Assembly (NCBI RefSeq): GCF_000159955.1
Contig: NZ_GG695974.1
Coordinates: 237,735-283,656 of the forward strand
Reading direction: 5' to 3'
Source of the DNA: Paenibacillus sp. oral taxon 786 str. D14
GTDB lineage: Bacteria; Bacillota; Bacilli; Paenibacillales; Paenibacillaceae
Length of the DNA: 45,922 nt
The notes under the pieces are model-generated. The model had not been told where the DNA came from. It did not search any database and saw only the letters and a program-made list of their open reading frames with translations. Both the position numbers and the translations under genes were made by a program. Every line of letters begins with the position of its first letter. Position 1 is the first letter of the stretch. Positions 1-45,922 of this stretch are shown piece by piece.

Positions 1-14
1 CTGGAACCACCGTC

Positions 15-2321
15 TTATCCGACATCGGCCGAGTCCGAAATCGGTGGATTGCTGGATTCCACCTGGGAGTACAGTTTGCGGTACTGGCCCGGAGTTAAAC
101 CGGTTTCCTTCTTAAACTTACGGATGAAGTTAGGCGTGTCGAGGTAGCCGACCCGCTGAATAATGTCCTTCAGTGGATCGTTGGTGGACGTCAGATCGTT
201 CATCACCGCCATCATCCGTTTTTGCCAGATGTATTGAACGAAATTGATTCCCATCTGATCTTTGAAGGAGCGGCTGAAATGGGACACCGAAATCGAATAT
301 TTGCAGGAGATTGCTTCCAGACTTAACGAGTGATCCATATAATTGCTGTCGATGTAGGCGATAATTCGGTCCATCAGGGAATGCTCTTCCTTGCGTTCGT
401 TATGCAGCGCCAACTCGCAGATCCGCGAAGCAAGGCCAAGGAAATGGCGCTCCAGCTCCTGCAGGGAATTAAACGCATCGGAACTTGGGATTTCGTAGGT
501 CCAATCGCGAATATCCATCTCCATTCCCGTTCGCAGAATTGTATTCAAGATGTCAAAGCTAATGCAGCGCTTCATCTCGACGGATAGCTCCGGATTTTGC
601 AACACCTTCATCGATTCGCCGATCGTTTGGGCGGCCACTTCGTAGCTGCCTTGCTTTAAGCTTTGGGACAGCTTCAGCAACTCGTTCTTAGGCACCCAGG
701 ACGTTTCTCCCGGCGCATGGGACAGCTTCTCGAAGAAGGTGATGCTGCCATGCCCGGTAAACATCCGCGATTCAAACGCCGAGCAAGCCTCAATAAACGA
801 TTGGTTCAGTTGATCAGGATCGCTGTAATAAGTACCTACACCGATAACCGGGTCGATCCGGAACTGCTCCAGCAGATTGTCGTGGATGCGGTGGACGATC
901 CGGCGGAACTGGTCGGGTCCGGACCAGGAGTCGACCTTGTCAAAGCCAACGATCAGAGCGATTTGTCCGGGTTTAGGCAGCTCCACGCTGTAAAGGCACG
1001 CGCCATATTCAGGAATTTCCGCCGCGGCCAGCCGCCCGATCATCGCCTGCCAATCGTGGGTGTTCAGCCGGCTCTTCGCCGCTTCATCCCGGCCGATTAC
1101 CATGGCGAAATAATGCGCTTTGTTCAGGTTGATCTCCAGCGAGCTTAACAGCTCTGGCATCAGGCTGCGGGCGTTTCCGTATTTCAGCAACATCAATAGA
1201 AAATGATTGCGTGCATACGGCTCCTGCAGATCGGCGCGCGAGCTGTATTCCTGCAGCGCCGTACGGATGCGGTCCAGCTCGTTGCCGGTTTTGTGCGGTT
1301 TGGCAGCCAGTACGCCGGGCTTCGATTTGGAATCGGCAAACTTGACGAGGTCAAGAATCGGATGAAGCTGACGCCGCGCCAAGATCAGAGCCGCCAAGGT
1401 TCCGACGACGGTCAGCACAGCCAGCAGCAGAATCATTAGGCTGCGCAGATGCATCACGCTGTCAAGGAACTGCGAGCTGGGCATCAAGGTGACGTATTCC
1501 CAGCCGTTGGTCTCTGACTTGACCGAAACCACGGAATGCGATACCCCGCCTATCTCGATGCTGTGGATTCCTGTTGAAAGCGCAACCAATTGTTGTAAGT
1601 CCGATCCCTGAAGCGATTGTTCTTGATTGTTCTTGGAAGCCATGACACGACCGTGGTTATCGAAAATATAAGAAGATCCTTCATAGTTGCCAAGAATTGT
1701 ATCGATCAGTCGGGTCAATTCCGATTTTGGGATCAAGTACATTAATGTCCCGTGCGGGTTCGGGTTGTTCGGTGTAATCGGAACGAGATAAGCCAAGACC
1801 GAATGCTGTATCGTTCCGTTCTGGTTCAGCATCTCGGTGGAGTGAATGACAGGAAACTTGACGGAATTCAGTTCCTCAACCAGTGTAGAGCCTTCCCAGT
1901 TCAGAAAATGATAACGTTCGTGAAACACGTCCAGACTTGTCATCCCGGCGGTGGAATAAATCCTCTCATCGCCATGGAAGTAAAGGAACATTTCCCCGAT
2001 GATCGGGCTGGTCGCCTTGTAATTTTTGAGCGCATTGATCGCCTCTAAGCTGTAATACGGATCATGCACGCGATAACGGGCCAGTTGATCGTCATAAGCA
2101 ACCCGCGAAGCGATATCGCTGAGCTGCTTAACATGGCTGTCCACGATCGTCTTGGCCTGCGTTAACTGGTTCAAATGGGATTGTTCAATTTCGGAGCGGA
2201 GATTGCGGACCGCGCTGTTATAGATGAAGACCGATAACAATGCAAGTGGAACCAGTAGCATGAACAAGTAAGACCAGGTGTATTTTTGAAAAAGCTTAGA
2301 CTTAAAGTAATTCAGCTTCAC
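15..2321 (-). CDS. Membrane-anchored AraC-family transcriptional regulator
   Basis: A 768-residue one-component sensor regulator. Residues about 17-37 form a first membrane helix, then comes a roughly 250-residue extracytoplasmic sensor region, a second helix at about 293-316, a cytoplasmic linker, and a C-terminal pair of AraC helix-turn-helix motifs at about 651-751 ending in the typical GLTPGQYRKLY signature. This architecture is common in Paenibacillus next to Lpl-type sugar importers, where such proteins sense sugar outside the cell and activate the importer. The gene is divergent from the importer at 2680, which is its likely target (inference). The start is GTG at 2321, preceded by GAGGGGG about 10 bases upstream. 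The ligand cannot be read from the sequence. Confidence 0.93.
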   Translation of the reverse strand: MKLNYFKSKLFQKYTWSYLFMLLVPLALLSVFIYNSAVRNLRSEIEQSHLNQLTQAKTIVDSHVKQLSDIASRVAYDDQLARYRVHDPYYSLEAINALKNYKATSPIIGEMFLYFHGDERIYSTAGMTSLDVFHERYHFLNWEGSTLVEELNSVKFPVIHSTEMLNQNGTIQHSVLAYLVPITPNNPNPHGTLMYLIPKSELTRLIDTILGNYEGSSYIFDNHGRVMASKNNQEQSLQGSDLQQLVALSTGIHSIEIGGVSHSVVSVKSETNGWEYVTLMPSSQFLDSVMHLRSLMILLLAVLTVVGTLAALILARRQLHPILDLVKFADSKSKPGVLAAKPHKTGNELDRIRTALQEYSSRADLQEPYARNHFLLMLLKYGNARSLMPELLSSLEINLNKAHYFAMVIGRDEAAKSRLNTHDWQAMIGRLAAAEIPEYGACLYSVELPKPGQIALIVGFDKVDSWSGPDQFRRIVHRIHDNLLEQFRIDPVIGVGTYYSDPDQLNQSFIEACSAFESRMFTGHGSITFFEKLSHAPGETSWVPKNELLKLSQSLKQGSYEVAAQTIGESMKVLQNPELSVEMKRCISFDILNTILRTGMEMDIRDWTYEIPSSDAFNSLQELERHFLGLASRICELALHNERKEEHSLMDRIIAYIDSNYMDHSLSLEAISCKYSISVSHFSRSFKDQMGINFVQYIWQKRMMAVMNDLTSTNDPLKDIIQRVGYLDTPNFIRKFKKETGLTPGQYRKLYSQVESSNPPISDSADVG

Positions 2322-2679
2322 GTTACGTCTGCCCCCTCGCCCGCTCTATTTTATTTTTTTATATAAAATGTAAAGGAGTTTGCCGGATAACGCAAGGGAG
2401 GAAAGTAGCGGAAGCGGGTGGTAAAAACATGTTATTTTTGCTTGCCGGCGCTTGTTCTCTGGCTTTATTCGGCTTAGATCGCGGCATGAACCGTAAAAAA
2501 ATACACATTTCCTCCATTTGTTCAGGACAACTAAGTGTTAAGTTTATTTACATGAAAAGATATGAAAATCAATCAATTTGTTAAAATTGCCACGGCGTTT
2601 TGTTATCTCGAAGCAAAATGACATATTTACGAAGGCCCGGCGGCCCCATTACACTTCAGAAAAAAAGGAGGAGTCGCCG
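2322..2679. other. Divergent intergenic region, regulator / importer
   Basis: A 358-bp gap between the divergent AraC regulator and the first permease. It is AT-rich near 2340-2370 and 2510-2590 and must hold promoters for both directions and the AraC operator. I found no convincing -35/-10 pair, as expected for activator-dependent promoters, and no small gene. The importer's ribosome-binding site (AAAAAAGGAGGAG) lies at 2661-2673. Confidence 0.5.
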
Positions 2680-3642
2680 ATGCAGAAAAGCGCACCAACC
2701 GCGATCGACACCAGGCCTATAACCCCAATCGCTACCAAAAGTAAACTTAGGACAAAAATCCTCCGGAATTGGCAATTGTACATTTTTATCGCACCTGCAT
2801 TATTAAGTATTTTGATCTTTAGCTACGTGCCGATGTACGGGATTCAAATCGCTTTTAAAAACTTTATTCCCGTGAACGGAATTTTGGGCAGTCCATGGGT
2901 TGGCTTCGATCACTTTGTTCGTTTCTTTAATTCTTATTATTTCTGGGATCTGCTATGGAACACGCTGGGGATCAGCTTATACGGGCTGGCCGTAGGGTTC
3001 CCGCTCCCGATTATCCTGGCCTTGGCTTTCAACGAGGTGAAGGACGGCTTCTTTAAACGTACGGTTCAGACCGTAACCTATGCACCGCACTTTATTTCGA
3101 TGGTCGTAATGGCGGGGATGATCATTACGTTCCTGACGCCTTCAACAGGGATGATCGTGAACTTGATTGAAGCGTTTGGCATCAAGGCTCCTGACTTCTT
3201 GTCCGATCCTCGCTGGTTCAAAACGGTGTATGTGCTGTCTGACGTATGGCAAGGAACCGGCTGGGGCACGATCATTTATTTGGCCGCATTAACCGGGGTT
3301 GATCCGGGTCTTCATGAAGCAGCTATTTTGGATGGGGCCTCGCGTATGCAGCGGATTCGGTACATCAATATTCCGGCGATTCTGCCCACGATTACCATCC
3401 TGATGATTCTGAATATGGGCAGTCTGCTGGGCGTTGGGTTCGAGAAGATCCTGCTGCTGCAAAACCCGCTGAACATGGAATCCTCCGACGTCATCTCGAC
3501 GTTCGTCTACCGGTCAGGCTTGCTGGATGCGCAGTACAGCTTCTCCACGGCGGTTGGCTTGTTCAACTCGGTTGTTAACGCGATATTGCTTGTCACCGTC
3601 AATCAGATCGTTCGGCGCGTCAGTGAAAACAGCCTATGGTAG
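2680..3642 (+). CDS. Carbohydrate ABC transporter permease, LplB type
   Basis: A 320-residue inner-membrane subunit of a CUT1-type sugar importer. It has about six hydrophobic helices and, near residue 212, the EAA loop (EAAILDGASRMQRIRYI) that docks the ATPase. The N-terminal segment NWQLYIFIAPALLSILIFSYVPMYG, split here only for description, is typical of the LplB/YtcP group. The start is ATG 2680 because AAAAAAGGAGGAG sits just upstream; a longer in-frame reading from 2578 lacks such a site. It is the first gene of an operon with the second permease (18-bp gap), the binding protein and glycan-degrading enzymes. The substrate is probably an oligosaccharide cut by the downstream fucosidase or GH18 enzyme (inference). 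Confidence 0.95.
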   Translation: MQKSAPTAIDTRPITPIATKSKLRTKILRNWQLYIFIAPALLSILIFSYVPMYGIQIAFKNFIPVNGILGSPWVGFDHFVRFFNSYYFWDLLWNTLGISLYGLAVGFPLPIILALAFNEVKDGFFKRTVQTVTYAPHFISMVVMAGMIITFLTPSTGMIVNLIEAFGIKAPDFLSDPRWFKTVYVLSDVWQGTGWGTIIYLAALTGVDPGLHEAAILDGASRMQRIRYINIPAILPTITILMILNMGSLLGVGFEKILLLQNPLNMESSDVISTFVYRSGLLDAQYSFSTAVGLFNSVVNAILLVTVNQIVRRVSENSLW

Positions 3643-3660
3643 AAGAAAGGAGTGGGGCAT

Positions 3661-4566
3661 GTGGTATCGGCAATTAAGGAAACTCGGCGGGATCGCATTT
3701 TTCTAGCATGCAACTATGCGTTTTTGTTTCTGGCGCTGGTCATCGTCGCATATCCGATTATTTACATCATTAGCGCCTCTGTCAGTACCCCGAAATACGT
3801 CTCTTCCGGGGAAATGTGGTTATGGCCGATGGGCCTTACCTTCGAAGGGTATGAACGGGTGTTCCGGGATCCGCAAATCTGGACCGGCTACGGGAACACC
3901 ATTCTCTATACCGTTGTAGGGACGCTGGTGAATCTGGCGGTGACAATCCCGGCCGCCTATGCGCTTAGCCGCAAAGACTTTGTTGGGCGGAACCTGTTTA
4001 TGGGGATCTTTATGGTAACGATGTTCTTCAGCGGTGGTTTGGTCCCGACCTATTTGCTCATTAAGGATTTGGGCATGGTCAACACGATGTGGGCTTTGAT
4101 CCTACCGGGGGCCACCTCCGTTTGGAATCTTATCGTTTGCCGGACGTTTTTTCAGTCCAACATCCCAAAGGAGCTCCAGGAGGCCGCAGAAATCGATGGC
4201 TGCAGCAACTTCCGGCTATTTTTCCAAATTGTGCTGCCCTTGTCGACTTCGATTATCGCGGTAATGGCTCTGTTCTTCGGGGTAGGTCACTGGAACAGCT
4301 ACTTTTCAGCCATGATTTATCTGAATGACGATGCGAAATATCCGCTGCAGCTTGTGCTACGGCAAATTCTTGTCCTGCAGGAGATGTCGGCGCAAACCGG
4401 TTCGATCGACGCCGCTACCGCAACTGCCTTAAATAACCGGGCGGAAGTGGCCGCGCTGGTCAAATATGCGGTGATTATTGTAGCGACGCTGCCGGTCATT
4501 GTGGTGTATCCTTTCCTGCAACGTTATTTCGTGCAAGGTGTCATGATCGGTTCCGTTAAGGGATGA
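3661..4566 (+). CDS. Carbohydrate ABC transporter permease, LplC type
   Basis: The second membrane subunit of the importer, 301 residues, with six predicted helices and an EAA loop near residue 171 (EAAEIDGCSNFRLFFQI). The C-terminus ends in the family-typical KYFVQGVMIGSVKG-like tail. The start is chosen at GTG 3661: AGAAAGGAG at 3643-3651 is 9 bases upstream, whereas the in-frame GTG at 3652 would touch the ribosome-binding site. It pairs with the upstream LplB-type permease. No ATPase gene is adjacent, so the complex probably uses a shared MsmX-like ATPase encoded elsewhere (inference from the family). Confidence 0.94.
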   Translation: MVSAIKETRRDRIFLACNYAFLFLALVIVAYPIIYIISASVSTPKYVSSGEMWLWPMGLTFEGYERVFRDPQIWTGYGNTILYTVVGTLVNLAVTIPAAYALSRKDFVGRNLFMGIFMVTMFFSGGLVPTYLLIKDLGMVNTMWALILPGATSVWNLIVCRTFFQSNIPKELQEAAEIDGCSNFRLFFQIVLPLSTSIIAVMALFFGVGHWNSYFSAMIYLNDDAKYPLQLVLRQILVLQEMSAQTGSIDAATATALNNRAEVAALVKYAVIIVATLPVIVVYPFLQRYFVQGVMIGSVKG

Positions 4567-4607
4567 TCTTGCCATACATTCAAAATATTCAAAAGGAGGA
4601 TTCATTC

Positions 4608-6257
4608 ATGCAGAAGCTGAAAAGACGGGGAGCATTAGCCTTAAGCTTGCTCCTGCTGGCCTCGTTGCTGGCAGCCTGCGGTTCGTCCGGCAATTCGGGC
4701 AACACGGCAAGTAATTCGGGAAATGGGGCGAATTCGGGAACGAACGCATCCAATTCCGAACAAGCTGGTGAAGTGAAGGGCGTTAAGAAAGAGGGATTCC
4801 CCATCGTCGATGAGCCGCTTACGCTGACGATGTTTGCGCCCGATGCCGGGATGGCTGATTGGAGCACGATGCCCGTAGTCCAAGAGATGGAGAAGCTGTC
4901 GGGGATCAAAGTGGAGTTCCAAACGGCTCCTATCGATAGCTTCAGTACGAAGAAAAACCTGGTGTTCGCCAGCGGTGACCTGCCAGATGCGCTGTACGCA
5001 GCGGACATTACCCCTGCTGAGCAAGTCACCTATGGCAGCCAAGGGATTCTGATTCCTCTGGAGGATCTGATTGACAACTACGCTCCTAACTTGAAGAAGA
5101 TCCTCGACGAGAACCCAGACATTCGTAAGAACATCACGACGACGGATGGACATATTTATGCCCTGCCGTTCATCGATACCGCAGCGGTATGGTATCGCGG
5201 TCCGATGTGGTATAACGGCAAGTTCTTGAAGGCGTTAAACGCCGAAGAGCCAAAGACCACGGAAGAGCTCTACACCTATCTGAAACGGGTGAAGGAAGAG
5301 GATCCGAACGGGAACGGCAAAGCCGACGAAATCCCGCTCTCGTCCGTGAAGCTGGACGATCTGCGGATGTTCTTCTTCGGGTTCTGGGGGATGTATGACA
5401 CGACCATCTATGCCGATAAGGACGGCAAAGTGCATTATGCGCCGCAAGAAGAAGGTTATAAAGGGTATTTGACCTTTATGAACCGCCTGTGGAAGGAAGA
5501 GTTGCTGGATCACGAGACGTTCTCGCAAACCGATGACCAGAAGAAGGCAAAAGGGAAAAATAACCAAATCGCCTTGTTCAGCGATTATCATCCCTATTTC
5601 ACGCTCGGCGGGGAACCAAGTGATGAGCATCCGCTGATGACGCCGGTAGCGAGTGAAATTGCCGGTACGCCGGTTTACGGCAAGCATCCGGGCATGTCGG
5701 CCAACGGGACCTTCGCCATTACGAAGAGCAACCCGAATCCGGCAGCGACGATGCGTTGGATCGATTATCAATACAGCTATGAAGGCGCAACCTTGTGGAC
5801 GCAAGGTCCGGAAGGACTGTTGTGGCAGTACAAGGACAAAGAGAACAAAGTGAAGGAATGGCTGCCGGTGCCGGATGGCAAAGACCGTGAGGAGTATCGC
5901 GGAACGATTACACCAAACTACGGTATTTTGACGCCGGGGGTCAACCTGAGCGAATTGACGAACGGCTTGAAGACAGAATTTGACGAATGGATTGAACAGC
6001 AAACCCAAGAGAAGCTGGCTCCGATCGGCAAACCGCCGTTCCCGAACGCCTTCCTGACGACCGATGAGCAATCCGAGGTGTCTGCGTTGCTGTCTGACCT
6101 GAATACGTATGTGACGCAAATGGAAGCGAAGTTCGTTACCGGCCAGGAATCGCTTGATAACTGGGATAAATATGTCAGCCAGCTGAAGAAAATGGGCAGC
6201 GATCGCATTGCCGAAGTATACCAAGCCGCTTATGACCGTTGGAATCAAGGCAGCTAA
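4608..6257 (+). CDS. Extracellular solute-binding lipoprotein of the fucoside/glycan importer
   Basis: A 549-residue substrate-binding protein. It starts with a lipoprotein signal (basic MQKLKRRG, hydrophobic stretch, lipobox LLAAC with Cys24 as lipidation site), followed by a Gly/Asn/Ser-rich linker of about 35 residues and a two-lobed family 1 sugar-binding fold of the large LplA type. ATG 4608 is preceded by AAAAGGAGG. It directly follows the two permeases and precedes the fucosidase gene by about 60 bp, so it probably captures a fucose-containing oligosaccharide outside the membrane (inference). LplA-type proteins are longer than maltose-binding-type ones and bind varied oligosaccharides, so the ligand is not certain. 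Confidence 0.94.
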   Translation: MQKLKRRGALALSLLLLASLLAACGSSGNSGNTASNSGNGANSGTNASNSEQAGEVKGVKKEGFPIVDEPLTLTMFAPDAGMADWSTMPVVQEMEKLSGIKVEFQTAPIDSFSTKKNLVFASGDLPDALYAADITPAEQVTYGSQGILIPLEDLIDNYAPNLKKILDENPDIRKNITTTDGHIYALPFIDTAAVWYRGPMWYNGKFLKALNAEEPKTTEELYTYLKRVKEEDPNGNGKADEIPLSSVKLDDLRMFFFGFWGMYDTTIYADKDGKVHYAPQEEGYKGYLTFMNRLWKEELLDHETFSQTDDQKKAKGKNNQIALFSDYHPYFTLGGEPSDEHPLMTPVASEIAGTPVYGKHPGMSANGTFAITKSNPNPAATMRWIDYQYSYEGATLWTQGPEGLLWQYKDKENKVKEWLPVPDGKDREEYRGTITPNYGILTPGVNLSELTNGLKTEFDEWIEQQTQEKLAPIGKPPFPNAFLTTDEQSEVSALLSDLNTYVTQMEAKFVTGQESLDNWDKYVSQLKKMGSDRIAEVYQAAYDRWNQGS

Positions 6258-6317
6258 GGCAGCTAAGGTAGCTAATACGAACAAATAAATCTATCGGACC
6301 GAGATAAGGAGGCATCC

Positions 6318-7757
6318 ATGAGCGAGAAGGAAATCGCGTATCAGGAGCCGTCGGCCGAGCCGCAGAAGGCGCCCTCCGAGGCGCCTTTTGCAGCTGAACC
6401 GGCAGTGGAGCAAGGCGTGCACAATTACAGCAGTGAACGGAACTGGGTGAAACCGGAAGATCCGTTCATCCTCGAGCGGCTGGAATGGTTCCAGGATCAG
6501 AAGCTGGGCCTGATGATGCACTGGGGGCCATACTCCCAGCTTGGCCTGGTGGAGTCCTGGGCGCTGAGCGATGAGGACGGGGACTGGTCCCGGAACGACA
6601 TTGACTGGATCGATGACATGGAACAGTTTAAGCAGGAATATTTTGATTTGAATCGTACGTTTCATCCGATCCGCTTTCAGCCCGAATTATGGGCGAAAGC
6701 TGCAGCTGATGGCGGGTTCAAGTATTTAACGTTTACGACCAAGCATCATGACGGATTTTGTATGTGGGATACCCATACCACCAACTACCGGATTACCGGG
6801 CCGGATTGTCCGTTCCATATGCACCGTTATGCGGATATTTGCCGGGTGCTGTTCGATGCGTTCCGCGCCGAAGGATTGGCGATCTCCGCCTATTTCTCCA
6901 AAGCGGACTGGCATACGCCGTATTACTGGGCGCCGGGCATGGAACGGGGCCGCAGAATGTGGCGCGGACCTTCGTACGATCCGAAGCAGTACCCTTGGCT
7001 GTGGGAGCAGTTTGTTCAGTTTACCCATGCGCAAATCATGGAGCTGATGACGCGGTATGGCCGCATCGATATGCTGTGGCTGGACGCCGGGTGGGTGAAT
7101 GCCCGCCGCGGTCAGGACATTCGTCTCGGCGAAGTGGTGGAGAAGGCGCGGCAAATCCAACCTTGGTTGTTGACCGCGGACCGGACGGTCGGCGGGCCGT
7201 ACGAGAACCTGATCACCCCCGAGCAAACTGTGCCGGAGCGGCCGCTCACCGTCCCTTGGGAGAGCTGCATCACCATGGGGCATTCGTTCTCGTTCAGCTA
7301 TAACGACAGCTATAAGTCCGTCCGCGAACTGGTGCATCTGCTCGTCGAAATCGTCGCCAAAGGCGGCAATCTTGCGTTAAACGTCGGGCCGCAGCCGGAC
7401 GGGAGGCTGCCCAAGCCGGCGTTGGAGCGGATGAAAGGGTTAGGCGAGTGGCTGAAGGTGTACGGGGAAGCGATCTACGGGACACGGATCTGCGAGCCGT
7501 ATGCTTCCGGGAACATTTACTTCACCCGCAAGGGAGAGACAAGATACGCCTTGATGCTGGTGCAAGAGGACACCGAGGCAATTCCGGAGGAAGTGCTTCT
7601 GCCGCTATCCGCTTCCGGCATCATCCGGATCGACCTGGTCGGCGGCGCCGAAGCCTTGGACTTCCGACCGTCTTCCGAAGGCGGGGTGGCGGTGCGCCTG
7701 CCCGACGCCGCGCGGCAAGGGGAGACGCCGATCGCGTTCGTGCTGCGCATTCGGTGA
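6318..7757 (+). CDS. Alpha-L-fucosidase, glycoside hydrolase family 29
   Basis: A 479-residue retaining fucosidase that removes terminal alpha-L-fucose. Family signatures are the N-terminal GLMMHWGPYSQLGLVESW block, FTTKHHDGFCMWDT near residue 145, the nucleophile region IDMLWLDAGW with Asp256, and GGNLALNVGPQPDGRLP near residue 355. There is no signal peptide, so it should act in the cytoplasm on imported oligosaccharide. The first 35 residues are an unusual Glu/Ala/Pro-rich extension ahead of the catalytic domain. AAGGAGG lies just before ATG 6318. The acid/base residue varies in GH29 and I cannot assign it. Linkage specificity (alpha-1,2/3/4/6) cannot be told from the sequence. Confidence 0.93.
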   Translation: MSEKEIAYQEPSAEPQKAPSEAPFAAEPAVEQGVHNYSSERNWVKPEDPFILERLEWFQDQKLGLMMHWGPYSQLGLVESWALSDEDGDWSRNDIDWIDDMEQFKQEYFDLNRTFHPIRFQPELWAKAAADGGFKYLTFTTKHHDGFCMWDTHTTNYRITGPDCPFHMHRYADICRVLFDAFRAEGLAISAYFSKADWHTPYYWAPGMERGRRMWRGPSYDPKQYPWLWEQFVQFTHAQIMELMTRYGRIDMLWLDAGWVNARRGQDIRLGEVVEKARQIQPWLLTADRTVGGPYENLITPEQTVPERPLTVPWESCITMGHSFSFSYNDSYKSVRELVHLLVEIVAKGGNLALNVGPQPDGRLPKPALERMKGLGEWLKVYGEAIYGTRICEPYASGNIYFTRKGETRYALMLVQEDTEAIPEEVLLPLSASGIIRIDLVGGAEALDFRPSSEGGVAVRLPDAARQGETPIAFVLRIR

Positions 7758-7831
7758 TTCGCGGGGGGCTTTTTGCCTCTCTAGACGCTGCGCGCGCGAG
7801 GGAGGGAAGCCGCCTTGCGTGATTTGCGTCG

Positions 7832-8014
7832 TAACGGACCTGAAAGACCTTATTTGCTGGAAAAGATGTCAATCCACAATGTAACGGACTGGAGAGCCGT
7901 TATCCGCTTGGAATGGGCTGAATTGATGGTCCAAACCGCCAAATAAGGTCGACTGGGTCCGTTAGATGCTGATAACTGGGATTTTCATCGAAATAACGGC
8001 GCTGAGGTCCGTTA
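7832..8014. repeat. Four-arm TAACGGA intergenic element, copy A
   Basis: Four related arms of about 22-25 bases: two on the plus strand (7832-7856, 7882-7903) and two inverted (7940-7964, 7993-8014). Each begins TAACGGAC when read on its own strand and ends in CTTATTT or CGTTAT. Arm 1 best matches inverted arm 3 (shared GACCTTATTTG) and arm 2 best matches inverted arm 4 (shared GCCGTTAT), which is an interleaved arrangement. The element fills most of the 277-bp gap after the fucosidase and ends 20 bases before the next start codon, so if transcribed with the operon it sits in that gene's leader. A second copy lies at 16653-16836. Confidence 0.75.
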
Positions 8015-8034
8015 GCGTAAGGAGGGAGAAAACG

Positions 8035-9084
8035 ATGGTGAATTACAGCGAGGTGCCTGAACCTTCAATCGAATTTGCACCCAAAACCTATATCTGCAAG
8101 CGGGCCGCCGGGCCGCTTGTCCTGGACGGGCGGATCGACAAGCCGTTCTGGGATGCCGCGGCATGGACCGACGACTTCGTGGATATCGAAGGCGATGTGC
8201 GGCCCAAGCCAAGCAAACGGACGCGGGCGAAAATGCTGTGGGATGATGAATACTTCTACGTGGCGGCCGAAATGGAGGAGGACGAAATTTGGGCGACGCT
8301 GACGGAGCGGGATTCGGTGATTTTCCATGACAACGACTTTGAAATCTTTATCGATCCAGATGGCGACAGCCACCTATATTATGAATTTGAAATCAACGCG
8401 CTGAATACGGTATGGGATTTGCTGTTAGTCAAGCCATACCGGGACGGCGGACCGCCGGTGAATGGCTGGGATATTAATGGGTTGCGCACGGCGGTAGATA
8501 TCGATGGGAAGTTAAACGATCCGACTGCAAAAAATCGACGGTGGAGCGTGGAGGTGGCCCTCCCGTGGGCCGCGCTGCGCGAATGCGCGCCGGAGGGGCG
8601 TCCGCCGCTGCCGGGCGAGTTCTGGCGGGTGAATTTTTCCCGGGTAGAATGGCGTGTGGAGGTGCAAGACGGCCGCTACGTCAAGCAAATCAATCCTGAG
8701 ACCGGGAAGCCTTATCCCGAGGACAACTGGGTATGGTCCCCGCAAGGAATCATCAACATGCATTATCCCGAGCTGTGGGGTTATGTAGTCTTTGCGGACG
8801 AGGGAGCCGATGCGGGCGGCGGATCCGCCGGTTTCCCGCTGCCGCAGGACGAATATATCAAATGGGAGCTGCGCCGACTGTATTATCGCCAGCGGAACTA
8901 TTATGCCCGTCATGGCCGATTTACGGCGGAGCTTACGGAGCTCGTCAGCGCGGAAGAAAGGGATTCGCTACGCATTCATCCGACGGTCGAGGCCGCGAGA
9001 AGAAGATTTGAGATTTCCGCGCCAGCTTCGGACGGCAAGGGAATCTATTATATCCGGGAAGACGGAAAACTGTGGAAGGAGTGA
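8035..9084 (+). CDS. Carbohydrate-binding family 9-like (DOMON-fold) protein
   Basis: A 349-residue protein with an N-terminal CBM9-like/DOMON beta-sandwich. Recognisable segments are LDGRIDKPFWDAAAWTDDF near residue 28, KMLWDDEYFYVAAEMEEDEIWA, HDNDFEIFIDPDGDSHLYYEFEINA and WSVEVALPWAAL. Homologous modules bind sugar chain ends, but this stand-alone type has no proven activity that I know of. There is no signal peptide, so it is probably cytoplasmic, which is odd for a binding module. ATG 8035 follows GGAGGGAGAAAACG; an upstream in-frame reading from 7966 runs through the four-arm repeat and lacks a ribosome-binding site. It precedes the transglutaminase-fold gene by only 6 bp, suggesting joint translation. 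Confidence 0.87.
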   Translation: MVNYSEVPEPSIEFAPKTYICKRAAGPLVLDGRIDKPFWDAAAWTDDFVDIEGDVRPKPSKRTRAKMLWDDEYFYVAAEMEEDEIWATLTERDSVIFHDNDFEIFIDPDGDSHLYYEFEINALNTVWDLLLVKPYRDGGPPVNGWDINGLRTAVDIDGKLNDPTAKNRRWSVEVALPWAALRECAPEGRPPLPGEFWRVNFSRVEWRVEVQDGRYVKQINPETGKPYPEDNWVWSPQGIINMHYPELWGYVVFADEGADAGGGSAGFPLPQDEYIKWELRRLYYRQRNYYARHGRFTAELTELVSAEERDSLRIHPTVEAARRRFEISAPASDGKGIYYIREDGKLWKE

Positions 9085-9090
9085 GCGTTG

Positions 9091-11718
9091 ATGAGCGTGG
9101 AGACGCCGGTGTTTTCGTTAAGTGAACAGGAGCTGGAGCAGATTGAACGCAAGTTTACGGACATCCGAAAGCTGGCACAGGGCCGGGAGAAGGAATTGTT
9201 TGACGTTTTTGACGGCCCTTTAACTGCCGAAGAGGCGTGGGCTTTAAAATTTCTATATGTGCATATGCCGCTAAATGATCTGGCCGATTATGACGGCACG
9301 TTTTTCTTGACCCATGTTCGTCAGGCGCTTGCCATCCGTAAGCAGGTACCTTGGGGCGCCCGGGTGCCGGACTACCTGTTCTTGCATTTTGTGCTGCCGG
9401 CCAGGGTGAACACCGAGAACCTCGAGGATTTCCGTGAGGTCATTTATGCGGAGTTGGGGCCGCGGACGGCGGGCTTATCGATGGCGGAGGCGATTCTCGA
9501 GGCGAATTACTGGTGCCATGAAAAAGCCACCTACATCGGCAGCGACTTGCGCACGCTGTCGCCGATCGGTATGATTCGCAACGCGCGCGGGCGCTGCGGC
9601 GAGGAGTCCACGCTGGCGGTTGCGGCGCTGCGCAGCATCGGCATTCCGGCGCGGCAGTGCTACACGCCGCGTTGGGCGCACTGCGACGATAATCACGCGT
9701 GGGTCGAGGCTTGGGCTGACGGCAAGTGGCATTATATCGGCGCTTGCGAACCGGAGGCCCGCCTAGACCAGGGGTGGTTCAGCGGTCCGGCACGACGGGC
9801 AATGCTGGTGCATACCCGCGTCCCGGCGACCTATTCCGGGCCGGAGGAGATTACCGTCAAGGGCGGCCCGTATGCGGAGCTGAACCTGCTGGCGAATTAC
9901 GCGCCGACCCGGACGATCGCCGTGGAGGTGCGGGAGGCGGACGGCACGCCGGCGGCTGGGGCAAAGGTGCAGTTCCAGCTGTACAACTATGCCGAGCTCT
10001 TCCCGCTGGCCGAGCTGATCACGGATGAGCGGGGCGAAGTCCGGTTCACGACCGGTTACGGCGATCTGATCGTTCGGGCCGTGCGGAACGGGGCTTGGGG
10101 GCAGCGGAAGATCCGCATCGCCGATGGCGACCGGTTCGAGATCGTGCTAAGCGGAGCGGTGGCGGAGCAGCCGGCTGGAAGCGAGAACTTCGAGATGGTG
10201 CCTCCGCCGGAGCTGGAGGGTCCGGAATCTGAGCCGCTCCCTGCGGAGCAGTTACAGCGGCATGAAGAACGGGTGGCCGAAGGGGCTGCATTGCGCCGTG
10301 CTTACGAGGAGACGTTCTTAACGGAGGAGGATGCCAAGCAACTTGCTGCCCAGCTTGGGCTGCCGGCAGACCGGGTATGGAAAGTGCTTGAGCCTGCCCG
10401 CGGCAACAGCCGGGAAATCGCCGCTTTCCTGGAGGAGCGCGTCCCGGAACATGGCGAATGGCCGCTGCTTCTGCTCGAAAGCTTGCGGGAGAAAGATTTG
10501 ACCGATACGATGCGCGAGACGCTGGACGACCACTTGACCGGATCGTTGCCATGGAAGGATTCGTACAACCGGGAGCTGTTCGTGACGTACGTGATGTGCC
10601 CGCGTGTGTGGTTTGAGATGATCACCCCTTACCGGAAGGCGCTTCAGAATCAATTTACCGAAGCGGAGATCAAATCTTATCAAGCCGATCCTTCCCGGAT
10701 TGCTGAGTTCCTGAATGAAGGCTGGAAAGTGCATGAGGGACCGGGGAACCTGCGCGGCAAAGCAGGACCCCTGGGCACATTCCAGCTGCGGATTGCGGAC
10801 CAAGGAGCGCTGGACATTCTGTTCGTCGCGTTATGCCGGAGTCTCGGCATTCCGGCAAGGCTGCATCCAAGCGAGCTGAAGCCGCAGTATTATGCGGCTG
10901 GTACTTGGGTGGATGCGGCAATCGGAAGCGTACGAGAAGGACAGGCGGAAGCCGAGGGCCGCGCCGGCCAATTGCTGCTTCGACGCGAAGCGAATGGCGG
11001 AACCGACGCACCAAACGCCTCTTATATGGAGAACTTCACGATCGCCCGGCTGGAAAATGGGTTCTATAAAACGCTGCTGTACCCGCACGGCAAAACCGAT
11101 GTGTACGATACGGCGTTTGATGTTGAGCCGGGGGATTACCGGATCACATCGGGCGTACGGCTGAAGGACGGTACCGTGCTGGGACGGTTCACGTACTTCC
11201 GGGTGGTGGAGCAAGAGCAGACCGAGGTTACGCTGACCTTTCCAGCTCCATCACGGCATATCCCGGTGTACGGGACACCTGATCCCAAAACGCCGCTATG
11301 GCAAGCAGACGGGACGGAGACAACGCTGGGGGCGTTATGCCAAGGGCCACGCGGCGCGATGATCGCTTGGCTGGTGCCGGAACGGGAGCCGTCGAAGCAT
11401 CTGCTGCGTGAAACAGGAGAGCTCGCGGAAACGTTTGACGTCTTGGGGATCCCGGTTATTTTTGTCCTTGGGCGTGAAGAGGACTCACCGGCTCCCGTCG
11501 TCCCTGAAGCCGCTGCCCGCTTGCCGAAAGGCGCGGTATTCGCCGGCGATCCGGGTCACATTGCGCTACGCCGGTTCACGGACGCCGGCATCCAGTTAGG
11601 GAGCGGAGGGTTCCCGCACCTATTTGTCCTGGACCATGAAGGGAACGTCCGTTACGTGCAATCGGGTTATAAGCCGGGAAGCGGCAAGGAAGCACTCCAG
11701 ATTTTAAGCGATTTGTAG
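9091..11718 (+). CDS. Large transglutaminase-fold protein with degenerate second domain
   Basis: An 875-residue multidomain protein without signal peptide. Residues about 20-240 form a transglutaminase/protease-like domain with an intact triad candidate: Cys169 in RGRCGEES, His202 in DDNHAWVEAW and an acidic residue near Glu220. Residues about 275-355 look like an Ig-like carboxypeptidase-regulatory fold. Around 560-620 a second transglutaminase-like segment (FVALCRSLGIPARL) aligns with the first, but the catalytic Cys position is Gln and the His position is Gly, so it is probably inactive. The C-terminus (about 725-875) resembles a redoxin fold without a CXXC motif. The superfamily includes peptide N-glycanases, proteases and transamidases; the reaction here is unknown. 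ATG 9091 has AAGGAG 9 bases upstream; TTG 9088 is the alternative. Confidence 0.85.
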   Translation: MSVETPVFSLSEQELEQIERKFTDIRKLAQGREKELFDVFDGPLTAEEAWALKFLYVHMPLNDLADYDGTFFLTHVRQALAIRKQVPWGARVPDYLFLHFVLPARVNTENLEDFREVIYAELGPRTAGLSMAEAILEANYWCHEKATYIGSDLRTLSPIGMIRNARGRCGEESTLAVAALRSIGIPARQCYTPRWAHCDDNHAWVEAWADGKWHYIGACEPEARLDQGWFSGPARRAMLVHTRVPATYSGPEEITVKGGPYAELNLLANYAPTRTIAVEVREADGTPAAGAKVQFQLYNYAELFPLAELITDERGEVRFTTGYGDLIVRAVRNGAWGQRKIRIADGDRFEIVLSGAVAEQPAGSENFEMVPPPELEGPESEPLPAEQLQRHEERVAEGAALRRAYEETFLTEEDAKQLAAQLGLPADRVWKVLEPARGNSREIAAFLEERVPEHGEWPLLLLESLREKDLTDTMRETLDDHLTGSLPWKDSYNRELFVTYVMCPRVWFEMITPYRKALQNQFTEAEIKSYQADPSRIAEFLNEGWKVHEGPGNLRGKAGPLGTFQLRIADQGALDILFVALCRSLGIPARLHPSELKPQYYAAGTWVDAAIGSVREGQAEAEGRAGQLLLRREANGGTDAPNASYMENFTIARLENGFYKTLLYPHGKTDVYDTAFDVEPGDYRITSGVRLKDGTVLGRFTYFRVVEQEQTEVTLTFPAPSRHIPVYGTPDPKTPLWQADGTETTLGALCQGPRGAMIAWLVPEREPSKHLLRETGELAETFDVLGIPVIFVLGREEDSPAPVVPEAAARLPKGAVFAGDPGHIALRRFTDAGIQLGSGGFPHLFVLDHEGNVRYVQSGYKPGSGKEALQILSDL

Positions 11719-11780
11719 CTGTGTACGACGACAACTCAGGTTTGCGCGAGTAGCCGCGCAAGCAAAGGGAGGAGCACCAA

Positions 11781-12818
11781 ATGAGCCGGAACTATGTGGT
11801 GGCGGGATACGTTAGCGACCGCCACCTCCCTGAACTGACGAAGGAAGAGCTGAAGAAGCTGACCCATATCAATATCGCCTTTGGCCATGTGCGAGAGGAC
11901 CGGATTCAAACGGGACATTTGCAAAACTTGGGCCTGCTGCCCGAACTCAAACGGGAGAATCCTGACTTGACGGTCCTGCTGTCCGTAGGCGGCTGGAGCG
12001 CCGGCGGCTTCTCGGAGGCCGCTTCAACGGAAGCCGGGCGGCAGGCAATGGCCGAGTCGGCGGTCCGCGCCGTCACGGAATATGCGCTTGACGGGGTCGA
12101 CCTGGATTGGGAGTATCCCTGCTATGCCGAGGCGGGGATTGCTGCCAGCCCGGACGACAAGGCGAATTTCACGCTGCTGCTGCGGACGATGAGAGAGGCG
12201 CTGGATCGGCAAGGCGAACGGGATGGCCGCCATTATGGGCTGACAATCGCCGCTGGGGCGGACCAATATTACATTGACGGTACGGAGATGGCTGAGGTCC
12301 AGCGTTACCTTGATTTCGTCCAGCTGATGACGTACGACATGCGCGGCGGCTTCCAGACGTTGACCGGGCATCACACCAACCTGTACACAGGAACCGGGGA
12401 CCTGTTCCGCATCAGCGTTGACGCCTCGGTGAACCTGTATATTCAGGCCGGGGTGCCCAAGGAGAAAATCGTCATCGGCGCAGCGTTTTATTCACGCATG
12501 TGGAAGGACGTACCAAACGTGAATCGCGGGCTGTATCAAATGTCTCCCGGCCCGGGTGGGTACGGCCCGGACTTTACTGCATTAGCCGCCGAGTATATCG
12601 ACCGCAACGGATTTGTCCGTTACTGGGATGAGGAGGCGAAAGCGCCGTATCTGTTTGACGGCCAAACGTTTATCTCCTATGACGATGAAGCATCGATCCG
12701 CTGTAAATGCGATTACGTCAAGGCGCAAGAACTGGCCGGGGTGATGTTCTGGGAGTATGGCTGCGATCGGACGCACCGGCTGCTTGATGCACTGTACCAA
12801 GGGTTAAAATCACCGTAA
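11781..12818 (+). CDS. Glycoside hydrolase family 18 (chitinase-type) protein
   Basis: A 345-residue single-domain GH18 TIM barrel. It carries the catalytic DxxDxDxE motif as DGVDLDWE (Asp104, Asp107, Asp109, with Glu111 the proton donor), the SVGGW segment near residue 72 and the QLMTYDMRG segment near 185 typical of chitinases. There is no signal peptide and no chitin-binding module, so it should act inside the cell on short imported GlcNAc-containing chains rather than on chitin. GH18 also contains endo-beta-N-acetylglucosaminidases, which would suit the neighbouring fucosidase and transglutaminase-fold genes, but the motif does not decide between them. AAGGGAGGAG lies 7 bases before ATG 11781. 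It is the last gene of the operon, followed by a terminator. Confidence 0.92.
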   Translation: MSRNYVVAGYVSDRHLPELTKEELKKLTHINIAFGHVREDRIQTGHLQNLGLLPELKRENPDLTVLLSVGGWSAGGFSEAASTEAGRQAMAESAVRAVTEYALDGVDLDWEYPCYAEAGIAASPDDKANFTLLLRTMREALDRQGERDGRHYGLTIAAGADQYYIDGTEMAEVQRYLDFVQLMTYDMRGGFQTLTGHHTNLYTGTGDLFRISVDASVNLYIQAGVPKEKIVIGAAFYSRMWKDVPNVNRGLYQMSPGPGGYGPDFTALAAEYIDRNGFVRYWDEEAKAPYLFDGQTFISYDDEASIRCKCDYVKAQELAGVMFWEYGCDRTHRLLDALYQGLKSP

Positions 12819-12844
12819 GGAACAATCTTAAACTTTCCTAGCCC

Positions 12845-12910
12845 ACAAAAAGCCTCATGCTTCGCCAACCTTGAACCAAAGGGATAGCGAGCAGCATGGG
12901 GCTTTTTGTT
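12845..12910 (+). terminator. Hairpin terminator after the GH18 gene
   Basis: The outer stem ACAAAAAGCC pairs with GGCTTTTTGT (perfect 10 bp) and the inner stem CATGCT with AGCATG. The loop is long, and the T-rich 3' arm TTTTTGTT serves as the tail. It ends the operon that starts at 2680. Being A-rich on the other side, it could also terminate transcription arriving from the opposite-strand gene at 13007. Confidence 0.75.
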
Positions 12911-13006
12911 ATGACATCAATCGTTCTAACTTTGCCGGGCCCGTCATAGATATAAATAGGGCTGTTTTTACCCGCATCTGCGGTACAACCTTAGGCCTGA
13001 GGATTT

Positions 13007-13234
13007 TCACAGTTTCCTAGATTCTTTGCTGCCGGAGGCTCCTGAGGTCTGCCGATCTTCGCCCAGAATATCATCCAGCCGCTGCACTTCTTCGGAGAGA
13101 GCCTGCAAGGAAGCTTCGATGTTGCCCAATTTATCGCCAACGGTTTGCAGCACATATTTGATCAGGATGAAGCAAAGTGTGACGGGAAAGCCAACATTAG
13201 CAACCAACGACACAATATCTGCAACCTGCATCAT
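13007..13234 (-). CDS. yvrJ: YvrJ-family small membrane protein
   Basis: A 75-residue protein with one hydrophobic segment (about 8-28, IVSLVANVGFPVTLCFILIKYVL), then a short charged coiled-coil-like stretch and a polar tail. The VGFPV segment is typical of the YvrJ family, which resembles BhlA/UviB holin-like peptides. In Bacillus subtilis yvrJ lies beside the sigma-O genes and is one of few known sigma-O targets; here it is divergent from SigO-like and RsoA-like genes, which supports the call strongly. AAGGAGG is 5 bases before ATG 13234 and 8 before ATG 13231, so either codon could be the start. The function of YvrJ is not established. Confidence 0.82.
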   Translation of the reverse strand: MMQVADIVSLVANVGFPVTLCFILIKYVLQTVGDKLGNIEASLQALSEEVQRLDDILGEDRQTSGASGSKESRKL

Positions 13235-13270
13235 GGGTACCTCCTTGAACTTTTTTCGGGCCCTTCACTA

Positions 13271-13302
13271 TATGGGGAAAAAAGTTTGTCATGGTACAAC
13301 CA
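13271..13302 (-). promoter_or_regulatory. Candidate sigma-O-type promoter for the YvrJ-like gene
   Basis: Read on the minus strand it has TGGTTGTA (13302-13295), a 17-base spacer and CCCCATATA just after a T run, about 37-40 bases before the start codon. The same composite (TGGTTGTA, about 18 bases, TTTCCC then C/T, ATA) occurs on the plus strand at 13346-13379, facing the sigma genes. The blocks do not resemble TTGACA/TATAAT. I do not remember the published sigma-O consensus well enough to match it. Confidence 0.6.
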
Positions 13303-13345
13303 AAATATAGAAAAAATGTTATAATCATTACTACTTATATAATTA

Positions 13346-13379
13346 TGGTTGTATAACCCCCTTAAAAATTTCCCTATAC
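13346..13379 (+). promoter_or_regulatory. Candidate autoregulated sigma-O-type promoter for the split sigma operon
   Basis: TGGTTGTA at 13346-13353, then 15 bases, then TTTCCCTATAC at 13369-13379, about 33 bases ahead of the TTG start at 13412. It mirrors the minus-strand motif at 13271-13302 in block sequence and spacing (one base difference). The matched pair in a divergent region suggests the encoded sigma factor drives both directions. Confidence 0.6.
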
Positions 13380-13411
13380 ATAGAAGATGAAAATGAAAGG
13401 GGGAGGTAGTT

Positions 13412-13756
13412 TTGAAGGAACAACATACCGTGTACGAGCAATATCGGAAAGAAGTTTATCGTATTGCATGGAGGGTTCAATACAGAGCGAGAGTCGTCAG
13501 AAAACGGGAATGTTCATTCAATGGAGTCGAGCCGGCCGTAACCTGCTTCACCTCATCTTCTGATAATAAAATTGTTGTAAGACAGCTGATCAATGCGCTT
13601 CCTTCTACGACGGGAAAAACGATCATCTCCAAAATCTATCTACAGGACAAAACGGAGGGGGAAGTCGCCCGCGAGTTGAATATGAGTCAGCAAGGGGTGA
13701 ACAAATGGAAACGAAAGATGATCAAAGAGTTGTCCCGGATGATGAAGAGTTCCTGA
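13412..13756 (+). CDS. sigO: SigO-like sigma factor subunit (region 4)
   Basis: A 114-residue protein whose C-terminal half is a sigma-70 region 4 helix-turn-helix: IISKIYLQDKTEGEVARELNMSQQGVNKWKRKM at about residues 69-104. That domain recognises the -35 element. There is no region 2; the downstream overlapping gene appears to provide it. This matches the two-subunit SigO (YvrI) / RsoA (YvrHa) sigma factor of Bacillus subtilis, which controls oxalate decarboxylase. The start is TTG 13412 with AAAGGGGGAGG 5 bases upstream, and no other plausible start lies nearby. No oxdC or yvrL homologue is seen here, so the main targets must lie elsewhere. The assignment rests on domain plus neighbours. 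Confidence 0.78.
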   Translation: MKEQHTVYEQYRKEVYRIAWRVQYRARVVRKRECSFNGVEPAVTCFTSSSDNKIVVRQLINALPSTTGKTIISKIYLQDKTEGEVARELNMSQQGVNKWKRKMIKELSRMMKSS

Positions 13757-13929
13757 GTTTGCTTCAGAAAGCAAGGGATAACGATCCCGATGCGACGTTA
13801 AAGTTAATCGAGCTGTTTAAAGGCGATATTGTGCATATAAGCAAGTATATTCATATGTCCGAAGAGGACGCCGTTTCCGACATCATTCTCGAGTTTCTGG
13901 AGATGATTAAGAGGCGGGAGGAGAAGTAA
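13705..13929 (+). CDS. rsoA: RsoA-like co-sigma subunit (region 2)
   Basis: A 74-residue acidic protein. The segment EEFLSLLQKARDNDPDATLKLIELFKGDIVHISKYI resembles the start of sigma region 2 and the helix-turn-helix domain of RsoA/YvrHa, the partner that contacts core RNA polymerase and helps open the promoter for SigO. ATG 13705 lies inside the SigO-like gene, overlapping its last 52 bases in another frame, with AGGGGTG 6 bases upstream. This overlap implies coupled translation and matched amounts of the two subunits. A strong terminator follows after about 10 bases. The sequence is short, so the call leans on the neighbouring SigO-like and YvrJ-like genes. Confidence 0.78.
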   Translation: METKDDQRVVPDDEEFLSLLQKARDNDPDATLKLIELFKGDIVHISKYIHMSEEDAVSDIILEFLEMIKRREEK

Positions 13930-13938
13930 TTGACATGC

Positions 13939-13981
13939 AAAAAAAGTCGGTCAGGAAGTTCATTCCTGATCGACTTTTTTA
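13939..13981 (+). terminator. Rho-independent terminator of the split sigma operon
   Basis: AAAAAAGTCGGTCAGGAA pairs with TTCCTGATCGACTTTTTT apart from one wobble, with a 4-6 base loop and a T run. It closes the SigO/RsoA-like operon. Confidence 0.9.
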
Positions 13982-14084
13982 AATTTTTTGATGAATCCGG
14001 TTGTAAATGCGGTTTTTGATTTTCCCTTAGAGATGAGTGCGGTAAAGGGGCTTTATCAGATAAAAGCGTTGGGAGAAGGAAGCG

Positions 14085-14678
14085 TTAAACGGATAGAGTC
14101 TCGGTCTCATGGAAAAGCTCCTGGAACGCTCGCCACGCGTAATCCCGATCTGTCAGCTTGTTTTGCACCGCAGCTTGCCAAGCGGCATGGTCGGTGGTTA
14201 AAGACGAAAACTGATCTACGCCGTACCAGTCTAGCAGTTCTTCACGCGTTACACGGTAGGCCGCCGAACCTTCGTTAAAAATCACGGCCTCCAGGTTATC
14301 GATATAAGCAAAAGCGGCCGTGGCGCTGTATAAATACGCTCGATCGCGATCGACATCCGCCATCGGCACCGAAGAATCCAGATTCACTTGCACGGTGAAC
14401 ACGTCCGGATCAAGGGCAAAAGAACGAATCGGTCCCAGGGGGAGCGAAAGGAAGAGGCCCGAAACTTTAGAAGCATTGCCCATGTAAGGTGTCGCAAAAG
14501 AGGCCGTACGGGTGATGTCATGGGTCAGCGGATTGTTTTGCGCTTCGTTGTAGAGCGCCCCCTGCTTATCCTGGCGCGGTAGCGCCACGCCTTCCACCAC
14601 GCCCAAGCAGACGAATCCGGCAAGGAGCAGGGCGAAAATTCCGATGTTCCAACGTTTGAAGGTTTGTCTCGTCGTCAT
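14085..14678 (-). CDS. DUF4825-like membrane-anchored protein
   Basis: A 197-residue protein with an N-terminal membrane anchor (about residues 9-28, IGIFALLLAGFVCLGVVEGV) and an extracytoplasmic domain. Segments such as TPYMGNASKVSGLFLSLPLG and SATAAFAYIDNLEAVIFNEG resemble the DUF4825 family; no biochemical function is known to me. The start is set at ATG 14678 because it overlaps the stop codon of the upstream gene as ATGA, implying translational coupling; TTG 14687 would be 3 codons longer. It is the last gene of the PadR operon. It may be a signalling or envelope component, but that is a guess. Confidence 0.75.
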   Translation of the reverse strand: MTTRQTFKRWNIGIFALLLAGFVCLGVVEGVALPRQDKQGALYNEAQNNPLTHDITRTASFATPYMGNASKVSGLFLSLPLGPIRSFALDPDVFTVQVNLDSSVPMADVDRDRAYLYSATAAFAYIDNLEAVIFNEGSAAYRVTREELLDWYGVDQFSSLTTDHAAWQAAVQNKLTDRDYAWRAFQELFHETETLSV

Positions 14679-15352
14679 GCTTCCCAATCACCTACTTCAT
14701 GTTTTGTCAGCAACGAAGCGCTCAGCTGGAACGCCAGCGGAATCCCAATCGTGAGAAACGGCTTGGCGTATTGGATGCCCAGTAGCGCAAACTGATAAGG
14801 ACCGCCGATCTTCACTTGATAGCCAAACCAGATATTGCTCCCGAACCGGAGGGCCGTAATCGCGAGCAGGGTGACAAGAATGAACAGCCCCCACAGCAGC
14901 CACACGATCCGGCTTCGCCGCCGGGCCGCCGCGATATGTCGCGGAGCCGTTACTTCAAGCGCTTGGCCGCGCCACGTTAAATGCAGCACGAGATAAAAGA
15001 GGCCAAGAACTAGGACGAAGCCCAGAAGGAAGAAACTTAACGGCGTGCGTTCGATCAAACGTAATGGAATAGTGAAGATCCACAGAATGATGGCTAAAAA
15101 CAGCATCTTTTGCATCCATTCCAAACGATAGCGGTTTACATAGATCAGCGGGTGTTCGTCGATCAGCCCGTCGATGCGGGTGAGGCTGGATGTTGCCGTC
15201 CGGACGGCTTGTTCGTAATCCATTCCGCCAGCCATGAGATCGGCGACTTTGGCTTCCAGATTACCGATGATTTCCTCTTTCATCTCACGGTTTCGTCCGG
15301 TTGCCGGGTAGCCGGCAAATAAACGATCCACGTGGTTTTGCAACGAATTCAT
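14675..15352 (-). CDS. Permease-prefix-domain-1 membrane protein
   Basis: A 225-residue protein. The N-terminal 80 residues form a charged helical domain (MNSLQNHVDRLFAGYPATGRN onward, with MKEEIIGNLEAKVADLMAGGMDYEQAVRTA) of the permease-prefix/DUF1700-like type that typically follows a PadR regulator. Then come about four membrane helices. ATG 15352 overlaps the PadR stop as ATGA and has an AGGAGG site within the PadR gene; a longer reading to 15502 lies inside PadR in another frame and is not credible. Such PadR-coupled membrane proteins are thought to respond to envelope stress, but their mechanism is unknown. Confidence 0.8.
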   Translation of the reverse strand: MNSLQNHVDRLFAGYPATGRNREMKEEIIGNLEAKVADLMAGGMDYEQAVRTATSSLTRIDGLIDEHPLIYVNRYRLEWMQKMLFLAIILWIFTIPLRLIERTPLSFFLLGFVLVLGLFYLVLHLTWRGQALEVTAPRHIAAARRRSRIVWLLWGLFILVTLLAITALRFGSNIWFGYQVKIGGPYQFALLGIQYAKPFLTIGIPLAFQLSASLLTKHEVGDWEA

Positions 15353-15708
15353 GATGGGGATCCCTCCTGTTTCTCGATCAGAACGTCGATGATCTCGCGG
15401 GAAAATTTCCATGCCGCCAAATTGGCTTTGTAAACCTCGGCTCCCGCAGGGGTGACATGGTAATATTTGCGCCGCCCGCCCAAACTGCGATCTTCCCCCC
15501 AATAGGATTCGATCAGCTTCTGGGCCTCCAATCGCTTTAAGCTGGTGTAGAGCGACGGCTCTTTCAATTCGTAACGTCCTTGGCTAATGGAGGAGATGGA
15601 TTTCATGATCTCATACCCGTAGTTATCTCCCTCCTCCAGCAGCACCCGAAGAATAATCGTATCGATGTGGCCGCGGATCAAATCCCGGCTGATGGCGCTG
15701 TCGTTCAC
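15349..15708 (-). CDS. PadR-family transcriptional regulator
   Basis: A 119-residue winged-helix repressor. The PadR N-terminal domain is clear: DLIRGHIDTIILRVLLEEGDNYGYEIMKSI, then YELKEPSLYTSLKRLEAQKLIESYWGED and GGRRKYYHVTPAGAEVY. Start GTG 15708 is preferred because AAGAGGTG lies 6 bases upstream; a longer in-frame reading to 15741 would run through the likely operator. It is first in a three-gene operon with ATGA overlaps. Short PadR proteins usually repress their own operon and release DNA on effector binding; the effector is unknown. Confidence 0.92.
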   Translation of the reverse strand: MNDSAISRDLIRGHIDTIILRVLLEEGDNYGYEIMKSISSISQGRYELKEPSLYTSLKRLEAQKLIESYWGEDRSLGGRRKYYHVTPAGAEVYKANLAAWKFSREIIDVLIEKQEGSPS

Positions 15709-15730
15709 TTTGTTCACCTCTTTTGAAACA

Positions 15731-15746
15731 ATGTAATACATATTAC
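15731..15746. promoter_or_regulatory. Candidate PadR operator
   Basis: Two overlapping palindromes lie 23-38 bases upstream of the PadR start: ATGTAATACAT (15731-15741) and GTAATACATATTAC (15733-15746, perfect). Known PadR sites often have ATGT and ACAT half-sites. The position fits autoregulation. No binding is proven. Confidence 0.5.
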
Positions 15747-15933
15747 TATGTGTGTCAATGTAGTTGATGCTTGGTTACTTTGTCACTAGATCGCTAAGTC
15801 AGTAAGTTACTAGATCACTAGATCCTATGGTCGCTTGTTATTGGCCGAAGAAGAAGTCTCATCGATTAGTTGTTGCGGCCCCCCTGGGAACTTGTTGTAA
15901 AATAGATAGACTGAAGAAGAGGAGGGGAGTCTT

Positions 15934-16642
15934 ATGGATGGTAACCATCAACCTGCTTCTATGCCGCTCCATCATGCGATTCATCCGGGGGAACGGATGA
16001 CCTTCGGCTCGTACCCCCATTCAGCCGATGGGACGGTACAGCCGATGGGACGGTACAGCCGATCGTATGGCGGATTCTCCAAAATTCAGGCAACGAGTTG
16101 TTTCTGTTGAGTGAAGAGATTTTGGACTGCAAGCTTTTATCACGGGAAAAGCGCGGATGTTTCGTGGCGGGATGCCGTAGACATCATCTGGCGCGACTGC
16201 GATTTGCGGCAGTGGTTAAACGAGGAGTTTTTCGCTGCTGCCTTTAGCCCGGAAGAGCAAGCGTTGATCGAGCCGGCTTATTGCACAGATAACGGGGAAG
16301 GCTGCCCCGATACGGAGGACAACGTGTTTCTGCTGAGTGTAGCGGAGGTGAAGGCATTCACCGCAAGCCTTGGCAAGGACTGGCTGACCGCCGTAGGGAC
16401 GGATTATGCGAAATTGAAGAAGCCCGACGGCTGCAGCCTTTATGTCTATGACAAGGGCGAGGAAGTCAATTATGTGCTGCGAAACGGTCAGAAGATGGGC
16501 TGTTCCTGGTGGTGGCTGCGCACGCAGGGCAATTTACCTTCGCGCGCCCATTTTATCGGTACGGGATGCAGCATCCGCAGCTATCAACGTCAGTCTGGCA
16601 AGGGATGGCGTGCGGCCAGCAATTAAGTTGAGTTATGTTTAA
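15934..16642 (+). pseudogene. DUF6273-type protein gene broken by three frameshifts
   Basis: AGGAGGGGAG precedes ATG 15934. Three frames must be joined to rebuild a DUF6273-like domain: ERMTFGSYPHSADGTVQP, then IVWRILQNSGNELFLLSEEILDC, then GKSADVSWRDA...RQWLNEEFFAAAFSPEEQALI...CSWWWLRTQG, then GVRPAIKLSYV. The first break is an exact 17-bp tandem duplication (CAGCCGATGGGACGGTA, twice near 16022-16055). The second is one extra T in a run at 16135-16138. The third is a shift near 16590. The first two add up to 18 bases, so reading frame is restored, but a TGA at 16108-16110 lies between them. The function of intact family members is unknown. Sequencing error could mimic the single-base breaks but not the 17-bp duplication. 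Confidence 0.8.
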
Positions 16643-16652
16643 TGAATGGATT

Positions 16653-16836
16653 TAACGGAACGTACAGCCCTTATTTCGCATGGAAGCAGCTGGTCGGAAC
16701 TTTTAACGGAATCAGATGACGTTATTTGGCTCGAATAGGCTAGAGCGAGGTTGATTTACGTCCAATAACGGCCTTACGTTCCGTTAGAACGGGAAATCTC
16801 GCGGGAAATGGACTTTAGCGTCATCTGGTTCCGTTA
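16653..16836. repeat. Four-arm TAACGGA intergenic element, copy B
   Basis: Two direct arms (16653-16677, 16704-16728) and two inverted arms (16763-16786, 16813-16836), each beginning TAACGGAA on its own strand. Arm 1 best matches inverted arm 3 (AACGTA plus GCC and TTATT), and arm 2 best matches inverted arm 4 (CAGATGACG). Arm starts are spaced 51, 59 and 50 bases, against 50, 58 and 53 in copy A at 7832-8014; total length is 184 against 183. The DNA between arms is not conserved between copies. It lies between the pseudogene and the LacI gene. I see no ORF or transposon ends. Confidence 0.75.
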
Positions 16837-17002
16837 GAGCAAGAACGAGGTATATCGTCTGGCCCCCAGTCAGTCCGTTTACGCTGCATTTGAACTTCTT
16901 AGGTAGGGAAATGCCAATGGGGGAGTGCTTACGAGTAGCCGGACTCAAAGGGATAAAGGTGAGAAAGGGGGCGGACGGGCTAGGGTCACCCCTAGGATTA
17001 TA

Positions 17003-17010
17003 AGCGCTTC
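17003..17010. promoter_or_regulatory. Possible cre-like site upstream of the LacI promoter
   Basis: The palindrome AAGCGCTT, within TATAAGCGCTTCAA, lies just upstream of the -35 box. It matches most but not all positions of the CcpA consensus, so it is a weak candidate for carbon catabolite control. Confidence 0.3.
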
Positions 17011-17019
17011 AAAAAAATC

Positions 17020-17048
17020 TTGTCATCAAAAAAATCCCTTGTTATAAT
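17020..17048 (+). promoter_or_regulatory. Sigma-A promoter of the LacI gene
   Basis: TTGTCA at 17020-17025 and a perfect TATAAT at 17043-17048 with a 17-base spacer, about 40 bases before the start codon. The expected transcription start near 17055 falls inside the palindromic operator at 17053-17068. Confidence 0.85.
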
Positions 17049-17052
17049 CGCA

Positions 17053-17068
17053 TTGAAAAGCTTTTCAA
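17053..17068. promoter_or_regulatory. LacI-type operator O1 (autoregulation)
   Basis: A perfect 16-bp palindrome TTGAAAAGCTTTTCAA placed right after the -10 box, where a bound repressor would block initiation. The 14-bp core TGAAAAGCTTTTCA recurs exactly at 18257-18270 upstream of the binding-protein gene, so both are most likely sites for the LacI protein encoded here. Confidence 0.8.
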
Positions 17069-17084
17069 ATCGAGGATACAAACG

Positions 17085-18113
17085 ATGAACAAAAACAAAA
17101 GCAAACCAACGATCCGTGATGTTGCTAAAAAGGCGGGGGTCTCCATCAGTACGGTCTCGCGCGTCATGAACGCGCCGGGTACGGTGGTGGAGAGCAAGCG
17201 AAAGCGCGTGCTGGAGGCGATTCAGGAACTGAACTACCAGCCGAACGCGTTCGCCCGCGGACTGATTTACAAGAAGTCTTTTACCTTAGGATTGTTGATT
17301 CCCGATATTGAGAACATGTATTACGCGGGAATGATCCGGGGAATGCAGGATGCCTGCAACAAGCTGGGGTACAGCCTGATGATCTGCAACACGGACCGTG
17401 ATAAGGAGCGGATGTTGTCGTATATCGATACGTTTCATGAGAAGCAGGTGGACGGGATCGTATTTGCGAGCGACAAAATGTTTCCGGAGTATTACGAGAA
17501 ACTGATTGGTTGCCGCATCCCCTGTGTCATGGTGTCGTCCCATTCGGACGACTACGATATTCCGTGCGTCGAAGTCGACGACGAGGCGGCAGCTTATGAC
17601 GCAGCCGTTTACCTGATCGAGCTTGGTCATCGCCAAATCGGTATGATTGGCTTCAATCACGACAATTCCATTTCAGGCCCGCCGCGATTCGCCGGGTTTG
17701 TTCGGGCCATGAAGGAATACGGACTGACATCGAATATCGAAAACGTGAAATTTGCCAGTCACTATTTTGAGCATGCGTATCAGGCGGCACATGAGCTGTT
17801 TACCGAGCATCCTGATTTGACCGCGGTGTTTTGCGTTGCCGACGAATTTGCCATGGGGACGATTTCGTATCTTCGGGATCGGCACATTCTTGTCCCGGGG
17901 CAGGTGTCCGTCATCGGCTTTGACAACCACCGCATGGCCAGCATGTATATTCCTAAGCTGACCACGATATCCCAACCCATCTATGATCTAGGCCACCGTG
18001 CTGCAGAGAAGCTGCATGAGCTGCTGACGACCGGGAGCGTGGCGGTGCCCAGAGAGATCCTCCAACACAAGCTGGTCGTAAGGGAATCCTCACGGGAAAG
18101 AACCATGGTGTAG
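17085..18113 (+). CDS. LacI-family repressor of the alpha-glucoside importer
   Basis: A 342-residue LacI/GalR regulator. The N-terminal helix-turn-helix TIRDVAKKAGVSISTVSRVM with hinge LNYQPNAFARGL spans residues about 8-60, followed by the periplasmic-binding-protein-like effector domain. It is directly upstream of the AglEFG-type importer. Two copies of the palindrome TGAAAAGCTTTTCA flank the gene, one on its own promoter and one before the importer, so it probably represses both and is released by an imported alpha-glucoside (inference). ATG 17085 starts the family-typical N-terminus; the upstream ribosome-binding site is weak (GAGGATACAAACG), which fits low expression. Confidence 0.93.
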   Translation: MNKNKSKPTIRDVAKKAGVSISTVSRVMNAPGTVVESKRKRVLEAIQELNYQPNAFARGLIYKKSFTLGLLIPDIENMYYAGMIRGMQDACNKLGYSLMICNTDRDKERMLSYIDTFHEKQVDGIVFASDKMFPEYYEKLIGCRIPCVMVSSHSDDYDIPCVEVDDEAAAYDAAVYLIELGHRQIGMIGFNHDNSISGPPRFAGFVRAMKEYGLTSNIENVKFASHYFEHAYQAAHELFTEHPDLTAVFCVADEFAMGTISYLRDRHILVPGQVSVIGFDNHRMASMYIPKLTTISQPIYDLGHRAAEKLHELLTTGSVAVPREILQHKLVVRESSRERTMV

Positions 18114-18120
18114 CCAAGTA

Positions 18121-18236
18121 ATAACACACACAACGCAATACAACACATACATCGCAATACAACATACACAACGTAACACACATCGTAACACAACACACGC
18201 AATGTAACACAACTCACACATTCCAACACTCACCAC
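18121..18236. repeat. A/C-rich degenerate tandem repeat
   Basis: A stretch of about 115 bases almost free of G, built from variants of CGYAAYACA. Units start at 18134, 18153 and 18172 (exact 19-base spacing) and then more irregularly at 18184, 18198 and 18203. It begins within a few bases of the LacI stop codon and precedes operator O2. The minus strand reads open as a Cys/Val-rich peptide, which I take as a by-product of the repeat. Such an unstructured C-rich RNA could be a Rho-loading site, but that is a guess. Confidence 0.6.
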
Positions 18237-18256
18237 GAACCATTTGAATCGTATTC

Positions 18257-18270
18257 TGAAAAGCTTTTCA
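18257..18270. promoter_or_regulatory. LacI-type operator O2 (importer control)
   Basis: A perfect palindrome TGAAAAGCTTTTCA, identical to the core of O1, about 190 bases before the binding-protein start. A further half-site, TGAAAAGCTT, occurs at 18358-18367. I could not place a convincing -35/-10 pair next to it. Confidence 0.78.
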
Positions 18271-18371
18271 AAAAAGCGGAACATTCCGGCTGGGTAGGTC
18301 ATACACTTATACCGAATTGAAAACGGATACAGGCCTATATTTATCGTCGCCTGCTGCTGAAAAGCTTGATT

Positions 18372-18382
18372 AAGGAGGTGAT
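18372..18382 (+). other. Orphan perfect Shine-Dalgarno sequence in the importer leader
   Basis: AAGGAGGTGAT is a full-length complement of the 16S rRNA 3' end, but no start codon with an ORF follows at usable spacing; the real start is about 77 bases further on. In Bacillus, such a stand-alone site near an mRNA 5' end can bind a 30S subunit and protect the transcript (the cry3A STAB-SD precedent). The role here is inferred. Confidence 0.45.
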
Positions 18383-18458
18383 TCGCCGGAATCGAATAAA
18401 GGTCGTCTGACCTACAGATGGTTGTTCCTAAATCATATCGAAGGGGATGAAAGGGTCA

Positions 18459-19877
18459 ATGAAAAAAAGATCAAAATGGACTTCCTTATTGCTCGTTAGC
18501 GGGTTATCGTTCACACTTCTCCTCAGCGCCTGCGGAGGAGGGAACAATGCGGCAAATAATGAACCGGCGGCTCCGGCTAATACGGGAACCACGGAACAGA
18601 ACACAAATGATACCGCCGCAACCAATAACACTTCCACCGGCTCTCCGCTGGAGTTGGCGTTGAAAGGTGAATATAAAGGGACGAAAGTTACGATGTTTGG
18701 TCCGTTCGTAGATGCTGACCAAGTGAAATTCGAAACCAGCATCAAAGAGTTCGAGGAGAAAACAGGCATCGACATTCAATACGAAGGCTCCAAAGAGTTC
18801 GAAGCGACCATTAACGTCCGTGTAGACGGCGGTAACGCCCCCGACATCGCGGACTTCCCGCAACCGGGTCTGCTGGCTGCCGTTGCCAAGACCGGTAAGG
18901 TCATCGATCTGACCAACATACTCGACCAGGAGAAGCTGAAGGCGAACTACAACCAAAGCTGGCTTGACATGGCGACGATGGAAGATAAGGACGGCAATAA
19001 AATCATGGCGGGCATTTGGAACCGCAGTAACGTAAAGAGCTTGGTATGGTATCCGAAGAAGCAATTTGAGGAAGCGGGTTATACCATTCCGCAAACTTGG
19101 GATGAGCTGATGGCGCTGACGGAGCAAATCGCCAAGGACGGCGACACGGCTTGGGGGATCGGTATCGAAAGCGGCGCGGCAACAGGCTGGCCGGCTACCG
19201 ACTGGGTAGAAGACATCATGCTCCGCACGACCTCGCCGGAAAACTATGATAAATGGGTTAGCGGTGAACTGCCGTTCACTTCCCCTGAAGTGAAGCATGC
19301 TGTTGAAGTAATGTCGGAAATCTGGATGAATCCGGATTACGTGTATGGCGGAACGAAATCGATCGTAACGACAGCATTTGGGGATTCGGCGTTGCCGATG
19401 TTCGACAACCCGCCGAAGATTTGGCTGCATCGTCAAGGTAACTTTATCACCAGCTTCTTCCCGGAAACGGCGAAGGTCGATGAAGACTACGACTGGTTCT
19501 ACCTGCCGCCGATCGACGAGCAATACGGGAAGCCGGTGCTGGTAGCCGGCGATATCTACGCGATGTTCAACGATCGTCCTGAAGTTCGTGCGGTTATGGA
19601 ATTCTTTACGACAGGCGAATCGATCAAATCGTGGGTACAATCCGGCGGCGTGATCGCTCCGATGAACGATGCTTCGCTTGACTGGTATACTTCTGAGGCC
19701 GATCGTCGTATGGCTCAGCTCGTGCAGGATGCGACCACGCTGCGGTTTGACGGCTCTGACCTGATGCCGGGTAAAGTAGGTGCCGGTACCTTCTGGAAAG
19801 GCATGACCGACTACGTGAGCGGTACGTCCACACTGGATGAAGCGTTGGCGCAAATTCAGGAAGGCTGGAATAACTAA
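18459..19877 (+). CDS. Alpha-glucoside ABC transporter substrate-binding lipoprotein, AglE type
   Basis: A 472-residue binding protein with a lipoprotein signal (MKKRSKWTSLL, then LLLSAC with Cys25) and an Asn/Thr-rich linker. The mature fold is family 1 sugar-binding; DGGNAPDIADFPQPG and the repeated Trp-rich ligand-pocket segments are typical. The two permeases behind it belong to the AglF/AglG alpha-glucoside group, which sets the likely substrate (maltose, trehalose, sucrose or related). ATG 18459 begins the signal peptide with AAAGGG close upstream; ATG 18447 is an alternative four codons earlier. Control is probably by the LacI protein through O2. Confidence 0.92.
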   Translation: MKKRSKWTSLLLVSGLSFTLLLSACGGGNNAANNEPAAPANTGTTEQNTNDTAATNNTSTGSPLELALKGEYKGTKVTMFGPFVDADQVKFETSIKEFEEKTGIDIQYEGSKEFEATINVRVDGGNAPDIADFPQPGLLAAVAKTGKVIDLTNILDQEKLKANYNQSWLDMATMEDKDGNKIMAGIWNRSNVKSLVWYPKKQFEEAGYTIPQTWDELMALTEQIAKDGDTAWGIGIESGAATGWPATDWVEDIMLRTTSPENYDKWVSGELPFTSPEVKHAVEVMSEIWMNPDYVYGGTKSIVTTAFGDSALPMFDNPPKIWLHRQGNFITSFFPETAKVDEDYDWFYLPPIDEQYGKPVLVAGDIYAMFNDRPEVRAVMEFFTTGESIKSWVQSGGVIAPMNDASLDWYTSEADRRMAQLVQDATTLRFDGSDLMPGKVGAGTFWKGMTDYVSGTSTLDEALAQIQEGWNN

Positions 19878-19921
19878 GCCCGATTCTGGATCTGCGGCAT
19901 AAACGATAACTAAAGCACCGC

Positions 19922-19976
19922 GGAGGGGCACGCGAGCCGAAACGTGGGTTCCGGCACACACGCCCCTTCCTTTTTC
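19922..19976 (+). terminator. Stem-loop between binding-protein and permease genes (possible attenuator)
   Basis: GGAGGGGC at 19922-19929 pairs with GCCCCTTCC near 19962-19970 (one bulge), followed by a TTTTT run, with further partial pairing inside. Its position after the binding-protein gene and before the permeases is typical of elements that lower downstream transcription or protect the upstream mRNA, giving more binding protein than permease. It may be a partial terminator. Confidence 0.6.
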
Positions 19977-20028
19977 ATCAATCCAACCGGTTCAGGAAGT
20001 AACGCTTACAAAACATTTAGGAGGGGTC

Positions 20029-21114
20029 ATGATGAGTTCAGAGGCCAAGCGAATCGTCAGCCTGAGGGCCGTGCTCTTCACCCTGATCGTCCTGGTCGCG
20101 AATGCCGCCGGACACGGCCTGATCTTCCGCTTTTTCCGCGACTCGACGCTGAATCCGCTGCTGACTGCGATCTTCGCTGTTATATGGGGCGTGCTCGGCG
20201 TGTATTTACTTTTCTATACCTTTAACTGGGCGGTGGAGCAGTATCCGGAGCAGGTGCGGCGGAAGGTGTTGCCGTATATTTTCATCGGTCCGGCCGTGAT
20301 TTTGCTGGGATGGCTGCTGGTGCTGCCTGCCGTACGGACGTTGTACTTGAGCTTCTTTAACGCCTCGTCGGAGAAATTCGTTGGGCTCGCCAACTATGCG
20401 GCGATCTTCACCGATAAGCTGATGGGAACGGCGCTGCGCAACAACCTGCTGTGGGTGTTCCTCGGCACGCTTGCTTGCGTCACGCTTGGGCTGCTGATTG
20501 CCATCCTCGCCGACCGCAGCAGCTACGAGAAAATCGCCAAGTCGATTATCTTTATGCCGATGGCGATCTCGTTTGTGGCGGCGGGCGTCATCTGGAAGTT
20601 TGTTTATTATTATCAGCCCGGCGACCAGCAAATCGGTCTGTTTAATGCCATCGTCACCGCTCTAGGCGGTGAAGCGCAAGCCTGGACCAGCATGCTGCAG
20701 CCGTGGAACAACCTGTTTCTGATCTTAATTCTGATCTGGATGCAAACCGGGTTCGCCATGGTCATTTTCTCCGCGGCGATCAAAGGGGTTCCAGAGGATA
20801 TTTTGGAAGCGGCACGTGTGGACGGGGCCGGTGAGATCAAAATCTTCTTCCGCATTATCATCCCGTATATCTCGGTGACAATCCTGACGGTGACGACGAC
20901 GATCATTGTGTTTACGCTCAAAATTTTCGACGTGGTCATGGTCATGACTGGCGGACAATACGGGACGGAAGTGGTGGCCACGCAGTTCTATCGGCAATTC
21001 TTCATGTACCGTAATTTCGGGTACGGGTCCACGCTGGCGATCGTCTTGCTGATTGCCGTAACGCCGGTCATCTTCTTTAATCTGCGGCAGATCCGCAAGC
21101 AGGGGGGATTCTAA
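20029..21114 (+). CDS. Alpha-glucoside ABC transporter permease, AglF type
   Basis: A 361-residue permease with two extra N-terminal membrane helices before the core (YIFIGPAVILLGWLLVLPAV at about residue 82), a feature of the AglF group, then six core helices and the EAA loop EAARVDGAGEIKIFFRIIIP near residue 262. It works with the AglG-type permease and AglE-type binding protein to import alpha-glucosides. AGGAGGGG precedes two adjacent ATG codons (20029 and 20032). Its stop codon overlaps the next start by one base (TAATG), so the two permeases are coupled. Confidence 0.94.
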   Translation: MMSSEAKRIVSLRAVLFTLIVLVANAAGHGLIFRFFRDSTLNPLLTAIFAVIWGVLGVYLLFYTFNWAVEQYPEQVRRKVLPYIFIGPAVILLGWLLVLPAVRTLYLSFFNASSEKFVGLANYAAIFTDKLMGTALRNNLLWVFLGTLACVTLGLLIAILADRSSYEKIAKSIIFMPMAISFVAAGVIWKFVYYYQPGDQQIGLFNAIVTALGGEAQAWTSMLQPWNNLFLILILIWMQTGFAMVIFSAAIKGVPEDILEAARVDGAGEIKIFFRIIIPYISVTILTVTTTIIVFTLKIFDVVMVMTGGQYGTEVVATQFYRQFFMYRNFGYGSTLAIVLLIAVTPVIFFNLRQIRKQGGF

Positions 21115-22211
21115 TGGCGGGCACGAAATTGCATAAACGCAAACGCGGCAAAACGGTAGTTAACCTCGTTCTCGGTCTCATCTGCTTATTGTGGCTCATC
21201 CCGACACTGGGGCTGCTGATCTCTTCTTTCCGGCCGGCGGCAGACATTTTGCAAACCGGTTGGTGGAACGTGTTCCCGCACAAGGCATGGACGAACGCGG
21301 AGACGATTCAGCTTTCCAAAGATATCGATTTGCGTGAACCGATTGAAGTGAACGGGGAAACCTACAGCGACGATGAACTGAAAGCCGGGGTTGTGAAAGA
21401 CGGACAACGGATGATCTGGGAAAATCGCCGGGCCCGCACGATCCACGTCCAGGAGCAGGGCTGGGAGTTCAAGCCGGCGCTGACGCTGGAGAATTATAAG
21501 AACGTGCTGTCCGGTAAGGAATATAAGCTGAAGCTCGCCGATGGCAGCGAATCGATTCAGAAAGGGACCGGGTTGTCTCAGGCGTTCTGGAACACGCTAA
21601 CGATCGCCGTTCCGGCAACGGTGATTCCGGTGCTGATCGCTTCGTTTGCCGCTTATGCCTTCGCCTGGCTGCGGTTCCCTGGCCGCAAAACGCTGTTTGT
21701 GGTGATCATCGCGATGCTGGTCATTCCGCTGCAGGTTGCGCTCATCCCGGTGTTGAAGGACTATACGGCGCTGGGTCTGAACGGCAGCTATTTGGGGATC
21801 TGGTTGGCGCATACGGCCTTTGGTTTGCCGCTCGTCACGTACTTTATGTATAACTTCATCAGCCAACTGCCCAAGGATTTGTTTGAGTCGGCCTTTATCG
21901 ATGGGGCGAGCCATTTTACGATTTTCTCCCGGCTGATCCTGCCGTTGTCGGTGCCGGCGCTCGCTTCGATCAGTATCTTCCAGTTCCTGTGGGTCTGGAA
22001 CGATTACCTGGTATCGCTGATCTTCATCGGCAACCAGCCAAGCGTACAGGTGATGTCGATGAAAATCGCCGATCTCGTGGGTTCGAGAGGCAACGACTGG
22101 CATTTGCTGACGTCCGCCGCGTTTATTTCGATGCTGATGCCGCTCGCGATCTTCTTCCTCCTGCAGAAGTACTTTGTTAGAGGGCTGATGGGAGGCTCGG
22201 TGAAAGGATGA
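21114..22211 (+). CDS. Alpha-glucoside ABC transporter permease, AglG type
   Basis: A 365-residue permease. Between helix 1 and helix 2 it carries a large extracytoplasmic insertion of about 110 residues (roughly 50-150, including EVNGETYSDDELKAGVVKDG), which marks the AglG/GgtD alpha-glucoside group and is absent from ordinary CUT1 permeases. The EAA loop ESAFIDGASHFTIFSRLILPLS lies near residue 261. AGGGGGG is 6 bases before ATG 21114. A GH65 remnant begins at its stop codon, which suggests that the operon once continued into an intact phosphorylase gene. Confidence 0.94.
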   Translation: MAGTKLHKRKRGKTVVNLVLGLICLLWLIPTLGLLISSFRPAADILQTGWWNVFPHKAWTNAETIQLSKDIDLREPIEVNGETYSDDELKAGVVKDGQRMIWENRRARTIHVQEQGWEFKPALTLENYKNVLSGKEYKLKLADGSESIQKGTGLSQAFWNTLTIAVPATVIPVLIASFAAYAFAWLRFPGRKTLFVVIIAMLVIPLQVALIPVLKDYTALGLNGSYLGIWLAHTAFGLPLVTYFMYNFISQLPKDLFESAFIDGASHFTIFSRLILPLSVPALASISIFQFLWVWNDYLVSLIFIGNQPSVQVMSMKIADLVGSRGNDWHLLTSAAFISMLMPLAIFFLLQKYFVRGLMGGSVKG

Positions 22212-22700
22212 ACGAGCAGCCTTATGAACATTCGGCGGACCTGTCGCTGAGCAAATTCATTAGCGTTCATACGACCCGGGATACCCGGGAGGAAGAGCTG
22301 CGGATGCGAAGCGAAGAAGTGCTGCGCTTGGCCGAGAGCCGCGGCTTTGACGGGCTGGCTGAGGAGCAGCACGCTTACCTGGACGCGTTCTGGAGCCGCG
22401 CCGACGTGGAAACTGCCAGCGATCCGCGCTCCAGCAGGGGCTGCGGTTTAATGCGTTTGGCCTGCTGCAGTCGGCTGGACGCGACGGCATGACCAGCATG
22501 GCCGCGAAGGGGCTCATCGGCGAAGGGTACGAAGGGCATTATTTCTGGGATACCGAAATGTACGTGCTGCCCTTCTTTACCTTTACGACGCCAGAGATCG
22601 GCCGAGCCTTGCTGGAGTTCCGCTACCGCACGCTGGAGCAAGCGCGGCAGCGGGCGAAGAGAACTCCGCCTATTTCCCGGCGGGCACCTGGTCAGCTAAC
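22208..22700 (+). pseudogene. GH65 glycoside phosphorylase/hydrolase remnant
   Basis: A fragment of the middle of a GH65 enzyme (maltose, trehalose or kojibiose phosphorylase type, normally around 750 residues). LSKFISVHTTRD, then GFDGLAEEQHAYLDAFWSRADVE, then after one missing base near 22426 the frame shifts to LRFNAFGLLQSAGRDG, GEGYEGHYFWDTEMYVLPFFTFTTPEI and LLEFRYRTLEQARQRAK. A second, larger deletion joins this to ENSAYFPAGT in another frame. The N-terminal domain and the C-terminal half, with the catalytic Glu region, are missing. The reading begins in ATGA overlap with the AglG-type stop, so the ancestral gene was probably part of this operon. The cell may have lost the enzyme for the imported sugar or carry another copy elsewhere. 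Confidence 0.85.
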
Positions 22701-22772
22701 GTAGCGTCAACTCTACCGATTGGATTCGCCATTTTTATCTATAAAGCCGCTGGCGTGTGGAACGCCGTGAAC

Positions 22773-22813
22773 AAAAGCGACCCCTTTGCATAAAACAAAG
22801 GTGGCCGCTTTTA
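22773..22813 (+). terminator. Terminator after the alpha-glucoside operon
   Basis: AAAAGCG and CCTTTG on the left pair with CAAAGG and CGCTTTT on the right, with a mismatch and a bulge, loop about 7 bases, followed by a T-rich tail. It is placed right after the GH65 remnant. Confidence 0.75.
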
Positions 22814-22966
22814 TTTTGTGAGGAAGAAGGGAGGAAAAAAGAACTTAAGGTGTTTTGTACCCTTACGCGGCTGCAACTGCGGCGTTATGATAGGGAAGGA
22901 TCAAGCAGGAAGTGTTTATCCAATTATGGAGATCTTTAACTAATGACGAAAAGGAGGTGGAGCACG

Positions 22967-23158
22967 ATGTATCTGAACGACTTGGACGTTGCCAAACAGT
23001 ATATTCGGGATCTTCGCCAGGAGCTGGACCGGTGTTTGCTGGCTGAGCAAATCCGGCGCAGGGAGCGGGAGAAGTCAAAGCGTGAGCGGTCTAAAGTACC
23101 CATAGGCTTCAACTCGGTACTGGTTACCATCCTCACCAGGATGAGAAAACGGCTGTAA
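22967..23158 (+). CDS. Small basic hypothetical protein
   Basis: 63 residues with a helical, Arg/Glu/Lys-rich middle (YIRDLRQELDRCLLAEQIRRR) and a basic C-terminus ending TRMRKRL. I do not recognise a family. The start is ATG 22967, supported by a strong AAGGAGGTG 7 bases upstream; the in-frame ATG 22943 has no such site. It stands alone between the alpha-glucoside operon terminator and the convergent dehydrogenase genes. Its composition suggests a short coiled coil or nucleic-acid contact, but no function can be assigned. Confidence 0.6.
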   Translation: MYLNDLDVAKQYIRDLRQELDRCLLAEQIRRREREKSKRERSKVPIGFNSVLVTILTRMRKRL

Positions 23159-23293
23159 CCTCGGCCATCCCCTCTGGTATGTTCCCCGATACAAGAAAGA
23201 CCGCCCCTCGTAAGGAACGGTCCTTCGCTTCGCAACGATTTTCCATTTTCCGTTTGTTTATGTCGTAAGTTCCCGGTTCTCAGTATCTAGTGT

Positions 23294-24325
23294 TTATCTG
23301 GATTTCCGCGTCCGAGAGGATTGATACAACTCATCGATGAGCCGCAGCGTTTTGAGGCCTTCTTCGCCGTCAATCGCAAAGCGAGTTCCTGTTCGGACGC
23401 GGTCATAAAAGTCGGCGATTAACAACTGATGGCTGGAGCCCCAGTAGGATTTGCCGATGATTTGTCCTGCGTCGTTAAGGTTCGCCGGCGGTTCGCAGAC
23501 CAGGCTTTCCCGACCGTCCCGGGTCAAATACAGGCAATCGTCCCGCTGACGCAGCGTGCCGCCTTCAAACACCAGTTCCAGTTCAACTGGGGTGTTGGTG
23601 AGGTACGCATTGGTGGCGTAAAACAACCCGTGAACTTCGTCCGCAAACCGGAGGCTGGCATGCGCCGTATCCTCCACCTCGATCACGTCGCCAAGGGCGT
23701 CGGCAGTGACGCTCCCCTGGACGGAGAGGACTTCGCCGCCGAACCATTGGAGCAGGTCAAGCGTATGGATCGCTTGATTGATCAGTACGCCGCCGCCTTC
23801 CGTCGACCAGCGGCCCCGCCATGGGCTGTCGGTATAATAAGCTTCGTCCCGGTGCCAGGTGACGATGCCTTTCAGGCAGATGAGCCGGCCCAGCGTTTTC
23901 GATTCCAGGAATTCGCGGATTTTTCGGGATGAGTCGTTATACCGATTCTGAAAAACAACCCCCAGCTGTGCCTCGCTGCGCCGAGCTTCTGCCACCAGGT
24001 TCTCCGCCGCTTTGAGGTCATGTGCGAGCGGTTTTTCCGTCAGCACATGTTTGCCGGCACGGAGCAGCTGCGTCGCCATCTCCGCATGCAGGTGATGGGG
24101 CGTACAGAGGTGGACGACTTGAATATCGTCACGATCCAGCAAGGTCAGGTAATCGCTGGCCGCTTCGCAGGAATACGCCGCTGCGGCCTGCTCTGCCTTG
24201 GCGGCATCGCTGTCGACGACCACTTTCAGCTTCACGCCGTCCAGTTGCTGCACAGCCCCGGCATGCAGCGGAAAAATCGCTCCGCAGCCGATAATCGCCG
24301 CGCCGATCGGTTCTTGCATCGTCAT
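23294..24325 (-). CDS. Gfo/Idh/MocA-family oxidoreductase 1
   Basis: A 343-residue NAD(P)-dependent dehydrogenase of sugars or cyclitols. The Rossmann start AAIIGCGAIFPLHAG, the LCTPHHLHAEMATQLLRAGKHVLTEKPL block with the catalytic EKP lysine near residue 97, and the GGGVLINQAIHTLDLLQWFGG helix near residue 180 are family hallmarks. AAGGG precedes ATG 24325 by 8 bases. It lies 19 bases behind dehydrogenase 2 and is the last gene of the run. Substrates in this family range from inositol to oxidised glucosides and cannot be read from the sequence. Confidence 0.92.
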   Translation of the reverse strand: MTMQEPIGAAIIGCGAIFPLHAGAVQQLDGVKLKVVVDSDAAKAEQAAAAYSCEAASDYLTLLDRDDIQVVHLCTPHHLHAEMATQLLRAGKHVLTEKPLAHDLKAAENLVAEARRSEAQLGVVFQNRYNDSSRKIREFLESKTLGRLICLKGIVTWHRDEAYYTDSPWRGRWSTEGGGVLINQAIHTLDLLQWFGGEVLSVQGSVTADALGDVIEVEDTAHASLRFADEVHGLFYATNAYLTNTPVELELVFEGGTLRQRDDCLYLTRDGRESLVCEPPANLNDAGQIIGKSYWGSSHQLLIADFYDRVRTGTRFAIDGEEGLKTLRLIDELYQSSRTRKSR

Positions 24326-24344
24326 CGTAAGGTCCCTTCCTGTC

Positions 24345-25454
24345 CTAGTAAGTTGGGGTGACGCGAAGTGCCTGCTGCTGAGCTTTTAGACACAGCTCTG
24401 CGGCTTTGAAGGCGTGCTCCTGGGTCATGGCGTTTTCCGTGCGGTTCAGGCAATCCAGAATCAGCTCGCCAAAGAACGGATAGCCCACCTGCCCGCGTAC
24501 GGCAAAATGCTGCTCCCCGTCCTGATTCACCAGGTAGACATGGTCGCCCTCCGCATCCCGGGCGAGGTCGACGTATTTGCGCAGCTCAATATACCCTTCG
24601 GTGCCCAAAATGAACGTCCGTCCGTCTCCCCAGGTGCTGAGTCCGTCCGGCGTAAACCAGTCCACGCGGAAATATTGCGTCGCCCCGTTATCTCCAACCA
24701 ACGTCGCGTCGCCGAAGTCCTCCAGCTCGGGGTATTCGGGATGATGATAGTTGGCTACCTTGCTGTGCAGCACTTGGGCATCCTTGCACCCAGTATAGAA
24801 CAGAAACTGCTCGATTTGATGACTGCCGATGTCGCAGAGAATACCGCCGTATTTTTCCTTCTGAAAAAACCACTCCGGCCGGGAACCCGCATTCAGCCGG
24901 TGCGGACCAAACTCGGTCACCTGCAGCACGCGCCCGATCGCCCCTTGCTGAACGAGCTGACCGGCATACACGGCGGATTCCACGTGCAGGCGTTCGCTGT
25001 AATAGACCATATATTTGCGTCCGGTTTCGAGTACCTTCTGACGCGCAGCTTCCAGCTGGTCCAGACGGGTGAACGGCGTCTTGTCGGTAAAATAATCCTT
25101 CCCGGCGTCCATCACCCTAAGCCCCAGCGGACCGCGCTCCGACGGCACCGCCGCTGCAGCGACGAGCCGCACCTCGGGGTCGGAGAGCACTTGATCCAGG
25201 CTGTCTGCCCGGGCGGCTTGCGGGTACTGCTCCACGAACGCCTGGACTTTGGCCGGGTCGGGATCATATACCCACTTCAAGGTCGCTCCGGCTTCGACCA
25301 GGCCGCCGGTCATGCCGTAAATATGCCCGTGGTCGAGGTGCACCGCAGCAAATATAAATTCGCCGGGTTTCACGACGGCATGGGGACGTCCCTTCGGCGC
25401 ATAGTTCATTCCGTCCTTCGCTTGAAAAGAGGGCTTCTGTTGTTGTGCATCCAT
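24345..25454 (-). CDS. Gfo/Idh/MocA-family oxidoreductase 2
   Basis: A 369-residue relative of the neighbouring dehydrogenases but more divergent. The N-terminal Rossmann segment has an HLDHGHIYGMTGGL variation instead of a plain GxGxxG, and the EKP motif reads DKTPFTRLDQ near residue 122. The second half has the CDIGSHQIEQFLFYTG helix. Twenty or so residues precede the domain. AAGGCG lies upstream of ATG 25454. It sits 9 bases behind the isomerase gene. The divergent cofactor site suggests a different substrate or a bound cofactor (inference). Confidence 0.88.
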   Translation of the reverse strand: MDAQQQKPSFQAKDGMNYAPKGRPHAVVKPGEFIFAAVHLDHGHIYGMTGGLVEAGATLKWVYDPDPAKVQAFVEQYPQAARADSLDQVLSDPEVRLVAAAAVPSERGPLGLRVMDAGKDYFTDKTPFTRLDQLEAARQKVLETGRKYMVYYSERLHVESAVYAGQLVQQGAIGRVLQVTEFGPHRLNAGSRPEWFFQKEKYGGILCDIGSHQIEQFLFYTGCKDAQVLHSKVANYHHPEYPELEDFGDATLVGDNGATQYFRVDWFTPDGLSTWGDGRTFILGTEGYIELRKYVDLARDAEGDHVYLVNQDGEQHFAVRGQVGYPFFGELILDCLNRTENAMTQEHAFKAAELCLKAQQQALRVTPTY

Positions 25455-25463
25455 CGTATCGCC

Positions 25464-26312
25464 TTACATCCTTTCGTGGATAAATTCGGCAAATTGGCGG
25501 AGCATTTCTTTCGAGCCGTAGTGGCCGCTGAAATCCTCGATCCCCAGGTAGCCGTCGTAGCCGACGGATTTCAGGTCCCGGAGCAGGCGGCTGTAATCGA
25601 TCACGCCGTCCGCCAGAGGCGACCACTCGCAGCGCCAGGCTGCGGTGCCGTCCTCGCGCGTACCGGTCTGCGACCAGGCGGCGTTTTTGACGTGGACATG
25701 TGCGAGATAGGGGCCCAGCAGCTCAAGTCCCATTTTGAATTGCTCATACCCTTCGTGCACCATGTTGCCCGGATCGTACAGGACGCCGATCTGATCGGGA
25801 TCGCAGTGGCTGACGAGCCGATGGGCCAGGCTGGCGCTGGGCGCGATCGTCAGATGATGCGTTTCCACGACCCCTTTGACGCCGTATTGCTTGGCCAGGC
25901 GCTCTGCTTCCTTCAGATAGCGCACCGTTTTGTCGTACAGCTCAGGATAGGGGGTGGTGCCGTCATATCCGGCCGCGCCGACGCGGATCATTTTGGCGCC
26001 GAGCAGGCGGGCGACGGAGAATACGTGCTCCGTTTCCTCCAGATCCAGCGAGTTCAAATAAGGCGTGATGCTGGCGACCTCAAGCCCTTCGGCTTCGGTG
26101 ATGCGTTTGAAGCGGAGCAGCTGCTCTTCAGAGGAAGACGGGTCGATCGAGCACAGATTGTTGCGCCAGTACGATGGCTTTTCACCAGCGACTTCGGCGG
26201 GAACTTCCTTGAAACGCCACTCCACGCCGTGGAGCCCGGCTTCGCGAGCGGCCTGCACCAACTCCTCCGGCGTCAAATCCGGGGTGGATACGGTAAATAC
26301 GGACAATTTCAT
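25464..26312 (-). CDS. Sugar phosphate isomerase/epimerase-type TIM-barrel protein
   Basis: A 282-residue AP-endonuclease-2/xylose-isomerase-like TIM barrel. Metal-binding candidates are His and Glu in VETHHLTIAPS near residue 152, Asp in YDPGNMVHEGY near 185, His in HVHVKNAAW near 210 and Glu in GIEDFSGHYG near 262. Such proteins isomerise or epimerise keto-sugars or inosose intermediates made by Gfo/Idh/MocA dehydrogenases, which fits the two genes downstream. AGAGGAG lies 9 bases before ATG 26312. It is the first gene of a three-gene operon with 9- and 19-base gaps. Confidence 0.9.
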   Translation of the reverse strand: MKLSVFTVSTPDLTPEELVQAAREAGLHGVEWRFKEVPAEVAGEKPSYWRNNLCSIDPSSSEEQLLRFKRITEAEGLEVASITPYLNSLDLEETEHVFSVARLLGAKMIRVGAAGYDGTTPYPELYDKTVRYLKEAERLAKQYGVKGVVETHHLTIAPSASLAHRLVSHCDPDQIGVLYDPGNMVHEGYEQFKMGLELLGPYLAHVHVKNAAWSQTGTREDGTAAWRCEWSPLADGVIDYSRLLRDLKSVGYDGYLGIEDFSGHYGSKEMLRQFAEFIHERM

Positions 26313-26393
26313 GGGCTATCGCTCCTCTTTGAAATCCTTAATGCTTACTCGTGTGCTAGACTAACGGCTCAATTTTCAATAAAGGTAAAAAAT

Positions 26394-26581
26394 GGCCTTA
26401 TTTTGCAAGGTTTGAGCGGATACGGAGAAATAAGGGACTTTTTTGTCCTTATTTTGAATGGGAAGCGTGCGAAACGGGCCAAACTTGCGTGTTTCCGGAA
26501 AATAAGGCCCAAATTTCCCCTTATTTCGGCTCAACGGGCTGATTTGGAGCAAATAGAGGAAAAAAAGTCCGCTATTTGCTC
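26394..26581. repeat. AATAAGG-type intergenic inverted-repeat element, copy C
   Basis: A dense set of arms containing CCTTATTT or AAATAAGG. GGCCTTATTTT (26394-26404) pairs with AAAATAAGGCC (26499-26509); GAAATAAGGG (26427-26436) pairs with CCCTTATTTC (26518-26527); GGACTTTTTT (26435-26444) pairs with AAAAAAGTCC (26561-26570). A perfect local stem GAGCAAATAG / CTATTTGCTC spans 26547-26581. The first two pairs interleave. The core AATAAGGGACTTTT recurs at 45790-45807. It lies between the isomerase and dehydrogenase 3 genes, with no ORF of note. Confidence 0.7.
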
Positions 26582-26600
26582 GGAAGGCAGCCTGTGGGCA

Positions 26601-26760
26601 GGTCACCCGCCGCTAGAGTGCGTGCCGGCCACGTCCCATGGCGCTTCTGTGCCGCAGAGTGCGTGCCAGCCACGTCCCATGACGCTCCTGTGCCGCTTTA
26701 ATGCGCACCCGTCACGCCCATCGCGCTCCCGCACCGCTTTAATGCGTACCCGACACGTCC
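26601..26760. repeat. 41-bp tandem repeat overlapping the end of dehydrogenase 3
   Basis: Three full units of exactly 41 bases (26638-26678, 26679-26719, 26720-26760) and a partial one (26601-26637). Each shares the blocks CGCTCCNGTGCCGC-like, GCGNRCCNGNCACGTCC-like on the plus strand. The unit nearest the gene contains the last six codons and the TAA stop of dehydrogenase 3, so each further unit is a drifting copy of the gene's 3' end placed downstream of it. The two units nearest the gene are most alike. Confidence 0.75.
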
Positions 26761-27905
26761 AGCACCTTGCCGCTGCCGGCTTCCTTGCGGAACGAGGAGG
26801 TGCGGATCTTCTCCTGCAGCTTGGCATAGAACAGCTCCTCGTTCAGCGGCAGTTCCACCCAGTCGTCGGTCCAGGCGGACAGGTGCATGGCGTTGGAGAG
26901 CGTCAGGCCGAGGATGCCTTCCTCGCCGGGGGCGAGCAGCTTCTCGCCGTGCAGCAACGCGTTCGTGAAGTTTTGCAAAATCCCTTTATGCTGCGGGCCG
27001 TCGCCGCCGCTCACCGGGATTTCGCATCTCCAGCATTCCGGCTGTCCAAAGCCACCGGTATACTCCGCGTTAAACTTCGGCTCGGGCACGCGCAGCCGCC
27101 AGAACGTGAGCTTGCCGTCTTCCACGACGATTTTGCCGTTGTCGCCGGTCAACTCGAAACGGTTCGTGCCCGGCGCTTCGCCAGTCGTGGTGACGAACAG
27201 CCCGGTGGCGCCGTTTTCGTATTCCACGTAGGCGGTCACGTCGTCCTCGACCTCGATGTTGCGGTATTTGCCAAAGTGGCAAAACGCGCGCACCCGCTTG
27301 GTCATCATCCCGGTCGTCCACTGCCATAGGTCGAGCTGGTGCGGGTCCTGGTTCAGCAGCACGCCGCCGCCTTCTCCGGCCCAAGTGGCGCGCCAACCGC
27401 CGGAGTCGTAGTAGCTTTGCGAGCGGTACCAGTTCGTGATGATCCAATTCGTGCGGCGGATCCTCCCCAGCTCCCCGGACAACACAAGGTCGCGCAGCTT
27501 GGCGTACAGCGGATTCGTCCGCTGATTGTACATGATGCCGAACTGCTTCCCGGACTTCGCCGCCGCTTCATTCATCTCGCGAACCGCTTTGGTGAACACG
27601 CCGGCTGGCTTCTCTACCAGCACATGGTAACCGCTCTCAAAAGCTTGCACCGCCAGCGTCGGATGATCATAGTGCGGCGTGGCGACCAGCACCGCATCCA
27701 TCGCGCCCGAAGCAAACAACGCTTCCGGGGTATCAAAAGTCAGCACCGTCTCCGGCAGATGCTCCTTCGCCCACTTCAAGCGGTCGGGGTTCGTGTCGCA
27801 TACGGCGGTCAGCTTCGCGCCCCGGATCTCGCCGCTGCTGAGGTTTAATGCGTGTGACGTTCCCATATTGCCAATCCCGATGATGGCGAAACGTACTTTG
27901 TCCAT
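26739..27905 (-). CDS. Gfo/Idh/MocA-family oxidoreductase 3
   Basis: A 388-residue NAD(P)-dependent dehydrogenase. VRFAIIGIGNMGTSHALNL carries the Rossmann GxGxxG, VLVATPHYDHPTLA and HVLVEKPAGVFTKAV the EKP lysine near residue 96, and GGGVLLNQDPHQLDLWQW near 182 the substrate-site His/Asp helix. The gene is divergent from the AraC regulator at 28145, its likely controller. The next co-directional gene is 426 bases away across two repeat blocks, so it may form its own transcript. The last codons (LDVSGTH) belong to a 41-bp tandem repeat. Confidence 0.93.
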   Translation of the reverse strand: MDKVRFAIIGIGNMGTSHALNLSSGEIRGAKLTAVCDTNPDRLKWAKEHLPETVLTFDTPEALFASGAMDAVLVATPHYDHPTLAVQAFESGYHVLVEKPAGVFTKAVREMNEAAAKSGKQFGIMYNQRTNPLYAKLRDLVLSGELGRIRRTNWIITNWYRSQSYYDSGGWRATWAGEGGGVLLNQDPHQLDLWQWTTGMMTKRVRAFCHFGKYRNIEVEDDVTAYVEYENGATGLFVTTTGEAPGTNRFELTGDNGKIVVEDGKLTFWRLRVPEPKFNAEYTGGFGQPECWRCEIPVSGGDGPQHKGILQNFTNALLHGEKLLAPGEEGILGLTLSNAMHLSAWTDDWVELPLNEELFYAKLQEKIRTSSFRKEAGSGKVLDVSGTH

Positions 27906-28144
27906 ATAATCGCTCCCTGCCTCCTATATAAGTAGTACCATAATTGATATGAACGTCCTGTCAGCTTCTATATAGTCCTGTCGCTCTTAGCTTAGCTTGA
28001 ATCGGAAGGGTTGAGAATGGCACGAATTAAGACGGTTTTGCACAAAATTAAGGTGTATTCGATAAATAAGACTGATACAATGGGATAAGAATCCTTCGGT
28101 ATGAAAAGGTTTACAGCGAGACATAGGGAAGGGTGAAGAAGCCG

Positions 28145-28972
28145 ATGAATGAGATGGACCAACTTGCCGGGCGTTTGCCCGAGAGCTTAACCGTCACCGT
28201 GACGCATGCACAGCTGAGAAGCGGCTTTCCCGGATGGAACCGGACGGAGCTGGCCCCCAGCTTTAATCGGCTGTATTTTATCGCGGAGGGGGAAGGGGCG
28301 GTCATCATCAACGGGGAGACGTATTATCCCCAGCCGGGTCAGCTGATGATCATGCCGGCGGGGAGCAGTCAAACGACGTTTACGAATCCGGAAAATCCCT
28401 ATACCCGGTATTTCTGCCATTTCGACGCTCAGGTGGGGGAATGGCCGCTGTTTCATGCGAGGAGCAAGCTGTACATCAGCGATGCCGGCAATCCCGAGGA
28501 CGTCCGAGCGACCTTCGAGGAGCTGATCCGTCAGTTTCAGTCCGGGGGACCCTTTGCCGGGTTACGCATGCAGGCTTGTCTGCTGAATCTGCTGGCCTGC
28601 TGTCTGGAGGAAGGCGGCTACCACGATTATTTGAAGGACTATATGCAGTTTACGGAACGGAACAAGCTGAACGGCGTGTTGAGATATATCCAGGAGCATC
28701 TGCACGAGCCGATCGAAATCGAGACGTTGGCCGACCTGGTGCATTTGCATCCGAACTATTTTATTCCCTATTTTAAAAAAATCATGGGAGTCACCCCGAT
28801 GCATTACGTGCAGCGCAAACGGATGGAGGAGGCCAAACGGCTGTTGACCTATACGGACGACAGCATCGCGGACATCGCCGACCGGTTGGGCATGCAGCTG
28901 GCGCATTTCTCCCGCCAGTTTAAAAGTCATGCCGGGATTTCGCCGACCGCGTACCGCGCCTGCACGCGGTAA
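28145..28972 (+). CDS. AraC-family transcriptional regulator
   Basis: A 275-residue soluble AraC regulator. An N-terminal cupin-like effector domain (about 20-110, with FIAEGEGAVIINGETYYPQPGQLMIMP) precedes two helix-turn-helix motifs in the last 100 residues (IETLADLVHLHPNYFIPYFKKIMGVTPM and SIADIADRLGMQLAHFSRQFKSHAGISP). Divergence from dehydrogenase 3 suggests control of the dehydrogenase/isomerase genes by a sugar or cyclitol. ATG 28145 is preferred (AAGGGTG about 9 bases upstream); GTG 28133 overlaps that site. A terminator follows. Confidence 0.92.
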   Translation: MNEMDQLAGRLPESLTVTVTHAQLRSGFPGWNRTELAPSFNRLYFIAEGEGAVIINGETYYPQPGQLMIMPAGSSQTTFTNPENPYTRYFCHFDAQVGEWPLFHARSKLYISDAGNPEDVRATFEELIRQFQSGGPFAGLRMQACLLNLLACCLEEGGYHDYLKDYMQFTERNKLNGVLRYIQEHLHEPIEIETLADLVHLHPNYFIPYFKKIMGVTPMHYVQRKRMEEAKRLLTYTDDSIADIADRLGMQLAHFSRQFKSHAGISPTAYRACTR

Positions 28973-29003
28973 TCTGCTCCGTGTTGAATCCAACTGAACT
29001 TAA

Positions 29004-29048
29004 CCGCCCGCTCTCCGCGCTTTGATGCGCAGGGGGCGGGCCTTTTTT
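29004..29048 (+). terminator. Terminator after the AraC gene
   Basis: CCGCCC with GCGC on the left pairs with GCGC and GGGCGG on the right, separated by a TTTGAT-type loop, and is followed by CCTTTTTT. Confidence 0.85.
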
Positions 29049-29205
29049 ATGCTCACCTTGGATGTAAGGCGTTTTCCTGCATGAATCATTACATTGCGGT
29101 ATAGCTGCGGGACAGGGGGGTTTTTAGAATGGGGGTAGAAAAAACATCCAGTTCTGGCATCGCAAACCGAAGTTCCACCATTTCACGATTGAAGGAGGCG
29201 TAAAG

Positions 29206-32200
29206 GTGAGAAGACGTTTACGGACAAGGAAAATGGCGCACGCATTCATCCTGCTGTTCGTCGGTGCATTGGCTTTCTCCGGACCCTTGGGATCCGCGCA
29301 AGCCGTACAGGCGGAGGAAGAAGCCGGGGCTTATGCCCGAAACGGCAACATCGTGCAGGCGTCAAACGGAAGGGTTTCGCTGGTTTACGATTTAGCGGAA
29401 GGAATCGGCAGCTTGTCGTGGAACGGACAATCGGTCGTGCAGCAGTTCGAGTCAAGCTTTCGCGAGAAAGGCGGCGAAACGCGTTCAACCCAGGAGGCGG
29501 TGGAAAGCACGGCGGAGTGGAGCAAGCTGAAACCGGACAAGTACGGCAAAAACGGCCGCAAGCTGACGATTCACAGCCAGCTGGCAAGCGGTGAGCAAAT
29601 CGATTTGAACTTTTACTTGTACCCGAAGGTTTCGTACGTGTTGACCGACATGCAGATGCAGCGGGCGGACGGTCTAAACGTGGAGGAGCTGACCCCAATT
29701 GCCGCACAGCGGATCGAGATCGGGGCGGGCAATGCGAAGAAAATTTTTACGACGCCGTATTCCAACAACTTCGATTTCGGGGTTGCGCCGGTGGACGATT
29801 TCGGGAAAAGCCAAAACGGAGCCGACCGTTTTGCTGGCGAGCAGCTGACCTGGGACGACTTCAACGGGATCAGCCATTGGGTTGCAGCGGTGTTTGACAA
29901 CGAGAACAAGCACGGCTTTGTTGGCGGGGCGGCGACCGTCCAGAATTGGAAAAGCAGCCAAAAGCTCGGCGAAGCGGAGCTTCCTAACGGGCCGCTGACC
30001 GCATTTTCCCTGTATAACTGGGGTGGGAGTCATAGCGGTACGACGGTGTCTTCGGATCTGTTTTTCCTCGGGTATTACGACGATTATCAACATGGCCTTG
30101 AGGAATACGGCACCGTTTATAACCTCGGAGAGCCTCATATGGAGTGGGACGGCGACGTACCGATGGGTTACAATACGTTCTACTCGCATGACCGTTATGC
30201 CACCGCGGAGGCTATGTATGCGATGGTCGACTACGTGGCAGAGCATTTGAAGCCGCTGGGATATAATTATTTTAATCTGGACGGCGGTTTTCAACCGGAA
30301 AGCGGCCTGCCTTTTGAACAATCGATCACCAAGTTCATCAACTATGTGCATGCCAAAGGGCTGAAAGCGGGCGGATATTCGACGCCGTTTACGATTTATG
30401 AGGAGTGGATCGACCTGCCGATCGAGGGGACGGGATTAACCCATCGTGACATCTGCCTGAAGGACGAGCAGGGGAACTTGATCAAAACCTATCTGAACAC
30501 GTACGCGCTGGACCTCAGCCATCCGGTAGCTCAGCAGATTGTGAAGCGGAATATCGACGATTATATCCGCTGGGGCTACGATTACATTAAGCTGGATTTT
30601 ATCGATATGGGGATGTACGAGGGACAACATTACGATCCTTCGGTGAACGGAATGCAAAACTACCGAATCGGGATGGGCATTATTCGCGACGCCGTACTGG
30701 CGGCGGACCGCCCGATTTACATCAACGAGTCGATTGCCCCGCTGCTGCCGGCTGCGTTTGCCCATGGCCGTCGGACGGCTTGCGACACGTCGCTTGGCGT
30801 AGCGAGCTACTCCGGCATTGAGCGGCAGGCGTTTAATACTGCGGCTTCCTGGTGGACGAACGGAACGCTCTACGAATACAACGATCCGGATATGATCATT
30901 CCGCAGTACGTGATCCAAGGGTTCTGGTACAAGTTCAGCCAGCAGGACGCGAAGCTGCTAAACACGGCGGTGACGCTGGGCGGAGGGCATTATCTGATCG
31001 GCGACAATCTGCCTTTTATCGACGAGGATCGGTTGGCTTGGCTGCATAACGAGGAACTGCTGGATCTGGTGAAAAAAGGGCAGGCCGCCAAACCGCTGCA
31101 GATGACCGATTTTTACCATCATGAGGCGCATTCCCCTGCGGTCACCGTGCTGTCGGAAGGGAAGGACAACCGCGTGGTCGGGTTATCCAATTGGACCAAC
31201 CAGGCGCAGGACATCCAGGTTGATTTGGTTGATCTCGGCCTCAAACCCAACAAAAAATACCGGCTGACCGAGCTGTACAGCGGGCGGTCGCTGGGCACGG
31301 TGCAGGGCACGTTAACGTACTCGCTGGAAGCGAAGGGCTCGGCCGTTATTCAAATCGCGGGTTCGGGAAAAACGGAGCCTGCGGACCCGCTGCCAACGAA
31401 TTTGGCGTTAGGCAAGCCAGTCAACGTCTCCTCGACCTGGGGCGATCCCGGCTACGAGGCCGATAAGCTGACCGACGGCGATCTTACAACGCGCTGGAAC
31501 GCTGCGGATGGGCAGCTGAACGACCAATGGGCGGAAATTGTTGATTTTGGCACAGCAACGAAGGTCAATCAGGTTGTCGTGAAGGAGTTCCGGGATCCGT
31601 ATTTCAAAACGGCCAACTATACGCTCCAATATTGGGACGGTTCGGCTTACCGGAACATTACAAAAGGATTTACGCTAGGCGATAACCGGACGCTGACGTT
31701 CCCAGAGGTTACCACCACCAAGCTGAGACTTTACCTGAATACGAACTACGGGGTGCCTTCGATCTACGAACTGGAAGCCTACTATGTTCCTGGGGTGAGC
31801 GGCAGCCGCATCGATCAGGACGACAGTGATATCCGGTATGATTATTACTCCGACGTTCGGGCGGGAATTCAGCGGATGCAGACCTTCACGTTAGAGCATA
31901 CGGATTTGCCTAAACTGGATGTTTACATTTACGAGAGCTATCGGAATGAGGTGCCAAAGGACGCTTATTATTTCGAGCTGGTCGTGTTGGACCAACAGGG
32001 TCAACCGGCGGAGAAGCTGTTTACGGCTTCGCTTCCGGCGTACAACATCCCGGGCTCGATCTCGCCTTATTCGATTTACCCACAGTTAAAGGGACTGGAT
32101 ACGAGCAAAACCTATGGTTTGATCCTAAAATCGCCCGGTTCGGACTATACGCCAAGTAAGGACAACAACTACGGATTTGCCTACAGCGACGAGAACCCTT

Positions 32201-32355
32201 ATGCGGGCGGGGAAGCCAAGCTGTCCACGGACGGAGGGTTAACCTGGTCCGCGGAAACGAATCGGGACCTGATCTTCACGTTATATACATCCGCAGATTG
32301 GGTGGACGAGGAGCTGGGCCCAACGGTCGAAAGTTTGACAGGGGAAACGCCATAA
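29206..32355 (+). CDS. Secreted clan GH-D alpha-galactosidase-like enzyme with F5/8 type C domain
   Basis: 1049 residues. A Sec signal peptide (about 1-36, ending SAQAVQA) is followed by an N-terminal beta domain, a TIM barrel and C-terminal modules. The barrel has MGYNTFYSHDRY near 325, LKPLGYNYFNLDGGFQPESG near 355 and the nucleophile motif YIKLDF with Asp464; INESIAPLLPAAFAHGRRTACD near 505 aligns with the acid/base region. Residues about 731-865 form a discoidin/F5/8 type C sugar-binding module (NLALGKPVNVSSTWGD). The last 170 residues are unassigned. The barrel is paralogous to the 692-residue enzyme at 41495. GTG 29206 has AAGGAGG 7 bases upstream. Substrate is probably an alpha-galactoside or related polysaccharide side chain. 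Confidence 0.85.
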   Translation: MRRRLRTRKMAHAFILLFVGALAFSGPLGSAQAVQAEEEAGAYARNGNIVQASNGRVSLVYDLAEGIGSLSWNGQSVVQQFESSFREKGGETRSTQEAVESTAEWSKLKPDKYGKNGRKLTIHSQLASGEQIDLNFYLYPKVSYVLTDMQMQRADGLNVEELTPIAAQRIEIGAGNAKKIFTTPYSNNFDFGVAPVDDFGKSQNGADRFAGEQLTWDDFNGISHWVAAVFDNENKHGFVGGAATVQNWKSSQKLGEAELPNGPLTAFSLYNWGGSHSGTTVSSDLFFLGYYDDYQHGLEEYGTVYNLGEPHMEWDGDVPMGYNTFYSHDRYATAEAMYAMVDYVAEHLKPLGYNYFNLDGGFQPESGLPFEQSITKFINYVHAKGLKAGGYSTPFTIYEEWIDLPIEGTGLTHRDICLKDEQGNLIKTYLNTYALDLSHPVAQQIVKRNIDDYIRWGYDYIKLDFIDMGMYEGQHYDPSVNGMQNYRIGMGIIRDAVLAADRPIYINESIAPLLPAAFAHGRRTACDTSLGVASYSGIERQAFNTAASWWTNGTLYEYNDPDMIIPQYVIQGFWYKFSQQDAKLLNTAVTLGGGHYLIGDNLPFIDEDRLAWLHNEELLDLVKKGQAAKPLQMTDFYHHEAHSPAVTVLSEGKDNRVVGLSNWTNQAQDIQVDLVDLGLKPNKKYRLTELYSGRSLGTVQGTLTYSLEAKGSAVIQIAGSGKTEPADPLPTNLALGKPVNVSSTWGDPGYEADKLTDGDLTTRWNAADGQLNDQWAEIVDFGTATKVNQVVVKEFRDPYFKTANYTLQYWDGSAYRNITKGFTLGDNRTLTFPEVTTTKLRLYLNTNYGVPSIYELEAYYVPGVSGSRIDQDDSDIRYDYYSDVRAGIQRMQTFTLEHTDLPKLDVYIYESYRNEVPKDAYYFELVVLDQQGQPAEKLFTASLPAYNIPGSISPYSIYPQLKGLDTSKTYGLILKSPGSDYTPSKDNNYGFAYSDENPYAGGEAKLSTDGGLTWSAETNRDLIFTLYTSADWVDEELGPTVESLTGETP

Positions 32356-32372
32356 GTCATACGGAAAAGCAG

Positions 32373-32407
32373 AGGGGGAAGGCCGTGGGGCCTTTCCCCT
32401 GTTTTTT
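32373..32407 (+). terminator. Terminator after the secreted GH-D enzyme
   Basis: AGGGGGAAGGCC pairs with GGCCTTTCCCCT (one G-T pair), loop GTGG, then GTTTTTT. Confidence 0.92.
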
Positions 32408-32662
32408 GAAGATATCAGAAAGTATAAACTACGGGGATTGGCATCCTGATATCGCAAGAAAAACTTCCGCTAAACGCGGTCTGTCTACTTTGAATGTACG
32501 TCGACAGGCGTTTTTCTTATTTGGTGACTACTCCCTGATCCGATATACTGATACCAAACTCATTTCGCCGGCCAGTCCAGACTCCCTGCAAAGTTGGTGC
32601 GCGGAAAGTCGGAAGGGGCAGGAGAACTCCTAGTATGATGGGAACCAGAGGAGGTGCAAACG

Positions 32663-33294
32663 ATGGATGTGCTAAAAAATATGAACGAAGCGCTAAACTA
32701 CATCGAGCGGAATTTGACGGAGGAGATCGATTATGGGGAAGTCGCCCGGATCGCCGTTTGTTCGGAGTACCATTTTAAACGGATGTTTTCGTTCCTGGCC
32801 GGGATTTCGCTGACGGAATACATCCGCCGCCGCCGATTAACGCTGGCTGCTTTCGGGTACCGATTCAATTTCACGGAGTAAATCCGCATATCGCAGAAAT
32901 GGCGCAGCAGTTAACCCCGGAGAAGATCGCTCAGCTGAAGGGGTTGTCCAATCTCGAACCGGCCGGGATCATCAGCGCGTCGATTAATTTCTCGGAAGGG
33001 CGCATGGAGGAGCAGGGGGAGCTGGACCATTATCTTGGCGTGGCGACAACGCAGGTTTGCCCGGACGGCTATGCATCGCTTGCGGTGGCCGCTTCGACAT
33101 GGGCGGTGTTCACTGCCGTCGGCCCATTCCCGGATGCGCTGCAGAACGTTTGGGGACGGATTTATTCCGAGTGGTTCCCGTCCGCTCATTACGAGCTGGC
33201 CGAAGGACCGGAGCTCCTATGGAACGAGAGCCCGGACACCTCCCTGCCCAACTATCGAAGTGAAATCTGGATTCCGGTGGTGCGCAAAGGCTGA
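32663..33294 (+). pseudogene. AraC/GyrI-type regulator with internal deletion
   Basis: The start is intact: GAGGAGGTG then ATG 32663, and the first AraC helix-turn-helix ([19 protein letters not shown]...[13 protein letters not shown]). At about 32850 the sequence jumps to [20 protein letters not shown], deep in a GyrI-like effector-binding domain, in a different frame, so the first reading stops at 32881. The C-terminal half then reads open from 32899 to 33294 ([23 protein letters not shown] through [12 protein letters not shown]). Compared with the usual layout, the second helix-turn-helix and the first part of the GyrI domain, around 90-100 residues, are gone. The DNA-binding function should be lost. 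Confidence 0.82.
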
Positions 33295-33338
33295 AGCTTC
33301 GACTGAGCTATGGTTGTTCTCCGGCTTAACCTATAGTA

Positions 33339-33370
33339 CTATCTGCTAAGAGAGAGTGTTGAGCAGATAG
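33339..33370. promoter_or_regulatory. Inverted repeat upstream of the phosphatase gene
   Basis: CTATCTGCT (33339-33347) and AGCAGATAG (33362-33370) are perfect 9-bp complements with a 14-base loop, ending 25 bases before the start codon. No T run follows, so it is not a terminator. A possible promoter (TTGTTC 33314, TACTAT 33337, 17-base spacer) overlaps its left arm, so it could be an operator or a leader hairpin. Confidence 0.5.
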
Positions 33371-33395
33371 GTGACAGGAAGGAAGAAGGAGAACC

Positions 33396-33884
33396 ATGGA
33401 AAACGAGAAGCGCAAAGTGGGAGTGTTGTTTGTATGCCTGGGGAACATTTGCCGTTCGCCCATGGCGGAAGCCGTCTTTCGGCATCTGGTGAACGAAGCT
33501 GGATTCAGCGAACGGTTTGTGATCGATTCGGCGGGAACCGGCAACTGGCATACAGGCAATCCGCCGCATCACGGCACGCGCCGCATTTTGGATCAGTACG
33601 GCATTTCCTATGAAGGGCTGAAAGCGCGGCAGGTGGCGCAGGACGATTTTGCCAAGTTTGACTATATCATTGCGATGGATAACCAGAACGAACGTGATTT
33701 GAAGGCGTTGGCCCGCAAGACCAATGCCCGGATCGTGAAACTCTTGGATCTGGTGCCGGAATCGCAGCTAAAGGAAGTTCCCGATCCGTATTACACCGGG
33801 AATTTCGAAGAGGTCTACGGCCTGGTGCAGCAGGGCTGCCGCGCTTTACTGGAATTGATCCGGCAGGAGCACGCCCTTGGCTAA
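33396..33884 (+). CDS. Low-molecular-weight protein-tyrosine phosphatase
   Basis: A 162-residue cytoplasmic phosphatase. The signature C(X)5R-S loop is VCLGNICRSPMAEA with nucleophile Cys15 and Arg21, and the general-acid Asp lies in VPDPYYTGNFEEVYGLV near residue 128. These are the complete catalytic features of the family. In Firmicutes such enzymes act on protein phosphotyrosine or phosphoarginine; this one looks like the YfkJ group. AAGGAG lies just before ATG 33396. It stands alone between the AraC/GyrI pseudogene and the convergent permeases. Confidence 0.94.
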   Translation: MENEKRKVGVLFVCLGNICRSPMAEAVFRHLVNEAGFSERFVIDSAGTGNWHTGNPPHHGTRRILDQYGISYEGLKARQVAQDDFAKFDYIIAMDNQNERDLKALARKTNARIVKLLDLVPESQLKEVPDPYYTGNFEEVYGLVQQGCRALLELIRQEHALG

Positions 33885-33923
33885 GCCCAGATCAGCCTAA
33901 ACAAGAGCCAACCACAAACACAG

Positions 33924-33956
33924 AACCCGTCCGGCAATCGCCGCGACGGGTTTCTT
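33924..33956. terminator. Bidirectional terminator between phosphatase and permease genes
   Basis: AACCCGTC at 33924 pairs with GACGGGTT at 33945-33952, with inner GGC/GCC pairing. T-rich sequence follows on the plus side and the A-rich arm gives a tail on the minus side, so it can end both convergent transcripts. Confidence 0.8.
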
Positions 33957-33961
33957 AATTG

Positions 33962-34855
33962 TTAGCTTTTGATCGCGCCCATCATGATCCCTTTGACGAA
34001 ATATTTTTGCACGAACGGGTACACCATGATGATCGGCAGCGTCGCCACCATCGTGACCGCCATCCGAATGCTTTCGCTGGAGACCGGGATGCGCTTGGCG
34101 TTTTGCGCCAGCTGCTGGGCATCGGTCATCATCGCGCCGGTCTGGAATTGGTTAAGGATCTTGACCAGAACGGCCTGCAGCGTCTTAAGCTCCGGTTTAT
34201 ACGTGTAAATATAGGAATCGTACCAAGCATTCCAGTGGCCGATGGCCAGGAACAAGCCAATCGTCGCCAGCACCGGTACACACAGCGGAAGAACGATGCG
34301 GACGAAAACCTGCAAATCGTTGGCGCCGTCGATTTTGGCCGATTCCTCGATTTCGCCGGGCAACTGCTCGATGAAGGTGCGAACGAGGATCATCAGAAAC
34401 ACTCCGATCAGCCCCGGGAAAATAAACACCCAGAACGAGTCAATTAACCCCAACGCCTTGATCACCATATACGTTGGAATCAAGCCGCCCCCGAAATACA
34501 TCGTAAACACAAAGAAGAACGAAAAATACTTCCAGCCGAGCAAATACCGTTTGCTTAAGGAGTAAGCCAGCATGGAGATACAGATAATCGACACCGCGGT
34601 CCCGATCACTGTCCGCAGCGCCGTCACCTGCAGCGCACTCCAGATTTCCGGGTTGCGGAAGATGGTAATATAGCTGGCTGTCGTAAACTCTCGCGGCCAG
34701 AAATACAGGTTGCCGCGCAGCGAGTCCGTCGCATCGTTCAGCGAGATGATCAGGATGTTCCAGAACGGATAAAACGTGACGAGAAAGATGCACGTCAGGA
34801 ACAGGTACAAGGCCGCATCAAACAGATGCTCGGTCATCGTTTTTTGATTTTTCAT
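33962..34855 (-). CDS. Carbohydrate ABC transporter permease, LplC type (alpha-galactoside locus)
   Basis: A 297-residue permease with six predicted helices and the EAA loop EESAKIDGANDLQVFVRIVLPL near residue 188, ending in the family tail KYFVKGIMMGAIKS. GGAGGG lies just before ATG 34855. It is 21 bases behind the LplB-type permease. The two permeases are divergent from a two-component system whose operon also holds a matching binding protein (39683), so one importer is split over two divergent transcripts. Confidence 0.94.
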   Translation of the reverse strand: MKNQKTMTEHLFDAALYLFLTCIFLVTFYPFWNILIISLNDATDSLRGNLYFWPREFTTASYITIFRNPEIWSALQVTALRTVIGTAVSIICISMLAYSLSKRYLLGWKYFSFFFVFTMYFGGGLIPTYMVIKALGLIDSFWVFIFPGLIGVFLMILVRTFIEQLPGEIEESAKIDGANDLQVFVRIVLPLCVPVLATIGLFLAIGHWNAWYDSYIYTYKPELKTLQAVLVKILNQFQTGAMMTDAQQLAQNAKRIPVSSESIRMAVTMVATLPIIMVYPFVQKYFVKGIMMGAIKS

Positions 34856-34876
34856 GCAGTTCCCTCCATGCCAGGT

Positions 34877-35848
34877 TTAGAATAAGGACTGGCCGTTGAT
34901 TTTTTTCGCGATTTGGTTGACGATCACCACGATGATAAAGGCGACCACCGAGCTGAACATGCCGACAGCGGAAGCGTAAGAGAACATCCCGTTCTGGATC
35001 CCGTAGCGGAACGAGTAGGTTGAGAGCACGTCGGAGTAATCCTTCGTCAAATCGTTCCCGAGCAGGAAGTGCTGGTCGAACCCGGCGTTCAGAATGCCGC
35101 CCATGGCCAGAATCAGCAGGATGACGATCGTCGGCTTTAGATGCGGGAACGTGATATAACGGATTTGCTTAAACCGGTTGGCCCCATCCACCTTGGCCGC
35201 TTCGTACAATTCCGGGTTGATGGAAGAGATCGCCGCCAAATACATGATCGAGCTGTAGCCCATATCCTTCCACGTATTGCCCAAGGCGACAATCCACCAG
35301 AAGTACTTGCCGTTTTGCAGGAACAGGATGCTCTCATTGGTAATATGGAGAAACTTCAGCAACGCGTTCACCGCACCATCCGAGGACAGCAGCGTAACGA
35401 TAATGTTGGCCGCGATAACCCAGGAGATGAAATACGGCAAATAGGAGGACGTTTGCACGATTTTTTTGAATTGGACGTTTTTGATTTCGTTAATGGCCAG
35501 CGCGATCAGGATTGGCATCGGAAACGAGAACAGGAGTGTAATCAACGTCGAAGCCAACGTGTTGCGCAGGATGATCAGGAAATCGCCGTTATTAAAAAAA
35601 TAACGAAACCACTGCAATCCCACGAATTCGCTGTGGAACAGACTGTACCAGAAACGGCCGAGCGTGGGCTGGTAGTTCACGAACGACATATACAATCCGG
35701 CCATTGGAGCATAGGCGAACAGGATCGCCCAGATGAGCGCCGGCAGCATCAAGAGGAACAGGTATTTTTGTTGTTTGAAGACGGGCCAAACTTTCCGGCG
35801 CGGGAGGTTCAGGTCCGTGCCTTCACGTAGCTTCAAGTCGGTTTGCAT
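34877..35848 (-). CDS. Carbohydrate ABC transporter permease, LplB type (alpha-galactoside locus)
   Basis: A 323-residue permease with the family-typical LFLLMLPALIWAILFAYAPMAGLY first helix and the EAA loop EAAKVDGANRFKQIRYITFP near residue 217. Start ATG 35848 (MQTDLKLREG) follows AGGTG by 6 bases; the ATG at 35863 lacks a site. Together with the following LplC-type permease it forms the membrane part of the importer probably served by the lipoprotein at 39683. No ATPase gene is nearby. Confidence 0.93.
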   Translation of the reverse strand: MQTDLKLREGTDLNLPRRKVWPVFKQQKYLFLLMLPALIWAILFAYAPMAGLYMSFVNYQPTLGRFWYSLFHSEFVGLQWFRYFFNNGDFLIILRNTLASTLITLLFSFPMPILIALAINEIKNVQFKKIVQTSSYLPYFISWVIAANIIVTLLSSDGAVNALLKFLHITNESILFLQNGKYFWWIVALGNTWKDMGYSSIMYLAAISSINPELYEAAKVDGANRFKQIRYITFPHLKPTIVILLILAMGGILNAGFDQHFLLGNDLTKDYSDVLSTYSFRYGIQNGMFSYASAVGMFSSVVAFIIVVIVNQIAKKINGQSLF

Positions 35849-36021
35849 AGCGGCACCTCGCATTGGTTTTCTAGTTCAAGTTCAAGTCAGGACGTCCAGC
35901 CTATGGCTTAAAAAAATTATAAGACCCCCGAAAAATCCGTGTCGATAAAGCAAAACATCGAATCATGCTTGAAAATAACTTTCATGCGAAAGGAGGATTC
36001 AGCTCCCGAAGATGTAAGCGC

Positions 36022-36079
36022 TATAATTAAAGTGGACGCAGGAAGTCGTAAGTTGAAAGGACCGTCCTCCCAGGACGGT
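36022..36079 (+). promoter_or_regulatory. -10 box and leader hairpin of the two-component operon
   Basis: A perfect TATAAT at 36022-36027 without a good -35 box, as in activator-dependent promoters. Forty bases on, ACCGTCCT (36061-36068) and AGGACGGT (36072-36079) form an 8-bp stem with a 3-base loop but no T run, 38 bases before the response-regulator start. It may be a leader hairpin or an operator. Confidence 0.5.
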
Positions 36080-36117
36080 GATCAGGCATAGAAAGACAAC
36101 CGAAGGGGGCTTGCGGC

Positions 36118-37719
36118 ATGTACAGCATTTTTCTGGTGGACGACGAGCAATTGGAATTGGAGATGATGCGGGACTTCATCCGTTGGGAGGAGATGGGGAT
36201 ATACGTCGCCGGCGTCGGCATCAACGGGAAGGATGCCCAAGAGAAGATCCAAGCCATTCAGCCTGACATTGTGCTGACAGACGTCCAGATGCCCTTCATG
36301 GACGGCCTGGAGTTGGCAAGGTGGGTCAGGGAGCAGTATGACTGGATGCAGATTGTATTTCTGACCGGTCATGACGAGTTTAGTTATGTGAAATCAGCCT
36401 TGCACGTCGGAGCGGTCGGTTATTTGCTTAAGCCGCTGGATCTGGAGGAAATCTCCGGAGTAATGGCGCGGGTGAAGCAAAAGTGCGAAGAGGTACGTTT
36501 AAAATATAAATCGGTTCAGATGACGAAAGCCAAGTTGTTGAAAGAGCTACTCCACGAAAAATCACCGGTTCGGCAGGAGCAGCTCACCGCCGAGCTTCGC
36601 AAGCTGGAACGGGGAGGAGCCTCCGGCCCTTCCTATTCGCTGGCGCTTTGCAGCGCGGACCGCAGCGCAAGCGGCATCAACGGCGGAGAGCCCGACGGCA
36701 CAGGGGAGGCGGGTTCGTTGGAAGCCGCGATCTCCCGTCTGCCCGAGGTGACGGAGGAATATTTCCACGCCGTCCGTAAGGACGCGGTGGTTGCTGTGCT
36801 GCAGGAAGGGGAGCTGGCGATCTTTATCGCGGCTGAACCCGAAAGCGGAAGCCAGCCCGCCATGACGCGAGAGCAGTGGGGGACGCTGCAGCAGACGGTC
36901 CGGGGATTGTTGGGGCTGTCAGTCACGCTCGCCATCGGCAACGAAGCGGTCGAACCGGCCGGCATCGCCCAACTGTATGAACGGGTGCGCAGCTTGCGAG
37001 ACGAGCGTTTTTTCCTTGGGCCGGGGCAGATTTTGGTCGCAGGTGACGTCAAACCGGGATACCGCTACGGCACGCTGCCGCCCTTCCCGGAGCAGGCGTG
37101 GCTGGAGGCGCTGCAGCAGCTGCGCAGCGAAGAGGCGGAAGCGATGTTGCATGATTATCTCATAAACGTTCGCCAGCTGCGGATCGATAAATCGCTTGTG
37201 TACGAGTGGGCGATCGACCTGCTGGACCGCTTGGAGGAACAGATTCACAGTCCGAGCTTAAACGGCCAGGCCGAACCGGTCAAACGTGCCGCCCTGTATC
37301 AATCGGTTTACGATTGTCAGACGCTGCAGGAGATCGAAGCGGCGATTTGGCGGGCGGCAGCGCATTATTTGGAGCTGCTGATGGAGCGGGCCACGGACAA
37401 GAACGCCAAGCTGGTGCATCAGGTCTGCCAGATCATCGATAATACGTATCATGAGCCGATCACCATTCAAAGCTTGTCCAGCCAAGTGTATTTGTCGCCG
37501 AACTATCTGCGCTCGATCTTCCGGGACAAAACCGGGATGACGATTCACGACTATCTGACTCGCATCCGCCTGGAGAAAGCGAAGGAGATGCTGGCGGATC
37601 CATCGCTGAAGGTACAGGATATCGCCCAGAAAATCGGTTACGAGAGCACGTCCTATTTCATTTCCTTATTCGTGAAAAACCAAGGAGTCACGCCAAATGA
37701 ATATCGAAAAAATCTTTAA
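36118..37719 (+). CDS. YesN-type response regulator with AraC DNA-binding domain
   Basis: 533 residues. The receiver domain (1-125) has the acidic pocket VDDE, phosphoacceptor Asp55 in VLTDVQMP, Thr in FLTGHDEF and Lys in GYLLKP. A linker of about 300 residues follows, then two AraC helix-turn-helix motifs in the last 100 residues (IQSLSSQVYLSPNYLRSIFRDKTGMTIHDYL and DIAQKIGYESTSYFISLFVKNQGVTPNEYRK). It should be phosphorylated by the histidine kinase encoded next, whose start codon lies inside this gene (23-base overlap). The expected targets are the divergent permeases and the downstream binding protein and galactosidases. Confidence 0.94.
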   Translation: MYSIFLVDDEQLELEMMRDFIRWEEMGIYVAGVGINGKDAQEKIQAIQPDIVLTDVQMPFMDGLELARWVREQYDWMQIVFLTGHDEFSYVKSALHVGAVGYLLKPLDLEEISGVMARVKQKCEEVRLKYKSVQMTKAKLLKELLHEKSPVRQEQLTAELRKLERGGASGPSYSLALCSADRSASGINGGEPDGTGEAGSLEAAISRLPEVTEEYFHAVRKDAVVAVLQEGELAIFIAAEPESGSQPAMTREQWGTLQQTVRGLLGLSVTLAIGNEAVEPAGIAQLYERVRSLRDERFFLGPGQILVAGDVKPGYRYGTLPPFPEQAWLEALQQLRSEEAEAMLHDYLINVRQLRIDKSLVYEWAIDLLDRLEEQIHSPSLNGQAEPVKRAALYQSVYDCQTLQEIEAAIWRAAAHYLELLMERATDKNAKLVHQVCQIIDNTYHEPITIQSLSSQVYLSPNYLRSIFRDKTGMTIHDYLTRIRLEKAKEMLADPSLKVQDIAQKIGYESTSYFISLFVKNQGVTPNEYRKNL

Positions 37720-39523
37720 AGGGACGGAAGGAATGAACCCGATCGCTCGGCGGTTGTCCTTGTTCAGGCATCATTGGTTCGCCAATCTTCGGCTGCGCAA
37801 CAAGCTGTTTATTATTTTCCTTCTCGTGTCTTTTATCCCGTGCTCCGTGCTGATTTATTATTCCTATACCTCCACGCGGAACACGATTACGGAGCAGACG
37901 TACGCTTCGTTAAGCGGGACGCTCAATCAGATCAATACGAACCTTGAAAACCGGCTGGGGTATTATGAGCAGCTGACCAATATTTTGTATATGGATGCGC
38001 AGCTGCGGAACTTTTTGTCCAACGATTACGAACAGGCCTATTATTATCTCGATGCGTTCCGCTACATCAATCGGACGATGTCCTCCATGATGATTTCCAA
38101 CGCGAATATTCAGGGCATCACCATTTACATCGATAACAAGACGTTGTATTCCGATAAGCAGTACATCCGATATACCGAGGAGCTGCCGGAAACGGTGAAG
38201 CAGCAAGCGCTGAATGCGGCCGGGAGTCCGGTTTACACCCATATCGAAGATCCGCAAACCGGCACGTCCTATGTCACGCTGGCCCGTTCGCTCAGTTACT
38301 TTAGCTTGTCGCACCCTTACGGCATTCTAACGATCAATATCGACGACAAGGAAATCTATTCCCTGATCGAAAAAGAGAACGTTAATAAGAGCGTCTACAT
38401 CATCGACGAGACCGGCCGCGTGATCAGCTCCGGTGATGCGGCGATGAAGGGGAATCAGCTGTTTGACCTTTATCCCATTCAAGCGGATTTAACGTTGTCC
38501 AGCGGGAAATTTGATAAGCGGATTGGCGGACAGGAGTTGTTTTTTACCTACAAAAAGCTACGCAACGGATGGACGACGGTAATTACCGTCCCTTATGACG
38601 AACTGCTCGCCAATACGAATAAAGCGACTAAACGGATTGTCTGGATTTCGGTCACTGTGATCGCGGTTGCCGCCCTGCTCATTTTCGTGACGGCGAAGGT
38701 GATCACGAAACGGATTGAGGGGCTGCTGCAGCAAATTCGCAAGGTGGAGCGGGGGAATTTCCAGGTTCAACGCATGCCGATGGGAAACGATGAGATCGGG
38801 CAGCTGTCGTACGCGTTCCAGAAGATGGCGGCGCGTATTCAGGAACTGATTAATGAGGTATACGTTAAGGAAATCGCCGTAAAGGATTCGGAGCTGACGA
38901 CGCTGCAGGCGCAGATCAATCCTCATTTTCTATACAATACGTTGTCCTCGATCTCCTCGCTGGCTTTGAAGGAAGGCAGCATGCAGGTCTATCAGATGGT
39001 TAACCATTTATCGAAGTATTATCGAATCTCGCTGAACAAGGGCAAACGGGTGGTGTTGCTGGAACAGGAAATCCAGTTAGTCAAAAACTACGTTTCCATC
39101 CAGGCCATCCGGTTCCGCGGGATGCTGCATATGCACTACGATTTGGACGAGTCGTTGTTTAACCGGACGGTGATCAAGTTGATATTGCAGCCATTTATCG
39201 AGAACTGCATCCATCACGCGATCTGGAGTGAGACCGGCATCAACATTATCGTCAAGCTCAAGGCGGAAGGAGAGGATCTGTTGCTGCAGGTTATCGACGA
39301 CGGACAGGGCATGACCCGCCAGCGGCTGGAGGAGGCGTTTAATAAATCAAGCAATCAATCCGGCTATGGTATCAAAAATGTCGACGACCGAATCAAACTG
39401 GCTTACGGGGAACGATATGGGGTGGAAATCTTCAGCCGGCTTGGCATCGGGACGAATGTGACGATCCGCCTGCCGCTGAATCCGAACGCGTCCGAGCTGG
39501 AAACGCGGCTGAATACGGGGTGA
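37697..39523 (+). CDS. YesM-type sensor histidine kinase
   Basis: 608 residues. A membrane helix at about 34-55 is followed by an extracytoplasmic dCache-like sensor region, a second helix near 310-332, a HAMP linker (KRIEGLLQQIRKVERGNFQV) and the His_kinase/HATPase pair. The phosphorylated His is His410 in QINPHFLYNTLSS; the N box reads FIENCIHHAIW and the G boxes DDGQGM and SGYGIKNV. Start ATG 37697 has AAGGAG 9 bases upstream inside the response-regulator gene, so the two are translationally coupled. It probably senses the sugar outside the cell, directly or through the binding protein. Confidence 0.94.
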   Translation: MNIEKIFKGTEGMNPIARRLSLFRHHWFANLRLRNKLFIIFLLVSFIPCSVLIYYSYTSTRNTITEQTYASLSGTLNQINTNLENRLGYYEQLTNILYMDAQLRNFLSNDYEQAYYYLDAFRYINRTMSSMMISNANIQGITIYIDNKTLYSDKQYIRYTEELPETVKQQALNAAGSPVYTHIEDPQTGTSYVTLARSLSYFSLSHPYGILTINIDDKEIYSLIEKENVNKSVYIIDETGRVISSGDAAMKGNQLFDLYPIQADLTLSSGKFDKRIGGQELFFTYKKLRNGWTTVITVPYDELLANTNKATKRIVWISVTVIAVAALLIFVTAKVITKRIEGLLQQIRKVERGNFQVQRMPMGNDEIGQLSYAFQKMAARIQELINEVYVKEIAVKDSELTTLQAQINPHFLYNTLSSISSLALKEGSMQVYQMVNHLSKYYRISLNKGKRVVLLEQEIQLVKNYVSIQAIRFRGMLHMHYDLDESLFNRTVIKLILQPFIENCIHHAIWSETGINIIVKLKAEGEDLLLQVIDDGQGMTRQRLEEAFNKSSNQSGYGIKNVDDRIKLAYGERYGVEIFSRLGIGTNVTIRLPLNPNASELETRLNTG

Positions 39524-39682
39524 TAACGAGCTATAGCAGGGGTTCAAACTGAGGGGAGCCGATGAAAGTCGTTTTCCATTATGAATAGTAACATTGCGTT
39601 ATGGATATACATGGGGGCGCTTTTTACAATTGAGTTGAGCTTGAGGTCCAAGCGCAAATGTACAAGAGAGGGGTTTACGCAA

Positions 39683-41320
39683 ATGAAGAAGAAGCTGCTA
39701 TTCATGGTATCCTCTATGATGATCCTTGCCCTGCTCGCTGGCTGCGGGTCCGGGAACGCCCCGTCGGCGGGAGGAAATTCTCCTGCGGCGAACGGAGGGA
39801 CAAACGGAGAGGCGGCAGATGATAAGTCGCCGATCACGTTGACGTTGTTTGACCAGAACACCGGGGATCCGTTTACGAACCCTGTGGCGAAAGCGATTAC
39901 AGAAAAAACCGGCGTGACCGTAGAAATCCAGCAGCCCACCGGGAATCCAGCGGAGAAGCTGAACCTGATGCTGGCAAGTAACGATTTGCCGGACATCGTG
40001 CTAATGAGCCGCGGAAGCGACATCATGAACAAGTATATCTCCTCGGGAGCCGTGATCCCGCTGGACGATCTGATCGAGAAATACGGACCGAACATCAAGA
40101 AAATGTACGGGGATACGCTGAAGAAAACGCGCAGTGCGGACGGGAAGAACTACTATCTGGCCAACTGGTACGGCCTGGAGCAGTACCCGGTGTTTGGCTT
40201 CCTGATGCGGATGGACTTGATGAAGGAGCTGGGCGTTGGGGATAAGGTGAACAACGGCGAGCCGTTTACAGCCGAAGAGTTCGAGAACCTGTTAAAGGCG
40301 TTTAAGGAGAAGTACCCAACGATTGACGGCAAGGAAACCATTCCGATGACGTTAAATGGCGACAACATGAGTGGAGTTACCGGTACGTTCAAAGGAATGT
40401 ATGGCATTATGCCGTATTACGAGAAGGACGGCAAGCTGCTGAAGGATATCCGCGATCCGCGGTATTTGGAAATGATGAAATTCATGAACTCCTTGTATCG
40501 CCAAGGCCTGCTCGACAAAGAGTGGGTGACGATGAAGACGAAGCAGTATGAGCAGAAGCTGGCGGCGGGGAACGTATTTGCTACGGCGGATGCCAGCTGG
40601 AACGTGGGCGGAGCGAACGGTTTGCTGAAGGCGGATGCTCCGGACCCAGCTAAGGCGGAGGAAAGACAGTTCTATCAATATAAGGTGCTGGCACCGGGGA
40701 TTGGACCGGACCAAACGACGTATGGGCCGAAGAGCTCGTTGGGTTGGGACGGTATCTCCATCACCAAGACGAACAAGGATCCGGTCCGTACGATCAAGTT
40801 CTTGGATTTCCTTGCCAGCGAGGAAGGGCAGTATTTGATGATGTGGGGCGTGGAAGGCGTGCATTGGGACATGAAGGACGGCAAGCACGTGCCGCGTCAA
40901 GAAGTGCTGGACGCCTTCAAGAAGGATTGGGCGGAAGCTTCCCGCACGACCGGGATCCGCAAATGGACCTGGACGATCAAGAACGGACCAGGCTCCGACG
41001 GCACGCCGTATGACCTGATCGGCCGCGGGATGAGCGATCCGACGACGGACCTGGCGATCAAGAACCTCGCGGATACGTCGTTTGATACGGCGCCTTATGA
41101 CAGCCTTGGCCCGGACGGCGGTACACCGGAAGCGATTATGGAGACGAAGGTCAACGAGACGATTAACGAGTACTTCCTGAAGATGGCCCTGGCTCCTAGC
41201 GAGCAAGACGTGGTAACCTTGTACAACACAATGATGAAGCAAGTAGAGGCTGCAGGCTTATCGAAACTGGAAGAAGTGTATAACAAGAAGTATCAAGAAC
41301 GTATGGAATTGTGGAAATAA
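39683..41320 (+). CDS. Extracellular solute-binding lipoprotein (alpha-galactoside locus)
   Basis: A 545-residue LplA-type binding protein. The signal MKKKLLFMVSSMMILALLAGC carries a lipobox with Cys21, followed by a Gly/Asn/Ala-rich linker. The mature part has the family layout (ASNDLPDIVLMSRGSD, then FLDFLASEEGQYLMMWGVEG). Start ATG 39683 follows GAGAGGGG; an in-frame upstream reading from 39581 would bury the signal peptide. It lies behind the kinase gene and before the galactosidases and is followed by a terminator. It is the likely partner of the divergent permeases. Confidence 0.93.
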   Translation: MKKKLLFMVSSMMILALLAGCGSGNAPSAGGNSPAANGGTNGEAADDKSPITLTLFDQNTGDPFTNPVAKAITEKTGVTVEIQQPTGNPAEKLNLMLASNDLPDIVLMSRGSDIMNKYISSGAVIPLDDLIEKYGPNIKKMYGDTLKKTRSADGKNYYLANWYGLEQYPVFGFLMRMDLMKELGVGDKVNNGEPFTAEEFENLLKAFKEKYPTIDGKETIPMTLNGDNMSGVTGTFKGMYGIMPYYEKDGKLLKDIRDPRYLEMMKFMNSLYRQGLLDKEWVTMKTKQYEQKLAAGNVFATADASWNVGGANGLLKADAPDPAKAEERQFYQYKVLAPGIGPDQTTYGPKSSLGWDGISITKTNKDPVRTIKFLDFLASEEGQYLMMWGVEGVHWDMKDGKHVPRQEVLDAFKKDWAEASRTTGIRKWTWTIKNGPGSDGTPYDLIGRGMSDPTTDLAIKNLADTSFDTAPYDSLGPDGGTPEAIMETKVNETINEYFLKMALAPSEQDVVTLYNTMMKQVEAAGLSKLEEVYNKKYQERMELWK

Positions 41321-41335
41321 GACGGCCGTGACACG

Positions 41336-41375
41336 AGCGGCGGGGGATGAAGGTCCTCCGCCGCTTTGTTTTTTT
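41336..41375 (+). terminator. Terminator after the binding-protein gene
   Basis: AGCGGCGG and GGA on the left pair with TCC and CCGCCGCT on the right, loop about 6 bases, followed by a TTTTTTT run. The galactosidase genes behind it may use their own promoter: a TATAAT occurs at 41456-41461 but no good -35 box. Confidence 0.88.
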
Positions 41376-41494
41376 GAACGAAGCTGCTAATCAAAAAAGG
41401 CATATCCCGTTATCAATCGGAACATCGTTGCATAGAACCCCGCAAGGTTCGACCTTATAATGGGGGCGAATAAGCGGAGAAGGGGTGGAGTTGA

Positions 41495-43573
41495 ATGACC
41501 ATAAACGGACCTATCACGGAAAAAGTTCGCTTCTGGGCGGAATCAGATACGCATAGGCATTTGGATAACGGGCTTGGCCGCTTAAGCTTTGATCTGGCCG
41601 GCGGCACCTTTGCCTGGACCTGCCGCGAAGCGCTGGTTTGGCAAGAGATTCGCAGCGCGTATCGGTGGCAGGGGAGGGAATACCATACCGGTCAGTATGA
41701 ACGCCATGAAGTGATCGGGGAGCCGAAGGAGCTGAACGATGCTTTTGGGTATGGCCTGCAGGTGGGGATTCGTCATGAAAAACCGGGGTTACCGAAGTTG
41801 GAGCAGTATTTTTACCTTTATGAGCAGCAGCCTTTCTTCTTGATTCGGGTCGTTGTGGCAGGGGAGGCGGGGCTGAAGCTAAACCGCATTGCGGTGCTGC
41901 AGTCCGCCAAGCTGGATTTCGAAAAAGCCGATGGCAACGGGGAGGACCAACTGCATGCCCTGCGCATCCCCTACGACAACGATAAATGGGGGCGTTACAT
42001 CGCGAAGCCGCTGCCTTGGGAGACGGAAAGCTATGAAGCGGCAGCGTTGTTTTATCCGGGCAGCCGGCGGGGCTTCGTTACAGGCTCGGTGTCCCATGAT
42101 GTTTGGAAAACGGGCATCCGCATCCGAAGCGAACGGGCTGGCAAGCTGGACGAGTTCGAGCTGTATGCCGGGGCAGCGGGCGTGATGACGCGGGATACGC
42201 AGCCGCACGGGTATGTGCACGGGCCGCGGGTCGAATCCCCGCTGGTGTTTGCGGGATACTACGACGATTACCGCGAGGGGCTGGAGGCATATGGCCGTGC
42301 TAACGCGGCGGTGGAGCCGCCGCTGAAGTGGGAAGGCGGCGTGCCGTTTGGCTGGAACAGCTGGTCGGCGGCGATGAGTACGCTGGATTACGAGTTGTAT
42401 ACGTCAACTAGTGATTTTCTGAAACGCGAGGTGCAGCCGCTGGGCTTTGAGAGCGGGGAGACGCTCTATATCAACTTCGACGCCTTCTGGGACCGGCTGA
42501 CGGCGGAAGAGATGGCGGATGCGCTGCGCCGGGTGCGGGAGAACGGGCACAAGCCGGGCACGTATTGGACGCCGTTTGCGTTCTGGGGCAGTCCGGAGCA
42601 ATTCAGCCGGGAAGTGGAGGGCACAAACGGCAAGTATACGTACGGCGAGATCCTGCTTCGCGATGCAGAAGGGGAGATCGTAGCCGACATTGCCGGCGGT
42701 TTGGCGATTGATCCAACGCATCCGGGGGCGCTGCAGCGGATCGATTGGTTTACGGAGAAGATCATTCGCGAAGGCTTCGAATACGTGAAGCTCGACTTCA
42801 TGGCGCACGGGGCGCTGGAAGGGAAGCATTATGACCCTTCGATCACAACCGGCATCGCTGCTTACCGCCACGGCTTATCTTATCTGGCGTCGAAGCTGTC
42901 GCCGGAGGCGGTCGGACGGCCGTTTTTTATCAATCTGTCAATTGCACCGCTGTTTCCGTACGCTTTTGCCCATAGCCGCCGCATTTCCTGCGATGTATTT
43001 GGGCAGATCGGGGATACGGAATATTTGCTGAATTCATTGACTTATGGCTGGTGGATGAATGACCGCTTGTACCGATTTAACGACCCGGACCATACGGTAC
43101 TGTACAAAAGCTTCAATCAGGAAGAGACAGCCTGGCACGAAGGGCGCAGCCGGCTGACGGCGTCGGTCATCGCCGGAACGCTGCTGCTGCTTGGCGACGA
43201 CTTCCGCAAGGAAGGAGCGGCAGAACGCGCCAAAGCATGGCTTGGCAACCACGCGGTGATGGACGTCGCTCGTTTGGGGCAAACCTTCCGCCCGTTGGAG
43301 TGGGGCTTTGGTGATCGGGCAGCCGATGTATTCGTGCTGGAAGCTCTCGCTTCAGAGACAACCGGCGGCAATGCGCTGTATGTGGCGGTGTTTAACTTCG
43401 ACGGGACGAGGGGAGCCCGAAAGACGGTATCTCTGGCGCGTGCGGGTCTCGATCCGAAGGTGCTGTACAAGGTTGATGATTTGTGGGAAGGCACGGAACA
43501 TGAAACCGCAGGTGAGTTGGTCGTTGACCTGAAACCGGCGGAAGCGAAACTATTTAAACTCAGCGGACGGTGA
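41495..43573 (+). CDS. Intracellular clan GH-D alpha-galactosidase-like enzyme
   Basis: 692 residues without signal peptide. It parallels the secreted enzyme at 29206: VPFGWNSWSAAMSTLDYEL near 285, GETLYINFDAFWDRL near 325, FEYVKLDFMAHGALEGKHYDPS with nucleophile candidate Asp434, and INLSIAPLFPYAFAHSRRISCD near 480 matching the acid/base region. A beta-sandwich precedes the barrel. It lacks the discoidin module of its paralogue. AAGGGGTGGAG precedes ATG 41495. The classical GH36 gene starts 7 bases behind its stop, so the two enzymes are co-expressed and probably cut different linkages of the imported galactoside. It is divergent from classical GH36, so the exact specificity is open. Confidence 0.85.
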   Translation: MTINGPITEKVRFWAESDTHRHLDNGLGRLSFDLAGGTFAWTCREALVWQEIRSAYRWQGREYHTGQYERHEVIGEPKELNDAFGYGLQVGIRHEKPGLPKLEQYFYLYEQQPFFLIRVVVAGEAGLKLNRIAVLQSAKLDFEKADGNGEDQLHALRIPYDNDKWGRYIAKPLPWETESYEAAALFYPGSRRGFVTGSVSHDVWKTGIRIRSERAGKLDEFELYAGAAGVMTRDTQPHGYVHGPRVESPLVFAGYYDDYREGLEAYGRANAAVEPPLKWEGGVPFGWNSWSAAMSTLDYELYTSTSDFLKREVQPLGFESGETLYINFDAFWDRLTAEEMADALRRVRENGHKPGTYWTPFAFWGSPEQFSREVEGTNGKYTYGEILLRDAEGEIVADIAGGLAIDPTHPGALQRIDWFTEKIIREGFEYVKLDFMAHGALEGKHYDPSITTGIAAYRHGLSYLASKLSPEAVGRPFFINLSIAPLFPYAFAHSRRISCDVFGQIGDTEYLLNSLTYGWWMNDRLYRFNDPDHTVLYKSFNQEETAWHEGRSRLTASVIAGTLLLLGDDFRKEGAAERAKAWLGNHAVMDVARLGQTFRPLEWGFGDRAADVFVLEALASETTGGNALYVAVFNFDGTRGARKTVSLARAGLDPKVLYKVDDLWEGTEHETAGELVVDLKPAEAKLFKLSGR

Positions 43574-43580
43574 TCTGAAC

Positions 43581-45689
43581 ATGGCAATTTGGGTGGATGA
43601 ACAAAATCGATTATTTGCGTTGCAAACCAACGGCAGCTCCTACGTGTTTGGCCTGAATGAGAAGGGCCGGCTACAGCATTTGTATTGGGGAGCGCCGATC
43701 GATCCGGCAGAGGCATTGCCGCTGCTGGGGACGCGGGGGCATAGCTCCTTCGACGCGGAGATCGAACGGGAAGCGGAGGAGTACAGCTTCTGGGGCGGTG
43801 TCGGGTATGTTGAGCCGTCGCTGAAAGTGACTTGGCCGGATGGGGTGCGTGATTTTTGCCCGAAATATATCGGGTGCCGGGTCGATCAGCAAAATGGGAA
43901 AGATACGCTAACGCTGACGTTTCAAGATGAGGTGTATCCGTTTGAGGTTCGCTTGAGCTATGCGGCTATTGCCGAGCACGACGTGCTGGAGCGGTCCGCC
44001 AGCTTCGTGAATTTGGGAAGCGAGCCGGTGCTCCTGGAGACGACACAATCGGCTGCCTGGACGATGCCGGCGCTGCGGAACTATCGGTTTACGCATGTCA
44101 CCGGGAAGTGGGCGGGTGAGTTCCAGCTGCGACGTACTTTCTTATCCGAAGGCAAAAAGGTCCTGGAATCGCGGCGCGGCTTCACCGACGGCCATGCCAA
44201 TCCGTGGTTTGCCGTCGATGACGGGACGGCGGCGGAGGACCGCGGCGACGTCTGGTTCGGGGCGCTGGCGTGGAGCGGTAACTGGAAGATTGTCGCCGAA
44301 CAAACCGCGTTTGGTCACGTTCGCGTCACTGGCGGCATCCACGACTTCGATAGCACGTGGCTGCTTGGCCCCGGCGAGACGTTTGCCGCGCCGATGTTTG
44401 TCGGCGGTTATAGCGCCGCCGGGTTCGGCGGGATGAGCCGGAAGCTGCATCGCTATCAGCACGATTACGTGCTGCCGAGCCGGGAGCCGCGCAAGGTGCT
44501 GTACAACTCCTGGGAAGCGACGTATTTCGATGTGAACGCCCAGGATCAAATGGCGTTAGCGGAGCGTGCGGCCAAGCTCGGCGTTGAGCTGTTCGTCGTT
44601 GACGACGGCTGGTTTGGGGCGCGCAACCACGATCGGGCCGGGTTGGGCGACTGGGTCGTCAACCGGGAGAAGTTCCCGAACGGGCTTGGCGAGCTGATCG
44701 ATCGGGTGCATGCGCTTGGCATGGAGTTCGGAATCTGGGTGGAGCCCGAGGCGGTGAACCCGGACAGCGACCTGTACCGGAGTCATCCGGATTGGGTGTA
44801 CCATTTCCCGACGCGGGGACGGACGGAGCTGCGCAACCAGCTGCTCTTAAACATCTCCAAGCCGGAGGTCAAAAACTACATCCTGGAGTTCATGACCGAT
44901 CTGCTTAGCCAGCATCAAATCAAGTTCATTAAATGGGACATGAACCGGACGGTGACGGAGCCGGGGATGAAGGATCATCCGCTGAACCGCCAGAAGGAGA
45001 TTTGGATTCGGCACGTGCAAAGCCTGTATGAGATCTGGGCCGAGCTGCGCCGGCGTTTCCCGCACGTGGAATTTGAGACTTGTGCGGGCGGGGGATCGCG
45101 CATCGACCTCGGCATTTTCCGCTATGCCGACCAGGCTTGGCCCAGCGATAATACCGATGCCTTCGACCGGCTGAGCATTCAGGAGGGCTTCTCCTATGTG
45201 TATGCGCCGAAGATGATGACCTGCTGGGTGACGGAGTCCCCTACCGGGATGAACCGCCGCGTCCTGTCGCTGCCGTACCGGTTCCACAGTGCGATGATGG
45301 GGACGCTGGGCATCGGTGCGAACCTGAACCATTGGAGCGACGCGGAGCTTGAGGAGGCCGCCGGGTTCGTCCGGCAATACAAAGCGATCCGTCCGCTGGT
45401 GCAGTTCGGCGATCAGTACCGGCTGGATGCGCTGAGCCACCTGGGCGTGACGGCGGTCCAATACGTGGATAAGGCCCGCGGGGACAGCGTGCTGCTGGCG
45501 TTCCTGCACTCGCAGCGGTTGGGCGATCGCCTGCCTCGCTTGCGCCTGCAAGGCCTCGAGCCGGACAAAGCCTACGCGATCGAAGGGCTGCCCGGCACCT
45601 GGAGCGGCCGCAGCCTGATGCAAATCGGCATCGAGCTCCCGCTGCGTGGCGACTTCGACAGCGTGCTGTACCGGATTTGCGAAGCGTAG
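43581..45689 (+). CDS. Alpha-galactosidase, glycoside hydrolase family 36
   Basis: 702 residues, the normal length of bacterial GH36 enzymes, cytoplasmic. It hydrolyses alpha-1,6-galactosides such as melibiose, raffinose and stachyose. The barrel has FVVDDGWFGARNHDRAGLGDW near 345, WVEPEAVNPDSDLYR near 390, the nucleophile motif KWDMNR with Asp453, CAGGGSRIDLGIFRYADQ near 503 and the acid/base Asp523 in WPSDNTDAF. The 70-residue distance between the two Asp residues fits the family. The N-terminal beta-supersandwich and C-terminal beta domain are present. The ribosome-binding site before ATG 43581 is weak, suggesting coupling to the upstream gene. A terminator follows. Confidence 0.96.
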   Translation: MAIWVDEQNRLFALQTNGSSYVFGLNEKGRLQHLYWGAPIDPAEALPLLGTRGHSSFDAEIEREAEEYSFWGGVGYVEPSLKVTWPDGVRDFCPKYIGCRVDQQNGKDTLTLTFQDEVYPFEVRLSYAAIAEHDVLERSASFVNLGSEPVLLETTQSAAWTMPALRNYRFTHVTGKWAGEFQLRRTFLSEGKKVLESRRGFTDGHANPWFAVDDGTAAEDRGDVWFGALAWSGNWKIVAEQTAFGHVRVTGGIHDFDSTWLLGPGETFAAPMFVGGYSAAGFGGMSRKLHRYQHDYVLPSREPRKVLYNSWEATYFDVNAQDQMALAERAAKLGVELFVVDDGWFGARNHDRAGLGDWVVNREKFPNGLGELIDRVHALGMEFGIWVEPEAVNPDSDLYRSHPDWVYHFPTRGRTELRNQLLLNISKPEVKNYILEFMTDLLSQHQIKFIKWDMNRTVTEPGMKDHPLNRQKEIWIRHVQSLYEIWAELRRRFPHVEFETCAGGGSRIDLGIFRYADQAWPSDNTDAFDRLSIQEGFSYVYAPKMMTCWVTESPTGMNRRVLSLPYRFHSAMMGTLGIGANLNHWSDAELEEAAGFVRQYKAIRPLVQFGDQYRLDALSHLGVTAVQYVDKARGDSVLLAFLHSQRLGDRLPRLRLQGLEPDKAYAIEGLPGTWSGRSLMQIGIELPLRGDFDSVLYRICEA

Positions 45690-45698
45690 TGCGCGACC

Positions 45699-45732
45699 GA
45701 AACCCCAGCCGATAGAGGTTGGGGGTTCTTTA
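45699..45732 (+). terminator. Terminator after the GH36 gene
   Basis: AACCCCAGCC pairs with GGTTGGGG plus GTT (one wobble), with loop GATAGA, followed by CTTT. Confidence 0.82.
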
Positions 45733-45756
45733 CGTTGCCTATTTAGCGGTAAAAAT

Positions 45757-45889
45757 GTCCCTTATTTTCCACTCCACATTGGAAATCGAGGAAATAAGGG
45801 ACTTTTATGGTGCTATTTTGCAGAGAGAGCGACGAAATGGCGGAATTTCGACCAGCATCCGGAGAATAACGCCCTTTTTGGTCGTTATT
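45757..45889. repeat. AATAAGG-type intergenic inverted-repeat element, copy D
   Basis: GTCCCTTATTTTCC (45757-45770) pairs with GGAAATAAGGGAC (45790-45802) apart from one extra T, and a second hairpin pairs AATAACG (45865-45871) with CGTTATT (45883-45889). The core AATAAGGGACTTTT is shared with copy C at 26430-26443. The element may continue past the window end, where ATAACG appears again. No gene is seen after 45689. Confidence 0.65.
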
Positions 45890-45922
45890 TTCTGATATCT
45901 AGCCGATGAAGCCGCAATAACG

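Follow-up and report, generated by a model that had tools for sequence, protein, structure and literature searches.

Closest described systems

In the REP/RAYT systems, intergenic palindromes are present in tens of copies, the cognate gene has a copy of its element alongside, protein and repeat word covary, the presence of the protein correlates with that of the element, and IS110-type insertions target the REPs (PMC2817692, PMC1525189). A REP is defined as a palindrome of 20–40 bp with a GTAG or CGTC tag (PMC3733652). In E. coli, the gyrase motif is a phased 130-bp pattern with a period of 10.75 bp, and BIME-2 is cut by gyrase (PMC6379681).

The elements analyzed here resemble REP/RAYT repeats, BIMEs and REPINs in being dispersed intergenic palindromic words, present in tens per genome and targeted by IS110-type insertions. 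As in REP-RAYT systems, a protein gene lies beside its own repeat (22 of 36 distinct genes), protein and word covary, and protein and repeat co-occur. However, RAYT is an HUH (Y1_Tnp) protein of the IS200/IS605 relatives, whereas the protein found here has no Y1_Tnp match and a predicted Vsr/EDxHD-like fold with a winged helix, and the elements have four arms in ++-- order, a fixed 50/76/50 spacing and a 10.1-bp phasing. Neither GTAG nor CGTC tags were present at the ends of the arm consensus, TAACGGAM...GACSTTATTTG, derived from 44 copies. The BIME-2 and strong gyrase sites of E. coli, where the G/C periodicity flanks a central cleavage site, are likewise intergenic, have a phased G/C content and are presumed to be wrapped, but here the period is 10.1 rather than 10.75 bp, the length 183 rather than 130 bp, and there is a putative word-specific protein partner. 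EDxHD is a motif of homing endonucleases such as I-Bth0305I, and these enzymes and the DUF559/Vsr proteins share with our candidate a predicted nuclease fold and perhaps the conserved acidic and histidine residues; in contrast to them, the candidate is free-standing, carries a C-terminal winged helix, has up to 12 matches per genome, and each has its own repeat where one was found. Bacterial MITEs are also short, non-coding, dispersed and quasi-palindromic, but terminal repeats and target duplications are not general among the present elements, their internal geometry is conserved, and they are retained for long at one place. No report of such an element in Paenibacillus, or of such a protein-repeat pair, was found among the best-ranked matches in the open-licence PMC literature.

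Elements 1 and 2 and their family

The window, which is the whole stretch of 45,922 nucleotides that was analyzed, contains two four-arm elements, and the initial annotation had located both correctly, each with two direct TAACGGA arms followed by two inverted ones.

7832..8014, no strand assigned: four-arm element 1, word TAACGGAC, intergenic
7832..7856, + strand: element 1, arm 1
7882..7906, + strand: element 1, arm 2
7940..7964, - strand: element 1, arm 3
7990..8014, - strand: element 1, arm 4
16653..16836, no strand assigned: four-arm element 2, word TAACGGAA
16653..16677, + strand: element 2, arm 1
16704..16728, + strand: element 2, arm 2
16762..16786, - strand: element 2, arm 3
16812..16836, - strand: element 2, arm 4
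16790..16809, + strand: spacer motif CGGGAAAT..CGGGAAAT, conferring polarity on the subfamily of element 2

Element 1 lies between a stop codon 74 bp before it and a start codon 20 bp after it. The word TAACGGA starts at 7832 and 7882 (+ strand) and its inverse, TCCGTTA, at 7958 and 8008 in element 1; the corresponding positions in element 2 are 16653 and 16704, and 16780 and 16830. The word-to-word spacing is thus 50/76/50 in element 1 and 51/76/50 in element 2, the latter spacing and its arms being taken from a locus (L015) that is identical across the whole element. The window contains 13 occurrences of TAACGGA, as compared to 4.5 expected, and none of 100 shuffles reached this number; the two elements account for 8 of the 13.

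Elements 1 and 2 are members of a large dispersed family of intergenic DNA of approximately 183 bp in Paenibacillus and its relatives. The family was viewed closely in 44 four-arm copies, from the nearest genome (G001) and the window. The 50/76/50 arm spacing is nearly invariant across the family and the spacer sequences are unrelated, which bears out the earlier suggestion that a fixed geometry with drifting sequence reflects constraint. A single word is common to all four arms in 167 of 191 elements, and this shared word can differ in concert between orthologous elements. The matching changes reported in paired arms are therefore real, but they concern one word in all four arms rather than two pairs of arms. 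At base 8 of the word, two forms (A and C) were observed in G001.

Arm matching was tested within elements against shuffles, and then as a pairing contrast over 191 non-redundant elements. The best match of arm 1 to arm 3 and of arm 2 to arm 4 holds for both window copies but not for the family, in which the inner-arm matches, out of 11 bases, averaged 5.81 for interleaved, 5.71 for nested and 5.85 for tandem pairing. Interleaved matching exceeded nested matching in G001 (6.29 vs 5.60, 34 elements) and G090 (5.38 vs 4.73, 13 elements), whereas the sign was opposite in G091 (5.45 vs 6.14, 11 elements). With no overall excess, interleaved base pairing was rejected as a family trait. At the element 2 locus of G014, the centre between arms 2 and 3 is inverted (identity 0.48 direct vs 0.73 inverted), the sole clear case among 21 compared pairs.

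Of 146 Paenibacillales genomes, 59 contain the three-arm form of the pattern and 67 a word-relaxed pattern, with no matches for the reversed control in either case; the pattern is thus much too frequent to be a chance product. Element 1 is present at the orthologous place in five of the seven genomes searched (G008, G011, G014, G023 and G033); G001 has the place without the element, and in G021 the place itself was not found. The comparison with G001 had suggested a recent insertion, which the orthologous copies in the five other genomes speak against; the simplest reading is a loss in G001, and element 1 would then be old. Element 2 is identical in G001 and is retained at the orthologous place in G011, G014, G021, G023 and G033. 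Between orthologous copies, spacers and flanks have drifted, and conservation is seen in the arms and their geometry; in one comparison (L023 vs L096) the place is kept and the element is not recognizably the same (65%).

Variation in arm number and spacing, which the initial annotation had named as evidence against a structured element, was not seen among the copies examined: each of the three 3-arm copies of G001 derives from a four-arm element interrupted by an IS110-type insertion. Two shorter fragments (L050 and L051) are also present. The 44 elements lie in 31 codirectional, 10 convergent and 3 divergent gaps, as compared to 18 divergent gaps among the 134 that measure 150 bp or more at the same loci, elements included. 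Three larger gene groups adjoin the elements, which we take to be response-regulator/AraC-type and sensor proteins, ABC transporters and Gfo/Idh-type oxidoreductases; they appear to be generally abundant and were set aside as partners.

The A/T content is phased at approximately 10.1 bp across the whole element, the unconserved spacers included (z above 50 at 10.0–10.2 bp, and z of 4, near background, at 10.8 bp). In a sister family, the middle gap changes in a step of one helical turn. Its arms were found with an arm-pattern scan, an earlier palindrome scan having given few centres, and two of its elements are in the window.

26377..26577, no strand assigned: sister-family element, four palindromic arms of the AAATAAGG..CCTTATTT type, starting at 26377, 26428, 26500 and 26551 (spacing 51/72/51)
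45741..45922, no strand assigned: sister-family element, truncated where the window ends, with arms at 45741, 45792, 45864 and 45915 (by eye); matches L049 of G001, which has a spacing of 51/72/51

Taken together, the 10.1-bp phasing and the one-turn step of the gap argue for wrapped duplex DNA rather than RNA.

A candidate partner protein

A paralogous protein of approximately 218 residues, with up to 12 matches per genome, adjoins the elements. At 23 of 37 loci, which represent 22 of 36 distinct genes, an element is located no more than 500 bp from the gene, on one flank or the other, and 14 of the 37 loci have no strict match within that distance; one paralog, L381, had no element alongside. 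The counted genes include near copies (L363/L364, L355/L360 and L371/L372). Element matches anywhere in the stretch were found at 26 of 37 protein-gene loci, as compared to 4 of 21 control loci of LacI homologues. In raw counts that ignore kinship, 71 of the 146 genomes have both protein and element, one has the element only (G094), 39 the protein only and 35 neither. The core protein subfamily is present in 12 of the 39 protein-only genomes and missing from 10 of the 72 element-bearing genomes, 4 of which have at least five matches. Within the window, a tblastn search with the single query L208, a P. faecis protein, did not find the protein gene (best E 0.22).

The predicted structure consists of an N-terminal Vsr/EDxHD-like nuclease domain and a C-terminal winged helix, and on this model the protein would belong to the nuclease fold of the DUF559/Vsr-EDxHD group. 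Of the putative catalytic residues, E59, E61, D64, D73, E86 and H93 are invariant in eight sequences and D96 is not found in all; the nuclease-type residues are invariant across paralogs with 26–67% identity to L208. With an E cutoff of 1, the DUF559 profile gave weak matches to five of the eight sequences, the best at 9.5e-6, and none to L208; one of the eight matched MTES_1575 (2e-4). Y1_Tnp was absent among the Pfam matches listed for these sequences at E up to 1. Among the best 120 of 993 relatives, the source annotations read transcriptional regulator or hypothetical protein. A residue of the recognition helix tracks the element word, in counts that ignore phylogeny. Only one TAACGGA-type paralog was found in G001 for two base-8 forms of the word, suggesting that protein specificity alone is insufficient to account for word uniformity.

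Alternative explanations and a proposed mechanism

The predicted winged helix, the annotation of the protein as a transcriptional regulator in several sources and the location of elements near genes would all suit a global regulator with its regulon, in which an ordinary winged-helix transcription factor binds dispersed operators. We consider this unlikely, because divergent genes flank only 3 of the 44 elements, the element may lie on either side of its own protein gene, and the invariance of the nuclease-type residues argues against a plain regulator; a 183-bp layout of four sites is also unusual for an operator. That the element is transcribed and works through the fold of its RNA, nested or interleaved, for example as a terminator or a 3' UTR stabilizer, is quite improbable. 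Codirectional gaps do hold 31 of the 44 elements, and the mean RNA folding z-score is -5.2, with 41 of 44 below -2, but scores of this size arise from complementary arms alone, and Rfam gave no window matches at the gathering score. The pseudoknot-like RNA proposed in the initial annotation fared no better, since interleaving is not general, the predicted fold is nested (arms 1–4 and 2–3) in 31 of 44 elements, from a program that cannot return a pseudoknot, and helical phasing and one-turn steps fit duplex DNA. A cruciform form of the element is possible.

Phasing of the whole element and its intergenic placement, with few divergent gaps, would be expected of a BIME-2-like wrapping site for gyrase or a nucleoid protein, with the phased DNA as the signal and the adjacent protein as secondary. 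This is very unlikely: the peak at 10.1 bp disfavours a gyrase site, the phasing being near background at 10.8 bp, and the match of words to a protein family would remain unexplained. An ordinary MITE, that is, a set of transposon-end remnants that serve the host in no way and depend on an unrelated transposase for their movement, is the explanation to which we give hardly any credence. It draws on G131, where 14 loci yielded 13 near-identical copies, of which 12 sit in units of approximately 300 bp that have a terminal inverted repeat and are bordered, at some sites, by direct repeats of approximately 6 bp (both by eye), on the near-identical copies in G096, and on tandem arrays. Another transposase may thus move the G131 copies. 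However, of the genomes inspected in such detail, G131 alone showed terminal inverted repeats together with target-site duplication; the 44 copies have no MITE-like ends, their flanks being little conserved past the adjoining base or two, and the apparent age of element 1 and the retention of arms and geometry while spacers drift also speak against a MITE.

We therefore favour, as probable though well short of certain, the reading that the elements are the DNA half of a genome-resident REP-RAYT-like system with a non-homologous protein partner. The DNA half is intergenic, approximately 183 bp long, with four copies of a family-specific word, two direct and then two inverted, set near-whole helical turns apart on A/T-phased, presumably bendable DNA. 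The cognate protein of approximately 218 residues would be encoded elsewhere in the genome, alongside its own copy of the element, and its C-terminal winged helix would read the word. Several protomers, seated on the four arms, could wrap the element into a single compact particle, and the Vsr/EDxHD-like domain may nick or cut the element, a step that would copy it and re-seed it elsewhere between genes, predominantly outside divergent gaps, with a conceivable benefit to the host. The earlier description of the elements as REP-like and dispersed thus stands, while their mobility is presumed. More tentatively, and with some doubt, we suggest a class of such systems, in which paralogous proteins with a Vsr-like nuclease and a winged helix would each have their own geometry-coded DNA particle, with four identical words that all face the same side of phased DNA wrapped left-handedly as in a nucleosome, a middle spacing that changes only by whole turns, and a protein that builds, copies and maintains tens of particles between genes.

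The match of word to helix makes the system directly testable. If the proposal is true, the REP-RAYT arrangement, a resident protein keeping a population of dispersed repeats, has had a second origin, from unrelated components, and the strictly helical arm spacing would provide a natural four-site DNA-wrapping particle for study. A large protein family, now annotated as regulators or hypothetical proteins (in the best 120 of 993 relatives), would then gain a new description.

Geometry and distribution of the four-arm element

Both copies were found exactly at the coordinates of the initial annotation, each with two direct arms followed by two inverted ones, and every arm carries a short word of the TAACGGA type. 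The arm-start steps, measured from word to word, are as follows.

Element 1, window 7832-8014: 50, 76 and 50 bp, measured on the window
Element 2, window 16653-16836: 51, 76 and 50 bp, measured on its identical orthologue (L015) in G001, the nearest genome examined

A starting alignment of nine copies gave a sequence-only model, which returned 145 rows in G001 with both strands counted. A profile search of the fetched loci yielded 47 matches of at least 60 bits after duplicate removal. Three of these were interrupted copies and were dropped; the other 44, in which all four arms could be recognised, formed the working set and comprise 43 copies from G001 (including L015) and element 1. The 50/76/50 geometry was exact in 31 of the 44, the remaining 13 being 1 bp off in one step, and the spacers were unrelated between most copies. 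The exception within this set is a CGGGAAATnnCCGGGAAAT motif in the second spacer, which gives the subfamily direction; in a few copies, element 1 included, it is faint or missing. Among 132 distinct elements from 29 genomes and the window, obtained by a search itself restricted to spacings near 50/76/50, the outer steps were 50 in 223 of 264 cases and the middle step was 76 in 111 of 132.

The pattern TAACGGA-42..45-AACGGA-67..73-TCCGTTA was present in 59 of 146 genomes of the order (24 of 48 genera), and its backwards-read control in 0 of 146. A relaxed pattern, with all four arms and only TAACG/CGTTA fixed, matched 67 genomes (26 genera), its control having no matches in the 146. The relaxed pattern also revealed other words, namely TAACGAAT in G088 and G143, and TAACGGTC alongside TAACGGAC in G096. 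Among the matches listed, the element-bearing named records included many Paenibacillus species, Cohnella, Fontibacillus, Saccharibacillus and Gorillibacterium. The four-arm pattern was also observed, among the matches listed, in Bacillus sp. Marseille-Q3570 (L231, L259) and Pontibacillus yanchengensis (L246), which suggests a wider distribution or transfer.

None of the 44 elements overlapped a gene called by a simple codon model. The surrounding genes were codirectional in 31 cases, convergent in 10 and divergent in 3. For all gaps of 150 bp or more in these overlapping loci, those holding the elements among them, the corresponding counts were 83, 33 and 18. Thus, the avoidance of divergent gaps is modest.

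Word uniformity and retention at orthologous loci

Of 191 non-redundant elements, 167 had the same base at position 8 of every arm, as compared to 24 expected from shuffled columns, an expectation that ignores genome identity; it was uniform in 41 of the 44 G001 and window copies. At the locus of element 1, every arm has C at base 8 in the window, G008, G033 and G014 and A in G011 and G023, with an inner arm sequence that remains largely specific to each arm. Thus, the four arms of an element can switch words together. At the locus of element 2, every arm of the window copy has A at base 8, whereas the arms read C, C, T, C in G033 and are a mixture in G023. The proposal of two separate arm pairs, 1 with 3 and 2 with 4, was not upheld, since the inner bases overall matched equally well for interleaved, nested and tandem arms; G001 and G090 showed an excess for interleaved pairs, and G091 the reverse. 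The uniformity of the word and the spacing rules suggest four identical sites that are read together.

Element 2 lies between the same flanking genes in G001, G011, G014, G021 and G033; in G023 it was placed by its match to G033, and the G008 match also spans it. Element 1 was at the orthologous place in G008, G011, G014, G023 and G033 and missing from it in G001, and in G021 that place was not found. Across species, the element aligns at 73-83% where BLAST reports it alone, the DNA just outside being mostly unalignable. Mean identity was 0.82-0.86 in the arms, 0.62-0.71 in the spacers and centre and 0.53-0.54 in the outer 50 bp, for 21 compared pairs of which some share a locus and all were selected for an element in both members, so that loss lies outside the measure. 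At locus L023, the flanking genes are 94% identical to those of P. barengoltzii (L096), whereas identity between the two elements is only 65% and their words differ. At the element 2 locus of G014 (L172), the stretch separating arms 2 and 3 has the opposite orientation to that in the other species.

A putative partner protein and its recognition-helix residue

When the genes adjoining 256 elements were grouped, a protein of about 218 residues recurred at 7 loci in 7 genomes. Its representative (L208), with a predicted Vsr/EDxHD-like nuclease domain and a C-terminal winged helix, had no Pfam match at E up to 1 and 993 relatives at E up to 1e-5; among the 120 of these that were listed, those with a name in their source are called transcriptional regulator or hypothetical protein. 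The protein was found in 110 of 146 genomes (E up to 1e-10). With the three-arm TAACGGA and relaxed TAACG/CGTTA patterns pooled, 71 genomes had both element and protein, 1 the element only, 39 the protein only and 35 neither (Fisher 7e-12, ignoring phylogeny). The corresponding counts for the core subfamily were 62, 10, 12 and 62 (2e-18, likewise ignoring phylogeny).

Adjacency was scored with a word-blind four-arm detector at 37 loci, 30 fetched from the protein search and seven G001 paralogs. An element lay within 500 bp of the gene at 23 of the 37 (22 of 36 distinct genes, L372 and L377 being one), and letter-shuffled loci gave 0 of 37. Elements anywhere in the stretch were found at 26 of 37 gene loci, as compared to 4 of 21 control loci with LacI homologues. 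In G098 and G090, the partner gene is flanked by an element on either side. Of the seven G001 paralogs, six are close to a four-arm element, and the word differs from one to the next; beside the seventh, L381, no four-arm element was found.

L377: TAACGCT
L378: TAACGGAC, element cut by an IS
L379: ATAGCGGTAAAAAT
L380: AATTAACGGTAAAAGC
L382: TGTAAAAGTGCAG
L383: TATATGATTTTTCG

We scored the middle residue of the triple following HLxxS/T in the winged helix for 24 genes labelled by the word of the neighbouring element. The residue was R in 13 of 14 genes with GGA words (H in the other), N in 4 of 4 with GGT, Q in 2 of 2 with GCT, Q in 2 of 3 with GAA (P in the other) and R in the single gene with GGC; for three of the 24, the labelling element lies beyond 500 bp of the gene (L356, L373) or is IS-cut (L378), and the counted set includes the near-copies L363/L364, L355/L360 and L371/L372. 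On the protein tree, the words require 6 changes against a shuffled mean of 8.6, a value as low being reached in 1 of 200 shuffles. Unlabelled genes were left out of the count; seven of them and two labelled ones were inspected afterwards.

L369: residue Q, TAACGCTT arms
L374 and L359: residue Q, TAACGAAT words
L367: residue R, TAACGGAT words
L354: residue H, TAACGGT-type words
L358: residue R, TAACGGCT/TAGCGGCT words
L370: residue Q, no words seen on a short contig

At L367:1244-1401, beside a cognate gene, TAACGGA-type words have the reverse arrangement, with two inverted ones preceding two direct ones.

Helical phasing, possible mobility and the parallel with REP-RAYT

Across the 119 non-redundant elements that are exactly 183 bp long, the A/T content of the spacers was periodic at 10.0-10.2 bp and in register with the arms. 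The power at this period exceeded within-spacer shuffles by more than 50 standard deviations, and the A/T peaks recurred in subsets from G001 (23 elements), G098 and G090 (12), G091 (only 3) and the rest (81). Secondary peaks, such as those at 8.5 and 12, are taken to be side lobes of gapped sampling. A period below 10.5 bp favours left-handed wrapping. The A/T signal is almost gone at 10.75 bp, the period that PMC6379681 gives for the E. coli gyrase motif.

A sister family with palindromic arms provided further spacings.

Window 26377-26577: sister-family element
Window 45741-45922: sister-family element, cut, outside the spacing scan
L042, L043, L045, L046, L048, L049 and L379: further sister-family loci

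The spacing was 51/72/51 in 7 of 8 scanned copies and 52/62/51 in the eighth. By our own arithmetic, the arm centres of the TAACG family are about 50/62/50 apart. Repeats adjoining the paralogs showed 52/62/51 (L380) and 51/52/52 (L383). Thus, the middle gap falls near 52, 62 or 72, in steps of one helical turn; the L382 repeats, at about 51/59/51 by our arithmetic, fit such steps more poorly. One-turn steps are natural for a wrapped protein-DNA complex and hard to explain for an RNA. Directly downstream of the first sister-family element, imperfect tandem repeats (GAGTGCGTGCCRGCCACGTCCCATG... units) were seen by eye at window 26600-26760.

In G131, 14 fetched loci (L108-L121), read by eye, yielded 13 near-identical copies. 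Twelve of these lie within a unit of about 300 bp bounded by terminal inverted repeats GAGGCTGTCGATTCATTGTG, and direct repeats of about 6 bp flank the unit at some sites. At L111, the right end of the unit is absent immediately after arm 4. G096 likewise has near-identical copies, whose flanks are mostly unrelated. In three species, four-arm elements form tandem arrays of three (L237:6068-6757, L269:1808-2516 and L208:2628-3641), with periods of about 254, 263 and 415 bp. In three G001 elements (L076:2200-3812, L077 and L038), the left edge of arm 2 is interrupted by an IS110-type insertion of about 1.6-1.7 kb, as judged by an identical flank. The L076 copy matches Pfam PF02371 and PF01548. 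At L004, the insertion end seen in these three copies lies directly against arm 1. The insertion is thus target-specific, into the words; such IS insertions into REP elements are described in PMC1525189.

The parallel with REP and RAYT is close in logic. As in the REP/RAYT systems described in PMC2817692, palindromic words are dispersed, a resident gene lies beside its own element, word and protein co-vary, and protein and element co-occur. The parts differ: unlike RAYT, the partner protein has no HUH transposase match, and unlike REP, the DNA unit, a four-site particle, has helical spacing and lacks the tags. With close logic and different parts, we file the system as one that works like REP-RAYT, not as a member. 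Copying of the element, which would follow its binding by the partner protein, is suggested by the nuclease-like domain and by how the copies are distributed.
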